A stretch of DNA of 64,000 bases from an uncultured Bacteroidales bacterium (GTDB lineage: Bacteria; Bacteroidota; Bacteroidia; Bacteroidales; Muribaculaceae): contig CASEAQ010000010.1 in NCBI GenBank assembly GCA_949285735.1, positions 19,910-83,909 of the forward strand. The letters run 5' to 3'. The notes beneath the pieces are model-generated. The model searched no databases and was not told the DNA's origin. It saw only the letters and a program-made list of their open reading frames with translations. Of this stretch, positions 1 to 64,000 are shown piece by piece. The number at the start of each line of letters is the position of its first letter. The stretch's first letter is position 1. A program made the position numbers and the translations under genes.

Positions 1-1
1 A

Positions 2-2800
2 GGCTCTCTTGCCGATTTGCAAGCACAGATAGAAAATGGAGCTGTGATCCAATCGGTCACCCCATCGGCAGACGGTATCACCATCACAATGATGGACGGT
101 ACCACCTACAACATCACCAACGGCAAGGACGGTGCTGATGGTGCTACCGGCGCTGACGGAAAACCAGGATCGGTTGTTGAAATCGGTGAAAACGGCAACT
201 GGTTTATCGACGGCGTTGACACTGGTATGCCTTCACGTGGTGCCGATGGACAAGACGGTCAGGACGGTGCAGACGGACAAGACGGCACAACCCCGACAAT
301 CGAAATCATCGACGGCTACTGGTGGATAAACGGTGCCAACACCAATGTTCCTGCAACTGGAGCTAACGGTGCTGATGGCGAAGACGGTACGGAAATCACT
401 ATCGGCGAAAATGGCAACTGGTTCCTCGACGGCGTTGACAGCGGCGTGAAAGCACAAGGCCCGCAAGGTCCTCAGGGCCCTGCCGGTGAAGAAGGCGCAC
501 AAGGACCAGAAGGACCTCAAGGCCCTGCTGGCGAAGATGCCAACTTGGTTTATTACTTCCCGGGCGAAGACGGTTACTGGTATAAGGTGGTTTGCACACC
601 CGATGAAGTAGAAGTAAGCCGCGACAAAACACAAGCAACTTGGTTGCCCGAAGGCACAATCACAGCCGTTTACGACACCGAGTCGCAAGTATTGGCACTC
701 TACAACGTAAAGGGTGGCGAAGGCGAGAACAACGTTATCCGCATCAAGTTGTCGGAACCCCTCGTTGGTTTGCTCTTCGTTCCCGACGCTCTTAAGGACG
801 GTGTAGGCGTTACCACATATTATTCGCTTTCGGTTGAAACCACTCCTGGCAACTACAAGTTCTTGGCTTCGAGCGACCTCGTAATGGATTACCGCATGAA
901 CCCAAGCAACGCCGACCTCACCAACCTTAAAGACAAGGCTGCATGGTCGTTCGTAAACCGCACCGTTACAGTGCGCTCTGCCGATGACCAAGCCGACTTG
1001 CTCGAAATCAAGGGTGTTGAATTTGAAAACGGCAAAGCCACTGTTACCGCTGTCACCAAGCGTCAAGACAACTCTGCCACCTACGATGACAAAGACAACA
1101 AGGAAATTTTGGTGGCTCTGCAAGCAACCGACAAAACTCAGTCGGGCACAGAGCGCGTCATAACTTCTGACTATTCTATCATCGACTTCCAGACACTCAA
1201 TGACTTCAGAATCGCCAAGAAGCATGAATTGCCAATTAGCTCTGAAACGCAACGCTACTATCCCGAAACTTGGAGCGGCAACGTAACAGACGCTACAGCC
1301 TCCGATTATTCGTTTGTTTACACCGAGCAATGCAACCTCAATGCTCTTGCCGAGGCTTGGGCAACTTCCTACGCACACATCAGCCTCGTTGAAGCCGGCT
1401 TTGAGGAATATCTCACCTACACATTCGAGGAAACCAAGATAAAGGGTAGCGATGGTACCGAACAAGACTACTACACCTCAATCTCGGAAAATGAAGATGG
1501 CGAATACGTGATGACAGTTGACAACGGCCCCAACGGAACTCCTACGGAAGCTGCTATCGGCCGCAAGCCAGTGGTTAAGGTTTCGGCATTCATCAACGGA
1601 ACTCAAATCGCTACTGGATATATCGTTATCGAAGTAAGGAGAACACCCGACGTGGTATTGCCAGTTTACAATGTACCCGATAAGAACATCGAAATTGAAT
1701 ACACTACATTGGCTGATGCCAACAGCTGGACGAAGGGTTACGCATTCGACTGGGCTACTGTAAACGATGAAATATACAAGGCACTCGGCATTCCAGCCGA
1801 AGACTTCTCGAAACTCTACGACTACAGCAATGTTTCGTTCAACACTGCTACTGGCGTTAACGTAGTGATAAATCCGTTCAACAGCGATCCTACGTTGACC
1901 GACGGTCTCGTTGAAGTTTCGTTCAACGACCAAGTTAACATCCCGACAGGCTCGATGTCGAGCAACGGCACAATAAAGGTTACAATTCCAGCCGTTGACA
2001 ACACTGCCAACCGTGACATTGTAATCACTATCAATTACACTGTTAACGATAAGTGTGTAGCACCCGACTTCAACCCGCAATATGTTTCTAACGGCACTCA
2101 AGTAGTTCGCGGTACGCTCGACAGCAACACTGGCAAGTGGATTATGCAGACTACGTTGTCTGAAGCATATATTGACTACCTTGAAGGCTATGGCTACGGC
2201 AACCACACTTATGAGTTTGAGCTTGCACCAAATGCACCTGCCGGCGTTACCATCACCGATGCAGCCACAGCAGGAGGCTTCCAGAAGCAAACAATACAAC
2301 TCACCACCGAACTCGGCACAAACGAAGTTCGCAGAGTACCGGTTCGCTTGGTTGCTAAGCGTGACAATGGTTCGGAACACTACTTCAACCACATTGTAGA
2401 GTTCAGGTCGCCGATTGCAGTAATTGTAAACGAAGGTCAACCTTTCGTTCTTGAAACTCCGCTCGCATTGCCGCAGACCGAAGATGTAGCAGAAGACGTT
2501 GACGTTTCGCTCATCGTAGGCAACGTACTGCTGTGGGACAACAAGGCTGTAACCGCCAATGCTGCTCTTTATGGTTTGACTACCAACGACTTCATATTCA
2601 GTTATGCTATAAAGGCTGGCGAAGACCAAAACGGTCGCTTGACAATCGACAAGACTACTGGTATGCTCACTTGGGACAACGACGGCACCGAATTGAGGGA
2701 AGACATCACAGCCCACGTCATAGTAACGTTGCGCATTCCAAACATCGGTACTATGGAAGTTGAAGTGCCTGTAATCTTAAAAGCGACTCAGGGTGTATGA
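2..2800 (+). CDS. Collagen-like / DUF4988-type surface protein, 5' end outside window
   Basis: The reading frame is open from base 2, so the N-terminus, including any signal peptide, lies before the window. About 930 codons are visible. The N-terminal 170 residues alternate collagen-like Gly-X-Y runs (GADGQDGQDGADGQDG; GPQGPQGPAGEEGAQGPEG) with three copies of a short module of the form 'IGENGNWFIDGVDTG' or 'IEIIDGYWWINGANTN'. Such modules occur in DUF4988 / PL29 N-terminal-like regions of Bacteroidetes surface proteins. The rest is beta-rich and Asn/Thr-rich with no catalytic motif I recognise, and it resembles Ig-like or BACON-type cell-surface repeats. It is probably an exported structural or adhesive protein. 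The DNA copies of the module (about 180–225 and 400–445) are still very similar, suggesting recent repeat duplication. The function is inferred from domain style only. Confidence 0.7.
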   Translation, partial: GSLADLQAQIENGAVIQSVTPSADGITITMMDGTTYNITNGKDGADGATGADGKPGSVVEIGENGNWFIDGVDTGMPSRGADGQDGQDGADGQDGTTPTIEIIDGYWWINGANTNVPATGANGADGEDGTEITIGENGNWFLDGVDSGVKAQGPQGPQGPAGEEGAQGPEGPQGPAGEDANLVYYFPGEDGYWYKVVCTPDEVEVSRDKTQATWLPEGTITAVYDTESQVLALYNVKGGEGENNVIRIKLSEPLVGLLFVPDALKDGVGVTTYYSLSVETTPGNYKFLASSDLVMDYRMNPSNADLTNLKDKAAWSFVNRTVTVRSADDQADLLEIKGVEFENGKATVTAVTKRQDNSATYDDKDNKEILVALQATDKTQSGTERVITSDYSIIDFQTLNDFRIAKKHELPISSETQRYYPETWSGNVTDATASDYSFVYTEQCNLNALAEAWATSYAHISLVEAGFEEYLTYTFEETKIKGSDGTEQDYYTSISENEDGEYVMTVDNGPNGTPTEAAIGRKPVVKVSAFINGTQIATGYIVIEVRRTPDVVLPVYNVPDKNIEIEYTTLADANSWTKGYAFDWATVNDEIYKALGIPAEDFSKLYDYSNVSFNTATGVNVVINPFNSDPTLTDGLVEVSFNDQVNIPTGSMSSNGTIKVTIPAVDNTANRDIVITINYTVNDKCVAPDFNPQYVSNGTQVVRGTLDSNTGKWIMQTTLSEAYIDYLEGYGYGNHTYEFELAPNAPAGVTITDAATAGGFQKQTIQLTTELGTNEVRRVPVRLVAKRDNGSEHYFNHIVEFRSPIAVIVNEGQPFVLETPLALPQTEDVAEDVDVSLIVGNVLLWDNKAVTANAALYGLTTNDFIFSYAIKAGEDQNGRLTIDKTTGMLTWDNDGTELREDITAHVIVTLRIPNIGTMEVEVPVILKATQGV

Positions 2801-2856
2801 TATTGTATAGTAGGATCATATAACAATAAAAACTGAAGTCCTTAATAATGATGGAT

Positions 2857-2890
2857 GGGGCAGCCGTGAGGTTGCCCTTTCCTGTTTTTA
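2857..2890 (+). terminator. Intrinsic terminator after the surface-protein gene
   Basis: The 8-bp stem GGGCAGCC/GGTTGCCC (2858–2865 with 2870–2877, one G·T pair) closes a GTGA loop and is followed by a T-rich stretch. It lies 57 bases after the stop codon. The remaining bases up to pyrH show nothing else I can name. Confidence 0.7.
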
Positions 2891-3045
2891 TATAGCCAAA
2901 ACAGAAACTAACCTACAAGACCCGAACCAAGGATTATTCACGTCAGCCGCAAAAAAGTTTTTCGTTAAAAGAAAACAACTTCCGATATTTTGCACTATTC
3001 AGGCAATATGCTAAATTTGTGAAATATTCATATAAACATCATGTC

Positions 3046-3756
3046 ATGAGAACCAAGTACAACAGAATATTGCTGAAGTTGAGCGGCGAATCGCTCATGG
3101 GCAATCAAGGTTATGGCATCGACCCACAACGCGTGGGCGACTATGCACGGCAAATAAAAGAAGCTGCCCAGAGCGGCGTGGAAATAGCAATCGTGATTGG
3201 CGGCGGCAACATCTTCCGCGGCTTGGCTGGTGCTGCTCGTGGCGTTGACCGCGTGAAAGGCGACCAGATGGGAATGCTCGCCACCGTCATCAATTCGCTT
3301 GCGCTCAGCTCAGCACTCGAAAGCATTGGGCAACCTGCACAAGTGTTTACTGCCGTCAATATGTTCCCAATAGGCGAGCATTACAGCAAGTGGCGCGCCA
3401 TCGATGCCATGAAAGCTGGCAAGGTGGCAATCATAGCCGGTGGCACAGGCAACCCGTTCTTCACCACCGACACGGGTTCGGCTCTGCGCGGCATTGAAGT
3501 CGAAGCCGATGTGATGTTGAAGGGTACTCGCGTCGATGGCATATACACTGCCGACCCCGAAAAAGACCCGACAGCTACCAAGTTTACCGAAATCAGCTAC
3601 GACGAGATATACACCCGCGGCTTGAAAGTGATGGATCTCACTGCCACAACATTGTGCAAGGAAAACAAGCTGCCAATTATCGTTTTCGACATGGACACCG
3701 TGGGCAATCTTGCCAAGGTGCTCGACGGGCAGCCGATAGGCACACTGGTGTACTGA
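3046..3756 (+). CDS. pyrH: UMP kinase
   Basis: This is the hexameric bacterial UMP kinase, which phosphorylates UMP to UDP in the cytoplasm for pyrimidine nucleotide synthesis. The amino-acid-kinase fold is clear: N-terminal '[13 protein letters not shown]', the glycine-rich '[10 protein letters not shown]', and '[18 protein letters not shown]' for phosphate and UMP binding. An in-frame GTG lies at 3019. The ATG at 3046 gives 236 residues, the normal family length, and starts right at the conserved core, so I prefer it. frr follows after 70 bases on the same strand, the common bacterial pyrH–frr arrangement. Confidence 0.95.
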
Positions 3757-3826
3757 TTCATGCCTCACCAGCCGCAGCATAATCATTTGTAATGCAATAT
3801 ATTCCAAAATTATATACGACACTATT

Positions 3827-4387
3827 ATGAACGACGTTAATCATTACCTGAATCCAGCCGAGGAGAAAATGGAACTTGCCGTTGCCTACCTCGAAGAGAC
3901 CCTCGCACGGATACGTGCCGGCAAGGCCAACCCGAAAATCCTCGACGGAATACGTGTTGACTACTATGGCAGCCAAGCACCCATCAGCAACGTAGCAAAC
4001 GTGGCTGTGCCTGATGCCCGCACCATCACAATTACCCCGTGGGAAAAGTCGATGTTCAAGGTTATCGAAAAGGCTATCATCGACTCCGACCTCGGCATCA
4101 TGCCCGAAAACAACGGCGAAATAATACGCATCTCCATACCGCCTCTCACCGAGGAACGCCGCAAGTCGCTCGTAAAGCAATCTAAAAACGAGGCAGAACA
4201 AGCTAAAATATCGGTACGCAACGCTCGCCGCGAAGCAATCGACGGTTTGAAAAAGGCTGTCAAGGAAGGCATGGCTGAAGATGTGGAAAAAGATGCCGAA
4301 GACAAGCTGCAAAAGGCTCACGACCGCTACATGAAGAAAATCGATGAATTGTTTGCTTTGAAAGAGAAAGAAATTCTCACTGTATAA
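3827..4387 (+). CDS. frr: Ribosome recycling factor
   Basis: RRF acts with EF-G to split the post-termination ribosome complex. The 186-residue length is typical. The hallmark segments are present: '[21 protein letters not shown]', '[17 protein letters not shown]', '[19 protein letters not shown]' and the long C-terminal coiled-coil helix '[34 protein letters not shown]'-like region. It is probably cotranscribed with pyrH. A strong hairpin terminator lies 29 bases downstream. Confidence 0.95.
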
Positions 4388-4415
4388 TCTTTTCGAGCTT
4401 ACGCAAAAAAATCAT

Positions 4416-4460
4416 GGCAGGAACGGGAAGCTGGCTTCAGCTCCACCTCCTGCCTTTTTT
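4416..4460 (+). terminator. Intrinsic terminator of pyrH–frr
   Basis: The outer stem GGCAGGA/TCCTGCC (4416–4422 with 4448–4454) encloses an inner AGCTG/CAGCT helix and runs directly into TTTTTT. It ends the pyrH–frr transcript. Confidence 0.85.
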
Positions 4461-4611
4461 GATTACCTTGCTTCCAGCTTGTAACATTTTGAGCCATACT
4501 GACTTCCTCAATTGCTTCTCAAGGCACGAAAAAACAATCGATTCCGTTTCTTTTTACACTCGTTTTGTACTATCTTTGCCACTGTAGCATCCACATAATC
4601 CATAATATATT

Positions 4612-5287
4612 ATGAGGTATCTTAATCCTAAAGCCGATTTGACTTTCAAGAAAGTGTTTGGTGAGCATCCCGACCTCATCATCAGCTTTCTCAATGCCCT
4701 GCTACCCTTCGAGAAGCCTGAGGAGGAAATTACTTGGGTAGAGTACCTTAACCCCGAACTGGTACCCTTCAACCCCCTGCGCAAGGACAGCGTCGTTGAC
4801 GTTAGGTGCAAGGACCGACTCGGGAGGCAGTTCATAGTGGAAATGCAGATGATGTGGACTTCCGCATACAAGCAACGCGTGCTATTCAACGCCTCAAAGG
4901 CATACGTCAGCCAGCTCCCGTTTACTCGCTGAACCTCGTGAACGACACTTTCTCGACAAGCAACAGGTATTACCACGACTACCGTATTGTCGAGGTGGAG
5001 GAAACCGGAGAAGTCATCGAGGGCTTGCGGTTCATTTTCATCGAGTTGCCGAAATTCACTCCAAGGAACTACGGCGACAAGAAGATGCAGGTGCTGTGGC
5101 TGCGATACCTGACCGAAATCGGGGAAGACACATTAGCACACAAAAGATGCAAATCAGCAGCTCACGACGAGAAGGTGTCGAAGAGGGTATCAAAAAAACA
5201 GCCCGAGGCATGAAAGAGGCTGGCATAAGCCTCGACCTGATTGCCAAGATTACTGGCTTGAGTAACGATGAAATAAAAAAACTGTAA
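4612..5287 (+). pseudogene. Rpn-family PD-(D/E)XK nuclease / putative transposase relic, frameshifted
   Basis: Three consecutive reading frames encode pieces of one Rpn-type protein (PD-(D/E)XK nuclease family transposase). 4612–4932 gives 'RYLNPKADLTFKKVFGEHPDLIISFLNALLP' and the catalytic-core strand 'GRQFIVEMQMM'. The second frame, from about 4900 to 5130, gives 'PVYSLNLVNDTF…FIFIELPKF…MQVLWLRYLTEI'. The third, to 5287, gives 'EEGIKKTARGMKEAGISLDLIAKITGLSNDEIKKL', the usual C-terminal helix-turn-helix-like tail. Joins at about 4905–4915 and 5125–5150 need frame changes. Compared with intact relatives, a dozen or so residues seem missing at the first join and roughly 60 at the second. A promoter-like TTTC–N20–TATCTTTG (4547–4578) remains upstream. 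No terminal repeats are visible. The gene is almost certainly inactive. Confidence 0.85.
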
Positions 5288-5303
5288 TCCATTGAACACA
5301 TAA

Positions 5304-5331
5304 AGGGCGCACAATAAAGATTGTACGCCCT
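5304..5331. terminator. Hairpin between convergent Rpn relic and cupin gene
   Basis: AGGGCG(C)ACAAT/ATTGT(A)CGCCCT folds around an AAAG loop with a single C·A mismatch. It sits between convergent genes. Neither side has a strong T tract, so a terminator role, possibly bidirectional, is only likely. Confidence 0.45.
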
Positions 5332-5357
5332 AAAAATGTGTTTATGCTGCACATATA

Positions 5358-5807
5358 TCACCACTTCACAGGCTCACCCAATATCACGCCATCAGCAGCA
5401 TCTTCGGCAGTAAATGTTGCACCACGATACTGCACACACAGCATGATGAGCGGCGATGCCCCATTGTTGCGCACCGAACGGCGACCATCGGGAGCCACAC
5501 GCACAACACTACCTTCCTTGACAGGAATAATTTGCCCGTCAACCTGAAACTCTCCCTCACCACCGAGGAAGAAGTAAAGTTCCTCGTGCTGCTTGTGGGT
5601 GTGCAGGAAACCTGTTTCTGTACCTGGTTGGAAAATTTGGAACGAGAAATCAGCCCCCGTTGCGCCAAGTGCAGCTCCTCCAAACACCTTGCCAGGTATT
5701 TTCACTTCAGGTCCGAGTTCAAGAACATACTCACCCAGTTCGCCCAATTTGCCAACGTTGATTGCACTGAAATTTTCAGCCGATGCAATTTTTTCAATCT
5801 GTTTCAT
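5358..5807 (-). CDS. Single-domain cupin protein
   Basis: This is a 149-residue protein with one cupin barrel. The metal-binding motif 1 is at about residues 68–85 (FLHTHKQHEELYFFLGGEG: two His, a Glu and a later Gly), and motif 2 is a weaker 'PDGRRSVRNNGASPLIMLCVQ'. Cupins of this size bind a metal and may be isomerases, dioxygenases or sugar/ligand sensors, and the substrate cannot be told from sequence. There is no signal peptide, so it is cytoplasmic. It appears to be a monocistronic unit with its own promoter about 72 bases upstream of the ATG. Confidence 0.85.
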   Translation of the reverse strand: MKQIEKIASAENFSAINVGKLGELGEYVLELGPEVKIPGKVFGGAALGATGADFSFQIFQPGTETGFLHTHKQHEELYFFLGGEGEFQVDGQIIPVKEGSVVRVAPDGRRSVRNNGASPLIMLCVQYRGATFTAEDAADGVILGEPVKW

Positions 5808-5878
5808 AGCTTTATTATTTTACAGTAAAAACTTTAATACAAACCTTGCAACATAAAGTTGCTCTCTTTTTCTCACCA

Positions 5879-5910
5879 CAAAATTAAGCACCATTTAACT
5901 ATAAAACAAG
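5879..5910 (-). promoter_or_regulatory. Promoter of the cupin gene
   Basis: On the minus strand a TAATTTTG box (5879–5886) matches the Bacteroidetes −7 consensus TAnnTTTG. CTTG lies 20 bases upstream (5907–5910), near the −33 TTTG. The predicted leader is about 65 bases. Confidence 0.55.
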
Positions 5911-6040
5911 AAGTTACCTACAAGTAAGCAAGTTACCGCAACCTCACCGTTGCTCACTTCCAGCCGCTTTCATAACTCATTTTTCTTAAAAAAATTGACC
6001 ACATAAAAATGGAGAACTGCCAAATTCCACCAAGACAAAT

Positions 6041-6073
6041 AAAAAAAGCAGTTAAGCGCGTGCTTAACTGCTT
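6041..6073 (-). terminator. Terminator of the CAT-anticodon tRNA
   Basis: There is a perfect stem GCAGTTAAGC/GCTTAACTGC (6048–6057 with 6062–6071) with a GCGT loop. Reading the minus strand, it follows the tRNA by only a few bases and runs into seven T residues. Confidence 0.9.
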
Positions 6074-6078
6074 GGGAG

Positions 6079-6152
6079 TGGTCCCACTTGGGCTTGAACC
6101 AAGGACCCCCTGATTATGAGTCAGATGCTCTAACCAACTGAGCTATGGGACC
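6079..6152 (-). tRNA. tRNA with CAT anticodon (Met elongator, or Ile if lysidinylated)
   Basis: The minus strand folds as a complete cloverleaf: acceptor GGTCCCA/TGGGACC, D arm AGCTCAGTTGGTTAGAGC, anticodon loop CTCATAA (anticodon CAT), and T arm CTTGGTTCAAGCCCAAG. The discriminator base is A, and the terminal CCA is not encoded. CAT serves initiator Met, elongator Met and tRNA-Ile2. The acceptor starts with a paired G, which argues against an initiator. I cannot decide between elongator Met and Ile2 by eye. Confidence 0.9.
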
Positions 6153-6294
6153 TGCTTATTGATTGTTCAAAAGCGATTGCAAAGTTATGCATTTATTTTT
6201 AATAATGCAACACATCAACCCATTTTTCTGCAAAAAATCTATTCAAAAAGATTCTATACGCCGCATCATACGAAGCAAACCATTCCCCTGCGAA

Positions 6295-8244
6295 TTAAGG
6301 CACAAGCCCATTGCCATTCATGCGCTGCATGTATTGCTGAATTATAGCTTTCAGTTCCCGTTCCATGTGGGCGATTGTGTCGCCACTGGCATCATTGTCG
6401 CCAAGCACATTATGCTTGAGCATCGGGTCTTCGCGGAACTTATAGGCAGCACACGTCTTGCTGCCATCGAATTGCAGCAAATAGTCGCCCTTGACATATT
6501 GATATAAGCCATTGTAGTTGACAGCATAGGTATCGGCTGGTGACGTAGCCAGCAAGTCGCAGCCAAACGCAACATACGGATTGTCATAGCCAAGGTAGCC
6601 GAGGACGGTGGGCATGATGTCGATTTGTTGCGCTATGGCATCGCTGCGCACCCCGGCAATCGTGCTGTCGCCTGGGGCATAAAAGATAATCGGCACTTCA
6701 AACAGCCCGAGGTCGGTCTGGTAACGCGGCAGGCACGACTGGTTGGTGTGGTCGGCAGTGATTACAAAAAGCGTATTGGCAAACCAATCCTCGCGGCTTG
6801 CCGACTCGAAGAAGCGGCACAAGGCATGGTCGGTGTAACGTATGCACTTGTGTATCGGCACCTGCCCTTCGGGGAAAGTGTCGCGATATTGCTCGGGAAT
6901 CACAAACGGGTGGTGAGAAGTCGCAGTGAAAATAGCTGTCATGAACGGCTGCGGCATACGGCTCATCACGCTGCAATAATATTGCATGAACGGCTCGTCC
7001 CACACAGCCCAAGTACCGTCGAAGTCGCCCGTTCCCACTTCGTTCTCATACTCGTCTTTGCCGAAATATTGCTTGAACCCAGTCGAGCGGGCAAAAGCCT
7101 GAAATCCCATCGACCCATTTGGTGCGCCATGAAAGAATGCCGTGGAATAGCCTTTCTTGTCGAGCTCGCCGGCAATACCCGACACGTCGTTGAGCGATGC
7201 CGGGGTGAGGAAAAATGGCTCGACAAACATCGGGATACCCGACAACACCGACGGCATACCGTCGATGCTCTTGCGTCCGTTGGAATAGCTGTGGTCGAAC
7301 GTGAGCGAACGCGTCACAAGTTCATCGGTAAACGGCGTAAATCCTTCATATCCCTCTTCTCCTCGATTGAGACTGCCAATATATTCTTTCCCAAAGCTCT
7401 CAATGATGATTACCACCACATTCTTCGCACTGAACTCGGTTGAGTCGGCAGGCTCGTGGACAGGATTGAACAGCTTCACCATCTCCTCATCGGGCATATA
7501 GTGCGGCGTTTCAAAGGGCTTCTTGCCAATGGTGCGAATAACCGAAAACGGAGTGTTAAGCACCACAGCCGCCTCCACCGGGCGATTGACATACTGATTG
7601 GCATTGCTGATTGTGATGGGGCGCACAGTGGGGCCTATGCCACCACGCATTCCAAACACGCATAGCGGAATAGCGACCACGAATGCAACCGCCTGCATTG
7701 CATAGTAGCGCACCTTGCGCAACGGCTGTTCGACTTGCGGCTTGCGATAAAGCCGAGCAACCGCCCACACAAGCAAGACGAAAACCACCAACAACCACCA
7801 GTGCATGGCAAGCTCTTCCAACATAATCGACAACAAATTATCCTCGTTGCCAAACTCATTGAACACAGTCGCCGTAGTACGACGGCCTGTAAAGCGAAAA
7901 TAAACTGTGTCGGCAAGATTGGCGGCAAGCGCCACTGAATTAAATATCACATATGTCCACTTGGTGGCACGGTAATATGCCGCATTCTCTTTATAATGGA
8001 ACGGCAATAACACCATGACAATGTAAAGCAGGTTGCAATAAACCACTGCCGAGGTGTCGAACAATAACGCCCCTTCAAACATATCGCCCAACAACTGCCA
8101 CGACATATAGTCGATGAAAAAGTTGCTGTTGACAATAAAAAACACTACACGCGCAACAAAAAAGATGAAATATGACAACACTATGTTGCATACCAAACTG
8201 CCAAGCAACGTGTGTGAAAATTTTTTTAACAAAAAAAATGTCAT
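6295..8244 (-). CDS. LTA synthase-like sulfatase-fold membrane transferase (paralogue 1)
   Basis: This 649-residue protein has about five N-terminal membrane segments (residues ~12–38, 55–80, 95–112, 147–165, 183–200) and a large periplasmic alkaline-phosphatase/sulfatase-fold domain. Sulfatase-type metal and nucleophile residues can be placed at E282 (IIIESFGKE), S326 (SNGRKSIDGMPS), the 'TSHHPF' His pair at 444–445, and D498/H499 (TADHTNQS). Bacteroidales make no lipoteichoic acid, so a phosphoglycerol or phosphoethanolamine transfer to LPS or a periplasmic glycan is the likely role (inference). It is the last gene of a leftward cluster with a WaaP-like kinase and two glycosyltransferases. 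A closely related paralogue lies at 44921–46885. Confidence 0.88.
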   Translation of the reverse strand: MTFFLLKKFSHTLLGSLVCNIVLSYFIFFVARVVFFIVNSNFFIDYMSWQLLGDMFEGALLFDTSAVVYCNLLYIVMVLLPFHYKENAAYYRATKWTYVIFNSVALAANLADTVYFRFTGRRTTATVFNEFGNEDNLLSIMLEELAMHWWLLVVFVLLVWAVARLYRKPQVEQPLRKVRYYAMQAVAFVVAIPLCVFGMRGGIGPTVRPITISNANQYVNRPVEAAVVLNTPFSVIRTIGKKPFETPHYMPDEEMVKLFNPVHEPADSTEFSAKNVVVIIIESFGKEYIGSLNRGEEGYEGFTPFTDELVTRSLTFDHSYSNGRKSIDGMPSVLSGIPMFVEPFFLTPASLNDVSGIAGELDKKGYSTAFFHGAPNGSMGFQAFARSTGFKQYFGKDEYENEVGTGDFDGTWAVWDEPFMQYYCSVMSRMPQPFMTAIFTATSHHPFVIPEQYRDTFPEGQVPIHKCIRYTDHALCRFFESASREDWFANTLFVITADHTNQSCLPRYQTDLGLFEVPIIFYAPGDSTIAGVRSDAIAQQIDIMPTVLGYLGYDNPYVAFGCDLLATSPADTYAVNYNGLYQYVKGDYLLQFDGSKTCAAYKFREDPMLKHNVLGDNDASGDTIAHMERELKAIIQQYMQRMNGNGLVP

Positions 8245-8318
8245 GACCTACCTCTAATCGTCAAATTGGATAATACGAGCCAACAAAATTATCAAAAGAT
8301 AGGCAAACGGCAACTCTT

Positions 8319-9092
8319 TTATCTGCCAAAGAACTTTAATAGTTTTTCTTTCATGACTTTTATACGAAACTTGCGGAAATTATGGCGATGCCTGTGTTCC
8401 CACCAACGGGCGGCAGAGGCTGCCATCTCGTCGGCAAAGTGGTCGGCATCGGCAATGCCTGTGATGCTGGCATAGCACAATGCCAGACGGCGCACTGCCG
8501 CATTGTCCTCGTTTATCCCGTTGAAGTTTTCCAGCATTTTCTTATAGGACACACCACTAAGCGACATTCGGTTGATATCAATCAGGTAGAACCTGTAATC
8601 CTTGTCATACAATATATTGCCAGGAGTGAAATCGCGGTGAAACACCCCTGCGGCATGAAGCCGTGCCATAACCTGTGCCGTGCCTTCCTCAATCTTGCTG
8701 CTGTCGGGTCTTTGTTCCCAATGCCTTATGTCATGCGCACCAACCAGCATTAGGCACACATAATAGCTCCTGTGCAACAAGCCGTGGCGGTAGGTCTCGA
8801 CGTATGCCACCGGGGCAGGCGTGTCTATGCCAAGTTTCATCAGCTCGACAGCATATTCATACGAACGGCGGGCTTTGCTCTTGCGAAAATAAGTATATGC
8901 TATGCGATTAAACAACGGCGGCACTTTGAAACTCTTGATTGACAGGTCGATGCCATTCTCATTGGTATGGTATATGATATTACGGCCAGTGTATATAACC
9001 TCGCCCAACTGCTCGTTGCGGCTGGGAATAGTGAGCACATAGCTGCCCAACTTGTCGGCATACAACTCATCTACGACAGCTTTCACTCTCAT
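8319..9092 (-). CDS. WaaP/Kdo-kinase-like lipopolysaccharide kinase
   Basis: This 257-residue protein has a protein-kinase-like fold. The likely ATP lysine is K53 (SIKSFKVP), the catalytic loop is HRDFTPGN (152–159) and the metal-binding DIN is at 172–174. Family members (WaaP, KdkA, InaA) phosphorylate heptose or Kdo of the LPS inner core on the cytoplasmic side. Its start codon overlaps the stop of the upstream glycosyltransferase by 4 bases, so the two are translationally coupled. With the glycosyltransferases and the membrane transferase it forms a surface-glycan cluster. Which sugar is phosphorylated is not determinable here. Confidence 0.85.
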   Translation of the reverse strand: MRVKAVVDELYADKLGSYVLTIPSRNEQLGEVIYTGRNIIYHTNENGIDLSIKSFKVPPLFNRIAYTYFRKSKARRSYEYAVELMKLGIDTPAPVAYVETYRHGLLHRSYYVCLMLVGAHDIRHWEQRPDSSKIEEGTAQVMARLHAAGVFHRDFTPGNILYDKDYRFYLIDINRMSLSGVSYKKMLENFNGINEDNAAVRRLALCYASITGIADADHFADEMAASAARWWEHRHRHNFRKFRIKVMKEKLLKFFGR

Positions 9093-10177
9093 TTCTTAAA
9101 AGCCTTGTTTATTCGTTCCATGAAATGGCTGTAGTCGAGATTGGCATCAAACTCCCGCTTGGCTGCATCGCCCATTTCTGCCATCATCTGGTCGTTGTCG
9201 AGCAACAGTTCTATTGCACCGGCAAGAGCCTTGTAGTCGCCAGGCGGTACAAGCAAGCCTGTGCGGCGATCCTCTATATACTCGGGTTGCGCCCCGTTGT
9301 CGGTGGTGATGTGGGCTTTGCCAAGCATCATATATTCGATATTGGTTATGCCAAACGCTTCCCTCACTATCGACGGCAACACACCGAAGTCGCATTGTGC
9401 CACAAGCGGCTGCACATGGTCTTGGTAGGGGATAAACGACACGTTATGCAACAATTGGTTGGCTATGATAAACGCCTTTATCTCTCCCAAATACTTCACC
9501 TCGCCGCGCCCCATTATAACGAGGTGGAAACGCTCCTTGTCGAGTTGCGTGATTGCCCTCAGCAACACCGATATACCCTTTTCCTCGCATATTCTGCCGT
9601 GAAACATTATCAACTTCTTGCCCGGCGCAATATTGTAGCGGCTGCGTATGTCAAAAGCTGCAGTTTCAACAGGGTCGCGCTTTACACTGTCATACACCAC
9701 GGCAGTCTTCGACAGGTCGAGCGACGGCATATTCAGCATAAACTCGTTTCGCGCCAGTTCCGAAACGAAGATTATTCCGTCAAGGTCGTTATAAATCATG
9801 CGATGAACGAAACCCTTCTTCGCCTTCTCCACCGTATGGCACGTGAGCACCACCCGCGTGTTGCGGTTTTCCGATATGCGCCGCGCTATCAATGCCATGC
9901 GCGCGTCTTTCACATTGTGTACATGCACCACGTTGCGGCCACGCTTTATGAGACGGGCAAAGCGTATGGGGCTTTCGATATCGGCTTTTCGGCGCAATGG
10001 CAATATTGAAATGGGTATTTCGAGCGGACGAAAACGGTTGAGAATGCTCTCGCGCTTCGTAGCTACTATTTCCACATAGTTGCCACACTTTTTCAATTCC
10101 GAGGCAAGGTCATACACATATTGCTCTACACCACTCCACTTCTTCCCCGATACTATATGAAATATGTTCAAGCCCAT
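9089..10177 (-). CDS. GT4-family glycosyltransferase
   Basis: This 362-residue GT-B enzyme retains the nucleotide-sugar half: 'MFHGRICEEKGISVLLRAI', 'FGVLPSIVREAFGITNIEYMMLGKAHITTDNGAQPEYI' with the E-x7-E-type motif, and 'NGAQPEYIEDRRTGLLVPPGD'. The N-terminal half shows 'VSGKKWSGVEQYVYDLASEL', as in LPS-core and capsule glycosyltransferases. It is cytoplasmic or membrane-associated. It lies 10 bases after a GT2 gene and overlaps the kinase gene by 4 bases. Substrates are unknown; a role in LPS core or O-glycan assembly is inferred from its neighbours. Confidence 0.85.
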   Translation of the reverse strand: MGLNIFHIVSGKKWSGVEQYVYDLASELKKCGNYVEIVATKRESILNRFRPLEIPISILPLRRKADIESPIRFARLIKRGRNVVHVHNVKDARMALIARRISENRNTRVVLTCHTVEKAKKGFVHRMIYNDLDGIIFVSELARNEFMLNMPSLDLSKTAVVYDSVKRDPVETAAFDIRSRYNIAPGKKLIMFHGRICEEKGISVLLRAITQLDKERFHLVIMGRGEVKYLGEIKAFIIANQLLHNVSFIPYQDHVQPLVAQCDFGVLPSIVREAFGITNIEYMMLGKAHITTDNGAQPEYIEDRRTGLLVPPGDYKALAGAIELLLDNDQMMAEMGDAAKREFDANLDYSHFMERINKAFKK

Positions 10178-10187
10178 AGTATTTTAT

Positions 10188-10964
10188 TCAGGTTTCTTTG
10201 GTTATCGTCGTTTTCTTCCGGGATTTCTTTGCCATTCTGTAAGTAACGAGCCGTGCCGAAGCCGCAGTGCGTGCAATCTCACGCCCTTCTGCCCCATCGA
10301 GAAATCCGAACTTGAAGATATACAGCCGCACATACTCGGTCGTGGCCCTCAAGTAGGCACCGAAACGCGACGGGCGCACCCCTGCTTCGACCAGCATACG
10401 TGCCTCAAGCACGGCATACTCGGTCTCTTTGCGGCGATGCTCAGCCACCGATGCCCGGCGGTTGTGCATCAACAATCCTTCAACAGGTGCAGGCCACAAC
10501 GTCGATGGGAAAGTCACACGCTCGTGTACACTACGCAGGTTCCAACTGGCATAACGCTTGTCAAACAGGCGCGTCTGCCTGTCGGGCCACCAGCCACTGT
10601 GCCTTATGGGCTTGCCAGCAAAGAAGTTAAGCCTCGACAAGCTATAAATGCGGTGCTCAAACCCGTCTTGCTTCAGTCGCAATATGGATTGCCGCAAGTC
10701 ATGGTCGAGATACTCGTCGGCATCGAGCGACAGCACATAGCTGTTTGTGGCAAGCGACACGGCATATTGCTTTTGCGCTCCATAACCGTCAAACTGGCGT
10801 TGCCTTACCTTGCAACCGTGCTGGCGGCACACGTCAACCGTGCCGTCGTTCGAAAAGGCATCCACAACAATCACCTCGTCGGCAATGCCGTCGAGCGATT
10901 CAAGGCACTTGCCTATGGTCGCAATATTGTTGTTAGTGATGATTGTTGCAGAAATCTTTGCCAT
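10188..10964 (-). CDS. GT2-family glycosyltransferase (WaaE/KdtX-like)
   Basis: This 258-residue GT-A enzyme begins 'AKISATIITNNNIATIGKCLESL', followed by 'EVIVVDAFSNDGTVDVC' (first Asp-containing strand) and the DxD-like 'VLSLDADEYLD'. The later 'GWWPDRQTRLFDK' is typical of the WaaE/KdtX branch that adds a sugar to the LPS core. A longer frame extends 28 codons upstream, but the ATG at 10964 starts exactly at the conserved core and is preferred. It is the first gene of the leftward four-gene cluster. Confidence 0.85.
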   Translation of the reverse strand: MAKISATIITNNNIATIGKCLESLDGIADEVIVVDAFSNDGTVDVCRQHGCKVRQRQFDGYGAQKQYAVSLATNSYVLSLDADEYLDHDLRQSILRLKQDGFEHRIYSLSRLNFFAGKPIRHSGWWPDRQTRLFDKRYASWNLRSVHERVTFPSTLWPAPVEGLLMHNRRASVAEHRRKETEYAVLEARMLVEAGVRPSRFGAYLRATTEYVRLYIFKFGFLDGAEGREIARTAASARLVTYRMAKKSRKKTTITKET

Positions 10965-11181
10965 GACAGTATATTTTATTTCACAAAAATAGCAATTATG
11001 TGCGAATTTACACAATGCACAGCCAATTATAACAAGCGTTTTTGCCATTATTTACAGCAAAAGGAGAAAAACAGAATGCACTACGACCGCTGGCTGCGTA
11101 GTCCGTCAAGCATCCGGGCATTCAATAATCTGCCTTGCAAAATATTACCGAAATGTTACAAGGGTTATGGCGCAAAAAATG

Positions 11182-11189
11182 TACCTTTG
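11182..11189 (+). promoter_or_regulatory. −7 box upstream of the GH3-family gene
   Basis: TACCTTTG matches TAnnTTTG in the 311-base gap between the divergent GT2 and GH3-family genes. No clear −33 TTTG is seen. The predicted leader is about 80 bases. Nothing else is recognisable in this gap. Confidence 0.4.
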
Positions 11190-11275
11190 CATGGTAAGAA
11201 CCTGTTTTATCCACCTGCGCCAAGCCGCTTGTGGCAATATCTTAAACAGGCTTTTTAAGGAAAATCTTGTAAACG

Positions 11276-12793
11276 ATGTTGAACTTCACTCCATTAGTAA
11301 AGCCACTGTTTGAAAGCCGCATACGCAAGTCTTTGAGATTTATCGACTATGGCGATGTGGTGCAACGCGAACAGCTCTATTCACTAATAGGCAAGGCGAG
11401 CTTTACAGAAATTGGGCAAAGATACAAATTCATCGACAGCCTCACCTACGACCAGTTCCGAGAACGGGTACCGCTGCACAGCTACGAAGACCTGCGACCG
11501 GCAATAATGCGCATGGTGGCTGGCGAGAAAAATGTGTTGTGGCGAGGGGTAACGACACGTTTCGCCCAGTCGTCGGGCACAAGCGGAGGCAAAAGCAAGT
11601 ATATACCCATCACCGACGAATCGCTGCAGCAATGCCACTACCAAGGCGGCTTCGATGTGGTTGCACACTACCTCAACCTCAACCCCGACAGCCGCATATT
11701 TGCCGGTAAGAGCTTCATTCTCGGCGGCAGCTTTGCCAACGAGCTAAAGTTGAAGCCGGGCGTGAAAGTGGGCGACCTGTCAGCCAACTTGATAGAAAAC
11801 ATCAGCCCTCTCGCCAACTTAGTGCGCGTGCCGAGCAAGCAAATCGCCCTCATGGAAGACTGGGAGAAGAAGTTGCCGGCACTGGTGGAAAGCAGCATGG
11901 ACGAAGATATTACCAACATCTCGGGAGTTCCATCGTGGTTCTTGACTGTGCTTGAAGAGGTGCTCAAGCGCAAGGGGGCAAGCTGCATACACGAAGTATG
12001 GCCGCATCTCGAAGTATTCTTCCACGGAGGCATCAGCTTTGAGCCATACCGCGACCAATATGCGCGCCTGTGCGACACGTCTCGAATGCACTATCTCGAA
12101 ACTTACAACGCATCGGAGGGATTCTTTGCCGTGCAAACCTCGTGGGAAAACAACGCCATGATGCTACTGCTCGACGTAGGCGTGTTTTACGAATTTATCC
12201 CCATCGAAGATATCGACAGCGACAATCCTCGCACACTCCCGTTGTGGGAAGTGGAGAAAGGTAAAACCTATGCCCTCGTCATCACTGCCAACAACGGGCT
12301 TTGGCGATACAAGATAGGCGACACAGTGAGAATCGAGCAGACGGCACCTGTCAAAATTAAAATCGCGGGGCGCACGCAGCACTTCATCAACGCATTCGGC
12401 GAAGAGCTGATGGTGCACAATGCCGACGAGGCAATGAAACGCACCTGCCGCGAAACTGGCGCATCGGTCAAAGACTACACCGCCGCACCGGTATATGCCG
12501 CCGAGGGGAAACATGGACACCATCAATGGCTTGTAGAGTTCTCAACGCCCCCCAGCGACCTGCAACAGTTTGCCACAAGGCTCGACTTCCACCTGAAAGA
12601 GCTTAACAGCGACTACGAGGCAAAGCGTTACAAGGACTTGTTTCTCGATGCTCCCCAAATAACGGTTGCCCGCAACGGCGTGTTTGAACTGTGGCTCGGA
12701 TCTACCGGCAAACTCGGTGGACAGCGAAAAGTGCCACGCTTGAGCAACGACCGCGCAATCATCTCGCAAATACTTGAAATAAATAACAACTAA
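11276..12793 (+). CDS. GH3 auxin-responsive-promoter family acyl-adenylate enzyme
   Basis: This 505-residue member of the ANL superfamily resembles plant GH3 enzymes (not glycoside hydrolase family 3). The ATP/phosphate loop is at about 98–110 (QSSGTSGGKSKYI). The downstream core includes 'YNASEGFFAVQ' and 'GLWRYKIGDTVRI' (adenylate-binding and hinge region), then 'KIAGRTQHFINAFGEELM'. Family enzymes adenylate a carboxylate and transfer it to an amine. Bacterial substrates are mostly unknown. An alkaline phosphatase gene follows after 17 bases and is probably cotranscribed. Confidence 0.85.
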   Translation: MLNFTPLVKPLFESRIRKSLRFIDYGDVVQREQLYSLIGKASFTEIGQRYKFIDSLTYDQFRERVPLHSYEDLRPAIMRMVAGEKNVLWRGVTTRFAQSSGTSGGKSKYIPITDESLQQCHYQGGFDVVAHYLNLNPDSRIFAGKSFILGGSFANELKLKPGVKVGDLSANLIENISPLANLVRVPSKQIALMEDWEKKLPALVESSMDEDITNISGVPSWFLTVLEEVLKRKGASCIHEVWPHLEVFFHGGISFEPYRDQYARLCDTSRMHYLETYNASEGFFAVQTSWENNAMMLLLDVGVFYEFIPIEDIDSDNPRTLPLWEVEKGKTYALVITANNGLWRYKIGDTVRIEQTAPVKIKIAGRTQHFINAFGEELMVHNADEAMKRTCRETGASVKDYTAAPVYAAEGKHGHHQWLVEFSTPPSDLQQFATRLDFHLKELNSDYEAKRYKDLFLDAPQITVARNGVFELWLGSTGKLGGQRKVPRLSNDRAIISQILEINNN

Positions 12794-12810
12794 TAAATAC
12801 ACTAACAGCA

Positions 12811-14208
12811 ATGTTCTCAAAACTTATTTCACTACTTGCCTGCCTGTCAATTGCTTTCGGCTCGTGGGCGGCACAAGCACCCAAATACATCTTTTTCTTC
12901 ATCGGAGATGGCATGGGAATGGGGCATGTAATAACAACACAGACCTACAACCGAACCGTATTGGGTAACGGCAACTTACTGACTATGATGCAATTCCCAG
13001 TGGCTTCGCTTGCAATGACCTACTCGGCAAGCAGCAAGATTACCGACTCGGCTGCTGCCGGCACCGCACTTGCCACTGGCAACAAGACCAATAACAGCAT
13101 GCTCGGTGTAACTCCCGACGGCACACCTGTTTACAGCATAGCCAGCGAACTACAGAAGCGCGGCTACGGCATAGCCATAGGCACTTCTGTTCCGCCCGAC
13201 GATGCCACCCCCGGCGCATTTTATGCCCACGTGCCATCCCGCAGCATGTATTACGAAATAGGTCTCGATATGGCACACAGCGGATACGACATGTTTGTGG
13301 GTTCAAAACTGCGTGGATTGAAAGACTCGAATGGCAAGGAAACAGGACTTGTCGATTCGCTGCAAAATCATGGCTACACCGTGGTGGCAGGACGAGAGGC
13401 TTTTGAAAAAAACAAGAACAACGACAAGATAGTATTGCTCAACAACGACCCATCGCTCGAACACTTCGGATACACCATCGACAGCATCGAGAGCAACCTG
13501 CACCTCCCCTACATCACCCAAGCCTGCCTCGACCACTTGCAGAGGGTGTCGCCCGACAAATTTTTCATGATGATTGAAGGCGGCAACATCGACTGGGCTG
13601 CACATGCCAACGACGGCGGCGCAGTGGTGAAGGAAATCCTCAATTTCAACCAAGCCATCAAGATAGCATACGACTTCTATCTCCAGCACCCCGACGAAAC
13701 ACTCATCGTGGTCACTGCCGACCACAACACCGGAGGAATGCAAATGGGCGTGGAAAACGGACCCAAGGAAGTCAATCTCAAAAACATGGATTACCAACGT
13801 GTGTCGATTGAGAAATTCCAGCAATATTGCAAAGGCTTGATTAACTCGGGCAAGGCTGTCAACTGGAACGACATGAAAGCCTACTTGCAAGCCAACCTCG
13901 GACTGTATGGCGCAATCCCCGTGAACGAGGAGCAGGACGAAGAGATTCGCGACAAGTTTGAAAAAACCTTCATCGAGCACGACAGCGATGACACCGAGAC
14001 GCTATACACGACCTACAACGAATTTGTATATGAAGTGTTCGCTACCCTCGACCACATCAACGGAATCGGCTGGACTACAACCAACCACACCGGCGACTTC
14101 GTGCCAGTGTTTGCCGTGGGCGTAGGTTGCGAACTCTTCGGCAACGTCAACAACAACATCGAAATTCCAGCCAAGATACGCGCTATTGCAGGCATCACAG
14201 CCCAATAA
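12811..14208 (+). CDS. Periplasmic alkaline phosphatase
   Basis: This 465-residue PhoA-superfamily enzyme has a signal peptide (residues 1–~21, ending 'SWAAQA'). Metal and nucleophile residues are visible: D33 in 'IGDGMGMG', D79–S80 in 'KITDSAAAGTALATG' (S80 nucleophile), 'MIEGGNIDWAAHAND', 'VTADHNTGG' and a late 'NHTGDFVPVFAVG' His. It should release phosphate from phosphomonoesters in the periplasm. The strong hairpin that follows ends the transcript. I see no recognisable Pho-box-like operator. Confidence 0.92.
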   Translation: MFSKLISLLACLSIAFGSWAAQAPKYIFFFIGDGMGMGHVITTQTYNRTVLGNGNLLTMMQFPVASLAMTYSASSKITDSAAAGTALATGNKTNNSMLGVTPDGTPVYSIASELQKRGYGIAIGTSVPPDDATPGAFYAHVPSRSMYYEIGLDMAHSGYDMFVGSKLRGLKDSNGKETGLVDSLQNHGYTVVAGREAFEKNKNNDKIVLLNNDPSLEHFGYTIDSIESNLHLPYITQACLDHLQRVSPDKFFMMIEGGNIDWAAHANDGGAVVKEILNFNQAIKIAYDFYLQHPDETLIVVTADHNTGGMQMGVENGPKEVNLKNMDYQRVSIEKFQQYCKGLINSGKAVNWNDMKAYLQANLGLYGAIPVNEEQDEEIRDKFEKTFIEHDSDDTETLYTTYNEFVYEVFATLDHINGIGWTTTNHTGDFVPVFAVGVGCELFGNVNNNIEIPAKIRAIAGITAQ

Positions 14209-14231
14209 TGCGCCATACAAGGCTTTTACCG

Positions 14232-14273
14232 AAAACTGCTTGCAGGAAACACACACCCTGCAAGCAGTTTTTT
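14232..14273 (+). terminator. Intrinsic terminator after alkaline phosphatase
   Basis: The perfect 14-bp stem AAACTGCTTGCAGG/CCTGCAAGCAGTTT (14233–14246 with 14257–14270) runs into a T tract. Confidence 0.92.
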
Positions 14274-14381
14274 CCATTTGTAAAGACACACCACTCCCCT
14301 ATCCATCATTTATTATCCCGCCAATTAGGCTATAATGTGGTGTTATTGTTGTAACTTTGCACCCAAGAATTGGAGTCATAT

Positions 14382-15761
14382 ATGGAAAACAGAGGGAAAA
14401 CAGACAGATTGTATGAGTTGAAAACACTTTCAGTGGGCAAATTGCTTTGGAAATACAGCCTCCCTGCCATTGTAGGCATCGTGGTTATGTCGCTCTACAA
14501 CATCGTTGACCGCATATTCATCGGTCAGGGTGTGGGGCCCGATGCAATAGCCGGACTTGCCGTTACTTTCCCCGTCATGAACCTTGCCACCGCACTCGGT
14601 ATGCTCATCGGTGCAGGTGCATCGACGCGAGTGTCTATCGTACTCGGACAAAACAATAAGGAAATGGCATTCAAGATACTCGGCAACAGCATTGTAATGA
14701 CTGTGACATTGGGTATATGCTACATCACCGTCTTCGCCATCTTCATGGACGACATTCTGCGGCTGTTTGGCGCAAGCGACAAGACGCTGCCCTATGCCCA
14801 CGACTTCATGATGTATATCTTGCCTGGTATGCTTCTCATGAACCTGTGCTACTCTTACAACAACATCATGCGCGCATCGGGCTACCCCACGCGGGCTATG
14901 GTGACAATGTTTATCGGTGCCGGGATAAATGTAATCCTTGCCCCAACATTTATTTTTGTTCTCGACTGGGGCATAAAGGGCGCGGCAATAGCCTCCGACA
15001 TTGCAATGGCAATCTCCGCAGCCTTTGTGATGATGCACTTCATGTCGAAGAAGAGCGAAGTTCACTTCAAGAAGGGAATTTACAAGCTCGAAAAGCCCAT
15101 ATTGATGTCAATCGTGTCGATTGGTGCCGCTCCGTTCCTCATCAACTGTGCCGGCTGCGTAATCAACGCCATTGTCAACAATATGCTTTTCAAGTATGGT
15201 GGCGACTCGGCTGTTGCCGCAATGGGCATCTTCACTACCTATTCACAATTGCTCGTGATGGTCGTTATCGGCATCTGCCAAGGAATGCAGCCCATCGTAG
15301 GATTCAACTACGGCGCGCGCCGCTTCGACCGCCTGCGCCGCACTTATTTCCTTGCCGTGGGGTCGGCTTCGATATTGTGCATTCTCGGCACAATCTTGTC
15401 GCTCACTTGCCCGCAATACATTGCCCGCGTCTTCACGACCGATGCCGAATTGATAAAAGCCATCGTCGAAAGTTTGACAATTACCACCATAATGTTCTGG
15501 GGCGTAGGGTTCCAAATCGTATCGACCAACTTCTTCCAGTCGCTTGGAATGGCAAACAAGTCGATATTCCTCAGCCTCACACGTCAAATCATCTTTCTCA
15601 TTCCCTTGTTGCTCATCCTGCCTCCCCACTTTGGGCTGACTGGCGTATGGGCGGCATTCCCCACAGCCGATGCCATGGCAATCTTAATCACTGCCCTGCT
15701 CATCTTGCACCAATTCAGGACACTGAAGCGCATGGAAATGAATGAGAAAATCTTCGCATAA
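14382..15761 (+). CDS. MATE-family multidrug/sodium antiporter
   Basis: This is a 459-residue inner-membrane protein with twelve hydrophobic segments in two similar halves, each opening with a MatE signature ('LLWKYSLPAIVGIVVMSLYNIVDRIFIGQGVG' and 'PILMSIVSIGAAPFLINCAGCVINAIVNNML'). It exports cationic compounds in exchange for Na+ or H+. A TTG four codons upstream is possible; the ATG at 14382 is preferred. A −7-like TAACTTTG (14352–14359) lies 22 bases upstream. A small DMT-like gene follows after 21 bases. Confidence 0.92.
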   Translation: MENRGKTDRLYELKTLSVGKLLWKYSLPAIVGIVVMSLYNIVDRIFIGQGVGPDAIAGLAVTFPVMNLATALGMLIGAGASTRVSIVLGQNNKEMAFKILGNSIVMTVTLGICYITVFAIFMDDILRLFGASDKTLPYAHDFMMYILPGMLLMNLCYSYNNIMRASGYPTRAMVTMFIGAGINVILAPTFIFVLDWGIKGAAIASDIAMAISAAFVMMHFMSKKSEVHFKKGIYKLEKPILMSIVSIGAAPFLINCAGCVINAIVNNMLFKYGGDSAVAAMGIFTTYSQLLVMVVIGICQGMQPIVGFNYGARRFDRLRRTYFLAVGSASILCILGTILSLTCPQYIARVFTTDAELIKAIVESLTITTIMFWGVGFQIVSTNFFQSLGMANKSIFLSLTRQIIFLIPLLLILPPHFGLTGVWAAFPTADAMAILITALLILHQFRTLKRMEMNEKIFA

Positions 15762-15782
15762 GAAAACAACCACACCAACAAG

Positions 15783-16154
15783 ATGAAATCATTTTATACA
15801 ATAGGATTGCTAATTATTTCAAATATGTTCATGACCTTTGCATGGTATGGACACTTGAAGATGAAGCAAGAGTTTAGCTGGTTTGCCGAATTGCCACTGA
15901 TAGGAGTTGTCGTATTTGGCTGGGCAATAGCCTTTTTTGAATATCTTTTCCAAGTTCCAGCCAACAGGATTGGGTTTGTCGAAAATGGAGGCCCCTTCAC
16001 GTTGATGCAGCTCAAGGTGATACAAGAGGTTATAACCCTCATAATATTCACTCTGTTCACAACGGTCTTTTTCAAGGGCGAAGCACTGCATTGGAACCAC
16101 TTTGCGGCATTCCTCTGTCTGGTCCTTGCAGTTTATTTTGTTTTTATGAAATAA
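15783..16154 (+). CDS. DMT-superfamily protein, DUF486 type
   Basis: This 123-residue protein has four predicted membrane helices (~5–23, 35–55, 75–98, 103–122) and the DUF486 sequence style ('IISNMFMTFAWYGHLK', 'FGWAIAFFEYLFQVPANRIG', 'LKVIQEVITLIIF'). It resembles one half of a small multidrug-resistance transporter, so it probably dimerises in the inner membrane. Its substrate is unknown. It is likely cotranscribed with the MATE gene. Confidence 0.85.
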   Translation: MKSFYTIGLLIISNMFMTFAWYGHLKMKQEFSWFAELPLIGVVVFGWAIAFFEYLFQVPANRIGFVENGGPFTLMQLKVIQEVITLIIFTLFTTVFFKGEALHWNHFAAFLCLVLAVYFVFMK

Positions 16155-16200
16155 TTTGACTATTATTGCATAAAATATATAAACTGTAAAAGTCATTTAC

Positions 16201-17238
16201 ATGGCAAAAAGTTCTGTTATATTTGATTGTGAACGAATGAAGCATCTCCATTCGGGATTTTTCTACTTTTGCGGACAACTTGGAAAAGCATTGCTGGAAG
16301 AAGCTACCAAGAGTGACGACATTTCGTTCTTCATACCAAAGAAGTTAGAAGGTTACTTCGGTGAGAATGTTGCCTACAAGAGGGTTAACCCTCTCTACAA
16401 ACTATATCTGCCTACTTGTGGCGCGAAGGTGTGGCACGCCGCCTACCAAACGACTCCATACCTGCCCCTCCGGGCAAAAGTGGTACTCACCGTGCACGAC
16501 CTCAATTTCCTATATGAGCGGAACGAAGAAGACCAGAAAAAATACCGCAAAAGGCTGCAATACAACGTTGACCATTCCGACGTGATTGTCACAATCTCGC
16601 AGTATGTGCGTAAAGACCTCGAAGAGCACATCGATACCCACGGAAAAGAAATACACGTCATATACAACGGGCGAAACACGTTTACGGGCGACATAACCAT
16701 ACCGAAAGAGGCTCCCAAACGCCCGTTCCTGTTCTCGATAGGCATGATGCTGCCAAAGAAGAATTTCCACGTGCTGCCGCAACTGCTCATCGACAACGAC
16801 ATGGAACTTGTCATTGCAGGCAAGCAACTCGAATATATCGACCGCATCAGGCAAGCAGCAAGCCAATGTGGCGTTGCCGACCGTCTGCACCTTGTGGGAA
16901 CAATTTCCGATGGTGAAAAATATTGGTACATGAAGAATTGTACCGCCTTTGTATTTCCTTCAATCGCCGAGGGCTTCGGACTCCCGGTAATCGAGGCTAT
17001 GTCTTGCGGGAAGCCCGTTTTCATTTCCCAATACACATCACTGCCAGAAATTGGCGGCGACATGGCATATTACTTCAACAAAGACTTTGACGGGGCTGCT
17101 ATGCGGCAGGAATTGGAAGAGGGATTGGCTGACTTCCACAACAACAACAAAGCAGAGGCTTCGCGCCAATATGCCAACCGTTTTTCGTGGACTAATGCCG
17201 CAAAAGCCTACTGGGAGATATACAAATCCTTGATGTGA
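16201..17238 (+). CDS. GT4-family glycosyltransferase
   Basis: This 345-residue GT-B enzyme carries 'VLTVHDLNFLYERN' (N-domain acceptor side), 'LFSIGMMLPKKNFHVLPQLL' and the donor-binding 'FVFPSIAEGFGLPVIEAMSCGKPVFISQYTSLPEIGGD', which has the family E-x7-E arrangement (E…E). Its context is envelope-related, but no glycan locus surrounds it. Donor and acceptor are unknown. Confidence 0.85.
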   Translation: MAKSSVIFDCERMKHLHSGFFYFCGQLGKALLEEATKSDDISFFIPKKLEGYFGENVAYKRVNPLYKLYLPTCGAKVWHAAYQTTPYLPLRAKVVLTVHDLNFLYERNEEDQKKYRKRLQYNVDHSDVIVTISQYVRKDLEEHIDTHGKEIHVIYNGRNTFTGDITIPKEAPKRPFLFSIGMMLPKKNFHVLPQLLIDNDMELVIAGKQLEYIDRIRQAASQCGVADRLHLVGTISDGEKYWYMKNCTAFVFPSIAEGFGLPVIEAMSCGKPVFISQYTSLPEIGGDMAYYFNKDFDGAAMRQELEEGLADFHNNNKAEASRQYANRFSWTNAAKAYWEIYKSLM

Positions 17239-17308
17239 CAGGAAGAATCTGCATATTTAGAATCTGTTTAAATAAAGAATCTGTGCATTCATCAACACCA
17301 TGCGAGTC

Positions 17309-17896
17309 TTACAAGGCTGATATATTGAACGGTGTTATTTCAAAATAGATTTTATCGTGGCTGTAATTATCGGTTGGCTTAACCGAAAAACTGTCGTATG
17401 AACGCATTCCCTCGACCACAAGTTGCTGGTTGCCGATTTCTGTAATTTCGAGTGCCGCTTTCATCAACATATACTCGTCTTGCACACAAATAACGCAGAA
17501 TGCCGATTCGGGCGAAGTGCCGTCGCCTGTCGATGCTATTGCCTTGAGCAAGCGTGAGAAACGCCACGCTGCAACAGTCCATATATCATGCTCTTGCGGC
17601 ACTATGCGCAACAAGGCATCGAGTGCGTCGAGGTTAAACGGGTGCCGGCAAGCTGTGTCCCATGCCAGCCGCAAAGCACCTTCCAAGTCGCCGGTCTTCA
17701 TCATGCAATCGATACCTATGCGGTTGAAGTCGAGATCGGAATATCCGTCGCCGATATACGCTTGAGCAACATACGTCCTTGCTATATCATCGAGCGTCAA
17801 GGTGCTGTCGAGCTGTTCAAAACGAGCCACCAAGCCAGCCACCTCCTTGGGCTCTTCACTTGCCCACTTCTCTATTTCAAGGCAATCAATCGACAT
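17309..17896 (-). CDS. DUF4919-like hypothetical protein
   Basis: This 195-residue protein with no signal peptide resembles the DUF4919 family of Bacteroidetes ('YVAQAYIGDGYSDLDFNRIG', 'KAIASTGDGTSPESAFCVICVQDEYMLMKAALEITEIGNQQLV', ending '…YFEITPF'). The first half looks like short helical repeats. The function is unknown. It closes the leftward pdxJ–exbB–exbD–tonB transcript, 25 bases after tonB, so a link to TonB energisation is possible but unproven. Confidence 0.6.
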   Translation of the reverse strand: MSIDCLEIEKWASEEPKEVAGLVARFEQLDSTLTLDDIARTYVAQAYIGDGYSDLDFNRIGIDCMMKTGDLEGALRLAWDTACRHPFNLDALDALLRIVPQEHDIWTVAAWRFSRLLKAIASTGDGTSPESAFCVICVQDEYMLMKAALEITEIGNQQLVVEGMRSYDSFSVKPTDNYSHDKIYFEITPFNISAL

Positions 17897-17921
17897 TGTA
17901 TCCTTTTTCCCTGTGCTGTTT

Positions 17922-18719
17922 TTATTGGAACCTCCAAGTTATGTAACCAATGGCTTCGCTCACTGTTCCAGTAGGCACCTTAAACTGCGATTGCAACGAA
18001 GCCTGCTCGCAACTGCGGCGCACACTCATGTTGCTTGCGGCAGTGCCGCTGCCGCTATTGTAATTGGCAGCAATCACCTGTCCGCGAGAATTGACGCGCA
18101 CCCTTATCACCACCGTGCCCTCTACCGGGCTGCTTGGGTTGCCCCAATGCTCAAGTGTGTAGCCAGCCGACAACCCCGACACTCCCGGTGACCCCGAACG
18201 AACGCCAGTAGGACTGTTGCCGTCGGGCTGGCCATCGTTGCCGTGTCCACCCTTGCTCGATGAGTTGTTGAACGCACCCTTAATCAACTTGTTTGTACGC
18301 TGTTCGGCTTCCTTGCGGCGGCGAATACGTTCCTGCTCTGCAAGTTCCTCCTTGGTGGGTCCAGCCTGTTCAGCTTCCTTAGTCACTTGCATGGGCGACT
18401 CTTCATCGGTTGACAAAGCCGGCGTTGCCGACTCCCCCATCACACCGGCATCGTCGCTGTTGTCGCCACTGTTGGCTCGCTGCTCGTCGGCAGCCGAGGT
18501 TGCCGCACTGTTGTCGATGGGTTGCTGCAATGCATTGCCCAACATCACATATTCGCCTCCAAAGAATGTAATATCCTGTTGCGTGGTATCATCGGGCATC
18601 GGTATGTCGGTATAATGCAGATAAGACAGCACAAGAATAAGCAACACTGCGATGTGGAACACCACAGTTGCCGCCAATGCCATTTTTTTATTCTTGTCAG
18701 AGCCCTTCATTCGTGTCAA
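17922..18719 (-). CDS. tonB: TonB-family energy transducer
   Basis: This 265-residue protein has a short cytoplasmic N-terminus and one anchor helix (~12–34, 'ALAATVVFHIAVLLILVLSYL'). A long charged, Gly/Ser-rich periplasmic spacer contains an 'EELAEQERIRRRKEAEQ' coiled stretch, followed by a C-terminal TonB-like domain ('GTVVIRVRVNSRGQVIAANYN…AIGYITWRF'). It transmits proton-motive force from ExbBD to outer-membrane receptors. It lies 6 bases after exbD. Confidence 0.85.
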   Translation of the reverse strand: MTRMKGSDKNKKMALAATVVFHIAVLLILVLSYLHYTDIPMPDDTTQQDITFFGGEYVMLGNALQQPIDNSAATSAADEQRANSGDNSDDAGVMGESATPALSTDEESPMQVTKEAEQAGPTKEELAEQERIRRRKEAEQRTNKLIKGAFNNSSSKGGHGNDGQPDGNSPTGVRSGSPGVSGLSAGYTLEHWGNPSSPVEGTVVIRVRVNSRGQVIAANYNSGSGTAASNMSVRRSCEQASLQSQFKVPTGTVSEAIGYITWRFQ

Positions 18720-18725
18720 TAGTGA

Positions 18726-19172
18726 TTATATCTGTTTTTCTTTGCCCGGAGTCGCATAATTGGGCGATGCAGGAGTAGTGGCAAGCACTATCTTCAAGTT
18801 GTTGCGCGCACCCTTGTCGAGCACCTCCACAATCTTGCCATAGGGCACCGACGCATCGGCATACAAGGCAATGAATTGCTCGGGATTGTTGTGCTGTGCA
18901 AGACGCAAGAAAGTGAGCAACTGGTCTTCGGGCAGTGCCTTTGGTTCTTCGTCGCCAAAAGCTCCATACATTACCAAGTCCTTGTCGATATATATGCGTG
19001 TGCCAGGTTTCAACGCCGTCTGCTGGCTCGATTGAGGCAAATCCACTTCAAGAGCCGAAGGATAGACAAATGTCGATGTCACCATGAAGAATATGAGCAA
19101 CAGGAATATGACATCGGTCATCGATGCCATGCTGAATATCGACATCATGTCGTGCTGCCGTTTTAGTGCCAT
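18726..19172 (-). CDS. exbD: ExbD/TolR biopolymer transporter
   Basis: This 148-residue protein has a single N-terminal membrane helix containing the essential Asp ('MASMTDVIFLLLIFFMVTST', D20) and a periplasmic domain ending '…VPYGKIVEVLDKGARNNLKIVLAT'. With ExbB it forms the proton channel that energises TonB. It is encoded between exbB and tonB. Confidence 0.9.
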   Translation of the reverse strand: MALKRQHDMMSIFSMASMTDVIFLLLIFFMVTSTFVYPSALEVDLPQSSQQTALKPGTRIYIDKDLVMYGAFGDEEPKALPEDQLLTFLRLAQHNNPEQFIALYADASVPYGKIVEVLDKGARNNLKIVLATTPASPNYATPGKEKQI

Positions 19173-19191
19173 AGTCGTGCCTCCTCTCTAT

Positions 19192-19926
19192 TTATTTTGC
19201 TGCCGGCTCGTTAAGCAAGTCCATAAATTCCATGGTCTTGGCTTCGAGCTGGTTCATCACCTTGTTGAGCCTCGACACAAGGAAGTTGTAGGCAAACAGG
19301 GCTATGATGCCCACTATCAACCCGGCAACAGTCGTCACAAGGGCCTCATAGATGCCGCTTGCAAGAATGGCAATGTTGGCATTGTTGCCTGCGCTTGCCA
19401 ATGCAAAAAACGCCTTTACCATACCTGTCACAGTGCCAAGGAAACCAAGCATAGGAGCACCGGCAGCCGTCGTGGCAAGCCAGCTGAAGCCCTTGCCGAG
19501 GGCGGTTATCTCCATATTGCCAGTGTTCTCTATGGCTACAAGCACGTCGTTCATAGGGCGGCCTATGCGCGAAATACCTTTCATGATAAGGCGCGAATAG
19601 GGCGTGTCGGTCTTTTTGCACAAGTTCATCGCGCTCTCTATCTCGCCATCGTGTATGTAGTCCTTGATGCGCTTCATAAATGTCTTGTCCTCCTTGGCGG
19701 CGGCATTTATGGCAAGGAATCGCTCGATGAGGATATAAATGCTGATAATCGACAATATGGCAAGCGGAATCATGATGATACCGCCCTTGAGCGTGAGCTC
19801 CCACACCGAGATTTCTTGAGTTGCGGCTGTTTCAACTGCCTGTTGCACAGCACCGAGGGTGTCGATAGGCAGCACGTCGGCACTTTGTAGCGACAAGGCT
19901 GCCATGATGGAATTAAGGATAGCCAT
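19192..19926 (-). CDS. exbB: MotA/TolQ/ExbB proton channel
   Basis: This 244-residue membrane protein has helices at ~35–58, 145–170 and 190–215. The conserved 'IGRPMNDVLVAIENTGNMEITALGKGFSWLATTAAGAPMLGFLGTVTGMVKAF' region and 'GIYEALVTTVAGLIVGIIALFAYN' are the MotA/TolQ/ExbB signature. It lies 26 bases downstream of pdxJ and is followed by exbD and tonB, a complete Ton motor set. Confidence 0.92.
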   Translation of the reverse strand: MAILNSIMAALSLQSADVLPIDTLGAVQQAVETAATQEISVWELTLKGGIIMIPLAILSIISIYILIERFLAINAAAKEDKTFMKRIKDYIHDGEIESAMNLCKKTDTPYSRLIMKGISRIGRPMNDVLVAIENTGNMEITALGKGFSWLATTAAGAPMLGFLGTVTGMVKAFFALASAGNNANIAILASGIYEALVTTVAGLIVGIIALFAYNFLVSRLNKVMNQLEAKTMEFMDLLNEPAAK

Positions 19927-19952
19927 GATTGGTATTTATGCGTTTTTTTTCG

Positions 19953-20666
19953 TTAACGTAAACAATTTTTATAAGCAGCGATTGTCTTTTCCAGACCCAT
20001 GTAAAGGGCATCGGAAATGAGCGAGTGACCTATCGACACTTCGTTGAGGTGGGGCAGATTTTCATAGAAATACCTCAAGTTCTCAAGGTTCAGGTCGTGA
20101 CCGGCATTCACACCAAGCCCCACGTTGTGGGCAGCCTCCGATGCTATCACGAAGGGGGCAACGGCGGCAGCCGGGTCTTTGGGGTATGCCACGGCATAAG
20201 GCTCGGTATATAACTCTATGCGGTCGGCACCGGTCTTGGCTGCGAGTTTTATGTTTTCAACATCTGTTCCCACAAAGATGCTTGTGCGTATTCCGGCATC
20301 CTTGAGGCGGTCAACGACAGCCGACAGGAAATCGAGGTTGCTGCCAACATCCCAACCAGCCGTCGAAGTGAGCGCATCGGGGGCGTCGGGAACAAGCGTA
20401 GCCTGCTCGGGCTTCACCTTGAGCAGCAAGTCAACGAAATCATCGGAAGGATAACCTTCAATGTTGAATTCGGTGCGGATAATAGGGCGCAAGGCATACA
20501 CGTCGCTGCGGCGTATGTGCCGCTCGTCGGGGCGCGGATGCACCGTTATGCCATCGGCTCCAAAGCGTTCACAATCGATTGCCACTTTCACCACATCGGG
20601 GATATTGCCACCGCGAGCATTGCGCAAAGTGGCCACTTTGTTGATATTTACACTTAAATTTGTCAT
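19953..20666 (-). CDS. pdxJ: Pyridoxine 5'-phosphate synthase
   Basis: PdxJ condenses 1-deoxyxylulose 5-phosphate with aminoacetone phosphate to give pyridoxine 5'-phosphate (vitamin B6). This 237-residue TIM barrel has the family signatures '[18 protein letters not shown]', '[17 protein letters not shown]', 'EFNIEGYP', 'LVPDAPD', 'ELYTEPYA' and '[12 protein letters not shown]'. A longer frame begins 13 codons upstream. The ATG at 20666 follows an AGGAG-like sequence and starts at the conserved motif. It is divergent from nadK and heads the exbB–exbD–tonB transcript. Confidence 0.93.
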
Positions 20667-20733
20667 TTTTTCTATATCTCCTCTTAGAAAATATACACTT
20701 CTCAAATCTTATCTCTCTAAGGTGAAAATATCG

Positions 20734-20741
20734 TATATTTG
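20734..20741 (+). promoter_or_regulatory. −7 box of nadK
   Basis: TATATTTG matches TAnnTTTG in the 210-base gap between divergent pdxJ and nadK. No good −33 element is present. The predicted leader is about 130 bases. Confidence 0.4.
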
Positions 20742-20876
20742 CAAGTGCATAATTTGTTGCAAAAATAATATGAAATAATAATATAATAAAGCGAAAGGCG
20801 CAGTTTGTGTCACCAAAGACATTTTTTGACCAACTGCCAAACAACTATTTTGGCTTTATCACAAGTTATCGGAACA

Positions 20877-21737
20877 ATGAAGATACTACTTTTCGGAAAC
20901 GAATACCAACGGCACTACGCCGACGAACTGCGGCATCTTGTTGAAGTATTGGGCAATAGCGGTGCCGACATAGTGGCAGAAACCGACTTCCACAGCTATT
21001 TGCACAATGCGCTCGACATCGATGTCGGCAACATCAGGAGTTGCCCGGCGTGCGACATGGAGGGCGATGTAGCACTCAGCATCGGGGGCGACGGCACTTT
21101 CCTGCGCACAGCACGCGTGATGGCAAGGAAAGATGTTCCGATACTCGGCATCAACACGGGTCATCTTGGCTACCTTGCCGATGCAAATGTTTCTGAAATC
21201 GAGCAAGTGGTTGACGAGCTATACAAAGGGCTTTTTAAGATAGGACGGAGGACCATGCTTGAAATAAGCAACAATTGCGGAGTGAACATACGCAACACCC
21301 TTGCACTCAACGAAGTGGCAATATCAAGGCAAGACAATTGCTCGATGCTCGGTATGCGCACGTGGGTCAACGGAATCGACCTTACCACTTACCGCGGCGA
21401 CGGACTGGTGATTTCCACTCCCACTGGCTCGACTGCCTACAACCTGAGCGTGGGCGGACCCTTGGTCGAACCCACTTCCCACGTACTGGTGCTGTCGCCC
21501 ATATCAGCCCATTCGCTCAACATGCGGCCGCTCGTGCTGCGCGACGACTCGGTGATAGTGGTGGAAACCAGTTCCAGAACACAACAATACCTCGTCAGCC
21601 TCGACGGCGAGGTCTATTCATTCCCGACGGGGTCGGCAATTACAGTACGCAAGTCCGACATTTTCGTAAAAGTCATCGAACCGCTCAACCACAACTTTGC
21701 CGACACGCTGCGCCGCAAACTCATGTGGGGGCAATAA
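20877..21737 (+). CDS. nadK: NAD kinase
   Basis: This 286-residue enzyme phosphorylates NAD to NADP with ATP or polyphosphate. The signature GGDGT is at residues 70–74 ('LSIGGDGTFLRTAR'), followed by 'GINTGHLGYLAD', 'ALNEVAISR' and 'RGDGLVISTPTGSTAYNLSVGGP'. The frame is open 24 codons further upstream, but the ATG at 20877 begins at the conserved 'KILLFGNEY' and is preferred. It joins nadA and nadB, also in this window, in NAD(P) synthesis. Confidence 0.95.
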   Translation: MKILLFGNEYQRHYADELRHLVEVLGNSGADIVAETDFHSYLHNALDIDVGNIRSCPACDMEGDVALSIGGDGTFLRTARVMARKDVPILGINTGHLGYLADANVSEIEQVVDELYKGLFKIGRRTMLEISNNCGVNIRNTLALNEVAISRQDNCSMLGMRTWVNGIDLTTYRGDGLVISTPTGSTAYNLSVGGPLVEPTSHVLVLSPISAHSLNMRPLVLRDDSVIVVETSSRTQQYLVSLDGEVYSFPTGSAITVRKSDIFVKVIEPLNHNFADTLRRKLMWGQ

Positions 21738-21754
21738 CTCACAACACATGCGCT

Positions 21755-22480
21755 ATGGGACAATACAGGCTTGAAGACAAGGAATTTGGAACAATGATAG
21801 TCGCCACTCGCAAGGGCATGAGGAGTGTGAAGACTTGCGTGAAAAATGGCATCATTGTGCTGCACGTGCCAGAGGGCATAGGATATGCCAACTTGCTTAA
21901 AATTCTCGACGACAATAGGGTATGGCTTCGGCAATTGTTGGCGAAGAACGAAGCCACACGCCTGCGCTACCACGCCGGACAGTCATTCAAGTGCCTTGGC
22001 GGCTACAACATCACCATTGGAACGCAGCACACGCTGCCGGGCAAAGTGGTGTTTGGCAACAGCGAGACGGGAAATATGTATATCAACCTGCCGCAAGATG
22101 CCGATTTCGACAGCGAACGCACCACGTCGCTAATTTCCCGATGCCTGAAAATGCTTGCCAAGCGCATTGCCCCACAGGTGCTTATCCCCTATGCCGAAGA
22201 AGTGGCAACCGAAGTGGGCGCAAAGCCATGGCGTTTTGTCATCGGCAGCGGGCTACACAAGTTGGGGCATTGCACACCAAAGGGGGAGATACAACTATCG
22301 TTCAACCTCATGTTCCTGCCCGACCATCTCGCCCGTTTCATAATCCTGCACGAACTCGCCCACCTCACCCACTTCAACCACAGCCCGCAATTCCACGCCC
22401 TGCTCAACCGCTATTGCAACGGCGAAGAAAAGCGGCTCGACACCGAACTAAAACACTTCCCCTGGCCCGTGAAGCTATAA
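21755..22480 (+). CDS. YgjP-like M48-family zinc metallopeptidase
   Basis: This 241-residue cytoplasmic protein carries the zinc motif HELAH at 199–203, followed by 'THFNHSPQFHALLNRY', which is typical of YgjP/DUF45 proteins. The N-terminal half is a beta-rich domain ('GQSFKCLGGYNITI'). Family members are predicted proteases with poorly known substrates. The frame stays open far upstream inside nadK, but the ATG at 21755 is the natural start, 17 bases after the nadK stop. Its 3' end overlaps the convergent polymerase gene by 6 bases. Confidence 0.85.
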   Translation: MGQYRLEDKEFGTMIVATRKGMRSVKTCVKNGIIVLHVPEGIGYANLLKILDDNRVWLRQLLAKNEATRLRYHAGQSFKCLGGYNITIGTQHTLPGKVVFGNSETGNMYINLPQDADFDSERTTSLISRCLKMLAKRIAPQVLIPYAEEVATEVGAKPWRFVIGSGLHKLGHCTPKGEIQLSFNLMFLPDHLARFIILHELAHLTHFNHSPQFHALLNRYCNGEEKRLDTELKHFPWPVKL

Positions 22481-23710
22481 AAGCGACTCGTCGTCGAAGG
22501 GCTTGATTGTCGGGGTGGGGGCGTTGCCTTGCACGGTGAGCCTGACGGTGTTGCGCCCATACTTGGTGTTGAGGCGGTCGGCTGCTTCCATCAGCCTGCG
22601 GTTTTCCGAGGTGTTGATTTTGTCAAACAAGTCGAGTTGTTGCCCGTAATCCTCAACCAAGCCGCCAAGCACTATCCCCATTCGTTTATATTTATACCCC
22701 TTGACAAACAGCTTGTCGAGCAACTGCAATGCCACGCGCACGATTTCCTGCGTGTTGGCTGTTGCCGTGGGCAACTTGGCTATGTCGGAGTTGGAATATT
22801 GCGGCAAGTCGGTGCGGTGGGGGTTGGTGCAGATAAACACCGTCACATTGCGACACAGGCAATGGTCGCTGCGCAAGCTCATGGCGGCATCGGCAGCATA
22901 GTTACTAAGCAGCTCGTGTAGCCGCCCAAGTTCGGTTTCCATAAACGGAAAGGTGCGGCTGTGCATAATCGATTGCTGGTGGGCTGGGGCTGACAAGTCG
23001 ATTGACGGCACTCCATGCAACTCGCGCCATGTGCGCACACCTGCCGTAGTCATCATATAGCTCACGAGCGACTCGCTCAATTGCGCAAAATCGTGTGCCG
23101 TGGCAATGCCCATCTGCCTCAACCGTGGCACACTGCGGCGACCTATTCCCCACACATTCTCGATGGGAATGCTTTTCAGTGCCTTTTCCCTCGTTTCGGG
23201 CGTGATGACACAGATGCCTCCATAAGCCTTGTACCGCTTGGCAAACCATGTCGCAGTCTTTGCCAAGGTGTAAGTGCTCGAACAGCCGCAACTGACTGGC
23301 ACGCCACAACTATTGGTTATGACATCCACCACCTGCTCCATGCACTGCCTCACGCCGACAGGGTCGTCAACGGGAATGCAGCCGAAAAACTCATCGACGC
23401 TATATTGTAAAAAATCGAGCACAATCTCCTGCTCCACAACTGCTTTCATGATGAGCCTCGACACGCTGCGATATTTGTGCAAGTCGGCGGCAAACAGCTT
23501 CACGCCGTTGTCGCGCAATACCTTTTTCACTTTGAAGATAGGGTCGCCACGACGCAAACCCAGCGACTTGGCTTCTTGCGTCAGGGCAAGGATTATGCCG
23601 CCGCCAGCCTCGTTGTTGCTGGCAACTACGACGGGCTTGCCTGCCAACTCGGGATGGGCAGCAATCTCCACCGATGCATAAAAAGAGTTGCAGTCAATGT
23701 GTATAATCAT
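22475..23710 (-). CDS. Y-family translesion DNA polymerase (UmuC/DinB-like)
   Basis: This 411-residue polymerase has catalytic-site motifs 'IIHIDCNSFYASVE' (first Asp D6) and 'YSVDEFFG' (second Asp–Glu pair). The little-finger region is followed by a C-terminal 'YKRMGIVLGGLVEDYGQQLDLFD' segment and a tail reading 'AADRLNTKYGRNTVRL', as found in UmuC-type proteins. It copies damaged templates with low fidelity. No umuD-like gene is adjacent and I see no clear LexA-like operator. Confidence 0.9.
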   Translation of the reverse strand: MIIHIDCNSFYASVEIAAHPELAGKPVVVASNNEAGGGIILALTQEAKSLGLRRGDPIFKVKKVLRDNGVKLFAADLHKYRSVSRLIMKAVVEQEIVLDFLQYSVDEFFGCIPVDDPVGVRQCMEQVVDVITNSCGVPVSCGCSSTYTLAKTATWFAKRYKAYGGICVITPETREKALKSIPIENVWGIGRRSVPRLRQMGIATAHDFAQLSESLVSYMMTTAGVRTWRELHGVPSIDLSAPAHQQSIMHSRTFPFMETELGRLHELLSNYAADAAMSLRSDHCLCRNVTVFICTNPHRTDLPQYSNSDIAKLPTATANTQEIVRVALQLLDKLFVKGYKYKRMGIVLGGLVEDYGQQLDLFDKINTSENRRLMEAADRLNTKYGRNTVRLTVQGNAPTPTIKPFDDESLL

Positions 23711-23797
23711 GGAACAAGTGTGCTTTCATTGCTGCAAATATATAGTTTTTGCCACAGCCAGGCAATAGGGTGGGAGTGCTGCCCCCATTTGTTTTTG

Positions 23798-24511
23798 CTA
23801 TTCGTCGATTCGCGAGCGCAGGCGTTTCCATGCGGCAGTGCCGAAAAGGCTGCTTTGGCGCATGGTTGCACACATCTCCTTGAAACGCGACATGGGAACA
23901 GACAATCCTATAATATCCTTCTCGAAGTAGGGACGCACCGACAAGTCAAACAGTGCCAAGAATGTGCGCTGCCCGCCACGGCGATTCTCGTTGATGGCTT
24001 GAGTGATGGCAGAGCTGCATCCTGAACCGAAAGGAGCCGTTACCGCCTCGGGTGAATTGTTGTCAAAGAATATCCACGACAGCAACCCCGACAGCACATC
24101 GGGAGCTGCAAGAAACAAAACGCCTTCACACCACGGCTCGATGTCGGCGATACGGTCAACTCGGGCAAAACAAAGAAATTCCTTGTCGGCTGGCATCACA
24201 TTGACTTGCCGCACGTAGTCGCGCACCATTTCGGGCGATAGCTTATAATGCTCCTTATGTGACACAAAATCGGGCACATACTCGGGCATCGGCGCAAACC
24301 CCGTGTAGAACTTGCCGCCACCGCAGCCCACCGTTTGCGCATTGTAGCAAATCGCTTCGCCAGCCCTCAACCGATTAAATGCCTTGAACATACACCCCTG
24401 CGTCTTAACCAACTCGCCCACCTCGTGGTCGGAGTAGCCAAACACATAAGGAAGCTCCACCTTCTCGCCAAAAGCCTCCTTGTAATCGTTCACAAATGCT
24501 TTCAAATCCAT
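23798..24511 (-). CDS. DUF169 family protein
   Basis: This 237-residue protein matches the DUF169 style: 'ICYNAQTVGCGGGKFYTGF', 'EFLCFARVDRIADIEPWCEGVLFLAAPDVLSGLLSWIFFD', 'APFGSGCSSAITQ', and a C-terminal 'SVPMSRFKEMCATMRQSSLFGTAAWKRLRSR'. Conserved cysteines (CGGG, GSGCSS) suggest metal or thiol chemistry, but no function is established. It is a single gene with its promoter in the 321-base gap shared with tyrS. Confidence 0.8.
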   Translation of the reverse strand: MDLKAFVNDYKEAFGEKVELPYVFGYSDHEVGELVKTQGCMFKAFNRLRAGEAICYNAQTVGCGGGKFYTGFAPMPEYVPDFVSHKEHYKLSPEMVRDYVRQVNVMPADKEFLCFARVDRIADIEPWCEGVLFLAAPDVLSGLLSWIFFDNNSPEAVTAPFGSGCSSAITQAINENRRGGQRTFLALFDLSVRPYFEKDIIGLSVPMSRFKEMCATMRQSSLFGTAAWKRLRSRIDE

Positions 24512-24832
24512 ATCACCTCCCTTTTAATTTAGCACCTCCAATTTACAAAAAAACTTCCACTCCCCCAAAAAGTGCAACAACGCATTCCCACCCAACCTGT
24601 TCAAGAATTTTTATCAGACAGCAATAGTTATATTTATTCATATTGACAATGCCGCGGATGATGTTGAAAACCTATTTGCTGCAAAGCCATGTGCATTCAC
24701 ACAAACAACTTGTAACAGCGATAAGCAAAAATAGGTGAATTGATTGCGCTAATTTGTGTTTTTTGTGAGGTTATTCCACAGATTTGTCGTAAGTTTGCAG
24801 TTGCATAACAATTTTAAATTTTTATTCATTCG
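24512..24832. promoter_or_regulatory. Divergent upstream region of the DUF169 gene and tyrS
   Basis: This is an AT-rich gap without coding potential. A TAAGTTTG box at 24790–24797 fits the −7 element of tyrS and predicts a leader of about 30 bases. TTTG occurs at 24762–24765, but its spacing (24) is too long for a standard −33 element. I see no T-box or other riboswitch. Confidence 0.4.
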
Positions 24833-26125
24833 ATGAATTTTATTGAAGAGCTGAAATGGCGCGGCATGATCAACAACATGATGCCGGGCACTGAAGAACA
24901 ACTCAACAAGGAAATGACCACGGCATACCTGGGCATCGACCCCACTGCCGACTCGTTGCACATCGGCCACTTGGTGGGCGTGATGATGCTCAAGCACTTG
25001 CAACGCTCGGGTCACCGTCCTATTGCACTTGTTGGCGGTGCTACGGGCATGATTGGCGACCCTTCGATGAAGTCGCAGGAGCGTGTGCTCATCGACGAAA
25101 CCACATTGCGCCACAACCAAGAATGCATCAAACGGCAACTTGCCAAGTTCCTCGACTTTGACAGCGATGCGCCCAACCACGCCATCCTTGTCAACAACTA
25201 TGATTGGATGAAGGATTATGGATTCCTAAACTTCATTCGCGACATAGGCAAGCACATCACTGTTAACTATATGATGGCCAAGGATTCGGTGAAGAAACGC
25301 CTTGGCAGCGACACGCAGCACGGAATGTCGTTTACCGAATTTTCCTACCAGCTCTTGCAGGGCTACGACTTCTTGCACCTGTATGAAACTATGGGGTGCA
25401 AGCTGCAAATGGGCGGTTCCGACCAATGGGGCAACATGACTACCGGAACCGAGCTGATACGCCGCATGAACGGCGGCGAGGCGTATGCCCTAACTTGTCC
25501 GCTCATCACTAAAGCCGACGGTGGCAAATTCGGCAAAACCGAGTCGGGCAACGTGTGGCTCGACCCGAAGCGCACATCGCCCTACAAGTTCTACCAGTTC
25601 TGGCTCAACGTGAGCGATGCCGACGCAGCCAAATACATAAGGATATTCACCGACCTCCCGAAGGAGGAAATCGAGGCACTCGAAGCCGAGCAGGAGAAAG
25701 ACCCGGGACAACGTCCGTTGCAAAAACGCCTTGCACGCGAAATCACCATAATGGTACACTCGCAACAAGACTACGAGGCAGCCGTCGAAGCATCGCAAAT
25801 ACTCTTCTCCAACAAGGCAAACGACATCTTGCACCGCATCGACGAAGACACGTTGCTGTCGGTGTTTGAGGGCGTTCCCACATTCGAAGTACCTATGAGT
25901 GTTATCGAGGCTGGAGTGCCTGCCGTGGAACTGTTCACCACCCATGCAGCAATATTCCCATCGAAAGGCGAGATGCGCAAGCTCACCCAGGGCGGCGGCG
26001 TGTCGGTCAACAAGGAAAAAGTAGCTGATGCCAACATGACAATCGACAACTCGATGCTGCTCAACGGGAAATACATACTCGTGCAACGCGGCAAGAAAAA
26101 CTATTACTTGATAATAGCGAAATAA
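24833..26125 (+). CDS. tyrS: Tyrosyl-tRNA synthetase
   Basis: This 430-residue class Ic synthetase charges tRNA-Tyr. HIGH is at 43–46 ('[10 protein letters not shown]') and the KMSKS equivalent is KFGKT at 232–236. The tyrosine-binding '[11 protein letters not shown]…[11 protein letters not shown]' lies between them. The C-terminal S4-like RNA-binding domain is at ~355–430 ('[20 protein letters not shown]'). A perfect hairpin terminator follows. Confidence 0.96.
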
Positions 26126-26149
26126 TATCGACTCAGATACTAACTCGAT

Positions 26150-26184
26150 GTGCATAGTGCTGCGGCACTATGCACGTCTTTTTA
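26150..26184 (+). terminator. Intrinsic terminator of tyrS
   Basis: There is a perfect 11-bp stem GTGCATAGTGC/GCACTATGCAC (26150–26160 with 26165–26175) with a TGCG loop and a T-rich tail. It overlaps the possible upstream start at 26170 of the next gene, which supports the later start used here. Confidence 0.9.
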
Positions 26185-26193
26185 TACAACAAG

Positions 26194-27219
26194 ATGAATT
26201 TCAACGACATAATCAAGGAGGCACGCACTGCACTTGGCGGAAAGCTGTGCAAGGCTTGCGATGAGTGCAACGGCAAGGCTTGCCGCAACATGATCCCAGG
26301 TCCCGGGGCAAAAGGGGTAGGCGACACCGCCATACGCAACTATGATGCATGGAGGCAAGTGAGGGTAAAAATGGACACCATCTGCACCAAGCAGGCTGTT
26401 GACACGAGCGTCGAGATGTTTGGACATCGGTTCAAATATCCATTTTTTGCCGCACCCGTCGGTGCCGTCAATATTCACTTCGGCGAAAAATACGACGACA
26501 AGCAATATAACGACATCATGGTGAAGGCTTGCGCCGAAGCTGGCATTGCTGCATTCACGGGCGACGGCGTGCTCGAACAAGTGGTACCTATGGCTTGCGA
26601 ATCAATAAGCCGAAACGGTGGCATAGGCATACCTACAATAAAGCCATGGGATGCCGAAACCATCAAAAGGAAGATGAAACATGCCACCGACTGCGGCGCG
26701 ATAGCCATAGCAATGGACATCGACGCTGCCGGACTCCCGTTCCTGCGCAACAGCAATCCGCCTGCAGGTAGCAAGAATGTGGCAGAACTCGCCGAAATAA
26801 TCAAGGCAGCAGGCAAACCGTTCATAGTGAAAGGCATAATGACAGCCCGAGGCGCAGAAAAAGCCATTGAGGCTGGTGCAGCCGCAATTGTGGTGTCGAA
26901 CCATGGCGGCCGAGTACTCGACCAGTGCCAAGCCACAGCCGAAGTGCTCGAAGAGATTGCCACAGCCGTCGCCGGACGTTGCAAGGTACTTGTCGATGGC
27001 GGAATACGCTCAGGTATCGACGTGTTCAAGGCACTTGCCCTCGGAGCCGACGGGGTGCTTATATGCCGCCCGATGGTGGTTGCCGCCTTTGGCGGTGCCG
27101 AGGATGGAGTGAAATGCTACATACAGAAAATAGCCGACGAGCTGCAAGACACCATGGAGATGTGTGGAGCAACGAGCCTTGCACAAATCACACGCGATAT
27201 GGTGGCAAGCCCATTCTGA
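26194..27219 (+). CDS. FMN-dependent alpha-hydroxy-acid oxidoreductase
   Basis: This 341-residue TIM-barrel flavoprotein belongs to the lactate oxidase/LldD/glycolate oxidase family. The conserved substrate/FMN segment is 'IVVSNHGGRVLDQCQATAEVL' (catalytic His), followed by 'VLVDGGIRSGIDVFKALALGADGVLICRP'. The N-terminus carries a cysteine cluster, 'LCKACDECNGKACRNMIPGPG', as in a Bacteroidales/Clostridia branch of the family, and may bind metal or form a redox site. Its substrate cannot be read from sequence. Confidence 0.85.
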   Translation: MNFNDIIKEARTALGGKLCKACDECNGKACRNMIPGPGAKGVGDTAIRNYDAWRQVRVKMDTICTKQAVDTSVEMFGHRFKYPFFAAPVGAVNIHFGEKYDDKQYNDIMVKACAEAGIAAFTGDGVLEQVVPMACESISRNGGIGIPTIKPWDAETIKRKMKHATDCGAIAIAMDIDAAGLPFLRNSNPPAGSKNVAELAEIIKAAGKPFIVKGIMTARGAEKAIEAGAAAIVVSNHGGRVLDQCQATAEVLEEIATAVAGRCKVLVDGGIRSGIDVFKALALGADGVLICRPMVVAAFGGAEDGVKCYIQKIADELQDTMEMCGATSLAQITRDMVASPF

Positions 27220-27782
27220 TGTCGGCTGCAAGCTTATGACAAACACAAAAAGAAACAAGGTGAAGCAATCACTGCTTTACCTTGCCCAACTAATGAGAAT
27301 TGTTAGTTAATGATAAATCAGATTTAAGGTGTTATTTTTCTAATATCCCTACTCTTGTCATGCAGCCAGACAAAACTGGCTGTTTCTGTTTGCAAATATA
27401 GCTATATTTTCGGTAAAAATCATGATACGATGTGGAAAATTAGCCTATACGGCTTATTAACCACACATTTTTTATTCAGTTGCTCCTTCAACCAGCAACC
27501 ATGCGAAAAAAGCCTCCAAAAGTGGGAAATGCCTTTGGCTTGGTTAAATAATATTAAACGGCTTGATTTTCTTGTTCAAAAATTATGTTGGATAACACTA
27601 ATAATATATCTTTGCATCGTGTTTTTCATGGTATTAGATTTAAGGTTAACAAAGTTGATTGTCGTGAGACAATCAATTTTTTTTATGCCTGCCCCAGAAA
27701 AAATCAAAAAACAGGCAGAAGTGCTGTAAAATCAAAACTGTTGCTTAAATTTGCATATACCATAAAGTGGGGGAGGAATATT
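27220..27782. other. 563-base stretch without a convincing gene
   Basis: A weak hairpin (27257–27267 with 27273–27283, AAGGTGAAGCA/TGCTTTACCTT) lies just after the oxidoreductase and lacks an adjacent T tract. Further on there is a TATCTTTG promoter box at 27607 and a terminator-like hairpin at 27655. A 124-codon open frame (27355–27729) is present, but its composition and lack of any family resemblance argue against a gene. Confidence 0.5.
27607..27684 (+). promoter_or_regulatory. Compact promoter–terminator element upstream of the GSCFA gene (possible attenuator)
   Basis: The −7 box TATCTTTG (27607–27614) is followed about 40 bases later by a perfect 9-bp hairpin TTGATTGTC/GACAATCAA (27655–27663 with 27668–27676, GTGA loop) and eight T residues. 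Transcription from this promoter would stop after about 60–70 bases unless the hairpin is bypassed. A short frame from the ATG at 27629 (MVLDLRLTKLIVVR…) crosses the hairpin and is rich in Leu, Val and Ile. This could be a leader peptide or a chance frame. Confidence 0.4.
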
Positions 27783-28772
27783 ATGCAATTCAGGACAATC
27801 ATAGATGTATCGAAGAGCTTGATGCCGCCGTTGAAACATGATGACAGCGTCCTGTTGCTTGGTTCTTGTTTCTCCGACAATATGGGCGGCAAGCTACGCA
27901 ACGCCATGATAGATGCCACAATCAACCCGTTCGGCACCACCTACAATCCACTGTCGTTGCTCAAGAGCATAGAATTCCTCAGCGGCAACCGCGATGTAGA
28001 AAGTTGCGACCTGTTTCAAGCCAATGGAATGTGGAACCACTTCATGTTCCATTCACGTTTCTCATGCCCCGACAAGCCAGCAGCATTACAGGAGATGAAT
28101 GCAAGCGTGGAACGCGGGCGAAAGCAACTGAGGCGGTGCAGCCACCTGTTTGTCACACTCGGCACTTCGTTTGTTTACAAGTTCGACGGCAACGATGTCG
28201 TCAACAATTGCCACAAGCTCCCTTCGGGCCGCTTCACGCGCACGCTGTGCAGCATGGGCGAGATAGAGGAGGCTCTCGGCAAGATAGCAACACTGGTGCA
28301 TGGGGTGAACCAGTCGGCACATGTAATCTTCACCGTAAGCCCAATACGCCACCTTGCCGATGGACTTGCAATGAACCACCTGAGCAAAAGCCTGTTGACA
28401 GTAGCCGCACACAACACCATTGCATCCCGCAGCGAATATTGCCACTACTTCCCGGCATACGAAATACTTAACGACGACTTGCGCGACTATCGCTTCTATG
28501 CCGCCGACATGGCACACCCGTCGGAGGTTGCAATCGACTACGTGTGGGAACAGTTCAAGACAGCATTCTTCGAGCCTGCCGAAAGAGATAAAGCCGAGCA
28601 GTGTGAACGCCTGTCGAAGATGCTCGCACACCGCCCCTTGAGCCGCGACCCCGAGACCGTAGAACAATTCAGGCAAAAACAGGCAAAAGCACTCGCCGAC
28701 ATGGCAGCGCGTTTTCCGCATATAGCAAAATTAGATTATTTAACCAGCTACATAACCAGACAGGAATCATGA
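27783..28772 (+). CDS. GSCFA-domain protein (SGNH-hydrolase-like)
   Basis: This 329-residue protein is named for its N-terminal motif, here 'LLLGSCFSDNMGGKL' (residues ~23–37, GSCFS for GSCFA), with later 'FVTLGTSFVYK' and 'FTVSPIRHLADGL'. The family resembles SGNH/GDSL hydrolases, with the Ser of GSC as likely nucleophile and a C-terminal 'DMAHPSEVAIDYVW' giving the D-x2-H pair. The frame is open further upstream (to 27585), but the ATG at 27783 follows a GGGAGG ribosome-binding sequence. Its stop overlaps the murF–alr start by 4 bases, so the two are translationally coupled. Proximity suggests a cell-wall role. Confidence 0.87.
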   Translation: MQFRTIIDVSKSLMPPLKHDDSVLLLGSCFSDNMGGKLRNAMIDATINPFGTTYNPLSLLKSIEFLSGNRDVESCDLFQANGMWNHFMFHSRFSCPDKPAALQEMNASVERGRKQLRRCSHLFVTLGTSFVYKFDGNDVVNNCHKLPSGRFTRTLCSMGEIEEALGKIATLVHGVNQSAHVIFTVSPIRHLADGLAMNHLSKSLLTVAAHNTIASRSEYCHYFPAYEILNDDLRDYRFYAADMAHPSEVAIDYVWEQFKTAFFEPAERDKAEQCERLSKMLAHRPLSRDPETVEQFRQKQAKALADMAARFPHIAKLDYLTSYITRQES

Positions 28773-31246
28773 AGTATCCTATTAAAGAAATAGCATCGAT
28801 ATTGCGAATACCGCAAGACTCGCTCAGCGATAAAAGTGCCGAGATAAGCCATTTGCTGACCGACTCTCGGTCGTTGACCTATCCAGCCGAAACGTTGTTT
28901 TTTGCCATACGCACCAACAACAACGACGGACACCGCTACATAGCCCAGCTCTACGAGCGCGGGGTGAGAAACTTTGTCGTTGACAACATAACTTACGTGC
29001 CCACCGAGCTACTCGACGATGCCAATTTCCTCGTGGTGCCAAATGCCCGCGCCGCCTTGCAGTCGATTGCCACCTACCACCGCCGCCGTTTCGACATTCC
29101 TGTCATAGCCATAACGGGCAGCAAGGGGAAAACCACAGTGAAAGAGTGGCTATACCAGTTGCTGAAAGACGATTTCAACATCGTGCGCAGCCCACGCAGC
29201 TACAATTCGCAGATAGGCGTTCCGCTATCGCTGTGGGAGATTGACGACAACACCGACTTGGCAATAATCGAAGCCGGCATTTCACAACCAGGAGAAATGG
29301 TGTCGCTGCAGGCAATGATACGCCCCACCATAGGCATAATCACAAACCTTGGCGACGAGCATAACGAGGGATTCGAATCGAAACAACAGAAAATACACGA
29401 AAAGACGCAACTGCTCACAGCTTGCGACTGCATAATATACTGTGCCGACTACCAACTCATACGCGAGGCTGTGATGCCAATCCTCGCCATTGCCCAAGAG
29501 ATTGCATGGTCGAAGTATGATGCCGACCGTCCATTTGCCGTTACCTCAATCACAAAAGGTGAGAAGGGTACAGATGTCACATACTCGTTCCTCGGGCTCG
29601 AAAACAAGGTTCACATTTCTTTTACCAAAGACGGCGACATAGAGAATGTTATAAACTGCATCGCCACGATGACCTACCTGCGCATAAAGCCCGAAGTAAT
29701 TGCCCAGCGCGTGGCACGCCTCACCCCAGTGGGTACCCGCCTCAACGTGATGGAAGGCATCAACAACTGCCTGGTGATAGTTGACAGCTACACAAGCGAC
29801 TTCAATTCGCTCGCCCCGGCTGTCGATTTCATGACACGCCGCGCCAAGCCCGACATGTCGATGACGGTGATACTCTCCGACGTGTTACACGAGGCATACA
29901 GCCGCGACGAGCTGTATGGGCTGGTTGCCGAGTTACTGCAACAGAAAAAGGTGAACCGCGTCATCGGCATCGGTCCCGAGATGTGCCGCAATTCACGATA
30001 TTTCGACGTAAATTCACGCTTCTTCGAGTCAACAGCCGACTTCCTGCAAAACGTGTCGCAAAGCGACTTTGAAGACGAACTGATACTGATAAAGGGAGCA
30101 CCAGAATTTGACTTCAAGCAGATTGCCGACCTGCTCGAAGCCAAGCAGCACCAGACCGTGCTCGAAGTAAACCTCGACGCCGTCACACACAACTACAAAT
30201 TCTTCCGCTCAAAACTGAAACCCGAGACCAAGGTTGTATGCATGGTCAAGGCTTCGGGCTACGGGGCAGGCTGCTCCTACGCCCTCGCCAAGACACTACA
30301 AGATGCCGGGGCAAGCTACCTTGCCGTGGCTGTACACGACGAGGGGGTTGACTTGCGCAAAGCCGGCATCACAATGCCGATAATGGTGCTCAACCCAACG
30401 GTAGTCAACTACAAGGCAATGTTCTCCTACCGTCTCGAACCCGAGGTGTTCAGCCTTGCCGAATGCCGTAAAATAATACGCGAAGCCGAGAAATTCGGCA
30501 TCACCGACTATCCAGTGCACATCAAATTAGACACCGGAATGCACCGCCTCGGATTTGTCAAGGAAGAGTTGCCCGAACTTATTACCATGCTGCACAAGCA
30601 GACCGCCATACGCCCCACATCGGTATTCTCGCACCTGTGCGTTGCCGACGACCCGGCACAAGACGACTACTCGCTCCAGCAATTTGCATATTTCGACGAA
30701 TGCTGCGACATGCTGCAATCGGCATTCCCGCACCACATCATGCGCCACATTCTCAACACGGCAGGCATATTGCGCTTCCCCGAGCATCAATACGACCTCG
30801 TCCGCTTGGGCATAGGGCTTTATGGAATGTCGCCCATTGCCGACAAGGTTGACGTGGTTCCTGTTTCCTCGCTCTACTCGGTGATTATTTCCATCAAGGA
30901 ATGGCAAGCAGGCACCACAATAGGCTACGGGCGCAACGGAGTGTTGCAACGCAAGTCGCGCATAGCCACAATCCCTGTCGGGTATGCCGACGGCATCGAC
31001 CGCCACTTTGGCAACGGCAACATAAGCATGTATGTCAACGGTACACTGTGCCCCACAATAGGCAATATATGCATGGACGTGTGCATGATTGATGTCACCG
31101 ATGCCGAGTGTGCCGTGGGTGACCAAATTGAAATATTCGGCAGGCACATTCCCGTTGATGACCTTGCCAAGGTGCGCGGCACCATATCGTATGAGGTACT
31201 CACATCGATTTCCGAGAGAGTGAAACGCGTTTACTTCCGCGAATAA
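28769..31246 (+). CDS. murF-alr: Bifunctional MurF ligase / alanine racemase
   Basis: This 825-residue fusion has two enzymes. Residues 1–~455 are MurF-like: N-domain 'EISHLLTDSRSLTYPAETLFFAI', ATP loop GSKGKTT at 117–123, 'IIEAGISQPGEM' and 'GIITNLGDEHNEGF'. MurF adds D-Ala–D-Ala to UDP-MurNAc-tripeptide. Residues ~461–825 are alanine racemase: 'LEVNLDAVTHNYKFFRSKL', the PLP lysine K494 in 'MVKASGYGAG', 'KLDTGMHRLGF', the tyrosine loop 'TIGYGRNG' and 'VGYADGIDRHFG'. The PLP motif has Ser-Gly where many racemases have other residues. The fusion couples D-Ala supply to its use and is known across Bacteroidetes. Confidence 0.94.
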   Translation: MKYPIKEIASILRIPQDSLSDKSAEISHLLTDSRSLTYPAETLFFAIRTNNNDGHRYIAQLYERGVRNFVVDNITYVPTELLDDANFLVVPNARAALQSIATYHRRRFDIPVIAITGSKGKTTVKEWLYQLLKDDFNIVRSPRSYNSQIGVPLSLWEIDDNTDLAIIEAGISQPGEMVSLQAMIRPTIGIITNLGDEHNEGFESKQQKIHEKTQLLTACDCIIYCADYQLIREAVMPILAIAQEIAWSKYDADRPFAVTSITKGEKGTDVTYSFLGLENKVHISFTKDGDIENVINCIATMTYLRIKPEVIAQRVARLTPVGTRLNVMEGINNCLVIVDSYTSDFNSLAPAVDFMTRRAKPDMSMTVILSDVLHEAYSRDELYGLVAELLQQKKVNRVIGIGPEMCRNSRYFDVNSRFFESTADFLQNVSQSDFEDELILIKGAPEFDFKQIADLLEAKQHQTVLEVNLDAVTHNYKFFRSKLKPETKVVCMVKASGYGAGCSYALAKTLQDAGASYLAVAVHDEGVDLRKAGITMPIMVLNPTVVNYKAMFSYRLEPEVFSLAECRKIIREAEKFGITDYPVHIKLDTGMHRLGFVKEELPELITMLHKQTAIRPTSVFSHLCVADDPAQDDYSLQQFAYFDECCDMLQSAFPHHIMRHILNTAGILRFPEHQYDLVRLGIGLYGMSPIADKVDVVPVSSLYSVIISIKEWQAGTTIGYGRNGVLQRKSRIATIPVGYADGIDRHFGNGNISMYVNGTLCPTIGNICMDVCMIDVTDAECAVGDQIEIFGRHIPVDDLAKVRGTISYEVLTSISERVKRVYFRE

Positions 31247-31266
31247 CAACCATTTACAACAATCTT

Positions 31267-31821
31267 ATGAAACATCTACTGACAATACTGACAATCGCAA
31301 CCATGACACTCATTGCATCGTGCAAGACGCAACAAAGCGACATTCAGCCAACCGAAACGACTACTGCCCCGGCATTCAGGGGCGGTGGCAATGCCGCTCC
31401 ACCCATGGCAATGGTTGCCCCCACCATCATATACAAGACCCACGGAGACTACGACAACCTCGTGCCAATCACGCTCGATGACACGGGAACACGCATAGTG
31501 TCGTATCCCGCACCGAGCGACCTAAGGCGTGGAGAAAATTTTTCAACCCCTGTCACACTCGATGGAGGCTACCTGCTCGACCGCCGGGGCTTGACAGCCA
31601 ACTCGGTATTTACCGACTACACCTATGAGCAGTATTCCATTTTACCCACTGCCCCGACGACGGCAGAACTAATGAAACATATCAAATACCGCAAGCCATT
31701 TGCCGAGATGTATGTCATCGATGGAACGAGCCAGTTATCTGTGAAGCAACTAAATGACATCATTGCAAGTGGTTTTGAGGGGTGCAGGACAATCATACGT
31801 GACAAAGCCGAAACTAAATGA
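31267..31821 (+). CDS. Hypothetical lipoprotein
   Basis: This 184-residue protein has a lipoprotein signal peptide ending in the lipobox 'LIASC' (Cys19). The mature part is proline/threonine-rich at first, then a compact globular region ('DTGTRIVSYPAPSDLRRGE…LLDRRGLTANSVFTDYTYEQYS') without a family I recognise. It starts 20 bases after murF–alr and may be cotranscribed. The function is unknown; it is probably anchored in the outer or inner membrane facing the periplasm. Confidence 0.7.
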   Translation: MKHLLTILTIATMTLIASCKTQQSDIQPTETTTAPAFRGGGNAAPPMAMVAPTIIYKTHGDYDNLVPITLDDTGTRIVSYPAPSDLRRGENFSTPVTLDGGYLLDRRGLTANSVFTDYTYEQYSILPTAPTTAELMKHIKYRKPFAEMYVIDGTSQLSVKQLNDIIASGFEGCRTIIRDKAETK

Positions 31822-31961
31822 TGTTCAAAAACATACAACTCTCATAAAGACTAAGAAATCAACGTGTTAAACAAAGATTTCTTTTAACGTTTTTGCATTT
31901 AAGTTTCATTTTATCACTTTAAATTCCTTTTTTGAGGAAAATATCACTATATTTGCAATAT

Positions 31962-32153
31962 GTTCGCGTGTGAACGCGTACTTGTAACAAGCGTGTAAAA
32001 GCGTTGTTCTCAAATCATCTAGTCTAAATTTCCCTATGTCGTGAGTAAAGCGGACACATGTGAATGTAGAACCGATACAAACCGACAAAACACCGTATTT
32101 CCCCATTGGGAACTATGGTGACGAGCATCTGCCTCTTCAGGTAGATGCTTTTA
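31962..32153 (+). ncRNA. Candidate small RNA, about 190 nt, between lipoprotein gene and dapB
   Basis: A TATATTTG −7 box (31948–31955) precedes about 190 bases with no open frame. The stretch contains several hairpins, e.g. CACC…TTCCC–CATT–GGGAA…GGTG at 32091–32120. It ends in a strong terminator (32124–32152). dapB has its own consensus promoter further downstream, so this is not simply its leader. The size fits a 6S-type or other structured sRNA, but I do not recognise the fold. No good −33 element is seen at 19 bases. Confidence 0.45.
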
Positions 32154-32155
32154 AT
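32123..32155 (+). terminator. Intrinsic terminator of the 31.96 kb sRNA candidate
   Basis: The 11-bp stem AGCATCTGCCT/AGGTAGATGCT (32124–32134 with 32139–32149, one G·T) has a CTTC loop and is followed by TTTT. It lies about 300 bases after the lipoprotein stop and 160 bases before dapB. Confidence 0.85.
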
Positions 32156-32259
32156 ATTGCCCATGCCCGATTTAAAAACATTTATTTTGCTTTCAGTCTT
32201 TTTGTATTATTTTTTAACAAGACAGGCTCCATCTCGGCATAAAAAACAAACGAGTTTGT

Positions 32260-32290
32260 TTTGTTCTGCTCTCGATTTACGCTATCTTTG
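32260..32290 (+). promoter_or_regulatory. Consensus Bacteroidetes promoter of dapB
   Basis: TTTG (32260–32263), exactly 19 bases, then TATCTTTG (32283–32290) match the TTTG–N19–TAnnTTTG consensus perfectly. The predicted start of transcription is about 20 bases before the dapB ATG. Confidence 0.85.
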
Positions 32291-32316
32291 TGGCTATTAA
32301 TCTTGTACAAGACACA

Positions 32317-33036
32317 ATGAAAATAGCATTAATAGGATATGGGAAAATGGGCCACGCCATCGAGAAGTTTGCATTGCAACGTGGCCACGAGATAGTGAGT
32401 ATCATCGATGTTAACAACCAAGGTGATTTTGAAAGCAACCAATTCAAAAGTGCTGACGTGGCTATTGAATTTACCACACCATCAACGGCTTATGACAATT
32501 GCCTGCGGGCTTTGAAAGCTGGCGTGAAAGTGGTTTCGGGCAGCACCGGATGGACCGACCGCATACCGCAACTGCGCAAGGATGTGGAAAGCAACAAGCA
32601 AGCTACATTCTTCTACTCGTCAAACTACAGCATCGGTGTCAACATCTTGTTTGCCGTCAACAAGTACCTTGCCAAGCTAATGAACGACTTCGGGCAATAT
32701 GACGTGGAGATGGACGAAATCCACCACATTCACAAGCTCGACCACCCAAGCGGAACAGCCATCACCCTTGCCAACGGCATCATCGACAACATCGACCGAA
32801 AAACGGCTTGGACCGAAAACGAGAACCACCACGACAACGAAATTCTCATCAAGCACGAACGCATAGGCGAAGTACCTGGAACTCACATTATTAAATACAC
32901 TTCGCCCGTTGACCAGATTACAATCTCGCACGAGGCATTCAGCCGCGACGGGTTTGCATTGGGCGCAGTGGTGGCAGCCGAATGGCTTCGCGACAAAACG
33001 GGATTCCTCGGCATGAACGATATGCTTAATTTCTAA
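32317..33036 (+). CDS. dapB: 4-Hydroxy-tetrahydrodipicolinate reductase
   Basis: This 239-residue NAD(P)H-dependent reductase catalyses the second dedicated step to diaminopimelate and lysine. The nucleotide-binding loop is 'IALIGYGKMGHAIE' (2–15), and the catalytic segment is 'EIHHIHKLDHPSGTA' with the His and Lys of the family. The C-terminal 'HEAFSRDGFALGAVVAAEWL' is typical. A frame open 9 codons upstream would overlap the promoter, so the ATG at 32317 is chosen. lepB follows after 26 bases. Confidence 0.95.
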   Translation: MKIALIGYGKMGHAIEKFALQRGHEIVSIIDVNNQGDFESNQFKSADVAIEFTTPSTAYDNCLRALKAGVKVVSGSTGWTDRIPQLRKDVESNKQATFFYSSNYSIGVNILFAVNKYLAKLMNDFGQYDVEMDEIHHIHKLDHPSGTAITLANGIIDNIDRKTAWTENENHHDNEILIKHERIGEVPGTHIIKYTSPVDQITISHEAFSRDGFALGAVVAAEWLRDKTGFLGMNDMLNF

Positions 33037-33062
33037 TCACACGTCATTTCATTATCGCTATA

Positions 33063-34517
33063 ATGAGCAATAATCTCTCTAACAATACCGCCGCCGAGCA
33101 AGGCGGCTCGCTGCGGCAACGCCTCGCACGCGTTAAACGCACACGGTGGATACGCTTTGGCATCGTTGCCGCAATCTACATAGCATGGGTCATTTGGCTT
33201 GGCTCGTGGTGGGTGATACTGTTCCTGCCACTGCTTGCCGATATCTACCTCACACAATATATCCCATGGACATGGTGGAAACGGAGCAAAAACCGCACAC
33301 TACGTTACATAATGGGGTGGGTCGATGCCATTGTGTATGCTCTCGTGCTTGTTTACTTCATATTCATCTTCATCGGGCAAAACTACCAGATACCATCGTC
33401 GTCGCTCGAAAAGACGTTGCTCGTGGGCGACTACCTGTGGGTCAACAAGATGATATACGGACCCCGCGTTCCCAACACCCCGTTGCATTTCCCATTGGCA
33501 CAACACACCATCCCGGTGCTGAATTGCAAGTCCTATATCGACTGGCCTCAATGGGATTACCACAGGCTCAAGGGTTTCCGCAACGTCGAACTCTACGACA
33601 TAGTAGTTTTCAACTATCCTGCCGGCGACACCGTGGCGCTGAAGATGCAAAACCCCGACTACTACACACTGTGTGAAATAGAGCCAGGCGGACGGGCTGC
33701 AATATGGGCAAACAAGGAAAAATATGGCGATGTCATATACCGTCCAGTTGACCGTCGTGAAAACTACGTGAAACGTTGCGTGGGGCTTCCCGGAAACACG
33801 TTGCAGATAAAAGACAACATAATCTATCTCGACGGCAAACCGCTCCAAGAGCCTAAAAACGTGCAATATAACTACTATGTGCAGACCGATGGGCGAGCCA
33901 TCGACCAAGCTACTTGGGAACTGTTAGGAATAAGCCGCGACGACCAGATGATTGTGCCAATAACCATGCCCGAAGAGAAATTGGGGGCTATGAGCATGGG
34001 GCTGACGGTGAAATCCGACGGAACTGTTCCGCCCGTTTACCAACTGCCGTTGACAGCCGAGATGCGCGAGAAAATGAAAAAAATCTCGTGGATTACAAAT
34101 ATCATACCCACCCCGACAAGGGAACTTATCAACGTTTACCCAATCAACCACGACTATGGTTGGACGCGTGCCGATTATGGTCCCATCTGGATTCCCAAAA
34201 AAGGCGAAAGCATCGACCTCTCGCTCGACAATCTTCCTATTTATGAACGCGTGATAAGGAATTACGAGGGCAACAAGCTCGAAGTGCGCAATGGCAAAAT
34301 CTATATAAACGACACGCCGTCAACAAGCTACACTTTCAAGATGGACTACTATTGGATGATGGGCGACAATCGCGACATGTCGGCTGACTCTCGCTATTGG
34401 GGCTTCGTGCCCGAAGACCATATCGTGGGTTCACCAATGTTTGTCATTCTCTCTATCGACAAAGACAAAGGCATACGCTGGAACCGATTCTTTACCGATG
34501 CCAATCCCGACAAGTAA
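33063..34517 (+). CDS. lepB: Signal peptidase I
   Basis: This 484-residue S26 protease removes signal peptides on the periplasmic side of the inner membrane. It has membrane segments at ~30–65 and 88–106, catalytic Ser114 in 'IPSSSLEKTLLVGDYL' and catalytic Lys237 in 'YVKRCVGLPGN', and a C-terminal 'MGDNRDMSADSRYWGFVPEDHIVG'. It is longer than the E. coli enzyme because of an insertion between the Lys box and the C-terminal box, which is usual in Bacteroidetes. The canonical SxMxPT is here SLEKT. The gene overlaps wbqC by 20 bases. Confidence 0.93.
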   Translation: MSNNLSNNTAAEQGGSLRQRLARVKRTRWIRFGIVAAIYIAWVIWLGSWWVILFLPLLADIYLTQYIPWTWWKRSKNRTLRYIMGWVDAIVYALVLVYFIFIFIGQNYQIPSSSLEKTLLVGDYLWVNKMIYGPRVPNTPLHFPLAQHTIPVLNCKSYIDWPQWDYHRLKGFRNVELYDIVVFNYPAGDTVALKMQNPDYYTLCEIEPGGRAAIWANKEKYGDVIYRPVDRRENYVKRCVGLPGNTLQIKDNIIYLDGKPLQEPKNVQYNYYVQTDGRAIDQATWELLGISRDDQMIVPITMPEEKLGAMSMGLTVKSDGTVPPVYQLPLTAEMREKMKKISWITNIIPTPTRELINVYPINHDYGWTRADYGPIWIPKKGESIDLSLDNLPIYERVIRNYEGNKLEVRNGKIYINDTPSTSYTFKMDYYWMMGDNRDMSADSRYWGFVPEDHIVGSPMFVILSIDKDKGIRWNRFFTDANPDK

Positions 34518-35166
34518 CATCGACGCACCAAGCGTGACAGCCGTTTTCAGTTCGGCATACCTTGGAAATGTACGCTACTATGCCGCCATGCTATCTAATG
34601 GCGGCATGGTTTCTATCGACCCTCATGAAAGGATTACCAAGCAATCGTGGATGCACAACCATTGCCGCATCGTGGGTGCCAACGGAGTGCAGGTGCTGAC
34701 GGTGCCTGTCGAGCATCTCGGCACTGCCCCCATCTTGATGCGCGACTTGCGCATAGCCAAGCATGGCAACTGGCAACGCGTGCATTGGGGCGCACTCTTT
34801 TCGGCATACGGCAAGACACCATTTTTTGAGTATGCCGAAGACGACCTGCGCGCCATTTACGACCGTCAGTTTGATTGGCTCATCGACTTCAACATGGCAC
34901 TGCACGAGATGGTTGTGGAGTTTCTCGACCTGCCTCTATGCACCACATTCAACTCCATAGATGGCAACTATGGCATCGACTGGCGTGGATTCATAGGAGG
35001 CAAGAAAGCCTATACGGTAAAAGAGATTACCAATATTCCATATTACAACATTTGGAGCGAACGGCACGGGTTTATCCCCTCGCTCAGCATTATCGACCTT
35101 ATGATGAATTGCGGCAGGGAATCGATATTCATACTCAATAATATGTTAAATTCAATATTAATTTAA
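34498..35166 (+). CDS. WbqC-family protein
   Basis: This 222-residue protein has the WbqC-like signature ('SSAYLGNVRYYAAMLSNGGMVSIDPHERITKQSWMHNHCRIVGANGVQVLTVPV', 'YEYAEDDLR'-like, 'FDWLIDFNMALHE'). The family occurs in O-antigen and surface-glycan loci, often linked to acylation or amide formation on sugars, but the reaction is not firmly known. It starts inside the 3' end of lepB (20-base overlap). A frame starting earlier at 34441 is possible but would lie wholly within lepB. Confidence 0.85.
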   Translation: MPIPTSNIDAPSVTAVFSSAYLGNVRYYAAMLSNGGMVSIDPHERITKQSWMHNHCRIVGANGVQVLTVPVEHLGTAPILMRDLRIAKHGNWQRVHWGALFSAYGKTPFFEYAEDDLRAIYDRQFDWLIDFNMALHEMVVEFLDLPLCTTFNSIDGNYGIDWRGFIGGKKAYTVKEITNIPYYNIWSERHGFIPSLSIIDLMMNCGRESIFILNNMLNSILI

Positions 35167-35254
35167 AGAAATTCAAGTTAAAATTTAGACTTGTTTTAAA
35201 TTACTTTCCATTTTATTTCCCCACCCACTTCACACACAAGTATATTTGCACAGG

Positions 35255-35413
35255 GTTTTTCCTAATGTATGTCTATTTCCTATACAATATAAAGACATAT
35301 AGTGCAAATATTTTCATGCTATACGATCGCACTTTTTTATAAAAGAAGCGAGATAACATTTAATTGGTAGATGAAAATTATAGTGTGTGATACACTATAA
35401 TTTTCTGTTTTTA
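35255..35413 (+). ncRNA. Candidate short plus-strand transcript after wbqC
   Basis: A TATATTTG box at 35241–35248, with TTTC 21 bases upstream, could start a transcript of about 160 bases that ends at the 35373 terminator. Alternatively the terminator simply ends the lepB–wbqC mRNA about 200 bases after its stop codon. Sequence alone does not decide. Confidence 0.3.
35373..35413 (+). terminator. Intrinsic terminator
   Basis: The perfect 14-bp stem GAAAATTATAGTGT/ACACTATAATTTTC (35373–35386 with 35392–35405) is followed by TGTTTTTAT. It is AT-rich but long. Confidence 0.75.
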
Positions 35414-35452
35414 TTTACTCTGTTTCATTTATAATCAAGTTTCTCAGACATT

Positions 35453-35497
35453 AAAAAAGGATTGCGAAGCCTCCATCCAATGCGGGCTATGCAATCC
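35453..35497 (-). terminator. Minus-strand intrinsic terminator with no annotated gene upstream
   Basis: GGATTGC…AGCC/GGCT…GCAATCC (outer arms 35459–35465 and 35491–35497, inner arms 35468–35471 and 35485–35488) reads into six T residues on the minus strand. No minus-strand gene lies upstream of it before the divergent GT11-like gene, which implies a short non-coding transcript. Confidence 0.65.
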
Positions 35498-35705
35498 AAT
35501 TATTAGTGAATTTCAGTATGAGTCTCGTTTGCCTAATTCATCAAAGGCTTATTTGTAAGCCTCAGCGGACGTGTGGAAATACCACAAAAACGCCCGTAAA
35601 AAGAACTTTTTCATAACAATAAGCGTTTTTAAAGTTTAACATTAATATAAATCGCGTTTAAGCGTGTGTTCTCAAACAATTATCTAATCTCGTATTTTTA
35701 GTTGT
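35455..35705 (-). ncRNA. Candidate minus-strand small RNA, about 250 nt
   Basis: On the minus strand TTTG, 20 bases, then GATATTTG (rightmost bases about 35705–35740) resembles a promoter with one mismatch in the −7 box. It is followed by about 240 bases without an open frame, several small hairpins (GTGGTATTTCCAC; AGGCTTACAAATAAGCCT) and the terminator above. The length and architecture fit a structured regulatory RNA, and no family is recognised with confidence. Confidence 0.4.
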
Positions 35706-35854
35706 GCAAATATCATGCTAAAAAATGAATCTGCCAAATTTTATGTCTAAAAAATATGTTATACGACATATTTTACAATTTTAATGCCATTGTTTTCGGC
35801 TTTATACTGACAAAATAAATCACATTTTCGATGCAAGCAAACAGTCAAATTATA

Positions 35855-35885
35855 TTTCTACTACACCCGATTTGCATTATCTTTG
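35855..35885 (+). promoter_or_regulatory. Promoter of the GT11-like gene, almost touching its start codon
   Basis: TTTC (35855–35858), 19 bases, then TATCTTTG (35878–35885) give a near-consensus promoter. The preferred ATG is at 35891, so transcription would start at or within a few bases of the start codon. Confidence 0.65.
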
Positions 35886-35890
35886 CCTTT

Positions 35891-36670
35891 ATGAAAACAG
35901 TAAAGATAAACGGTTCTCTCGGGCAACAAATGTTTCAATACGCCTTTTTCCTCGCCGTCGATGCCGCCTATCCCGGCGAGACACGCATGACGGGAAAAAA
36001 ACTGCTGCCACAAGAAATTTTCACGCTCGCTCACGGCAACAAGTTCGACCCACAGGGCAACAGCAACTGGCTGCCGTGGAAAAACAACCAGTATAAAAAC
36101 TTTGCGACTATATCAGAACCAGCCAACGGTGCATTCGATGCCGACATAATAAAGAACGCACCCCAAAATGCCGTCTTCGATGGAAATTGGACAAGTTACC
36201 GATACTTCGACGATATTGAAGAAGAAGTGTGCCGGCAATTCAACTTCATCTCGCCAGTAGCACAACAGGCAGCTGTCGAAACGGTGGCTATGCACGTCAT
36301 CAATCCTTCGTCACGGCTTAACCCTTGCACCCGCGACTATTATAATTGGGCTGTCGCCAACATCAATACATTTTTGCCCGAAACCAAGTTCCAAGTAATA
36401 ACCGACGACCCAAAATGGGTGCAACGCAACATAGTGGGGCTGCCATCCAACACCACAATGCTAAATAGCAAAAACATGACGCTGCCCACATTGATGCAAT
36501 TAATGTCAACTGCCAGCCACAACATAATATCTTCGACCCTCACCGACTGGTGGGCTGCCTACCTGAACCGAACCCCCGACAAGATAATAATCGCGCCGCA
36601 GCGTTGGAACATCGAAACTGCCGTCACCGACCTGCTGCCGATGCACTGGACTATTATTCCCGTCACTTGA
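35891..36670 (+). CDS. GT11-like glycosyltransferase (divergent alpha-1,2-fucosyltransferase fold)
   Basis: This 259-residue protein begins 'VKINGSLGQQMFQYAFFLA', the nucleotide-sugar-binding G-x-G-x-Q-x-FQYA motif of GT11 alpha-1,2-fucosyltransferases. It also contains 'ISSTLTDWWAAYLN' near the C-terminus, the equivalent of the SSFSWWAAYL motif. The family's central H-x-R-R-x-D motif is not preserved: the corresponding place reads 'AMHVINPSSRLNPCTRDYY'. It may use another donor or be inactive. It is slightly shorter than typical members. An upstream frame (from 35831) would lie across the promoter and is rejected. Confidence 0.75.
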   Translation: MKTVKINGSLGQQMFQYAFFLAVDAAYPGETRMTGKKLLPQEIFTLAHGNKFDPQGNSNWLPWKNNQYKNFATISEPANGAFDADIIKNAPQNAVFDGNWTSYRYFDDIEEEVCRQFNFISPVAQQAAVETVAMHVINPSSRLNPCTRDYYNWAVANINTFLPETKFQVITDDPKWVQRNIVGLPSNTTMLNSKNMTLPTLMQLMSTASHNIISSTLTDWWAAYLNRTPDKIIIAPQRWNIETAVTDLLPMHWTIIPVT

Positions 36671-36700
36671 CCCTCAAAAAATATGCACACTTTTATCCAC

Positions 36701-37504
36701 ATGAAACAAACACTGTCGTTAATATTGCTGTTGATTGCAGCAACAGCCACCACTGCATTGGCAAACGACAGCTATGCTAAGCGCGAAGTGAAAGCCGAAC
36801 GCCACTTCAAATATAAAGAATGGAGCAGCGCACTCGCCATGTATATGCTCATGCTCGACCAGCAACCTGACAAGGTAGAACCATACTACAAGGCAATAGT
36901 GGCTGGAGCAATGATTGGCGACAGCATCACACAAATCGACATGCTGCAACGCACACAAAAGCGTGGCATTCCACTCGACTCACTATTCTCTGGAGTACGC
37001 TCTGTGTCATTTTCAATAGGCGAAAGCAATGCCTACAAAAATTTTCTGCTACTTGTAAAGAACCATCAACCGTGGCTCAAGCGAAGAATCAACATCTATC
37101 TGCTCAACTACTACGATTTTTGCAACGACTATCACAACGCCATAGCGATAGGGGAACAACTCCTTGCTCAAACACCCACCAACACCGACTACATGAAAGT
37201 AATAGCACAGGCATATACCGACATGAGTGATTTCGACAATGCAATGGCATATTACCGCCGCATTCTGACAGTCAAACGCAACGACTACGATGCCTTGCTG
37301 GCACTCGGCAACTATTATGCAATGCTGTTACTATATCCAGCCGACACATCAACTTGCAGCAATGCACTAAGTCGAGACGACCTTGCCGCTCTGTCACAAA
37401 CCTACCTTAGCGAAGCCTACAACATCTATCCTACCCCCTACGTTGCACAACTCATCGACAAGGTACGTAAAATATTGTTTAACAACCGTAAGGTTTATAA
37501 TTAA
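36701..37504 (+). CDS. Exported TPR-repeat protein
   Basis: This 267-residue protein has a signal peptide (residues 1–~21, 'MKQTLSLILLLIAATATTALA') and a helical body with TPR-like units, e.g. 'EVKAERHFKYKEWSSALAMYMLMLDQQPDKVEPYYKAI' and 'MKVIAQAYTDMSDFDNAMAYYRRILTVKRNDYDALLALGNYY'. It is probably a periplasmic scaffold or assembly factor. It starts 30 bases after the GT11-like gene. No catalytic motif is seen. An ATG six codons earlier is possible. Confidence 0.75.
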   Translation: MKQTLSLILLLIAATATTALANDSYAKREVKAERHFKYKEWSSALAMYMLMLDQQPDKVEPYYKAIVAGAMIGDSITQIDMLQRTQKRGIPLDSLFSGVRSVSFSIGESNAYKNFLLLVKNHQPWLKRRINIYLLNYYDFCNDYHNAIAIGEQLLAQTPTNTDYMKVIAQAYTDMSDFDNAMAYYRRILTVKRNDYDALLALGNYYAMLLLYPADTSTCSNALSRDDLAALSQTYLSEAYNIYPTPYVAQLIDKVRKILFNNRKVYN

Positions 37505-37601
37505 CAGCGAAAATGGTATTTCAACCTAAAATTTAAACAAGTCTGAAAATTTGCAACTTTGCCAAAACATTACTATGTTTGTGATAAATAACATTGCGAT
37601 T

Positions 37602-38213
37602 ATGACATTTGCAGAAAAGTGCAACAACATCTTTGATGGCGCAACGATTGAATACCATCGCCACGATAATATCGATGCCACAGCCATAAATCCATACAAG
37701 GCAGGAAGCATCGAACATGAATTGTTTGTTAAAAACTGGATAGATGCTGTGCAATGGCACATGGAAGACATTATCCGCGACCCCAACATCGACCCCGTAG
37801 AGGCTCTGAAACTGAAACGTCGCATCGACCGTTCCAACCAAGACCGCACCGACCTTGTGGAACGTATTGACAGCTATTTCCGCACAAAATATAGCGATAT
37901 TAAACCTATGCCCGATGCAAAAATCAACACCGAAAGCCCTGCATGGGCAATCGACCGCCTGTCGATTCTTGCATTGAAAATATACCACATGAGACAAGAA
38001 GTGGAACGCGACGACGCACAAGACGAACACAAGAAGAAGTGTGCCGCCAAGCTCGCCGTGCTGCTCGAACAACGCAACGACTTGACGACAGCTATCGACC
38101 AACTGCTCGATGATATTGCCGCCGGACGAAAATACATGAAAGTGTATTGCCAGATGAAAATGTACAACGACCCGGCAACCAATCCCGTTCTGTATGCAAA
38201 AAAACAGGGGTAG
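37602..38213 (+). CDS. DUF4254 protein
   Basis: This 203-residue helical, cytoplasmic protein matches the DUF4254 family: 'HELFVKNWIDAVQWHMEDIIRDPNI', 'LKRRIDRSNQDRTDLVERIDSYF', 'ESPAWAIDRLSILALKIYHMRQEVER', ending 'RKYMKVYCQMKMYNDPATNPVLYAKK'. It overlaps the next gene, a GT9 heptosyltransferase, by 20 bases, implying coupled translation and a role in LPS core synthesis (inference). The first in-frame ATG of the conserved core is used; an earlier start is possible. Confidence 0.82.
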   Translation: MTFAEKCNNIFDGATIEYHRHDNIDATAINPYKAGSIEHELFVKNWIDAVQWHMEDIIRDPNIDPVEALKLKRRIDRSNQDRTDLVERIDSYFRTKYSDIKPMPDAKINTESPAWAIDRLSILALKIYHMRQEVERDDAQDEHKKKCAAKLAVLLEQRNDLTTAIDQLLDDIAAGRKYMKVYCQMKMYNDPATNPVLYAKKQG

Positions 38214-39285
38214 CAACAAATACCACAACGTTCTCATAGCCCGCTTTTCGGCTCTTGGCGACGTGGCGATGACTATTCCGGTAGTCTATTCTGTGTGCAT
38301 TGGCAATCCAGGCACACGGTTCATCATTATTACGCAAAAAGTTGCTTCCACACTGTTCATAAACACCCCTAAAAACCTCGTAGTGCTCGGCATCGACACC
38401 AAGACCGACTACCACGGCGTGAAGGGCATGTACAAGCTCAAGCGCGAACTCGTAAAGAAATACGACATCGACCTCTTTATCGACCTGCACGACGTGTTGC
38501 GCACGTGGATTCTCGGGTCGGCGTTCCTCTTCGGCGGCATCAAGGTGATGCGGTTCAAGAAAGGCAGGCAAGGCAAGCACGAACTCACACGCAAACACAA
38601 CAAGCACATGCTGCCGCTCATCTCTTCGAGGGCGCGTTACCGCGAAGTATTCTATCGTGCAGGATTTTCAACCGATGACCTTTTCATGTCGATTTTCGGC
38701 AACAAGAAAGCCACACCCGAGCAATATGCCACCATTTCGACACCCAAACAAGAGGGTGAAATATGGATTGCAATAGCACCTTTTGCAAAGCATCAGGGTA
38801 AGATTTACCCGCTGCAATCAATGCGCAAAGTGGTGGAAACTGTCGCAAAATGGCCAGGCACAACCATCTTTCTCATGGGGGCAGGAAAAGAGGAATGCGA
38901 GGTGTTTGAACGCTGGGCAGAAAACTTCGATAATGTAAAAAACCTTGCCACACGCCGAAATGGTTTCCCGAGCGAATTGGCACTGCTGAGCAATTGCGAC
39001 GTGATGGTGTCGATGGATTCAGCCAATATGCACCTTGCCTCACTCGTTAGGCTCACGGTGGTCTCGGTGTGGGGAGCAACGCACCCCTATTGCGGTTTCC
39101 TCGGCTGGCACCAAGAAGAGCGCAACGCCGTCCAGCTCAACCTTTCGTGCCGCCCCTGCTCGGTATTCGGCAGCAAGCCATGTATGCGTGGCGACTACTT
39201 TTGCCTGACAGGCATACAACCGCAAATGATTATCGACCACATACGCCAAGCCCTTGCCGAAAAAGGCATTTATCCCACTTATTGA
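38194..39285 (+). CDS. GT9-family glycosyltransferase (heptosyltransferase-like)
   Basis: This 363-residue GT-B enzyme resembles ADP-heptose:LPS heptosyltransferases: 'VLIARFSALGDVAMTIPVVYSV' at the N-terminus, 'IDLFIDLHDVLRTWILGSAF', then the donor domain 'IAIAPFAKHQGKIYPLQSM' and 'ALLSNCDVMVSMDSANMHLASLVRLTVVSVWGATHPYCGFLGW'. Several cysteines near the C-terminus (CRPCSVFGSKPCMRGDYFC) are typical of a Bacteroidetes branch. It probably adds a core sugar to lipid A–Kdo. It is the last gene before the putative origin region. Confidence 0.87.
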   Translation: MQKNRGSNKYHNVLIARFSALGDVAMTIPVVYSVCIGNPGTRFIIITQKVASTLFINTPKNLVVLGIDTKTDYHGVKGMYKLKRELVKKYDIDLFIDLHDVLRTWILGSAFLFGGIKVMRFKKGRQGKHELTRKHNKHMLPLISSRARYREVFYRAGFSTDDLFMSIFGNKKATPEQYATISTPKQEGEIWIAIAPFAKHQGKIYPLQSMRKVVETVAKWPGTTIFLMGAGKEECEVFERWAENFDNVKNLATRRNGFPSELALLSNCDVMVSMDSANMHLASLVRLTVVSVWGATHPYCGFLGWHQEERNAVQLNLSCRPCSVFGSKPCMRGDYFCLTGIQPQMIIDHIRQALAEKGIYPTY

Positions 39286-39708
39286 CATTTGTCGATAATA
39301 ACCGCAATAATCTCTTTTCACACGTTATCAACATCAACTGTCAACATAGCTTGCACACAATGCAGGTTATGTTTTCTTTTTATACTTTTTTCTTTATAAA
39401 TAAACCCATTAGCCGATATTAACACCATGTTTATTTTATTGTCAACAATATGTTGAAATAGCAATAATGCACAACCATATAAATCTGAAATACAACAATT
39501 TAACAATATACAAACAAGTTAATAACCTTGTTAGGAACAGCAAATAAACCTATTTTGACTATGCTTCTCTTGCTACTCTGACATTATTAACACTAATCAA
39601 CACATGTTCATAACCTTGTTTTCAACATAATGTTGATTAGTGTTAGTATCGTAGTTGATATTTTTATAAACTATTGAAAACAATTATTTTAACAATATGA
39701 TTAATTGT
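39286..39708. other. AT-rich region with DnaA-box-like sites, left half of candidate oriC
   Basis: This is 423 bases without a gene. Sites close to the DnaA box TTATnCACA are TTATCAACA (39325–39333), TAATGCACA (39465–39473), TTATTAACT on the minus strand (39517–39525), TTATTAACA (39584–39592), TTATGAACA minus (39605–39613) and TTATAAACA minus (39706–39714). 'ATAACCTTGTT' occurs twice (near 39522 and 39611). The composition is very AT-rich, as expected of an unwinding element. Confidence 0.55.
39588..39645. repeat. Perfect 15-bp inverted repeat within candidate oriC
   Basis: TAACACTAATCAACA (39588–39602) and its exact complement TGTTGATTAGTGTTA (39631–39645) are separated by 28 bases that contain TTATGAACA (minus) and TTTTCAACA. 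No T tract follows on either strand, so it does not look like a terminator. Confidence 0.85.
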
Positions 39709-40251
39709 TTATAACTCTGTAAATAAAGCCATCTTTTTAAAGAAGTGCCATATCACTATTCCAGCACTTATTGACACGTTTAGCGAATGCTTGGTGCCAT
39801 ATTGGGGGATTTCCAAACAATAATCACTCATGTCAATAACTTGCTGGCAAACCCCCTTTACTTCATTGCCAAGCACCACGGCATAGCGTTTTCCTTCCTC
39901 CACAGTAAAGTCGTTGAGAGAAACACTGCCATTGACTTGTTCTATTGAACAAACAACATATCCCTCGCCACGCAATTGCTCTATTGCATCGGTAACTTGC
40001 CCGAAGTAAATCCACTCTACCGAGTCCTCGGCACCAAGTGCTGTCTTGTGAATATCGGGGTGGGGTGGAGTTGCCGATATGCCACACAGCACAATGCGCT
40101 CTACCACAAAGGCATCGCTCGTGCGGAATATCGAACCTATGTTGTTGAGACTGCGCACATCGTCGAGCACCACTACGAGCGGAATCTTGCGCGTATGCTT
40201 GAACTGCTCGCACGAAATGCGATGCAACTCCATCATTGTTTTCTTCTTCAT
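39709..40251 (-). CDS. TrmH/SpoU-family RNA 2'-O-methyltransferase
   Basis: This 180-residue SPOUT methyltransferase has its three motifs: 'RSLNNIGSIFRTSDAF' (motif 1), 'VVLGNEVKGV' (motif 2) and 'LEIPQYGTKHSLNVSISAGIVIWHFF' (motif 3, SAM-binding knot). It uses SAM to methylate a ribose 2'-OH in tRNA or rRNA. The exact target is not predictable. It lies alone between two long non-coding AT-rich stretches. A start five codons downstream (MELHRIS) is also possible. Confidence 0.9.
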   Translation of the reverse strand: MKKKTMMELHRISCEQFKHTRKIPLVVVLDDVRSLNNIGSIFRTSDAFVVERIVLCGISATPPHPDIHKTALGAEDSVEWIYFGQVTDAIEQLRGEGYVVCSIEQVNGSVSLNDFTVEEGKRYAVVLGNEVKGVCQQVIDMSDYCLEIPQYGTKHSLNVSISAGIVIWHFFKKMALFTEL

Positions 40252-40683
40252 GACCGTTGTTTATATTGATGATAAATCTATGACAATAACCTGTTAGAAA
40301 CTGGTGAAAACCCAAAAGACAAAAAATAACAATTTTATTTTCATTTCACGGGAATTTGTATAAGCCAGCAACCGTAACCAAACTCCAAAATTGTTATTGT
40401 TTTGTTTTATCGATGTTTTCACCAAGCATTTTGGTAGGTTATTAATACTTTTTACTCGCAAATTTATTAACTTTGCACGATACTAACAAAGTGTTTATAA
40501 AATGCTTAAATGATTGATGCGTAGCCTACAAAGATGTGCATAACATATTAATTATGCCCTCTGGCGACATTAATAACTTGTTATGCAAGGAAAATGAGAA
40601 TAATTTATTTCCATTATTAACGCACAATAAGCATAATCATAAAAAGAAGTTTTTAAAAATAAAAAAAGAAAATATTTATAGTT
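40252..40683. other. AT-rich region with DnaA-box-like sites, right half of candidate oriC
   Basis: This is 432 bases without a gene. TTATGCACA on the minus strand (40535–40543) matches the DnaA box TTATnCACA exactly. Near matches are TTATTAACT (40464–40472), TTATAAACA minus (40492–40500) and TTATTAACG (40614–40622). Variants of the repeated motif occur as 'AATAACCTGTTAG' (near 40284) and 'AATAACTTGTTATG' (near 40572). A −7-like TAACTTTG (40468–40475) could be the nadA promoter with a leader of about 200 bases. Confidence 0.55.
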
Positions 40684-41652
40684 ATGAATGTTGACAACGG
40701 TTATGTCGATGCTCCAATCATGGAAGGAACAGACCTCAAGAAAGAGATTCTGCGCTTGAAGCAGGAAAAGAATGCCGTGATTCTTGCCCACTATTACCAG
40801 CGGCCCGAAATACAGGATATAGCCGATTTCATTGGCGACAGCCTTGCCCTTGCCCAGATTGCCTCGAAGAGCACTGCCGACATCATTGTGATGTGTGGTG
40901 TGCAATTCATGGGCGAAACCGCAAAGGTGCTTTGCATGGACAAGAAAGTGATTGTTCCCGACATGAATGCCGAATGCAGCCTTGCCGACAGTTGCCCTGC
41001 CGACGAGTTTGAAAAGTTTGTGAAAGCACATCCGGGATATACCGTTATCAGCTATGTCAACACGACGGCTGCCGTGAAGGCGTTTACCGACATCGTTGTC
41101 ACCAGCAGCAATGCACGGCAGATTGTTGACAGCTTGCCTGCCGACGAGAAAATCATCTTCGGTCCCGACCGCAACCTTGGCAACTATATAAATATGCAGA
41201 CGGGCAGGAATATGCTCCTGTGGGATGGTGCCTGCCATGTGCATGAGCAATTCTCGATTGAAAAGATTCTGAAGTTGAAGGAGGAGAACCCGGGGGCAAA
41301 GGTGCTTGTACACCCCGAATGCCGCCGACCGGTGCAGATGGTTGCCGACAAGGTGGGTTCGACCAAGGCGTTGCTCGACTATGCTGTGAATAGCGACTGC
41401 GACACCTTCATCGTTGCCACCGAGAGCGGGATATTGCACGAGATGGAAAAGAAGTGCCCCGACAAGAAGTTCATACCTGCGCCTCCCGAAGATGGCACTT
41501 GCAGTTGCAACGAATGCAGCTTCATGAAGCTCGTCACGCTCGAAAAGCTGTATAACTCGCTCAAATATGAGTTGCCGGTGGTGGAAGTTTCTGCCGAACT
41601 TGCCGAGAAAGCAATCCGCCCTATAAAGAGAATGCTTGAAATGTCGAAATAA
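40684..41652 (+). CDS. nadA: Quinolinate synthase A
   Basis: This 322-residue [4Fe-4S] enzyme condenses iminoaspartate with dihydroxyacetone phosphate to quinolinate in de novo NAD synthesis. Diagnostic segments are '[27 protein letters not shown]', '[14 protein letters not shown]', '[18 protein letters not shown]', '[10 protein letters not shown]', '[11 protein letters not shown]', '[10 protein letters not shown]' and the C-terminal cluster region '[12 protein letters not shown]'. Its partner nadB lies at 57045, unusually not adjacent. leuS follows after 29 bases. Confidence 0.96.
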
Positions 41653-41681
41653 TAAACAACTCAACACATACGCACACACTC

Positions 41682-44453
41682 ATGGAATATAATTTTAGAG
41701 AAATAGAACAACGTTGGCAAAAATATTGGAAGGAACATAATACCTACAAGGTAGAGATTGACAATTCTCGTCCGAAGTATTATGTGCTCGATATGTTTCC
41801 TTATCCGTCGGGTGCCGGACTTCATGTGGGGCATCCGCTCGGATATATAGCCTCTGACATATATTCGCGCTACAAACGCTTGCAAGGCTTCAATGTGCTA
41901 CACCCGATGGGGTATGATGCCTATGGGTTGCCTGCCGAGCAATATGCTATATTGACTGGACAGCATCCCGAAATCACCACGTTCCAGAATATCAACCGCT
42001 ATCGCGAACAGCTCGACAAGATAGGTTTCTGCTACGACTGGAACCGCGAAATTCGCACTTGCGACCCCAACTATTACAAATGGACGCAATGGGCGTTTAT
42101 AAAGATGTTTAAGAGCTATTACGACAACGATGCACAGAAGGCTTGCCCCATTGACAACCTTGTTGAAAAGTTTTCGACAAGTGGTACCGAGGGCGTGAAC
42201 GCAGCTTGCAGCGAGCAATTGTCGTTTACTGCCGAGGAGTGGAACAGCAAGAGCGAGCATGAGAAGGAAGTGGTGTTGATGAACTACCGTATCGCCTACC
42301 TTGGTAATACGATGGTAAACTGGTGTCCAAAACTTGGTACAGTGCTTGCCAACGACGAGGTGAGCGAGGGTGTGTCGATTCGCGGCGGCTATCCCGTGGA
42401 GCAAAAGATGATGCGCCAATGGTGCTTGCGTGTGTCGGCTTATGCACAACGCTTGCTCGACGGACTTGATACTATCGACTGGACCGATTCACTTAAGGAG
42501 ACGCAACGCAACTGGATTGGGCGTTCGGAAGGTGCCGAGATGAGGTTTAAGGTGGCTGGCAAGGATATTGAACTTGAAATATTCACTACTCGCGCCGATA
42601 CCATATTTGGTGTAACTTTTATGGTGCTTGCGCCCGAAAGCGAGTATGTAGAGTTGCTTGTCACCGACGAACAGCGCGAAGCCGTTGACAAATATATCGA
42701 CGAGGTTAAGCACAAGACCGAGCGCGAACGTCTTATCGAAAAGCAGGTGTCGGGTGTGTTCAGCGGCAGCTATGCCATCAATCCTGTCACTGGCAAGGAG
42801 ATTCCTGTTTACATCAGCGACTACGTTCTTGCCGGGTATGGCACGGGTGCCATCATGGCAGTTCCTGCACACGACAGCCGCGACTATGCTTTTGCTCGTC
42901 ACTTCGATTTGCCCATCATTCCGCTTATCGAGGGTGCCGACGTGAGCGAGGAGAGCTTCGATGCCAAGGAGGGCAAGATGATAAACTCGTCGAACGAACG
43001 TCTCCAGCTCAACGGGCTCGACGTGAAGGAAGCCATCGCCAAGACCAAGGAATACATCAAGGAGGCAGGAATAGGTTTCGTAAAGGTTAACTACCGCTTG
43101 CGCGATGCCATCTTCAGCCGCCAGCGTTATTGGGGCGAACCGTTCCCTGTTTACTATGACGAGGAAAATATGCCTCACGTGTTGAGCGAAGACGAACTTC
43201 CGCTCGAATTGCCCGAGGTTGACAAGTTCTTGCCCACCGAGACTGGTGAACCACCACTGGGTCGCGCCAAGAACTGGGTTGCCAAGAATGGCCGTCCGCT
43301 TGAATTGTGCACCATGCCGGGATTTGCAGGTTCGTCGGCTTATTACTTGCGTTACATGGATCCGCACAACGACAATGCACTTGTGTCGAAACAAGCCGAT
43401 GAGTATTGGCGCAATGTTGACTTGTATGTAGGCGGAACGGAACATGCCACCGGGCACTTGATTTATAGCCGTTTCTGGAACAAATTCCTTTATGACCTTG
43501 GCTATGTGTGTGAACCCGAGCCGTTCAAGAAGCTAATCAACCAAGGCATGATTCAGGGACGTTCAAACTTCGTATATCGCATAAAAGATACCAACACGTT
43601 TGTTTCTTACAACTTGCGCAAGGATTATGACGTAACCGAGATACACGTTGACGTTAACATTGTCAACAACGATATTCTCGACTTGGAACGTTTCAAGGCT
43701 TGGCGGCCTGAATTTGCCACTGCCGAGTTTATCCTCGAAAATGGCAAATATGTGTGTGGTTTCAGCATCGAGAAGATGTCGAAGTCGATGTTTAATGTTG
43801 TCAACCCCGACGACATTGTTGAACGTTACGGTGCCGACACATTGCGCCTGTATGAAATGTTCCTCGGTCCTATCGAGCAGAGCAAGCCATGGGATACCAA
43901 TGGCATCGATGGTGTGCATCGTTTCTTGAAACGCTTGTGGTCGCTGTTCTACAAGGGCGACGAATTGCAATTGACCGACGACCAACCTACTGCCGATGCC
44001 TTGAAGTCGCTTCACAAGCTCATCAAGAAGATAACTTTCGACATCGAGCATTTCTCCTACAATACCTCGGTGAGCGCATTCATGATATGCGTCAACGAAC
44101 TTAATGCAATGAAGTGCACTTCAAAGGCGATTTATCGCGACTTGGTGGTGTTGCTTGCACCGTTTGCTCCGCACATCAGCGAGGAATTGTGGCACGTGCT
44201 TGGCGGCGAAGGCACAGTGTGCGACGCACAGTGGCCCGTATGCAACGAGAAGTATTTGGAAGAAAGCACTGTAAAATATGCCGTGTCGTTCAATGGCAAG
44301 ACGCGTTTCAGCATTGAGGTAGCTGCCGGAATGTCGAAAGAAGATGTGGAAAAAGCTGCACTCACCGCTCCCGGTGCCGAAAAATGGATAGACGGAAAAA
44401 CTCCCAAAAAGATAATTGTCGTTCCCAACAAGATAGTAAATATCGTAATATAA
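41682..44453 (+). CDS. leuS: Leucyl-tRNA synthetase
   Basis: This 923-residue class Ia synthetase has HVGH for the HIGH motif ('[16 protein letters not shown]', ~47–50) and the CP1 editing domain with '[11 protein letters not shown]', '[13 protein letters not shown]' and 'EEGR'-type loops. 'YLRYMDPHN' and '[21 protein letters not shown]' follow, then KMSKS at about 698–702 ('[14 protein letters not shown]'). The anticodon-binding and C-terminal domains are complete. A hairpin terminator ends the nadA–leuS transcript. Confidence 0.97.
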
Positions 44454-44474
44454 CGGCACAACAAGAAAAAAATT

Positions 44475-44515
44475 CAATGGCGCACTTCAAAACCAAGAAG
44501 CGCGCCATTGCTTTA
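44475..44515 (+). terminator. Terminator of leuS
   Basis: CAATGGCGC/GCGCCATTG (44475–44483 with 44502–44510) encloses a CTTC/GAAG inner helix and is followed by CTTTATATT. It starts 22 bases after the leuS stop. Confidence 0.7.
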
Positions 44516-44607
44516 TATTATATCTCATAAAGGTGTGTAAAATGGTATTTTTGTGTAATGTTGACATACGAATCGTGCGTTCCTATGATGTAGAAATGAG
44601 TGTAAAA

Positions 44608-44650
44608 AACAAAAGGAGCGGTTTTCAGTATTGAAAACCGCTCTTTTGCT
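44608..44650. terminator. Bidirectional hairpin terminator beside tRNA-Gln
   Basis: The perfect 12-bp stem GAGCGGTTTTCA/TGAAAACCGCTC (44616–44627 with 44632–44643) has a GTAT loop and T-rich ends in both directions. On the minus strand it directly follows the tRNA. Confidence 0.85.
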
Positions 44651-44654
44651 TGAG

Positions 44655-44725
44655 TTGTCTTACGAGGATTCGAACCTCGACAGGCAGAACCAAAAACTGC
44701 AGTGCTACCATTACACCATAAGACA
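44655..44725 (-). tRNA. tRNA-Gln (TTG anticodon)
   Basis: The minus strand folds with acceptor TGTCTTA/TAAGACA, D arm GGTGTAATGGTAGCAC, anticodon loop TTTTTGG (anticodon TTG), and T arm CGAGGTTCGAATCCTCG. The U1–A72-type acceptor end is typical of tRNA-Gln. CCA is not encoded. Confidence 0.92.
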
Positions 44726-44865
44726 ATCCTCTCAACTAAGACTCATCGTCCTAATTGCGGTGCAAAGTTAAGCAAAATATGTCATTGCCACAAAATTTTT
44801 AGAGAAAAAAATTTCAAAAACATATCTTATGCGTAAAATAAATACAGGTATCGGAGTTTTTGACT

Positions 44866-44896
44866 ATTGCGGTTATGTTTTTAATGATTAATTTTG
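44866..44896 (+). promoter_or_regulatory. Promoter of the second LTA-synthase-like gene
   Basis: ATTG (44866–44869), 19 bases, then TAATTTTG (44889–44896) fit the Bacteroidetes promoter with one mismatch at −33. The leader would be about 18 bases. Confidence 0.6.
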
Positions 44897-44920
44897 TTTT
44901 GAACAATGAAGTAAACCGTG

Positions 44921-46885
44921 ATGGCGTATAAAGAAGTATTAAAAGCCTTTATGAAGTCGAGTGTGGCTGCGGCATTTTTCAATATGGCTGTGGCATACAT
45001 CGCATTCATGCTTTGCCGCTTGATTTTTTTCTTTGTCAATTATTCGACTTTTGCTCCTTACATGTCGTGGCAACTTGCCGGGGAGATGTTCCACGGGGCG
45101 ATGGTATTTGACACGTCGGCATTGCTGTATCTCAATTCGATGTACCTCGTTATGACATTCTTTCCGTTGCATTGGAAGGAGAATGCTGTGTTCCACACCA
45201 TTGCAAAGTGGTTCTATATTATGCCAAACGCCATAGGCATAGCATCGAATCTCATCGATGCGGTATATTTCCAGTACACCGGGCGGCGCACCACGATGAC
45301 GGTTTTCAGCGAGTTTGGCAACGAGCAGAATTTGGCTGGGATTTTCGGTGTTGAGCTGTTGAGGCATTGGTATCTACTGTTGGCATTCATTGTCATGGTG
45401 TGGCTTATGTGGAAGCTATTCCGTAAGCCCGAGAGCCGTCCGTGCAACCTTGTGGCATATTATGCCACGCAAGTGTTGTCGCTTGTGGTGTTTGTGCCGC
45501 TTGCCATCATCGGCATCAGAGGTAGTGCAACTGCTGGCACGCGCCCAATCACCATCAGCAACGCCAATCAGTATGTCAATCGAGCCGTCGAGACGGCTGT
45601 TGTGCTCAATACGCCATTCAGCATTATTCGCACCATAGGGAAAGAAATATTTGTTACACCTGTTTATATGACCGACGAGGAGATGGTGGCAACTTACAAT
45701 CCCGAATGCCGTGTGGCAGCAGCCGACTCGGCGCGGAATAAAAATGTGGTGGTGCTTATCGTCGAGAGTCTTGGCAAGGAATATATAGGATATTACAATC
45801 AAGGCGTTGATAATGGTAGTTATAGCGGATATGCACCTTTTGTCGATTCGATAGCTTCGCAGTCGCTGACCTTTGCCTATAGTTATTCCAATGGGCGCAA
45901 GAGCATGGATGCCATGCCCTCGATATTGTCGGCTATACCCATGTTTGTCGAGCCGTTTTTCCTCACTCCGGCGGCTTTGAACGATATAAAAGGTTTGCCG
46001 TCTTATTTGTCGCCGTTTGGTTACTATTCGGCTTTCTTTCACGGCGGACACAATATTAGCATGGGATTTTCGGCTTTTGCGAAAGCGATAGGTTATGATC
46101 GTTATTTCGGGCTCGACGAGTATTGCAGCGACGACAAGTATAATGGCTATGACGATTTCGACGGGAAGTGGGCTATTTGGGACGAGCCGTTCCTGCAGTT
46201 CACAGCCGACCGCATTGCCGAGATGCAGCAACCGTTTGTGGCAACCGTTTTCACGGCTACTTCACACCACCCCTATAAGATTCCGCAGGAATATGAAAGT
46301 GTTTACAAGAACGAGGACGGGCTTGAAATATCGCGCTGTATAAAATACACCGACCACGCCTTGCGGCGTTTCTTTGAGGCTGCCCGACGCGAACCGTGGT
46401 ATATGAACACGGTTTTCGTCATCGTAGCCGACCACACCAACCAAAGCCGTCTGCCGCAATACGAAACCGACCTCGGTGCATTTGCCGTGCCAATCATTTT
46501 TTATACGCCCGATGGCAGCCTGTCGCCGCAGTTGCGTAGCGACGTGATAGCACAGCAGACCGACATAACGCCCACATTGCTTGGCTACTTGGGGCACGAT
46601 GTGCGATACATAGGCTTCGGGTGCGATTTGATAAATTGCAGCACTCCAGGCGACACGTGGGCTGTCAACTGGAACAATGGCATATACCAGTTTGTGCAGG
46701 GCGATTATATGATACAGTTTGACGGCGAGAAGGTGATGGGAGTGTATCAATTCAAGACCGACACCTTGCTGCAACGCAACCTTGTGGGGCGCGTTGATGT
46801 GTCGGGAATGGAACACCAGTTAAAGGCAATCATTCAGCAATATATGCAGCGAATGAATGGCAACAGCTTGGTAGTGAGGGAGTAA
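44921..46885 (+). CDS. LTA synthase-like sulfatase-fold membrane transferase (paralogue 2)
   Basis: This 654-residue protein has five N-terminal membrane segments and a periplasmic sulfatase-fold domain. The same key positions as paralogue 1 are kept: E282 (VESLGKE), S328 (SNGRKSMDAMPS), 'TSHHPY' and 'VADHTNQS'. Long identical stretches, e.g. 'RPITISNANQYVNR' and 'VVLNTPFS', show recent common ancestry with the 6.3 kb gene. A GTG one codon upstream is possible. It is a single gene with its own promoter, so it is regulated separately from the glycan cluster holding paralogue 1. Its acceptor is unknown. Confidence 0.87.
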   Translation: MAYKEVLKAFMKSSVAAAFFNMAVAYIAFMLCRLIFFFVNYSTFAPYMSWQLAGEMFHGAMVFDTSALLYLNSMYLVMTFFPLHWKENAVFHTIAKWFYIMPNAIGIASNLIDAVYFQYTGRRTTMTVFSEFGNEQNLAGIFGVELLRHWYLLLAFIVMVWLMWKLFRKPESRPCNLVAYYATQVLSLVVFVPLAIIGIRGSATAGTRPITISNANQYVNRAVETAVVLNTPFSIIRTIGKEIFVTPVYMTDEEMVATYNPECRVAAADSARNKNVVVLIVESLGKEYIGYYNQGVDNGSYSGYAPFVDSIASQSLTFAYSYSNGRKSMDAMPSILSAIPMFVEPFFLTPAALNDIKGLPSYLSPFGYYSAFFHGGHNISMGFSAFAKAIGYDRYFGLDEYCSDDKYNGYDDFDGKWAIWDEPFLQFTADRIAEMQQPFVATVFTATSHHPYKIPQEYESVYKNEDGLEISRCIKYTDHALRRFFEAARREPWYMNTVFVIVADHTNQSRLPQYETDLGAFAVPIIFYTPDGSLSPQLRSDVIAQQTDITPTLLGYLGHDVRYIGFGCDLINCSTPGDTWAVNWNNGIYQFVQGDYMIQFDGEKVMGVYQFKTDTLLQRNLVGRVDVSGMEHQLKAIIQQYMQRMNGNSLVVRE

Positions 46886-46905
46886 TAATTCCCTTGCCAT
46901 CAATG

Positions 46906-47934
46906 CTATTTAATTTGCATGTTTTTCTCGGTGGCGGCAACGGCATCGGCAATCGAAGAGCCGCGGTATAGTTGCTTGCCTATCGACGTGGTGACAACGT
47001 AGAAGGGCGTGTTCCCCACGTTGATATTCACCAAGCTGCGGTTTAGCGGTCCGCCCGGTGCCCAGTAGTGTTTCCATTTGGTGCTGTCGTTGGTGAGCAT
47101 CTTGTGCCATTGTGCGCTGTCGGGCGACATCATTATGTCTGCTACCTGCAAACGCCCTTCTTCCTCATATTTGGCATACAGCTTTTTCAACTCCTTCAAC
47201 ACTTCGCGTTTAGAATTGTCTTTTTTATCCCAGAAATACAGCAGGGTGGTTTTGTAGCGGGCAGTTGAAATGGTGATTATAGTGTCCTCGCTGTTGAAAA
47301 GCATTATTGTGGGTATGTTTTTGTTGCTTTTTTCGGTGTCGAGCTGTTGGGTGAGGGCGAAGTAGTTGTTCACAAGCCCCGACGGGCGTGCATCGATGCT
47401 GATGTGCTTGAACAGCGTGTCAACATTGGTGGTAGTCTCTATGTTGGCATAGTCGTTGAGCAGCAACAGTGTGCTTGAGATTCTGTTAGGGTTGGTTTGT
47501 ACATATTTCTCTATGGCTTGGTTGAGTTGTGTGCGGTCAGCCGAGGCATACAGTGCCGCATTTTCGGTCATAAACTGGTTCCACTCTTCGTTGGCATCAT
47601 TCCCAGTCACCGTCACATGGTAGGGGTCTGCCATCGAGCCGCTTATCTCTATGTCGTCGCCATTCTTCAGTGCTGCGCGGGCTATTATCTCCTTTTTGTT
47701 GTTGATGAGGTAAACGATAGTCCAGTCGTAGTTTATTCCCGTCAGCTCAAACTGTCCGTTGGTCATGGTTATCCATTCCGATTGCAGAGTCTCGTAGTCG
47801 GTGACATAGAGTGCGCGAATGTTTTGAGTGCCGCCGTCGGAAAAGTTGCCTTTGACGGTGAAAGCCTCGTCTTTGCAGCTCACTGCAAGCATGGCTAAGG
47901 CGATTATAGCGATTATGCTTTTTATATGTTTCAT
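46906..47934 (-). CDS. DUF4369-type lipoprotein with thioredoxin-like C-terminus
   Basis: This 342-residue protein has a lipoprotein signal and lipobox 'LAVSC' (Cys20). The N-terminal beta domain ('FTVKGNFSDGGTQNIRALYVTDYETLQ') resembles DUF4369. The C-terminal part ('YKTTLLYFWDKKDNSKREVLKELKKLYAKYEEEGRLQVADIMM … VNINVGNTPFYVVTTSIGKQLYRG') has the thioredoxin/AhpC-like layout. It lacks the CxxC pair, so redox activity is doubtful. Location is the periplasmic face of a membrane. It is the last gene of a leftward group. Confidence 0.72.
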   Translation of the reverse strand: MKHIKSIIAIIALAMLAVSCKDEAFTVKGNFSDGGTQNIRALYVTDYETLQSEWITMTNGQFELTGINYDWTIVYLINNKKEIIARAALKNGDDIEISGSMADPYHVTVTGNDANEEWNQFMTENAALYASADRTQLNQAIEKYVQTNPNRISSTLLLLNDYANIETTTNVDTLFKHISIDARPSGLVNNYFALTQQLDTEKSNKNIPTIMLFNSEDTIITISTARYKTTLLYFWDKKDNSKREVLKELKKLYAKYEEEGRLQVADIMMSPDSAQWHKMLTNDSTKWKHYWAPGGPLNRSLVNINVGNTPFYVVTTSIGKQLYRGSSIADAVAATEKNMQIK

Positions 47935-47975
47935 TGTTGTGAGTATAAGATTTTGTGACACTGAATGCTGTGATG

Positions 47976-48449
47976 CTATTGCTCAAAACCTTCGTAACGG
48001 TTGATTGCATCTTTCCATTGTTGCGAAAGCGGTGCCGATGTGCCGCGGTCGGGGTCGAAGCCCACCATCACAGTGTGGCACATGGCTTTTATCTCACCTG
48101 TCGCCTTGTTTACGATTGCTTGTAACAGTTCGAAACTCTTGTTGTGGATATGTGTAATTTGGGTTTTAATCGATATGCTTTCGGTATAATATACTGGGGA
48201 GATGAAGTCGCAATTCACGCTTGCAATCACTATGTCAACTCGGTTCCAGTGATTTTTGTTGCCGCGGATTGTGTTGAAATAGTCCGATTTGCCGATGTCG
48301 AACAATGCAAAATAGGCAGTGTTGTTGAGGTGTCCAAGCATATCGAAGTCGTTGAACCGCAATTGGGCATCGACCGAGTGCCTGAAAGGTCGTTCTATCG
48401 TGATTGCACGCTTTTTCTTGCTGTTTTCTCCAGTGTTGTTTTCCATCAT
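47976..48449 (-). CDS. Acyl-CoA thioesterase (4HBT hotdog family)
   Basis: This 157-residue hotdog-fold protein has 'AQLRFNDFDMLGHLNNTAYFALFDIGKSDYF', whose Asp-x3-Gly-His-x-Asn is the 4-hydroxybenzoyl-CoA thioesterase active site, and 'SVNCDFISPVYYTESISIKTQITHIHNKSFEL'. It hydrolyses short or medium acyl-CoA thioesters; the substrate is unknown. An earlier start adds nine residues. The 233 bases between it and the dciA-like gene are GC-richer and show no gene. Confidence 0.87.
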   Translation of the reverse strand: MMENNTGENSKKKRAITIERPFRHSVDAQLRFNDFDMLGHLNNTAYFALFDIGKSDYFNTIRGNKNHWNRVDIVIASVNCDFISPVYYTESISIKTQITHIHNKSFELLQAIVNKATGEIKAMCHTVMVGFDPDRGTSAPLSQQWKDAINRYEGFEQ

Positions 48450-48682
48450 GCCGTGCGTTTTTTGTGAAGTGAGCAAATGCCCGATGCAAAATTACAAATA
48501 TTCCACGATATGCCGAAACGCAGCAGCTATTGCTACTCTTTCATTTTGTTGCACCTCTCCGAGGCGCTATCTGTATGGAGGCGCGCTTCCGCAGGTTGCG
48601 CTTCCGCTCCACCCGCAGTTAAGAAGATAGTTGGACGGCTCCGCCGCCCAGTGCTTCGTTGTGCAGGAGGATGTGCGAAGTG

Positions 48683-48973
48683 CTATCTAATCACTATGTC
48701 GTGGATTACTTCGTTGCCGGCGGCTTCGTTGAGGCGTTTTATCAGGGTGGTGCGGCTCATCATCAGCTCGTTGCGCAGCACTGCCGACGAGATGTGCAGG
48801 TATAGCACTCCGTTTTTCACCCATCGGCTTGTTGTATAGCGGTTTATGCCCTGTCCAACGACTTCGGGCCACAGATACACCACCTTTTGTTCATCAAATT
48901 GGCGGTCGAGATTGTCTTCTTTCAGCAGTTGGCTTATGATGTCGCCAACGGTCTTTGCCTCGGTTCGTTTCAT
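48683..48973 (-). CDS. DUF721/DciA-like protein
   Basis: This 96-residue protein resembles DUF721/DciA: 'VGDIISQLLKEDNLDRQFDEQKVVYLWPEVVGQGINRYTTSRWVKNGVLYLHISSAVLRNELMM…LIKRLNEAAGNEVIHDIVIR'. DciA loads or regulates the replicative helicase DnaB in bacteria without DnaC. Its start overlaps the recF stop by 4 bases, so the two are cotranscribed. The pairing with recF fits a replication role and proximity to an origin. Confidence 0.8.
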   Translation of the reverse strand: MKRTEAKTVGDIISQLLKEDNLDRQFDEQKVVYLWPEVVGQGINRYTTSRWVKNGVLYLHISSAVLRNELMMSRTTLIKRLNEAAGNEVIHDIVIR

Positions 48974-50091
48974 TTGTTCCCCTCCTCCTTCTGTGCTGAT
49001 TCAGTAAGTGTGAAAGTGCCGGCTTTCACGCTCCATGTGCGGTAGTCTTTCCCTACGCGGCGTATTATGTGGTCGAGGTGGGTGCGGTTGGTGTCGGTGA
49101 TGAAAATCTGTCCGAAAGTGTCGCCAGCCACCACGCCTATGATGTTTTCCACACGGTGGGCATCGAGTTTGTCGAAAATGTCGTCGAGCAGCAGCAGCGG
49201 CGTTATTCCGCTCATGCGTTTCAAGAAGTCGTATTGCGCGAGCCTCATGGCTACGGTGTAGGTCTTGCATTGCCCCTGCGAGCCAATCTTGCGCATGGGG
49301 TGGTCGTCGAGCAGCAGTTCGATGTCGTCGCGGTGCACGCCGGTCGATGTGTAGCCAAGCACCGAGTCGCGCTCACGGTTGGCATTGAGCAGTTGCTGCA
49401 TTGCCGACTGGTTGAGGTGGCTGCGGTAGGCGAGCGATACGGTTTCGGCGCTGTCGGAGATTTGGCGGTAATATTGCAGGAATATTGGCGAAAATTCCTC
49501 CACCCACGCCGTGCGCGACTGGTGTATGTAGGTTGCCGACGTGCTTATTTGTTGCTCGATGCTTTCAAACAGCAACGGGTCGCGGAATCCGCGGCGCAGC
49601 ATCACGTTGCGGTTTTCGATGGCGCGGGCATACTTTATGAGGTGCGACATATATTCGCTGTCGCCTTGCGAGATTATTTGGTCAACAAATCGGCGGCGGT
49701 CTTCGCCCGTGCCGCGTATCATTTCCCAGTCCATCGGCGATACCATCACGAGCGGCAGCAGCCCGATGTGTCGGCTCAGCTTGTCATATTCCTTGCCGCC
49801 GCGTTTCACTGCCTTGCGCTTGCCAGGCTTGAAGCCTATCGAGATTTCCTCGTCTTGTCCTCGCCGGTCATATTTGCCTTGCACAAGCATGAAGTCGGCA
49901 TCGTGCTGCAGCAGTGCGGCATCGCCCATGCCCGTGTAGCTTTTGCAGAAGCTAAGGTAGAAGATGGCGTCGAGCAAGTTGGTCTTGCCCATGCCGTTAT
50001 CGCCGATGAAGCAGTTGACGTTGCTCGAAAAGTCGAGTTGAGCCTCGGCTATATTCTTGAAATTCAATATCGAGATGCTACGCAGTATCAT
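48970..50091 (-). CDS. recF: DNA replication and repair protein RecF
   Basis: This 373-residue SMC-like ATPase helps load RecA at single-strand gaps with RecO and RecR. The Walker A is GDNGMGKT at 30–37, the signature-like region is 'GSQGQCKTYTVAMRLAQYDFL', and Walker B is 'TPLLLLDDIFDKLDAHR'. The frame is open 28 codons upstream, but the ATG at 50091 begins at the conserved 'ILRSISILNFKNI'. It lies about 9 kb from the candidate oriC; recF is frequently near origins. Confidence 0.93.
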   Translation of the reverse strand: MILRSISILNFKNIAEAQLDFSSNVNCFIGDNGMGKTNLLDAIFYLSFCKSYTGMGDAALLQHDADFMLVQGKYDRRGQDEEISIGFKPGKRKAVKRGGKEYDKLSRHIGLLPLVMVSPMDWEMIRGTGEDRRRFVDQIISQGDSEYMSHLIKYARAIENRNVMLRRGFRDPLLFESIEQQISTSATYIHQSRTAWVEEFSPIFLQYYRQISDSAETVSLAYRSHLNQSAMQQLLNANRERDSVLGYTSTGVHRDDIELLLDDHPMRKIGSQGQCKTYTVAMRLAQYDFLKRMSGITPLLLLDDIFDKLDAHRVENIIGVVAGDTFGQIFITDTNRTHLDHIIRRVGKDYRTWSVKAGTFTLTESAQKEEGNK

Positions 50092-50454
50092 ACGTGCAAA
50101 GTTAAGAAATATTGCCGTGCGATGAATAGTGCGCGGTTTTGAAATATTTGATTTTATTTGTAACGCGACAGCCAATATTCTCCTTGGTAAGTAGTTGCGT
50201 CATAATTACAAATATACAATTTCCATGCTGGTTGAAATGTCATCAAAATTGTGACGTAAAACTCTAATAAATATAAACGATTTTAGGTTCTTTGTCTATT
50301 AATATTAAGGATTTGTAAACAGGTTAATTGTTCTTAATTAAAGCCGTTGCAGATGAGATATAAATGTATTTTTGCCATTAAAAAATGTATTGTCATAGTA
50401 ATCTTTTGAGTGTGTCACGCCGCCCACTCTTTGTTTAATCCCAAATAGAACTTG
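50092..50454. promoter_or_regulatory. Divergent upstream region of recF and the DUF4249 gene
   Basis: This AT-rich gap of 363 bases has no gene. TATTTTTG (50367–50374) is a possible −7 box for the DUF4249–receptor pair, with a leader of about 70 bases. No convincing −33 element or operator is visible. Confidence 0.35.
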
Positions 50455-51423
50455 ATGAAAAGATTGTTATTGTCGTCGTTGGTGTTGTGTGCAGTGCTCA
50501 CGTCGTGCTACTCCGAGATTGAGTTTGACGACTTGATGCCGCAACCTGTGCCTGTGATAAATGCCATCGCTTCGCCCGACACGGTGGTGATAGCGAGCAT
50601 AAGCCGCACTTATACCGAGAATGAAGATGTTACCGACTTGTATCTGAAAGATGCCGATGTGGAATTGACCGTTAACGGCAGCTACAGCGAAAAGATGCAG
50701 ATGGTGGAGTTTGACACCGTCGATGGCTTTACGCATAGCCCGAGGCACGTGGTGGCATACGTGTCGAACTATCGTCCGCAGCCCGGCGACCGCATCGAGC
50801 TGTCGGCAGCAACCATCTATGGCGAAGCCCGTAGCAGTGATGTGGTGCCAAGTCCAGTCGAAATAAAAGGGGTTGAGATGGATGTTGTTCACAACGCTTA
50901 TTCTCATTATTTTTACGATGTTACCTACCATGTAAAGTTCCACGACCCGGCAGGTGTGAAGAATTATTACTTGGTGAATATGTCGTCGAGCGACTACTCC
51001 TATCAAAATGGCGTGTACCTCGATTATATCGACCCGCTGTTTGAAATGCAGAACCAAGACATCACCGACATTGGCAGCGAGAACTCGTTGCGCAACGGCT
51101 GGGGGTGGACTTTCAGCGACGAGACCATCGACGGGCTCGACTATTCATTGTCGTTGAGGGAAACTGGCGTGTTGTTGAGTGGCAGCGGCGGTGGCTACTA
51201 TGGTGAATCGTCAAACCGCACCGTGAGGCTTTATTCGGTGTCGGAAAACTACTATAAGTATCTGCGCAGCGTCTTGAAAGACGAGCAGCGCGACGAGTCG
51301 GCGATAGGCGACATAGGCATTCTTGAGCCGGTGGTGATATACAGCAACATCGAGGGTGGAACCGGCATCTTCGGCTCGGCTTGCATGGAGGAAATGACTT
51401 TTAGTATAACAAAACCCGAATAA
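50455..51423 (+). CDS. DUF4249 outer-membrane lipoprotein
   Basis: This 322-residue lipoprotein has the lipobox 'LTSC' (Cys18). The mature protein begins in DUF4249 style ('QPVPVINAIASPDTVVIASISRTYTENEDVTDLYLKDADVELTVNGSY'), with Ig-like beta domains ending '…IEGGTGIFGSACMEEMTFSI'. DUF4249 proteins are almost always encoded next to a TonB-dependent receptor and are thought to be surface partners of it. Here the receptor starts 9 bases later. Confidence 0.85.
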   Translation: MKRLLLSSLVLCAVLTSCYSEIEFDDLMPQPVPVINAIASPDTVVIASISRTYTENEDVTDLYLKDADVELTVNGSYSEKMQMVEFDTVDGFTHSPRHVVAYVSNYRPQPGDRIELSAATIYGEARSSDVVPSPVEIKGVEMDVVHNAYSHYFYDVTYHVKFHDPAGVKNYYLVNMSSSDYSYQNGVYLDYIDPLFEMQNQDITDIGSENSLRNGWGWTFSDETIDGLDYSLSLRETGVLLSGSGGGYYGESSNRTVRLYSVSENYYKYLRSVLKDEQRDESAIGDIGILEPVVIYSNIEGGTGIFGSACMEEMTFSITKPE

Positions 51424-51432
51424 ACCCTACGC

Positions 51433-53679
51433 ATGAGTATGGAAAAGTATATAGCTTGCCGCTGGTTGTCGGCACTTGTAATGGTTGCAGTTTCGTGTGG
51501 CAATGTTGCCGCCCAAGCGAGTGCCGCAACCGACTCTACCGACTTTCTCGACAAGGGGGTGGTGTTGCCCGAGGTTGAGGCGATAGGCAACGCCAACAAT
51601 CGTTCAAATTCTATCTCGCTCGATGCTGGAATGGTGAAGCTGAATACCGAGCAACTGATTAGCCTGCCCACGATGACGGGCGAGCCCGACATAATTCGCG
51701 CCTTTGCTTTGCAGCCTGGCGTGTCGGAAGGTGTGGAGGGCTTTTCGGGGCTGTATGTGCGTGGCGGCACCAACGACCAGAACCTGATTATGCTCAACGG
51801 CGTACCGCTTTACCAGATTAGCCACCTTGGCGGACTGTTCTCGTCGTTCAACGTCGAGGTGGTGGATAATGCCACTTTCTACAAGTCGTCATTTCCTGCC
51901 ATGTATGGCGGCAGGTTGTCGAGCGTGGTTGACATCACTACGCGCAAGCCCGATTTCTATGAATACCACGGTGCTGCCACGCTTGGACTGACGGCTGGAA
52001 TGGTGCACCTCACGGGACCCATATTCAAGGGAAAAACGGCATTCGACGTGTCGGTGCGCCGCTCGTGGTTCGACGTGTTGACGGCTCCTGCCCTTGCCAT
52101 AATGAACAAGATAAACAAGAAGGACGGAACAAAGAATATTGCCCGATATGCCTTCACCGACATCAATGCCCGCATCGACCATCGCTTCGACAGCCGCAAC
52201 ACGCTGCAACTTGACTTCTATTGGGGCAACGACTTGTTTAAGTTTGGCGATGAAGAGTTTTCGCAAGACGATGAGCACTATCTCGACCGCAATGTTGACA
52301 AGCTGCGCTGGGGCAACACCTTGGTGGCTGCATCGTGGCATCACCAGTATAGCGACTATCTGAAGTCGTCGGTCACGGCATCGTTCACGCGCTACAAGTC
52401 AACCTACGACAAGGAGAGCGTCGTGGAAAACCAAGATGAACGCGAAACGTCTGACCGCACCGACCGCAACTCGGTCGATGACATCTCGCTTTTTGCCCGT
52501 TGGCAATATAAGCGCAACGATTATGACTTTCGTTTCGGGGCGTTTTACACCAACCACAATTTTTTGCCCTCGTCGGTGGTATATTCAGCCGAGAAGCCGG
52601 GAATGTCGATAAATAACATATTTACCGATTACCGCATACATGCCAACGAGGCTGGTGTGTATGCCGACTTTGCTTGGAAGCCTGTCGAGTGGTTTGGCTT
52701 CGATGCCGGGTTGCGCTTTGCCGCATTCAGCATATATGACAAGTGGCACACTTCGGTCGAGCCGAGGTTTCTTGCCCGTTTCTCGTTGTTGCCCAATTTG
52801 AGTTTCAAAGCCAATTATGCCCGCATGGGGCAGTTTGTGCAGCAGGTGAGCGACAGTTATGTAAACCTGCCCACCGACAACTGGATGCCGATAGGCGAGG
52901 GGGCTGACATGCTGACGAGCGACCAAGTGGGCGGCGGCTTCTACTACGACACCGCCGACAAGGAATATTCCATCTCGATTGAGGGCTACTACAAGTGGCT
53001 CGACGGAGTGGCTGAAGTGAACGATGACTACTCTTACAGCTACAACAAGATGGACAACATATTGTATGGCAAAGGGAATGCCTACGGCGGAGAGATAACC
53101 ATATCGCGCAACAAGGGGAGGCTCACGGGGAGCGCAAGCTACGGGCTGATGTGGGCAAACCGCAAAATACCCGGCATAAACGGCGGCAACTGGTATCCTG
53201 CAAAGTTTGACAACCGCCACAAGGTGAACATTACGCTCAACTATAAGCTCAACGACTGCATCGAGCTTAATGCATCGTGGGTGTTTGCCACCGGCAACCG
53301 CATGACGGTTCCAGTGGGAATGTACCAAAGTTTCCAAGACACTTATATTCCTGAGGTGATTGCTCCGCAGCCCAATGAGGACATGTATCACGGGCTTGGA
53401 GTTAAATACTACAACGGGCGCAACAACGTGAGGTTGCCGGCATATCATCGCTTGGACATAAGCGCATCGTTCACGCGCCAGCTCTCCGAGGGGCGCAAGG
53501 GCGTTTGGCGCGTGGGCTTGTATAATGCCTATTGCCACATGAATCCGATGGTGGTGCGCCGTCGCGAGATGACAGGAATATATACTGGCGGCAGTGCCAA
53601 CCGCCCGTGGGATGTGTATTACGAGACATTCTCGATTTTCCCGATTATTCCCAACGTGTCTTATACCTATTATTTCTGA
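51433..53679 (+). CDS. TonB-dependent outer-membrane receptor
   Basis: This 748-residue protein has a signal peptide (1–~28). The plug domain is at ~60–175 ('IIRAFALQPGVSEGVEGFSGLYVRGGTNDQNLIMLNGVPLYQISHLGGLFSSFN', 'YGGRLSSVVDITTRKP'), followed by a beta barrel of alternating aromatic strands ending in an aromatic 'PNVSYTYYF'. It lacks the usual N-terminal carboxypeptidase-like domain of many SusC-type proteins. It imports an unknown ligand with its DUF4249 partner, energised by ExbBD–TonB. A terminator follows. Confidence 0.9.
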   Translation: MSMEKYIACRWLSALVMVAVSCGNVAAQASAATDSTDFLDKGVVLPEVEAIGNANNRSNSISLDAGMVKLNTEQLISLPTMTGEPDIIRAFALQPGVSEGVEGFSGLYVRGGTNDQNLIMLNGVPLYQISHLGGLFSSFNVEVVDNATFYKSSFPAMYGGRLSSVVDITTRKPDFYEYHGAATLGLTAGMVHLTGPIFKGKTAFDVSVRRSWFDVLTAPALAIMNKINKKDGTKNIARYAFTDINARIDHRFDSRNTLQLDFYWGNDLFKFGDEEFSQDDEHYLDRNVDKLRWGNTLVAASWHHQYSDYLKSSVTASFTRYKSTYDKESVVENQDERETSDRTDRNSVDDISLFARWQYKRNDYDFRFGAFYTNHNFLPSSVVYSAEKPGMSINNIFTDYRIHANEAGVYADFAWKPVEWFGFDAGLRFAAFSIYDKWHTSVEPRFLARFSLLPNLSFKANYARMGQFVQQVSDSYVNLPTDNWMPIGEGADMLTSDQVGGGFYYDTADKEYSISIEGYYKWLDGVAEVNDDYSYSYNKMDNILYGKGNAYGGEITISRNKGRLTGSASYGLMWANRKIPGINGGNWYPAKFDNRHKVNITLNYKLNDCIELNASWVFATGNRMTVPVGMYQSFQDTYIPEVIAPQPNEDMYHGLGVKYYNGRNNVRLPAYHRLDISASFTRQLSEGRKGVWRVGLYNAYCHMNPMVVRRREMTGIYTGGSANRPWDVYYETFSIFPIIPNVSYTYYF

Positions 53680-53684
53680 TATTT

Positions 53685-53730
53685 GGGGGCTGTCAAAATG
53701 TGATTTATTATGCACAGCCCCCTATCTTTT
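53685..53730 (+). terminator. Terminator after the TonB receptor
   Basis: The perfect 9-bp stem GGGGGCTGT/ACAGCCCCC (53685–53693 with 53714–53722), with a 20-base loop, is followed by TATCTTTTCT. Confidence 0.7.
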
Positions 53731-53863
53731 CTCCCTTGCAATAGCAAATCACCGAAACAGGCAATTTTGCCCCGTTTTTAGTAAACTTTTTTTAGGGTGC
53801 TGTGTTGTAATTTTGCTATATAAATTGTTTGTATAGTTCTAATATTTTAACATAAAGAATATT

Positions 53864-55903
53864 ATGAAAAAATCATTGACTCAATGTCTTTGTAATTTGT
53901 TTTGTGCTGGAATGATTGGCATTGCTCCTGCAAGCATGTATGGGGCTTCTCCCGATGTTGGCTCGGCGACTGGCAACATGGTTTATGGTGCCGAGGCATC
54001 GTCATTCTCTTGCTATGGTGCAGGATATGAAGCCAAGAATGCAATTGACGGCGATGTATCGACACGTTGGGCATCGGCAGGGCTGTCGGGCAATGTGTGG
54101 GTGACGTTAGACTTGAAGAGCTACAAGACTTTCAATTGTGTCAACGTTCTCGAAACCGATGAATACAAGGGGCGCATAGAGAAGATTGTGGTTTCGGTGT
54201 CGGACAACGGAATCGACTGGAAGCGGTGGATGTCGCGCAGGCCGAGCGATGCACAGACGGTGTTGGCTGGCGACCCGGTGAAAGCCCGTTATGTGCAGGT
54301 GTCGTTCCTTGATTGCAGCCCCGAGGGGATAAATGTTGACGAGATAGGGATTTTCAACACTCCCGATGCCGTGAGCACTCCCGAGCCGGTAGAGTGGCGC
54401 AAGGGCGACGCAAACTGGATTAAGCAGCAGCCATCGCACGAAGCCAGTGTTTATCAGCGACGCAAGGCGCACCTCAAGTATGGAATGTTCATACACTATG
54501 GCATCAACACATTCCTCGGACAGGAGTGGACCGACGGGTCGGCTCCAGCATCGGCATACAATCCCGACTTGGAACGCCTCGATCCCGAATCGTGGGTGAA
54601 AGCGGCATACGAGGGAGGCATGAACTTCGTGGTCCTCGTCACCAAGCACCACGACGGCTTTGCCTTGTGGAATACCGAGGTCGGCACCTACAACATCAAC
54701 CACACTGGCAGGGAGGGTGATAAGCGCGACATCGTGAAAGAGGTAGCCGATGCTTGCCGCAAGTATGGCATAAAGTTGGGTTTGTACTATTCGGCATGGG
54801 ATAGGAACTGGGATCGCAACAACACTCAGGAAGGCACAGGCTTGGACCGCGTCGAGCTTGCACAGAGGTACAACGATTTCGCCCTTGCGCAGGTTACTGA
54901 ATTGATGGACGGCAGGTATGGCGAGATTTCGGAGTTCTGGATTGACGGCGCATGGGTTAAGAGCAACACTGCATGGGAGTTTGCACGGCTCTACGACACG
55001 GTGAAGCGGCTACAGCCCTCTTGCCAGATGGCAGTGAACACTTGTATTCGCTGCGGACGCAATCCCAATGAATATCAAGGTGGCGAGGAGATTTACTATT
55101 TCCCCAGCGACTTTCGTCTGCAAGACCCGATGTTTACTCGCCCCGGGGCTGATGCCGACCCGAAGATATATACACGCGACGGCGAAGATTACTACTTGCC
55201 CTTTGAAGCCACAGTGTGCATGAACAACAGTTGGTTCTGGACAGAAAACAACAACGCCGAGAGCGTGATGACGGCTGACAAGATAAAAGAGGCATATAAC
55301 CACATGGTTGAGCAGGGCAACACGTTGGTGCTGAACTTGGCACCGGGGAAAGATGGCAGGTTCAACGACTTTGACGTTGAGGGACTTTATGCAGGTGCCC
55401 GTGCACTGGGCATTGCCCGCGGCGATGCGCGAACCGATGCCGTCGAGGGAGAATTGGCTGTGCGGGTTGATTATGTCACCACCGAAGGCTATGTGGCATT
55501 GCCCACGTGCTACATCTATGGCAAGGCTGGCGAGCCATTCACGGTTGAGCCTGTTGACTTGCGGCAATATGGCTATAAGCTCGTTGACGGGCAGACGGCT
55601 GTCGAGGGCATATTTGGCGAGAGCGACCGCATTGAGTTTGTGTATGAAGATTTGGGCGATGCCGCAGCCTCGATACACGAATTGCCAGCCGAGCAATGGT
55701 TGACGGTCGAGGGCGATGCGCTGGTGGTGTCGAATGCCGGGAATGGCAGCTTGGAGATATACTCAATCGATGGCAGGTGTGAACTTCACCGCAAGCTCGA
55801 TGCAGGCATTTGCCGCATCGACCTAAGTGACTGCCCCGAAGGTGTCCACATAATAGTTCTCCGCAACAACAACGGCACGAAAGTCCAAAAAATACTGAAG
55901 TAA
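53864..55903 (+). CDS. GH29 alpha-L-fucosidase with F5/8C module and C-terminal sorting-like domain
   Basis: This 679-residue exported enzyme has a signal peptide (1–~27). An F5/8-type C discoidin-like carbohydrate-binding domain follows (~40–165, 'NAIDGDVSTRWASAG'), then the GH29 catalytic barrel (~190–560) with 'KYGMFIHYGINTFLGQEW', 'VVLVTKHHDGFALWNT' and the predicted nucleophile Asp361 in 'EFWIDGAW'. The last ~65 residues ('LEIYSIDGRCELHRKLDAGICRIDLSDCPEGVHIIVLRN'-like) resemble a type IX secretion sorting domain. It removes terminal fucose from host glycans. A −7-like TAATTTTG (53808–53815) lies upstream. Confidence 0.9.
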   Translation: MKKSLTQCLCNLFCAGMIGIAPASMYGASPDVGSATGNMVYGAEASSFSCYGAGYEAKNAIDGDVSTRWASAGLSGNVWVTLDLKSYKTFNCVNVLETDEYKGRIEKIVVSVSDNGIDWKRWMSRRPSDAQTVLAGDPVKARYVQVSFLDCSPEGINVDEIGIFNTPDAVSTPEPVEWRKGDANWIKQQPSHEASVYQRRKAHLKYGMFIHYGINTFLGQEWTDGSAPASAYNPDLERLDPESWVKAAYEGGMNFVVLVTKHHDGFALWNTEVGTYNINHTGREGDKRDIVKEVADACRKYGIKLGLYYSAWDRNWDRNNTQEGTGLDRVELAQRYNDFALAQVTELMDGRYGEISEFWIDGAWVKSNTAWEFARLYDTVKRLQPSCQMAVNTCIRCGRNPNEYQGGEEIYYFPSDFRLQDPMFTRPGADADPKIYTRDGEDYYLPFEATVCMNNSWFWTENNNAESVMTADKIKEAYNHMVEQGNTLVLNLAPGKDGRFNDFDVEGLYAGARALGIARGDARTDAVEGELAVRVDYVTTEGYVALPTCYIYGKAGEPFTVEPVDLRQYGYKLVDGQTAVEGIFGESDRIEFVYEDLGDAAASIHELPAEQWLTVEGDALVVSNAGNGSLEIYSIDGRCELHRKLDAGICRIDLSDCPEGVHIIVLRNNNGTKVQKILK

Positions 55904-56031
55904 AGTTTCTCTATTCATCATCAAAAAACGTGGCAAGGTGCGAAATTTGTTCCTTGCTGCGTTTTGTTTTTACGGGGAAAAGAGCTATTTTGCGGTTGTT
56001 TCTGAAAAAAGGGGTTTGCCGCAAAATTGAT

Positions 56032-56898
56032 ATGGGAGCAGTATCGTTGGAAGATATTTCGTTGTCGCCCGTTTTCGCAGGGCAGAAGATGGTGGGCAGC
56101 TGGTGGAATTTCAAGAATGTCATCAGCCCGTTCTACCGCCTCTATTATGTCGAAAGCGGAGAGGCTCGTGTGTGTATCGACAATGTGTGGCACGAATTGC
56201 GGCAGGGGCAGTTGTTTTTGATACCCAAGTTCACCTACCACAGCTATGAATGCCGCAAGGCAATGAATCATTACTATATCTGCTTCTTTGACGATTTGAC
56301 GCAAAACGGTGTGCCAAGACCCGACAAGATGGCTCTTCAAGTGGATGCCGAGCCTTACGACTTTGACTTGATGCGCCGTTTCCTGCAACTGAACCCTCAC
56401 ATGGAATTGGTCAATGTAGATCCCAAGACCTACAACCATGCAGTGTATGACGGTGCGCATGTGCTTTCACACACCCGTAAGGAGCTTGAGAGTTGCGGCA
56501 TACTGATGCAACTGTTTTCGCGTTTCATCACCGACGAGTGCCTCGGAAATTATGTCGGCACTGCCGCCAACGGCAAGTTTGACGACGTGATGGGCTACGT
56601 CTATAGCCACCTCGACCGACACATAACCCTTTCCGAACTTGCCGACAAGGCTTGCCTTTCGGCGGGGCATTTTTCCAAAGTGTTCAAGCAGGTGATTGGC
56701 ACCACGCCATGCCTGTATATACAGAACCGCCGCATAAAACGCGCGCAGACGCTGTTGCTCACCTCCAATATGACTATTGCGCAAGTGGCAGAGAAAGTGG
56801 GCATTTACAGTCCGGCACAGTTCACGCGGCTGTTTACAAAGATTGCCGGATGCAAGCCAAAGGACTACCGCGCCAAAGCTCTCAATTGCTATTATTGA
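56032..56898 (+). CDS. AraC-family transcriptional regulator
   Basis: This 288-residue protein has an N-terminal cupin-like sensing domain ('YYVESGEARVCIDNVWHELRQGQLFLIPKFTYHSYEC'). The C-terminal AraC double helix-turn-helix is at ~185–285 ('YVYSHLDRHITLSELADKACLSAGHFSKVFKQVIGTTPCLYIQNRRIKRAQTLLLTSNMTIAQVAEKVGIYSPAQFTRLFTKIAGCKPKDYR'). Its position 128 bases after the fucosidase suggests it regulates glycan use, but this is inference. The frame is open 34 codons further upstream; the ATG at 56032 is preferred. Confidence 0.87.
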   Translation: MGAVSLEDISLSPVFAGQKMVGSWWNFKNVISPFYRLYYVESGEARVCIDNVWHELRQGQLFLIPKFTYHSYECRKAMNHYYICFFDDLTQNGVPRPDKMALQVDAEPYDFDLMRRFLQLNPHMELVNVDPKTYNHAVYDGAHVLSHTRKELESCGILMQLFSRFITDECLGNYVGTAANGKFDDVMGYVYSHLDRHITLSELADKACLSAGHFSKVFKQVIGTTPCLYIQNRRIKRAQTLLLTSNMTIAQVAEKVGIYSPAQFTRLFTKIAGCKPKDYRAKALNCYY

Positions 56899-57044
56899 CT
56901 GTGGCGGCGCAGGGGCTATTTTGCAGGGTGCAGTGTAAATTTTATTAAAGTTTTCATTAAGTCGTAGATTGTTTGTAATTTCGCATTATGTTTAACCATG
57001 TGCGATGAGTAGCGTATGTGGCTGACAGTCAAAAATGTTGGACT

Positions 57045-58631
57045 ATGGTTTATAAATATGATTATCTCGTTATCGGTTCGGGCATTGCCGGCATGAGTTT
57101 TGCCTTGAAAGTGGCTGAAACCGGGAGGGTGGCTTTGATATGCAAGACAACCCTCGAAGAAGCCAACACATTTCTCGCCCAAGGCGGTGTGGCTTCGGTG
57201 ACTAATACGTTGGTTGACAATTTCGAGAAACACATTCGCGACACCATGATTGCCGGCGACTGGCTCAGCGACCCGGCGGCTGTCGAGAAAGTGGTGCGTG
57301 AAGCCCCGTCGCAAATCAAGCAGCTTATTAACTGGGGTGTGGATTTCGACAAGAACGAGAAAGGGGAGTTTGACTTGCACCGCGAGGGTGGTCACTCAGA
57401 GTTTCGTATTTTGCATCACAAGGACAACACTGGTGCCGAGATACAAGACAGCTTGATAAAGGCACTCAAACATCATTCCAACATCGATGTGTTTGAAAAC
57501 CGTTTCGCGGTCGAGATTTGCACACAGCACCATTTGGGCAAGATTGTAACGCGCCGCACGCCCGACATCACCTGCTACGGGGCATACATATTGAACTGCA
57601 ACACCGGCGAGGTTGACACCTTCCTGTCGAAGGTGACGCTGATGGCTACCGGCGGCATCGGTGCCGTTTACCGCAATACTACCAATCCGCTCGTTGCCAC
57701 GGGCGACGGCATTGCGATGGTGTATCGTGCCAAAGGTACTGTCAAGGACATGGAATTTGTGCAATTCCACCCCACTGCGCTCTATCACCCGGGCGACCGT
57801 CCTGCATTCCTCATCACCGAGGCTATGCGTGGCTATGGGGCAGTGTTGCGTACCCGCGACGGCAAGGAGTTTATGCAGAAGTATGACCCACGCCTGTCGC
57901 TCGCTCCGCGCGACATCGTGGCACGAGCCATCGACAACGAGATGAAGACTCGCGGCGACGATTATGTATATCTCGACGTAACTCACAAAGATGCCGAGCA
58001 GACCAAGGAACATTTCCCCAACATATACAAAAAGTGCCTCAGCTTGGGCATAGATATTACCAAAGACTACATACCCGTTGCTCCGGCAGCTCATTACCTG
58101 TGTGGCGGTATCAAGGTGGATACAAATGCCTGTTCGTCGATACAGCGGCTCTATGCCGTGGGCGAATGCTCTTGCACGGGCTTGCATGGCGGCAACCGCC
58201 TTGCTTCCAATTCGCTCATAGAGGCTGTCGTGTATGCCGATGCCGCAGCCAAGCACAGCATGGCAAACATCGAGCATTATACCTTCCGCGATGATATACC
58301 CGAATGGGACGACCACGGAACGCAGCACCCCGAGGAGATGGTGCTCATCACGCAGAGTGCGAAGGAAGTGGGCGAGATAATGAGCACTTACGTTGGCATC
58401 GTGCGTAGCGACTTGCGCCTGAAACGTGCTTGGAATCGCCTCGACATATTGTATGAGGAGACCGAGGCTCTGTTCAAGACGAGCAAGGTGTCGCGTGACA
58501 TTTGCGAGTTGCGCAACATCATCAACGTGGGCTACTTGATTATGCGCCAGGCGATGGAGCGCAAGGAGTCGCGCGGGTTGCACTACACTATCGACTATCC
58601 GCCAGTAAAGCACGAAATACAAGGTTTTTAA
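57045..58631 (+). CDS. nadB: L-aspartate oxidase
   Basis: This 528-residue flavoprotein oxidises L-aspartate to iminoaspartate for NadA. The FAD-binding 'YDYLVIGSGIAGMSFALKVAE' is at the N-terminus. 'NTFLAQGGVASV', 'EGGHSEFRILHHKDNTG', 'EFVQFHPTAL', 'PVAPAAHYLCGGIKVDTNACSSIQRLYAVGECSCTGLHGGNRLASNSLIE' are the fumarate-reductase-like core. A start nine codons upstream is possible; the ATG at 57045 begins at the conserved core. A TAATTTCG box (56976–56983) with TTTC 20 bases before it is a possible promoter. It heads a rightward run of four closely spaced genes. Confidence 0.95.
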   Translation: MVYKYDYLVIGSGIAGMSFALKVAETGRVALICKTTLEEANTFLAQGGVASVTNTLVDNFEKHIRDTMIAGDWLSDPAAVEKVVREAPSQIKQLINWGVDFDKNEKGEFDLHREGGHSEFRILHHKDNTGAEIQDSLIKALKHHSNIDVFENRFAVEICTQHHLGKIVTRRTPDITCYGAYILNCNTGEVDTFLSKVTLMATGGIGAVYRNTTNPLVATGDGIAMVYRAKGTVKDMEFVQFHPTALYHPGDRPAFLITEAMRGYGAVLRTRDGKEFMQKYDPRLSLAPRDIVARAIDNEMKTRGDDYVYLDVTHKDAEQTKEHFPNIYKKCLSLGIDITKDYIPVAPAAHYLCGGIKVDTNACSSIQRLYAVGECSCTGLHGGNRLASNSLIEAVVYADAAAKHSMANIEHYTFRDDIPEWDDHGTQHPEEMVLITQSAKEVGEIMSTYVGIVRSDLRLKRAWNRLDILYEETEALFKTSKVSRDICELRNIINVGYLIMRQAMERKESRGLHYTIDYPPVKHEIQGF

Positions 58632-58652
58632 AAAGTTCCTCTTGATTGAGAT

Positions 58653-59168
58653 ATGAAATATCGCGACGAGATTGATAAATGCTACGGTGTGGCAGGAATG
58701 GCTTTGGGGCTTTCGCTCTTCAACGCCGAGGACAAGTTTACCGGCATCACGCTCGACGGCGAGGACGGCTTCGACTGCATCGGTTTCACGCCCGAATATT
58801 ATTTGTTCTACAACCCGTCGCTTCCGGCAAAAGTGTCGTGGCGCAATATGCTCAACAATTTCCACTTGTCGATGGCTCTCACCATGGCTGATGGCATTTG
58901 CCGCCACGTTGTGGGCGACCACAAGGAGATCGACCACCAGCTGAAGCACCGACTCTACAGGATTTCGTGTGAGGAGGGGAAGGAGTTGTGCCAGCTCGAA
59001 GCCGACGAAGTGGAAGAGGTGTTCAACGAGTATTTTTCGTATCTGTCGCAAGTGTTTAACAACAAGACGGTGAGGCGTGTGGTGAAGTCGATTCGCGACG
59101 AGCTGATAAGTTCGCGGTCGATTGCCCGCCTCGATTTGCTCGATATGCTTGCGCCATTGCGCCACTGA
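58653..59168 (+). CDS. Unrecognised conserved-looking cytoplasmic protein
   Basis: This 171-residue protein has no signal peptide or membrane segment. The first half has a beta-type pattern ('CYGVAGMALGLSLFNAEDKFTGITLDGEDGFDCIGFTPEYYLFYNPSLPAKVSW'). The second half is helical ('EEGKELCQLEADEVEEVFNEYFSYLSQVF'). No family is recognised. It starts 21 bases after nadB and ends 2 bases before a glycosyltransferase, so it is part of the same transcript. Codon use matches its neighbours. Confidence 0.7.
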   Translation: MKYRDEIDKCYGVAGMALGLSLFNAEDKFTGITLDGEDGFDCIGFTPEYYLFYNPSLPAKVSWRNMLNNFHLSMALTMADGICRHVVGDHKEIDHQLKHRLYRISCEEGKELCQLEADEVEEVFNEYFSYLSQVFNNKTVRRVVKSIRDELISSRSIARLDLLDMLAPLRH

Positions 59169-59170
59169 CC

Positions 59171-60421
59171 ATGATGAAGGTAGCCATTGTCAACAAAAGC
59201 GACTCTACTGGTGGGGCGGCTGTTGTCAGCCACCGGCTCATGCAGGCATTGCGTGACGAGGGGATTGACGCGCGTATGCTCGTGATAGAGAAGCTCACCG
59301 ACGACCCCCATGTGATTTCATACGCCCGTCCGCTTACCGACAAGTATAATTTCCTTGCCGAGCGGTGGAACATATTCCTGCGCAACGGCTTTTCGCGCAA
59401 GAACCTGTTCAAGGTTGACATTGCCAACCACGGGCGCAACATAGCCTCGCACAAGTGGATTGGCGAAGCCGATGTGGTGATTCTCAACTGGATTAACCAG
59501 GGTGCATTGTCGCTTCGCGCCATCGGCAAGTTGTGCAGCTTGGGCAAACCTGTGATTTGGACCATGCACGACATGTGGGCGTTTACGGGCATCTGCCACC
59601 ATGCTTTCTCGTGCGACGGCTACAAGCACGTGTGCCGCGGTTGCCAGTATCTCGACAGCATCAAGGTTGACCTGTCAACTGCCATCCAGGCGCAGAAGAG
59701 CAAATTATATACGTTCCACCCCGACATACAGTTTGTGGCAGTCAGCAATTGGTTGGCTGGCTGCTGCCGTCAAAGCCGACTGCTCAGGAATGCACGGTTG
59801 GCTGTCATACCCAATGCCTTGAATGTGGAGCAATTCGATTGCCACAGGCAGCAGGGGGGAAGCCTCGGCATCGGGCATGGAAAAATTGCGATAGCGATGG
59901 GGGCAGCGCGCCTCGACGACACGATAAAGGGATTCGACCTGCTTATCGAGGCGACACGATGCTTGCGGCAGACCGACGAGGCTCTTGCCGACAAGCTGCA
60001 CTTGGTGCTTTTCGGCGACATTCGCGACCGCTCGCTGCTCGAACAGTTGAGTTTGCCCTATACATATCTTGGGCGCGTGAGTGGTGTCGAGAAACTTGTT
60101 GACATATACACGCAGTGCGATATAGTGTTGTCAACATCGCGGTTTGAGACGCTGCCCGGCACCCTTGTCGAGGGGCAGGCTTGCGGTTGCGTTCCGGTGT
60201 CGTTTGGCGCAGGAGGGCAGAGCGACATAGTCGATCACCTCAAGACTGGGTTCATTGCGGCAGAAATCGAGCCCGAGGCTATTGCCGAGGGCATAGCATG
60301 GGCAGCCAATGCCGGTATCGACCGCCAGATGCTGCACGACGAGGCAGAGCGTAAGTTTTCGGCACGTGTAGTAGCTCGTCAATACATCGACTTGTATGAA
60401 AATCTTTTGAAAGAAAAATAA
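59171..60421 (+). CDS. GT4-family glycosyltransferase (WcaC-like)
   Basis: This 416-residue GT-B enzyme begins 'VAIVNKSDSTGGAAVVSHRLMQALRDEGIDARMLVIE' and continues with 'VILNWINQGALSLRAIGKLCSLGKPVIWTMHDMWAFTGICHHAFSCDGYKHVCRGC', characteristic of WcaC/colanic-type glycosyltransferases with a cysteine cluster. The donor motif is 'LSTSRFETLPGTLVEGQACGCVPVSFGAGGQSDIVDH'. It probably makes a surface polysaccharide; its donor and acceptor are unknown. Confidence 0.87.
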   Translation: MMKVAIVNKSDSTGGAAVVSHRLMQALRDEGIDARMLVIEKLTDDPHVISYARPLTDKYNFLAERWNIFLRNGFSRKNLFKVDIANHGRNIASHKWIGEADVVILNWINQGALSLRAIGKLCSLGKPVIWTMHDMWAFTGICHHAFSCDGYKHVCRGCQYLDSIKVDLSTAIQAQKSKLYTFHPDIQFVAVSNWLAGCCRQSRLLRNARLAVIPNALNVEQFDCHRQQGGSLGIGHGKIAIAMGAARLDDTIKGFDLLIEATRCLRQTDEALADKLHLVLFGDIRDRSLLEQLSLPYTYLGRVSGVEKLVDIYTQCDIVLSTSRFETLPGTLVEGQACGCVPVSFGAGGQSDIVDHLKTGFIAAEIEPEAIAEGIAWAANAGIDRQMLHDEAERKFSARVVARQYIDLYENLLKEK

Positions 60422-60430
60422 AACTATATT

Positions 60431-61210
60431 ATGCAGACAGTTTTGTTCCACGAAACTATTTTCGGACCAATTCATAGCCGCCGTCTCGGCACGTCGCTCG
60501 GAGTGAACCTCATGCCTTGCGACGGCAAAGTGTGCTCGTTTGACTGCCTTTATTGCGAAGCTGGCTACAATGCCCAAGGGCAAGGCTCGACTGGGATACC
60601 GCGTCGTGAACAGGTGAAAAAGCAACTCTCAGCCAAATTGAAGCAACTGACCGAGGAGGGCACCAATATCGACGTGATTACTTTCTCGGGCAACGGCGAA
60701 CCGACGCTGCACCCCGACTTCAAGGCGATAGTGCACGATGTAATCACGTTGCGCGACCATTATTTCCCACAAGCCAAGGTGTGCGTGCTGAGCAATGCTA
60801 CCATGGCTGGGCGAACCAACGTGTTTGAGGCGTTGAAAATGGTTGACCGTAATATCCTGAAGCTCGATTCAGCCATTTACGACACGTTCAGGCTGCTCAA
60901 CCGCCCTGCATCGACTAATGTTATGCCCGACGGGATAATCGCCGACTTGAAGCGATTTAAAGGGCATTGTATTGTGCAGACGATGATGGTGCGCGGCGAG
61001 CACGACGGTGTGGTTATCGACAACACCACCGATGCCGAGGTTGACGCGCTCATCGCCGCATACCGGGAAATAAAGCCGCAGGAGGTGATGCTCTACTCAA
61101 TCGACCGCCCTACTCCCGAGCAGAATTTGCACAAGGTGCCGCTCGACGAACTCGAACGCATAGCTGCCCGCATATCGGCGGAAGGAATCAAAGTGCAGGT
61201 TAATTCATAA
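60431..61210 (+). CDS. Radical SAM protein
   Basis: This 259-residue protein has the [4Fe-4S] motif C-x3-C-x2-C in 'KVCSFDCLYCEAG' and the SAM-binding 'ITFSGNGEPTLHPDF'. 'GPIHSRRLGTSLGVNLMP' at the N-terminus is typical of a small family related to wybutosine-synthesis-like and Elp3-like radical SAM enzymes. Its reaction is unknown. It lies 9 bases after the glycosyltransferase and ends the nadB transcript. Confidence 0.87.
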   Translation: MQTVLFHETIFGPIHSRRLGTSLGVNLMPCDGKVCSFDCLYCEAGYNAQGQGSTGIPRREQVKKQLSAKLKQLTEEGTNIDVITFSGNGEPTLHPDFKAIVHDVITLRDHYFPQAKVCVLSNATMAGRTNVFEALKMVDRNILKLDSAIYDTFRLLNRPASTNVMPDGIIADLKRFKGHCIVQTMMVRGEHDGVVIDNTTDAEVDALIAAYREIKPQEVMLYSIDRPTPEQNLHKVPLDELERIAARISAEGIKVQVNS

Positions 61211-61249
61211 ATATTCTTATAAAACTGTGATTGTTAGCGGCAAATTTAG

Positions 61250-61257
61250 TATGTTTG
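61250..61257 (+). promoter_or_regulatory. −7 box of the CNNM/CBS gene
   Basis: TATGTTTG matches TAnnTTTG, 25 bases before the ATG at 61283. The best −33 candidate is TGTG at 20 bases, which is weak. Confidence 0.4.
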
Positions 61258-61282
61258 CACTCAGAACTGTTTGAGTTTTTAT

Positions 61283-62620
61283 ATGGAGTTTTTAATTATC
61301 CTGTTGCTATTAGTTCTCAACGGCGTTTTTGCCATGTATGAAATCGCTCTTGTGTCGTCGAGCAAGATACGCTTGGAGACGATGGCAGAGAAAGGGAACA
61401 AAAAAGCAAAAAGAGTAATAAAGCAGCGCGAGGAATCCGAGAAATTTTTATCTACCATACAAATCGGTATCACCTTGATAGGTATTGTATCGGGTGCATA
61501 CGGAGGTACGAGCATTGCCGACGACCTTGTGCCGTTGTTTGCGATGATACCGGGTGTGAGCAGTGCCTATGCAGGGCATTTGGCTCTGATAACGGTTGTG
61601 GCTGTAATCACTTATTTGTCGCTTATCGTGGGTGAATTGGTGCCAAAGTCGATAGCCTTGTCCGACCCCGAGCGGTATGCAATCAGGTTGAGCGGACTGA
61701 TGCAGGTGGTTTCGACTGTGGCATATCCGTTTGTGCTGTTGCTGAGCGCATCGACCAAGCTCACCAACCGAATAATGGGCATGAAGCCCGAGGAGCGGCA
61801 GATGACGCAAGACGAGCTGAAGATGATTCTCAACCAAAGCTCGGAGCAGGGGGTAATCGACCAGGAGGAGAACGAGATGCTGCGCGACGTGTTCCGCTTC
61901 TCCGACAAGCGAGCCAACGACCTTATGACCCCGCGGCGCGACATAATTGCCCTGCACATCACCGACACGCCAGCCGAAGTGCTGACTATCATCAAGGAGG
62001 AACATTACAGCAAGTATCTGCTTGTAGAGGAAGACCTCGACCAAATAATAGGCGTGGTGTCGGTGAAAGATATAATACTGATGGTGGGTAACAGCGAGCG
62101 GGCTTTTGACTTGCGCAGCATTGCCCAACCGGCGCAATTGGTGCCTGAAAGCCTGTCGGCAAAAAAAGTGCTTGAGGTGTTCAAGAAAACCAAGAACAAG
62201 TTTGCCGTGGTCATAAACGAATTTGGAAACACCGAGGGCATAATCACGCTGCACGACTTGTCGGAAAGTATCTTTGGTGACATTCTCGAAGAAAATGAGG
62301 TGGAAGAGGAAGAGATTGTAGAGAGGCAAGACGGTTCGTTGCTCGTTGACGGCTCGATGAACCTTGAAGACTTCATGGACACGATGGGCATTACCGACTT
62401 CGACGACTTGAAGGAGGAGGATTTCACCACGCTCAGTGGCATGGCGATGTTCCTCATTGGCGGCGTGCCAAAGGCTGGCGACAAGTTCAGCTACCAGAAC
62501 CTCGACTTTGAAATCATGGATACCGACCGTGGGCGCGTCGATAAGTTGCTTGTCATAAAGAACAACCAAAATAGTGATAACGAGTCGGGCGATGATGACA
62601 AACCGGCTGAAAAAGATTAA
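61283..62620 (+). CDS. CNNM/CBS-domain membrane transporter (HlyC/CorC family)
   Basis: This 445-residue protein has an N-terminal DUF21/CNNM membrane domain with about four helices (~1–20, 60–85, 95–120, 130–155). A tandem CBS pair follows (~205–330, 'DLMTPRRDIIALHITDTPAEVLTIIKEEHYSKYLLVEEDLDQIIGVVSVKDI'), then a C-terminal CorC_HlyC domain ('DGSLLVDGSMNLEDFMDTMGI…GMAMFLIGGVPKAGDKFSY'). Relatives are Mg2+/Co2+ efflux or Na+-coupled ion proteins; the name 'hemolysin' is historical. A TTG four codons upstream is possible. Confidence 0.9.
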   Translation: MEFLIILLLLVLNGVFAMYEIALVSSSKIRLETMAEKGNKKAKRVIKQREESEKFLSTIQIGITLIGIVSGAYGGTSIADDLVPLFAMIPGVSSAYAGHLALITVVAVITYLSLIVGELVPKSIALSDPERYAIRLSGLMQVVSTVAYPFVLLLSASTKLTNRIMGMKPEERQMTQDELKMILNQSSEQGVIDQEENEMLRDVFRFSDKRANDLMTPRRDIIALHITDTPAEVLTIIKEEHYSKYLLVEEDLDQIIGVVSVKDIILMVGNSERAFDLRSIAQPAQLVPESLSAKKVLEVFKKTKNKFAVVINEFGNTEGIITLHDLSESIFGDILEENEVEEEEIVERQDGSLLVDGSMNLEDFMDTMGITDFDDLKEEDFTTLSGMAMFLIGGVPKAGDKFSYQNLDFEIMDTDRGRVDKLLVIKNNQNSDNESGDDDKPAEKD

Positions 62621-62627
62621 CGATACA

Positions 62628-63302
62628 ATGAAAAATGTTGTTATGATGGTGGCAGCGATTGTGGCTGCCACTGTTGCTTTTACAGCATCGGGTGCTGCAA
62701 AGGCTGTCGGAGAGGACGAGAGGGCTGCCGTTATCGATTCGGTTTCGCGCAGCGAAGTAGAGCCATTGGTGATTATCGATGGGAAAAGGTCGTGTGCCAA
62801 GCGGTTTGCCGAATTGCCGCTCGACAGCATCATAGCGTTGAATATACTCAATGCCGAAGATGCCACCGAGAAGTTTGGTGCAGAGGGGAACAACGGTGCG
62901 CTAATCGTCAAAACGTATTCGTATAAGTATGTGCCTGCCGACTCCGTGAAAAAGCCACGCAAGCCGAAGCATGAAATTGATAAATCAAAATCGACAATGC
63001 CGCAATTCCCCGGGGGTGGTGGTGCTCTCATGGACTTCTTGGCAAAAAATGTGAAATATCCACCCGAAGCCAGCCGCCAGAAGATACAAGGGCGAGTGTT
63101 GGTGCAATTCATCGTTGACAAGCACGGCGCAATGAGCGATATTAGAATCGTGCGCAGCGTGCACCCATTGCTCGACGGCGAGGCAATGAGGGTGGTGCTG
63201 TTGCTGCGCAACTTTAAATGGATTCCGGGCACGATTGATGGTAAGCCTGCCGACGTGTGGTACACCCTGCCCCTCAACTTCAACCTCTCTCGCCATCGCT
63301 GA
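62628..63302 (+). CDS. Exported protein with TonB C-terminal domain
   Basis: This 224-residue protein has an N-terminal signal or anchor ('KNVVMMVAAIVAATVAFTASGAAKA') and a middle region with a TonB-box-receptor-plug-like 'LVIIDGKRS…YGAEG'-style motif ('EKFGAEGNNGALIVKTY'). The C-terminal TonB-like domain is at ~140–222 ('PQFPGGGGALMDFLAKNVKYPPEASRQKIQGRVLVQFIVDKHGAMSDIRIVRSV'). Such proteins often pair with signalling M56 peptidases, but none is nearby. It starts 7 bases after the CNNM gene. Confidence 0.8.
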   Translation: MKNVVMMVAAIVAATVAFTASGAAKAVGEDERAAVIDSVSRSEVEPLVIIDGKRSCAKRFAELPLDSIIALNILNAEDATEKFGAEGNNGALIVKTYSYKYVPADSVKKPRKPKHEIDKSKSTMPQFPGGGGALMDFLAKNVKYPPEASRQKIQGRVLVQFIVDKHGAMSDIRIVRSVHPLLDGEAMRVVLLLRNFKWIPGTIDGKPADVWYTLPLNFNLSRHR

Positions 63303-63398
63303 TATTGCCCCTCACCACAGTTTTTCCATTTAAACGGATAGCCTGGAATACAGTGGCACTGAGGGCGGCGGAGCCTGACAAAAAATGTGGCTGTTCGC

Positions 63399-63440
63399 AA
63401 TTGTATATTTGTAGAGCCACGGCTCTACAAATACGCAATT
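63399..63440. repeat. Near-perfect 20-bp palindrome (REP-like)
   Basis: Two arms of 20 bases (63399–63418 and 63421–63440) flank a 2-base centre and match at 18 of 20 positions. The core TTTGTAGAGCC/GGCTCTACAAA resembles GTAGAG…CTCTAC palindromes scattered in intergenic DNA of many Bacteroidetes. It lies between convergent genes and could also act as a transcription stop, although no T tract follows. Confidence 0.7.
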
Positions 63441-63505
63441 AGGACACAACCTCATCGCGGCAGCACTCGTAAATCATCGGGTACCGCCAAATCACCACAT
63501 AATCA

Positions 63506-63922
63506 TTACAACATAACTTTCAATACCTTGCCGCACGTCCTGACGATATACACTCCATGCCCCTGCACAGGAATGCTTGTGGCATCGCCACTGTAAACAA
63601 GCTGACCGCCGGCATTATATACCTCCACGACAGCACCGCCAGCGATGCCTTCGACCACGATGTTGCCATCTACCACGCGGATTTCTATGCCATCATTTTC
63701 AACAAGGTTCACGGCTGACGGGTCGAGCGTGTCGTGCAAGTTGGCGAAGTTGCCCCACAATGATGCAATGTAGGCATCGAGTGTGCCGCGCGGCACATAC
63801 ACGTTGGCACGCAAGTATTGCTTGGTGTCGAATGTTTCTTCTTTAAAGCTCGGTGGCACGTTGGCAAGCGAATTTATCGTCATCAACGCCGTACACCTAC
63901 GGTATTTGCAACCAGTTATTAC
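63506..63922 (-). pseudogene. C-terminal relic of a BspA-like leucine-rich-repeat surface protein
   Basis: The open frame begins after a stop at 63923–63925; the first ATG is at 63883. It encodes one BspA-type repeat end ('VPPSFKEETFDTKQYLRANVYVPRGTLDAYIASLWGNFANLHD') followed by a C-terminal sorting-like beta domain ('VEGIAGGAVVEVYNAGGQLVYSGDATSIPVQGHGVYIVRTCGKVLKVML'). Intact BspA-like proteins have a signal peptide and many repeats upstream. Here only the last repeat remains, so the gene is a 5'-truncated relic, or a fragment separated by a break in frame beyond the window. Confidence 0.7.
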
Positions 63923-64000
63923 TCAATATTTTGTGAGTTATAAGTCAGAAATATGGGCATAACCTTTAGGGGTACATTCTAAAAGGTGAAGATTTAACCT

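Follow-up and report, generated by a model that had tools for sequence, protein, structure and literature searches.

The stretch of DNA analysed here (64,000 nucleotides, hereafter the window) belongs to an 84-kb contig from a MAG (2.6 Mb, 85 contigs, 80% complete). We infer that its host belongs to the order Bacteroidales, family Muribaculaceae. Near the middle of the window, a trmH-like gene is flanked by two non-coding gaps. The left gap is bounded by the converging 3' ends of trmH and of a family 9 glycosyltransferase gene; the right gap separates trmH from nadA. The features are, by position in the window:

39286–39708, no strand: left (distal) half of the proposed bipartite oriC; AT-rich, with the densest TTATnAACA cluster of the region
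39325–39333, plus strand: DnaA-type box TTATCAACA, left gap
39584–39592, plus strand: DnaA-type box TTATTAACA, left gap
39585–39648, no strand: 18-bp inverted repeat with a 28-nt loop, downstream of trmH
39605–39613, minus strand: DnaA-type box TTATGAACA, left gap
39706–39714, minus strand: DnaA-type box TTATAAACA, overlapping the 3' end of trmH
39709–40251, minus strand: trmH-like gene (SpoU rRNA methylase family), between the two box clusters
40252–40683, no strand: right (proximal) half of the proposed oriC, the trmH-nadA gap; AT-rich, with the skew minimum and change point
40468–40475, plus strand: TAACTTTG, presumed nadA promoter element fitting TAnnTTTG; most conserved block of the gap
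40487, no strand: minimum of the cumulative GC skew
40492–40500, minus strand: DnaA-type box TTATAAACA; TTATAAACA or TTATGAACA at this place in 8/9 genus genomes
40535–40543, minus strand: DnaA-type box TTATGCACA, 43 nt from the box at 40492; TTATn[AC]ACA at this place in 7/9 genus genomes
40684–41652, plus strand: nadA (quinolinate synthase), which marks the place of the origin in relatives
48683–48973, minus strand: dciA (helicase operator; PF05258, E 2.7e-18)
48970–50175, minus strand: recF-like gene (RecF/RecN/SMC N-terminal domain, Pfam)

A preliminary description of this locus had proposed a replication origin, pointing to AT-rich DNA on both sides of trmH. The two stretches are real, with an AT content of 72.8% in the left gap (423 bases) and 72.2% in the right one (432 bases) vs 50.7% in the window. 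When the 64 kb are scanned in 400-nt windows (step 50), the four highest AT contents all fall in these gaps. The AT-rich region expected of an oriC is present in both gaps, at 72–73% AT, as a predicted unwinding region. The same description mentioned recF and a dciA-like gene in the vicinity, and Pfam confirms both domains 8–10 kb away. It also remarked that dnaA is not adjacent to the candidate origin: dnaA sits on another contig, which has no skew sign change over the 60 kb read.

Fourteen sites within one mismatch of TTATnCACA are found in 39286–40683 and 71 in the whole window. Shuffles of the window give 60 such sites in all, or about 1.3 per stretch of this length, so that the observed density is about ten times higher. 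The count of at least ten DnaA-box-like sites given earlier thus holds; the weight laid on the exact match TTATGCACA at 40535 does not, since the window has six exact TTATnCACA matches, this one included, and such a match alone is no marker. No canonical TTATCCACA is present in 39200–40800. For TTATnAACA, which is the more telling class, three copies lie in a 430-nt stretch of the left gap vs 0.17 expected, a number reached in 0/2000 first-order Markov simulations; the right gap alone has one vs 0.10 expected (P 0.10).

Two other elements of these gaps were considered. The motif ATAACCTTGTTA, described earlier as recurring four to five times, does have copies here (one exact and one with a single mismatch in the left gap, one with two mismatches in the right gap). 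At up to two mismatches, the window has eight copies vs 4.1 expected, and 5/100 shuffles reach that number; as a separate origin element, the motif is weak in the window. AATAACTT, which partly resembles ATAACCTTGTTA, is conserved in the trmH-nadA gap, and we claim no function for it. As single-stranded DNA, the hairpin at 39585–39648 folds far better than shuffled sequences (z −5.0). It was rejected as a conserved element, because an exact inverted repeat of 15 or more is found in only 2/9 genus genomes (the window and G059, where it is longer) and in none of the other seven.

The cumulative GC skew of the window has a single sharp minimum at 40,487, inside the trmH-nadA gap. A change-point test places the switch at 40,490 (2-unit support interval 39,990–41,270), with a log-likelihood gain of 65 in the window and of 90 over the whole 84-kb contig. 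The sign change of base skew described earlier is confirmed, and the hand counts on which it was based (55 G and 77 C to the left, 70 G and 51 C to the right) are exactly right. In ORFs of the two orientations, skew is −0.06 and −0.07 on the left and +0.07 and +0.07 on the right, and at third codon positions like-oriented ORFs differ by about 0.22 between the two sides; these values come from automatic ORF calls, some of them spurious, in which nadA itself is displaced by an antisense ORF. Since the same step is found in ORFs of both strands, gene direction is not its explanation.

The switch recurs at the same gene in relatives. The skew minimum lies 38–197 nt upstream of nadA in 9/9 genus genomes, in stretches of 12–84 kb (the contig of one of them, G063, extends only 1.5 kb on the nadA side). 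A near-complete relative, G057, has a 3.3-Mb contig that was sampled in 20 stretches, one every 165 kb. Skew is positive in eight samples up to 1.18 Mb, negative in ten (1.32–2.83 Mb) and positive again in the last two, so that a single maximum and a single minimum are separated by about half the contig. A fine scan of 2.805–2.990 Mb puts the minimum at 2,945,817, 1.6 kb upstream of nadA. In this genome trmH is 70 kb from nadA, and dnaA, at 0.684 Mb, is 2.3 Mb from nadA along the contig (1.0 Mb by way of the ends, should the contig be circular). Because both trmH and dnaA are far from the minimum, it is nadA that marks the spot. The preliminary description had predicted that the skew minimum of the whole chromosome would fall at this locus; this is borne out on the 84-kb contig, in the nine genus stretches and in the genome-wide sample of G057, the host's own MAG being divided into 85 contigs. 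A minimum just upstream of nadA at these three levels supports the origin interpretation.

Two wider samples were used. Among named Bacteroidales, the best 80 nadA loci of a scan were retained, 59/80 of which are flanked by at least 3 kb on each side. In 49/59, the DNA to the right of nadA has a higher skew than that to the left, with a change from negative to positive in 28/59. The minimum within ±3 kb is found in the interval from 700 nt upstream to 100 nt downstream of nadA in 28/59 vs 7.9 expected. Ten of the 59 show no skew rise across nadA, six of these going from positive to negative. The order sample comprised 60 genomes from 59 families, 52 of them with nadA (own genome included); 40 of the 51 other nadA neighbourhoods were analysed, two in which nadA begins the contig being omitted, and 30/40 have 3-kb flanks. 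In these, skew is higher on the right in 29/30 and goes from negative to positive in 23/30; the minimum lies at most 600 nt upstream of nadA in 15/30, and one locus of the 30 goes from positive to negative. It should be noted that the two samples overlap (L137 and L334, for instance, are the same contig), so that their counts are not to be added. Two complete genomes from outside the Bacteroidales that were read at nadA, G066 and G096, have no skew minimum there. The exceptional loci point either to lineages in which the origin or the DNA around it has moved, or to faulty assemblies. In this phylum, inversions are known to be less tied to the origin axis (PMC5850607). One relative, G007, has a 1.6-Mb contig (C11, L092–L114) with repeated skew sign changes and a local maximum at nadA; this genome is rearranged or its scaffold misjoined.

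The same positions carry boxes. TTATnAACA reaches 4.2 per kb in the last 250 nt before nadA and 2.2 per kb in the preceding 250, vs a background of 0.2 per kb, so that a DnaA-box cluster above chance is found for this variant. TTATnCACA, which the preliminary description had taken as the consensus, is raised about five-fold (0.4–0.5 vs 0.09 per kb). It was rejected as the main box, TTATnAACA being far denser and the abundant class; boxes of the C type may contribute too. Reversed box patterns stay near background before nadA. In the order sample, 63 A-type boxes vs ten C-type boxes lie within 600 nt of nadA in the 30 loci; an A-type box is present in 24/30, and 6/30 have no TTATnAACA in that interval. 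Word counts were made on 58/79 nadA-upstream gaps of 250–1,150 nt (57 from the best 80 named loci, plus the window), with gap lengths taken from automatic ORFs. TTATCAACA is present in 36/58 of these gaps, where Markov simulations give 0.9; the trmH-nadA gap of the window has none. Named loci whose skew has a local minimum at nadA do not differ in box number from those that lack one (1.75 vs 1.71). Across the host's own genome, TTATnAACA is not over-represented (155 vs 181 for the reversed pattern). Equal box density in other intergenic regions had been named as an argument against an origin. In 211 kb of the host's own DNA scanned, one equally dense cluster was found, at the parA promoter (C8:51.3–51.76 kb), on a contig with no skew sign change.

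That cluster deserves a description of its own. Upstream of parA, at G000:C8:51697–51753 (L211:11697–11753), the boxes TTATCAACA, TTATTAACA and TTATCAACA stand 98–146 nt before the gene. With nearly fixed spacing, the inner two are found in 9/9 genus genomes and all three in 7/9. This suggests a putative control of parAB by DnaA, or by another regulator with the same site.

In the nine aligned genus genomes, the core of the trmH-nadA gap, from GTTATTAATA to TAACAAAGTGTTTATAA, is strongly conserved. It contains the promoter-like TTAACTTTGCA, which is the best conserved block and keeps a nearly fixed distance from nadA, and a box, with the second box 43 nt further. TAACTTTG fits TAnnTTTG, which we take to be the −7 element of Bacteroidales promoters. 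Among the 58 nadA-upstream gaps (best 80 named loci and the window), the most enriched 9-mer is GCAAAGTTA, present in 37 vs 0.4 expected.

On the other side of trmH, the stretch from −1400 to −970 has 22 TTATnAACA over the nine genus genomes vs 1.51 expected, and the trmH-nadA gap has ten vs 1.2 expected. One of these genomes, G023, has none in the far stretch and two at the end of trmH (−969 and −957). Outside the window's genus, 70 of the best 80 named loci have enough sequence for comparison. In 25/70, trmH adjoins nadA divergently; boxes are found in the 500 nt beyond trmH in 12/25 of these loci vs 1/45 of the loci without trmH at a like distance (Fisher P 5e-6). Boxes are also raised inside trmH (ten in 13.1 kb) and 500–1000 nt beyond it (14 in 12.5 kb) in the same 25 loci, so that the distal cluster is broad and not sharply bounded. 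Boxes on both sides where trmH adjoins nadA are the reason why we call the origin bipartite, and they suggest a bipartite origin that would enclose trmH.

The initiator itself was then compared. The host's own DnaA is homologous to domain IV of E. coli DnaA (PDB 1J1V; E 7.8e-12), and its S-RNHATV is aligned with E. coli GGRDHTTV. Positions 433 and 435 (D and the first T of E. coli RDHTT) are N and A in the host protein. At position 435, Thr in E. coli, Ala is found in 11/11 proteins of the family and in 49 of the 57 readable order-level proteins (of 58), vs Ser or Thr in 32/32 other proteins of the phylum, with Ala in 0/32; these 32 are the best 30 of 59 genomes sampled plus G066 and G096, 28 of them read by script and four by eye. 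Asp at position 433 is replaced by Asn, Thr or Ser in 10/11 family proteins. We infer that a changed recognition helix in Bacteroidales DnaA (at position 435 and, in most proteins of this family, at 433 too) would explain why the boxes are mostly TTATnAACA and not TTATCCACA. Only two genomes with an RDH[ST]T helix were read at nadA: within 1.6 kb, G066 has four C-type boxes and no A-type box, and G096 three C-type and one A-type. A joint change of box and DnaA is plausible from these few outgroup sites (G066, G096). An explanation by a single residue is not cleanly supported, as G179 has Ser at 435, yet eight A-type and two C-type boxes, and the outgroup genomes number two.

Taken together, the composition, skew and box data indicate that 39286–40683 is, with high probability, the chromosomal replication origin (oriC) of this Bacteroidales bacterium. 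DnaA would bind to the box clusters that flank trmH on either side. Opening of the AT-rich trmH-nadA gap would follow, DnaB helicase would be loaded, presumably with the help of DciA (dciA being 8 kb away), and two forks would depart in opposite directions. The skew switch would have arisen because forks left in opposite directions over time. As a guess, transcription from the presumed nadA promoter at the skew minimum may help opening. We further propose, as a tentative scheme to which we give slightly less than an even chance, that in most Bacteroidales the code between initiator and origin has been rewritten (loss of the Thr on which the sequence specificity of E. coli DnaA depends; boxes changed from TTATCCACA to TTATnAACA), that the origin is fixed before nadA and was ancestrally bipartite, enclosing trmH, and that the same code at the parA promoter couples initiation to segregation.

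Other readings of these data have to be weighed. One of them keeps an origin at this locus and makes it monopartite: the trmH-nadA gap alone would work, and the boxes beyond trmH would be accessory or belong to the region of converging terminators. In its favor, the right gap has both the skew minimum and the boxes of conserved position; of the 25 trmH loci among the best 80 named, 13 have no TTATnAACA within 500 nt beyond trmH, and the rise in boxes there has no sharp boundary. Nevertheless, the contrast between loci with and without trmH (12/25 vs 1/45), and the larger number of boxes in the left than in the right stretch of the genus (22 vs 10), speak against it. A monopartite origin has an appreciable chance of being right, though we do not favor it. 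It is, on the other hand, very improbable that the conserved gap is only the promoter and leader of nadA, with the boxes as promoter elements and the origin a few kilobases off. Such a reading would account for the conservation of TTAACTTTGCA at its nearly fixed distance and for the enrichment of GCAAAGTTA (best 80 named loci and window); it does not account for a skew change point in the gap, nor for the genus minimum in the same gap, and boxes beyond trmH are unlikely to serve nadA. A structured nadA leader or riboswitch was rejected as well, since no Rfam family matches at E 1 or better in 36–45 kb, save a tRNA at 44.7 kb.

Whether DnaA is the protein that reads TTATnAACA may also be asked. 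We judge it unlikely that another protein does so, for instance a regulator common to the origin and the parA promoter, although three boxes with nearly fixed spacing before parA, away from the origin (7/9; inner two 9/9), would be in line with this. DnaA itself is also known to act at promoters. Moreover, TTATnAACA is one position off the E. coli box, and the box-reading residues of DnaA differ too. TTATCAACA has already been called a DnaA box at a Cyanothece origin (PMC4674748). Finally, the genome being a fragmented MAG, the skew switch could in principle stem from misassembly or from a local inversion. This is scarcely credible, since eight other genus genomes and many other families show that switch at the same gene.

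The proposed bipartite origin can be compared with known systems. The oriC of B. subtilis is bipartite. The same holds for the oriCs described in Epsilonproteobacteria (PMC5043019), whose typical place is ruvC-dnaA-dnaN; here, a SpoU-type methylase gene is enclosed and dnaA lies elsewhere. According to the same source, box specificity is thought to depend on helix 5 of DnaA, and position 435 in Epsilon- and Deltaproteobacteria is Ser, less often Thr or Ala. E. coli, with DnaA domain IV (PDB 1J1V) and TTATCCACA, shares with the present case a homologous DNA-binding domain and 9-bp boxes; it differs in that most boxes here have A, not C, at position 6, and N and A at DnaA positions 433 and 435. 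In the predicted origin of the linear chromosome of Cyanothece 51142, one of two boxes is TTATCAACA (PMC4674748). This is a single TTATCAACA beside TTATCCATA in a cyanobacterium, and not a clade-wide change. Within the order, the predicted oriC of Prevotella intermedia OMA14 resembles the present one, with a skew transition and boxes and with dnaA not nearby (PMC4755523). Citing DoriC, that source states that oriC is commonly far from dnaA in Bacteroidetes, so that adjacency to dnaA is not defining in this phylum. The P. intermedia study used E. coli boxes with one mismatch and, in the portion available, names no neighbor genes; the present analysis describes where the origin lies (before nadA, around trmH), which box variant it uses and how DnaA differs.

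Two elements are already known: Bacteroidetes origins away from dnaA (PMC4755523) and TTATCAACA as a DnaA box once, in Cyanothece (PMC4674748). Among the papers listed by a search of open literature, none was found on the nadA-trmH place of the origin or on the DnaA change of Bacteroidales; that single Bacteroidales origins have been listed earlier, in DoriC or in subscription journals, is quite possible. Bacteroidales count among the dominant bacteria of the human gut, and growth-rate estimates from metagenomes need the replication start site. A simple rule, to look upstream of nadA for TTATnAACA boxes, would make origins easier to locate in draft genomes for which dnaA is a misleading guide. 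If DnaA position 435 and box position 6 have changed jointly, as suggested here, the two sides of an essential protein-DNA code would have drifted in step, which can be tested. It would also be unusual for an origin to enclose an unrelated methylase gene.

Two further observations may be added. The first concerns a candidate independent marker of the origin, GTTnCACGTGnAAC, which we take to be the parS palindrome consensus. A search of 412 loci gave 18 sites in 11 loci, all among the 142 nadA-neighbourhood loci (2.50 Mb), vs none in 52 other long loci (1.03 Mb; from four genomes, the nadA region of G007 included); about 0.15 sites in 2.5 Mb are expected by chance for the 12 fixed bases. No such site was found in the stretches read from the window's genus, and parS was rejected in the window, where the best matches are at chance level. 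In other families, parS-like palindromes lie about 2 to 12.6 kb from nadA in L165, L194, L195, L343, L344, L354, L362, L367, L372, L391 and L081. The second concerns G057: its contig C1 has three additional weak matches to a DnaA domain near 1.33 and 1.59 Mb (L074, L075), two of them with the same score (E 9e-5); they are perhaps copies of a mobile-element ATPase.
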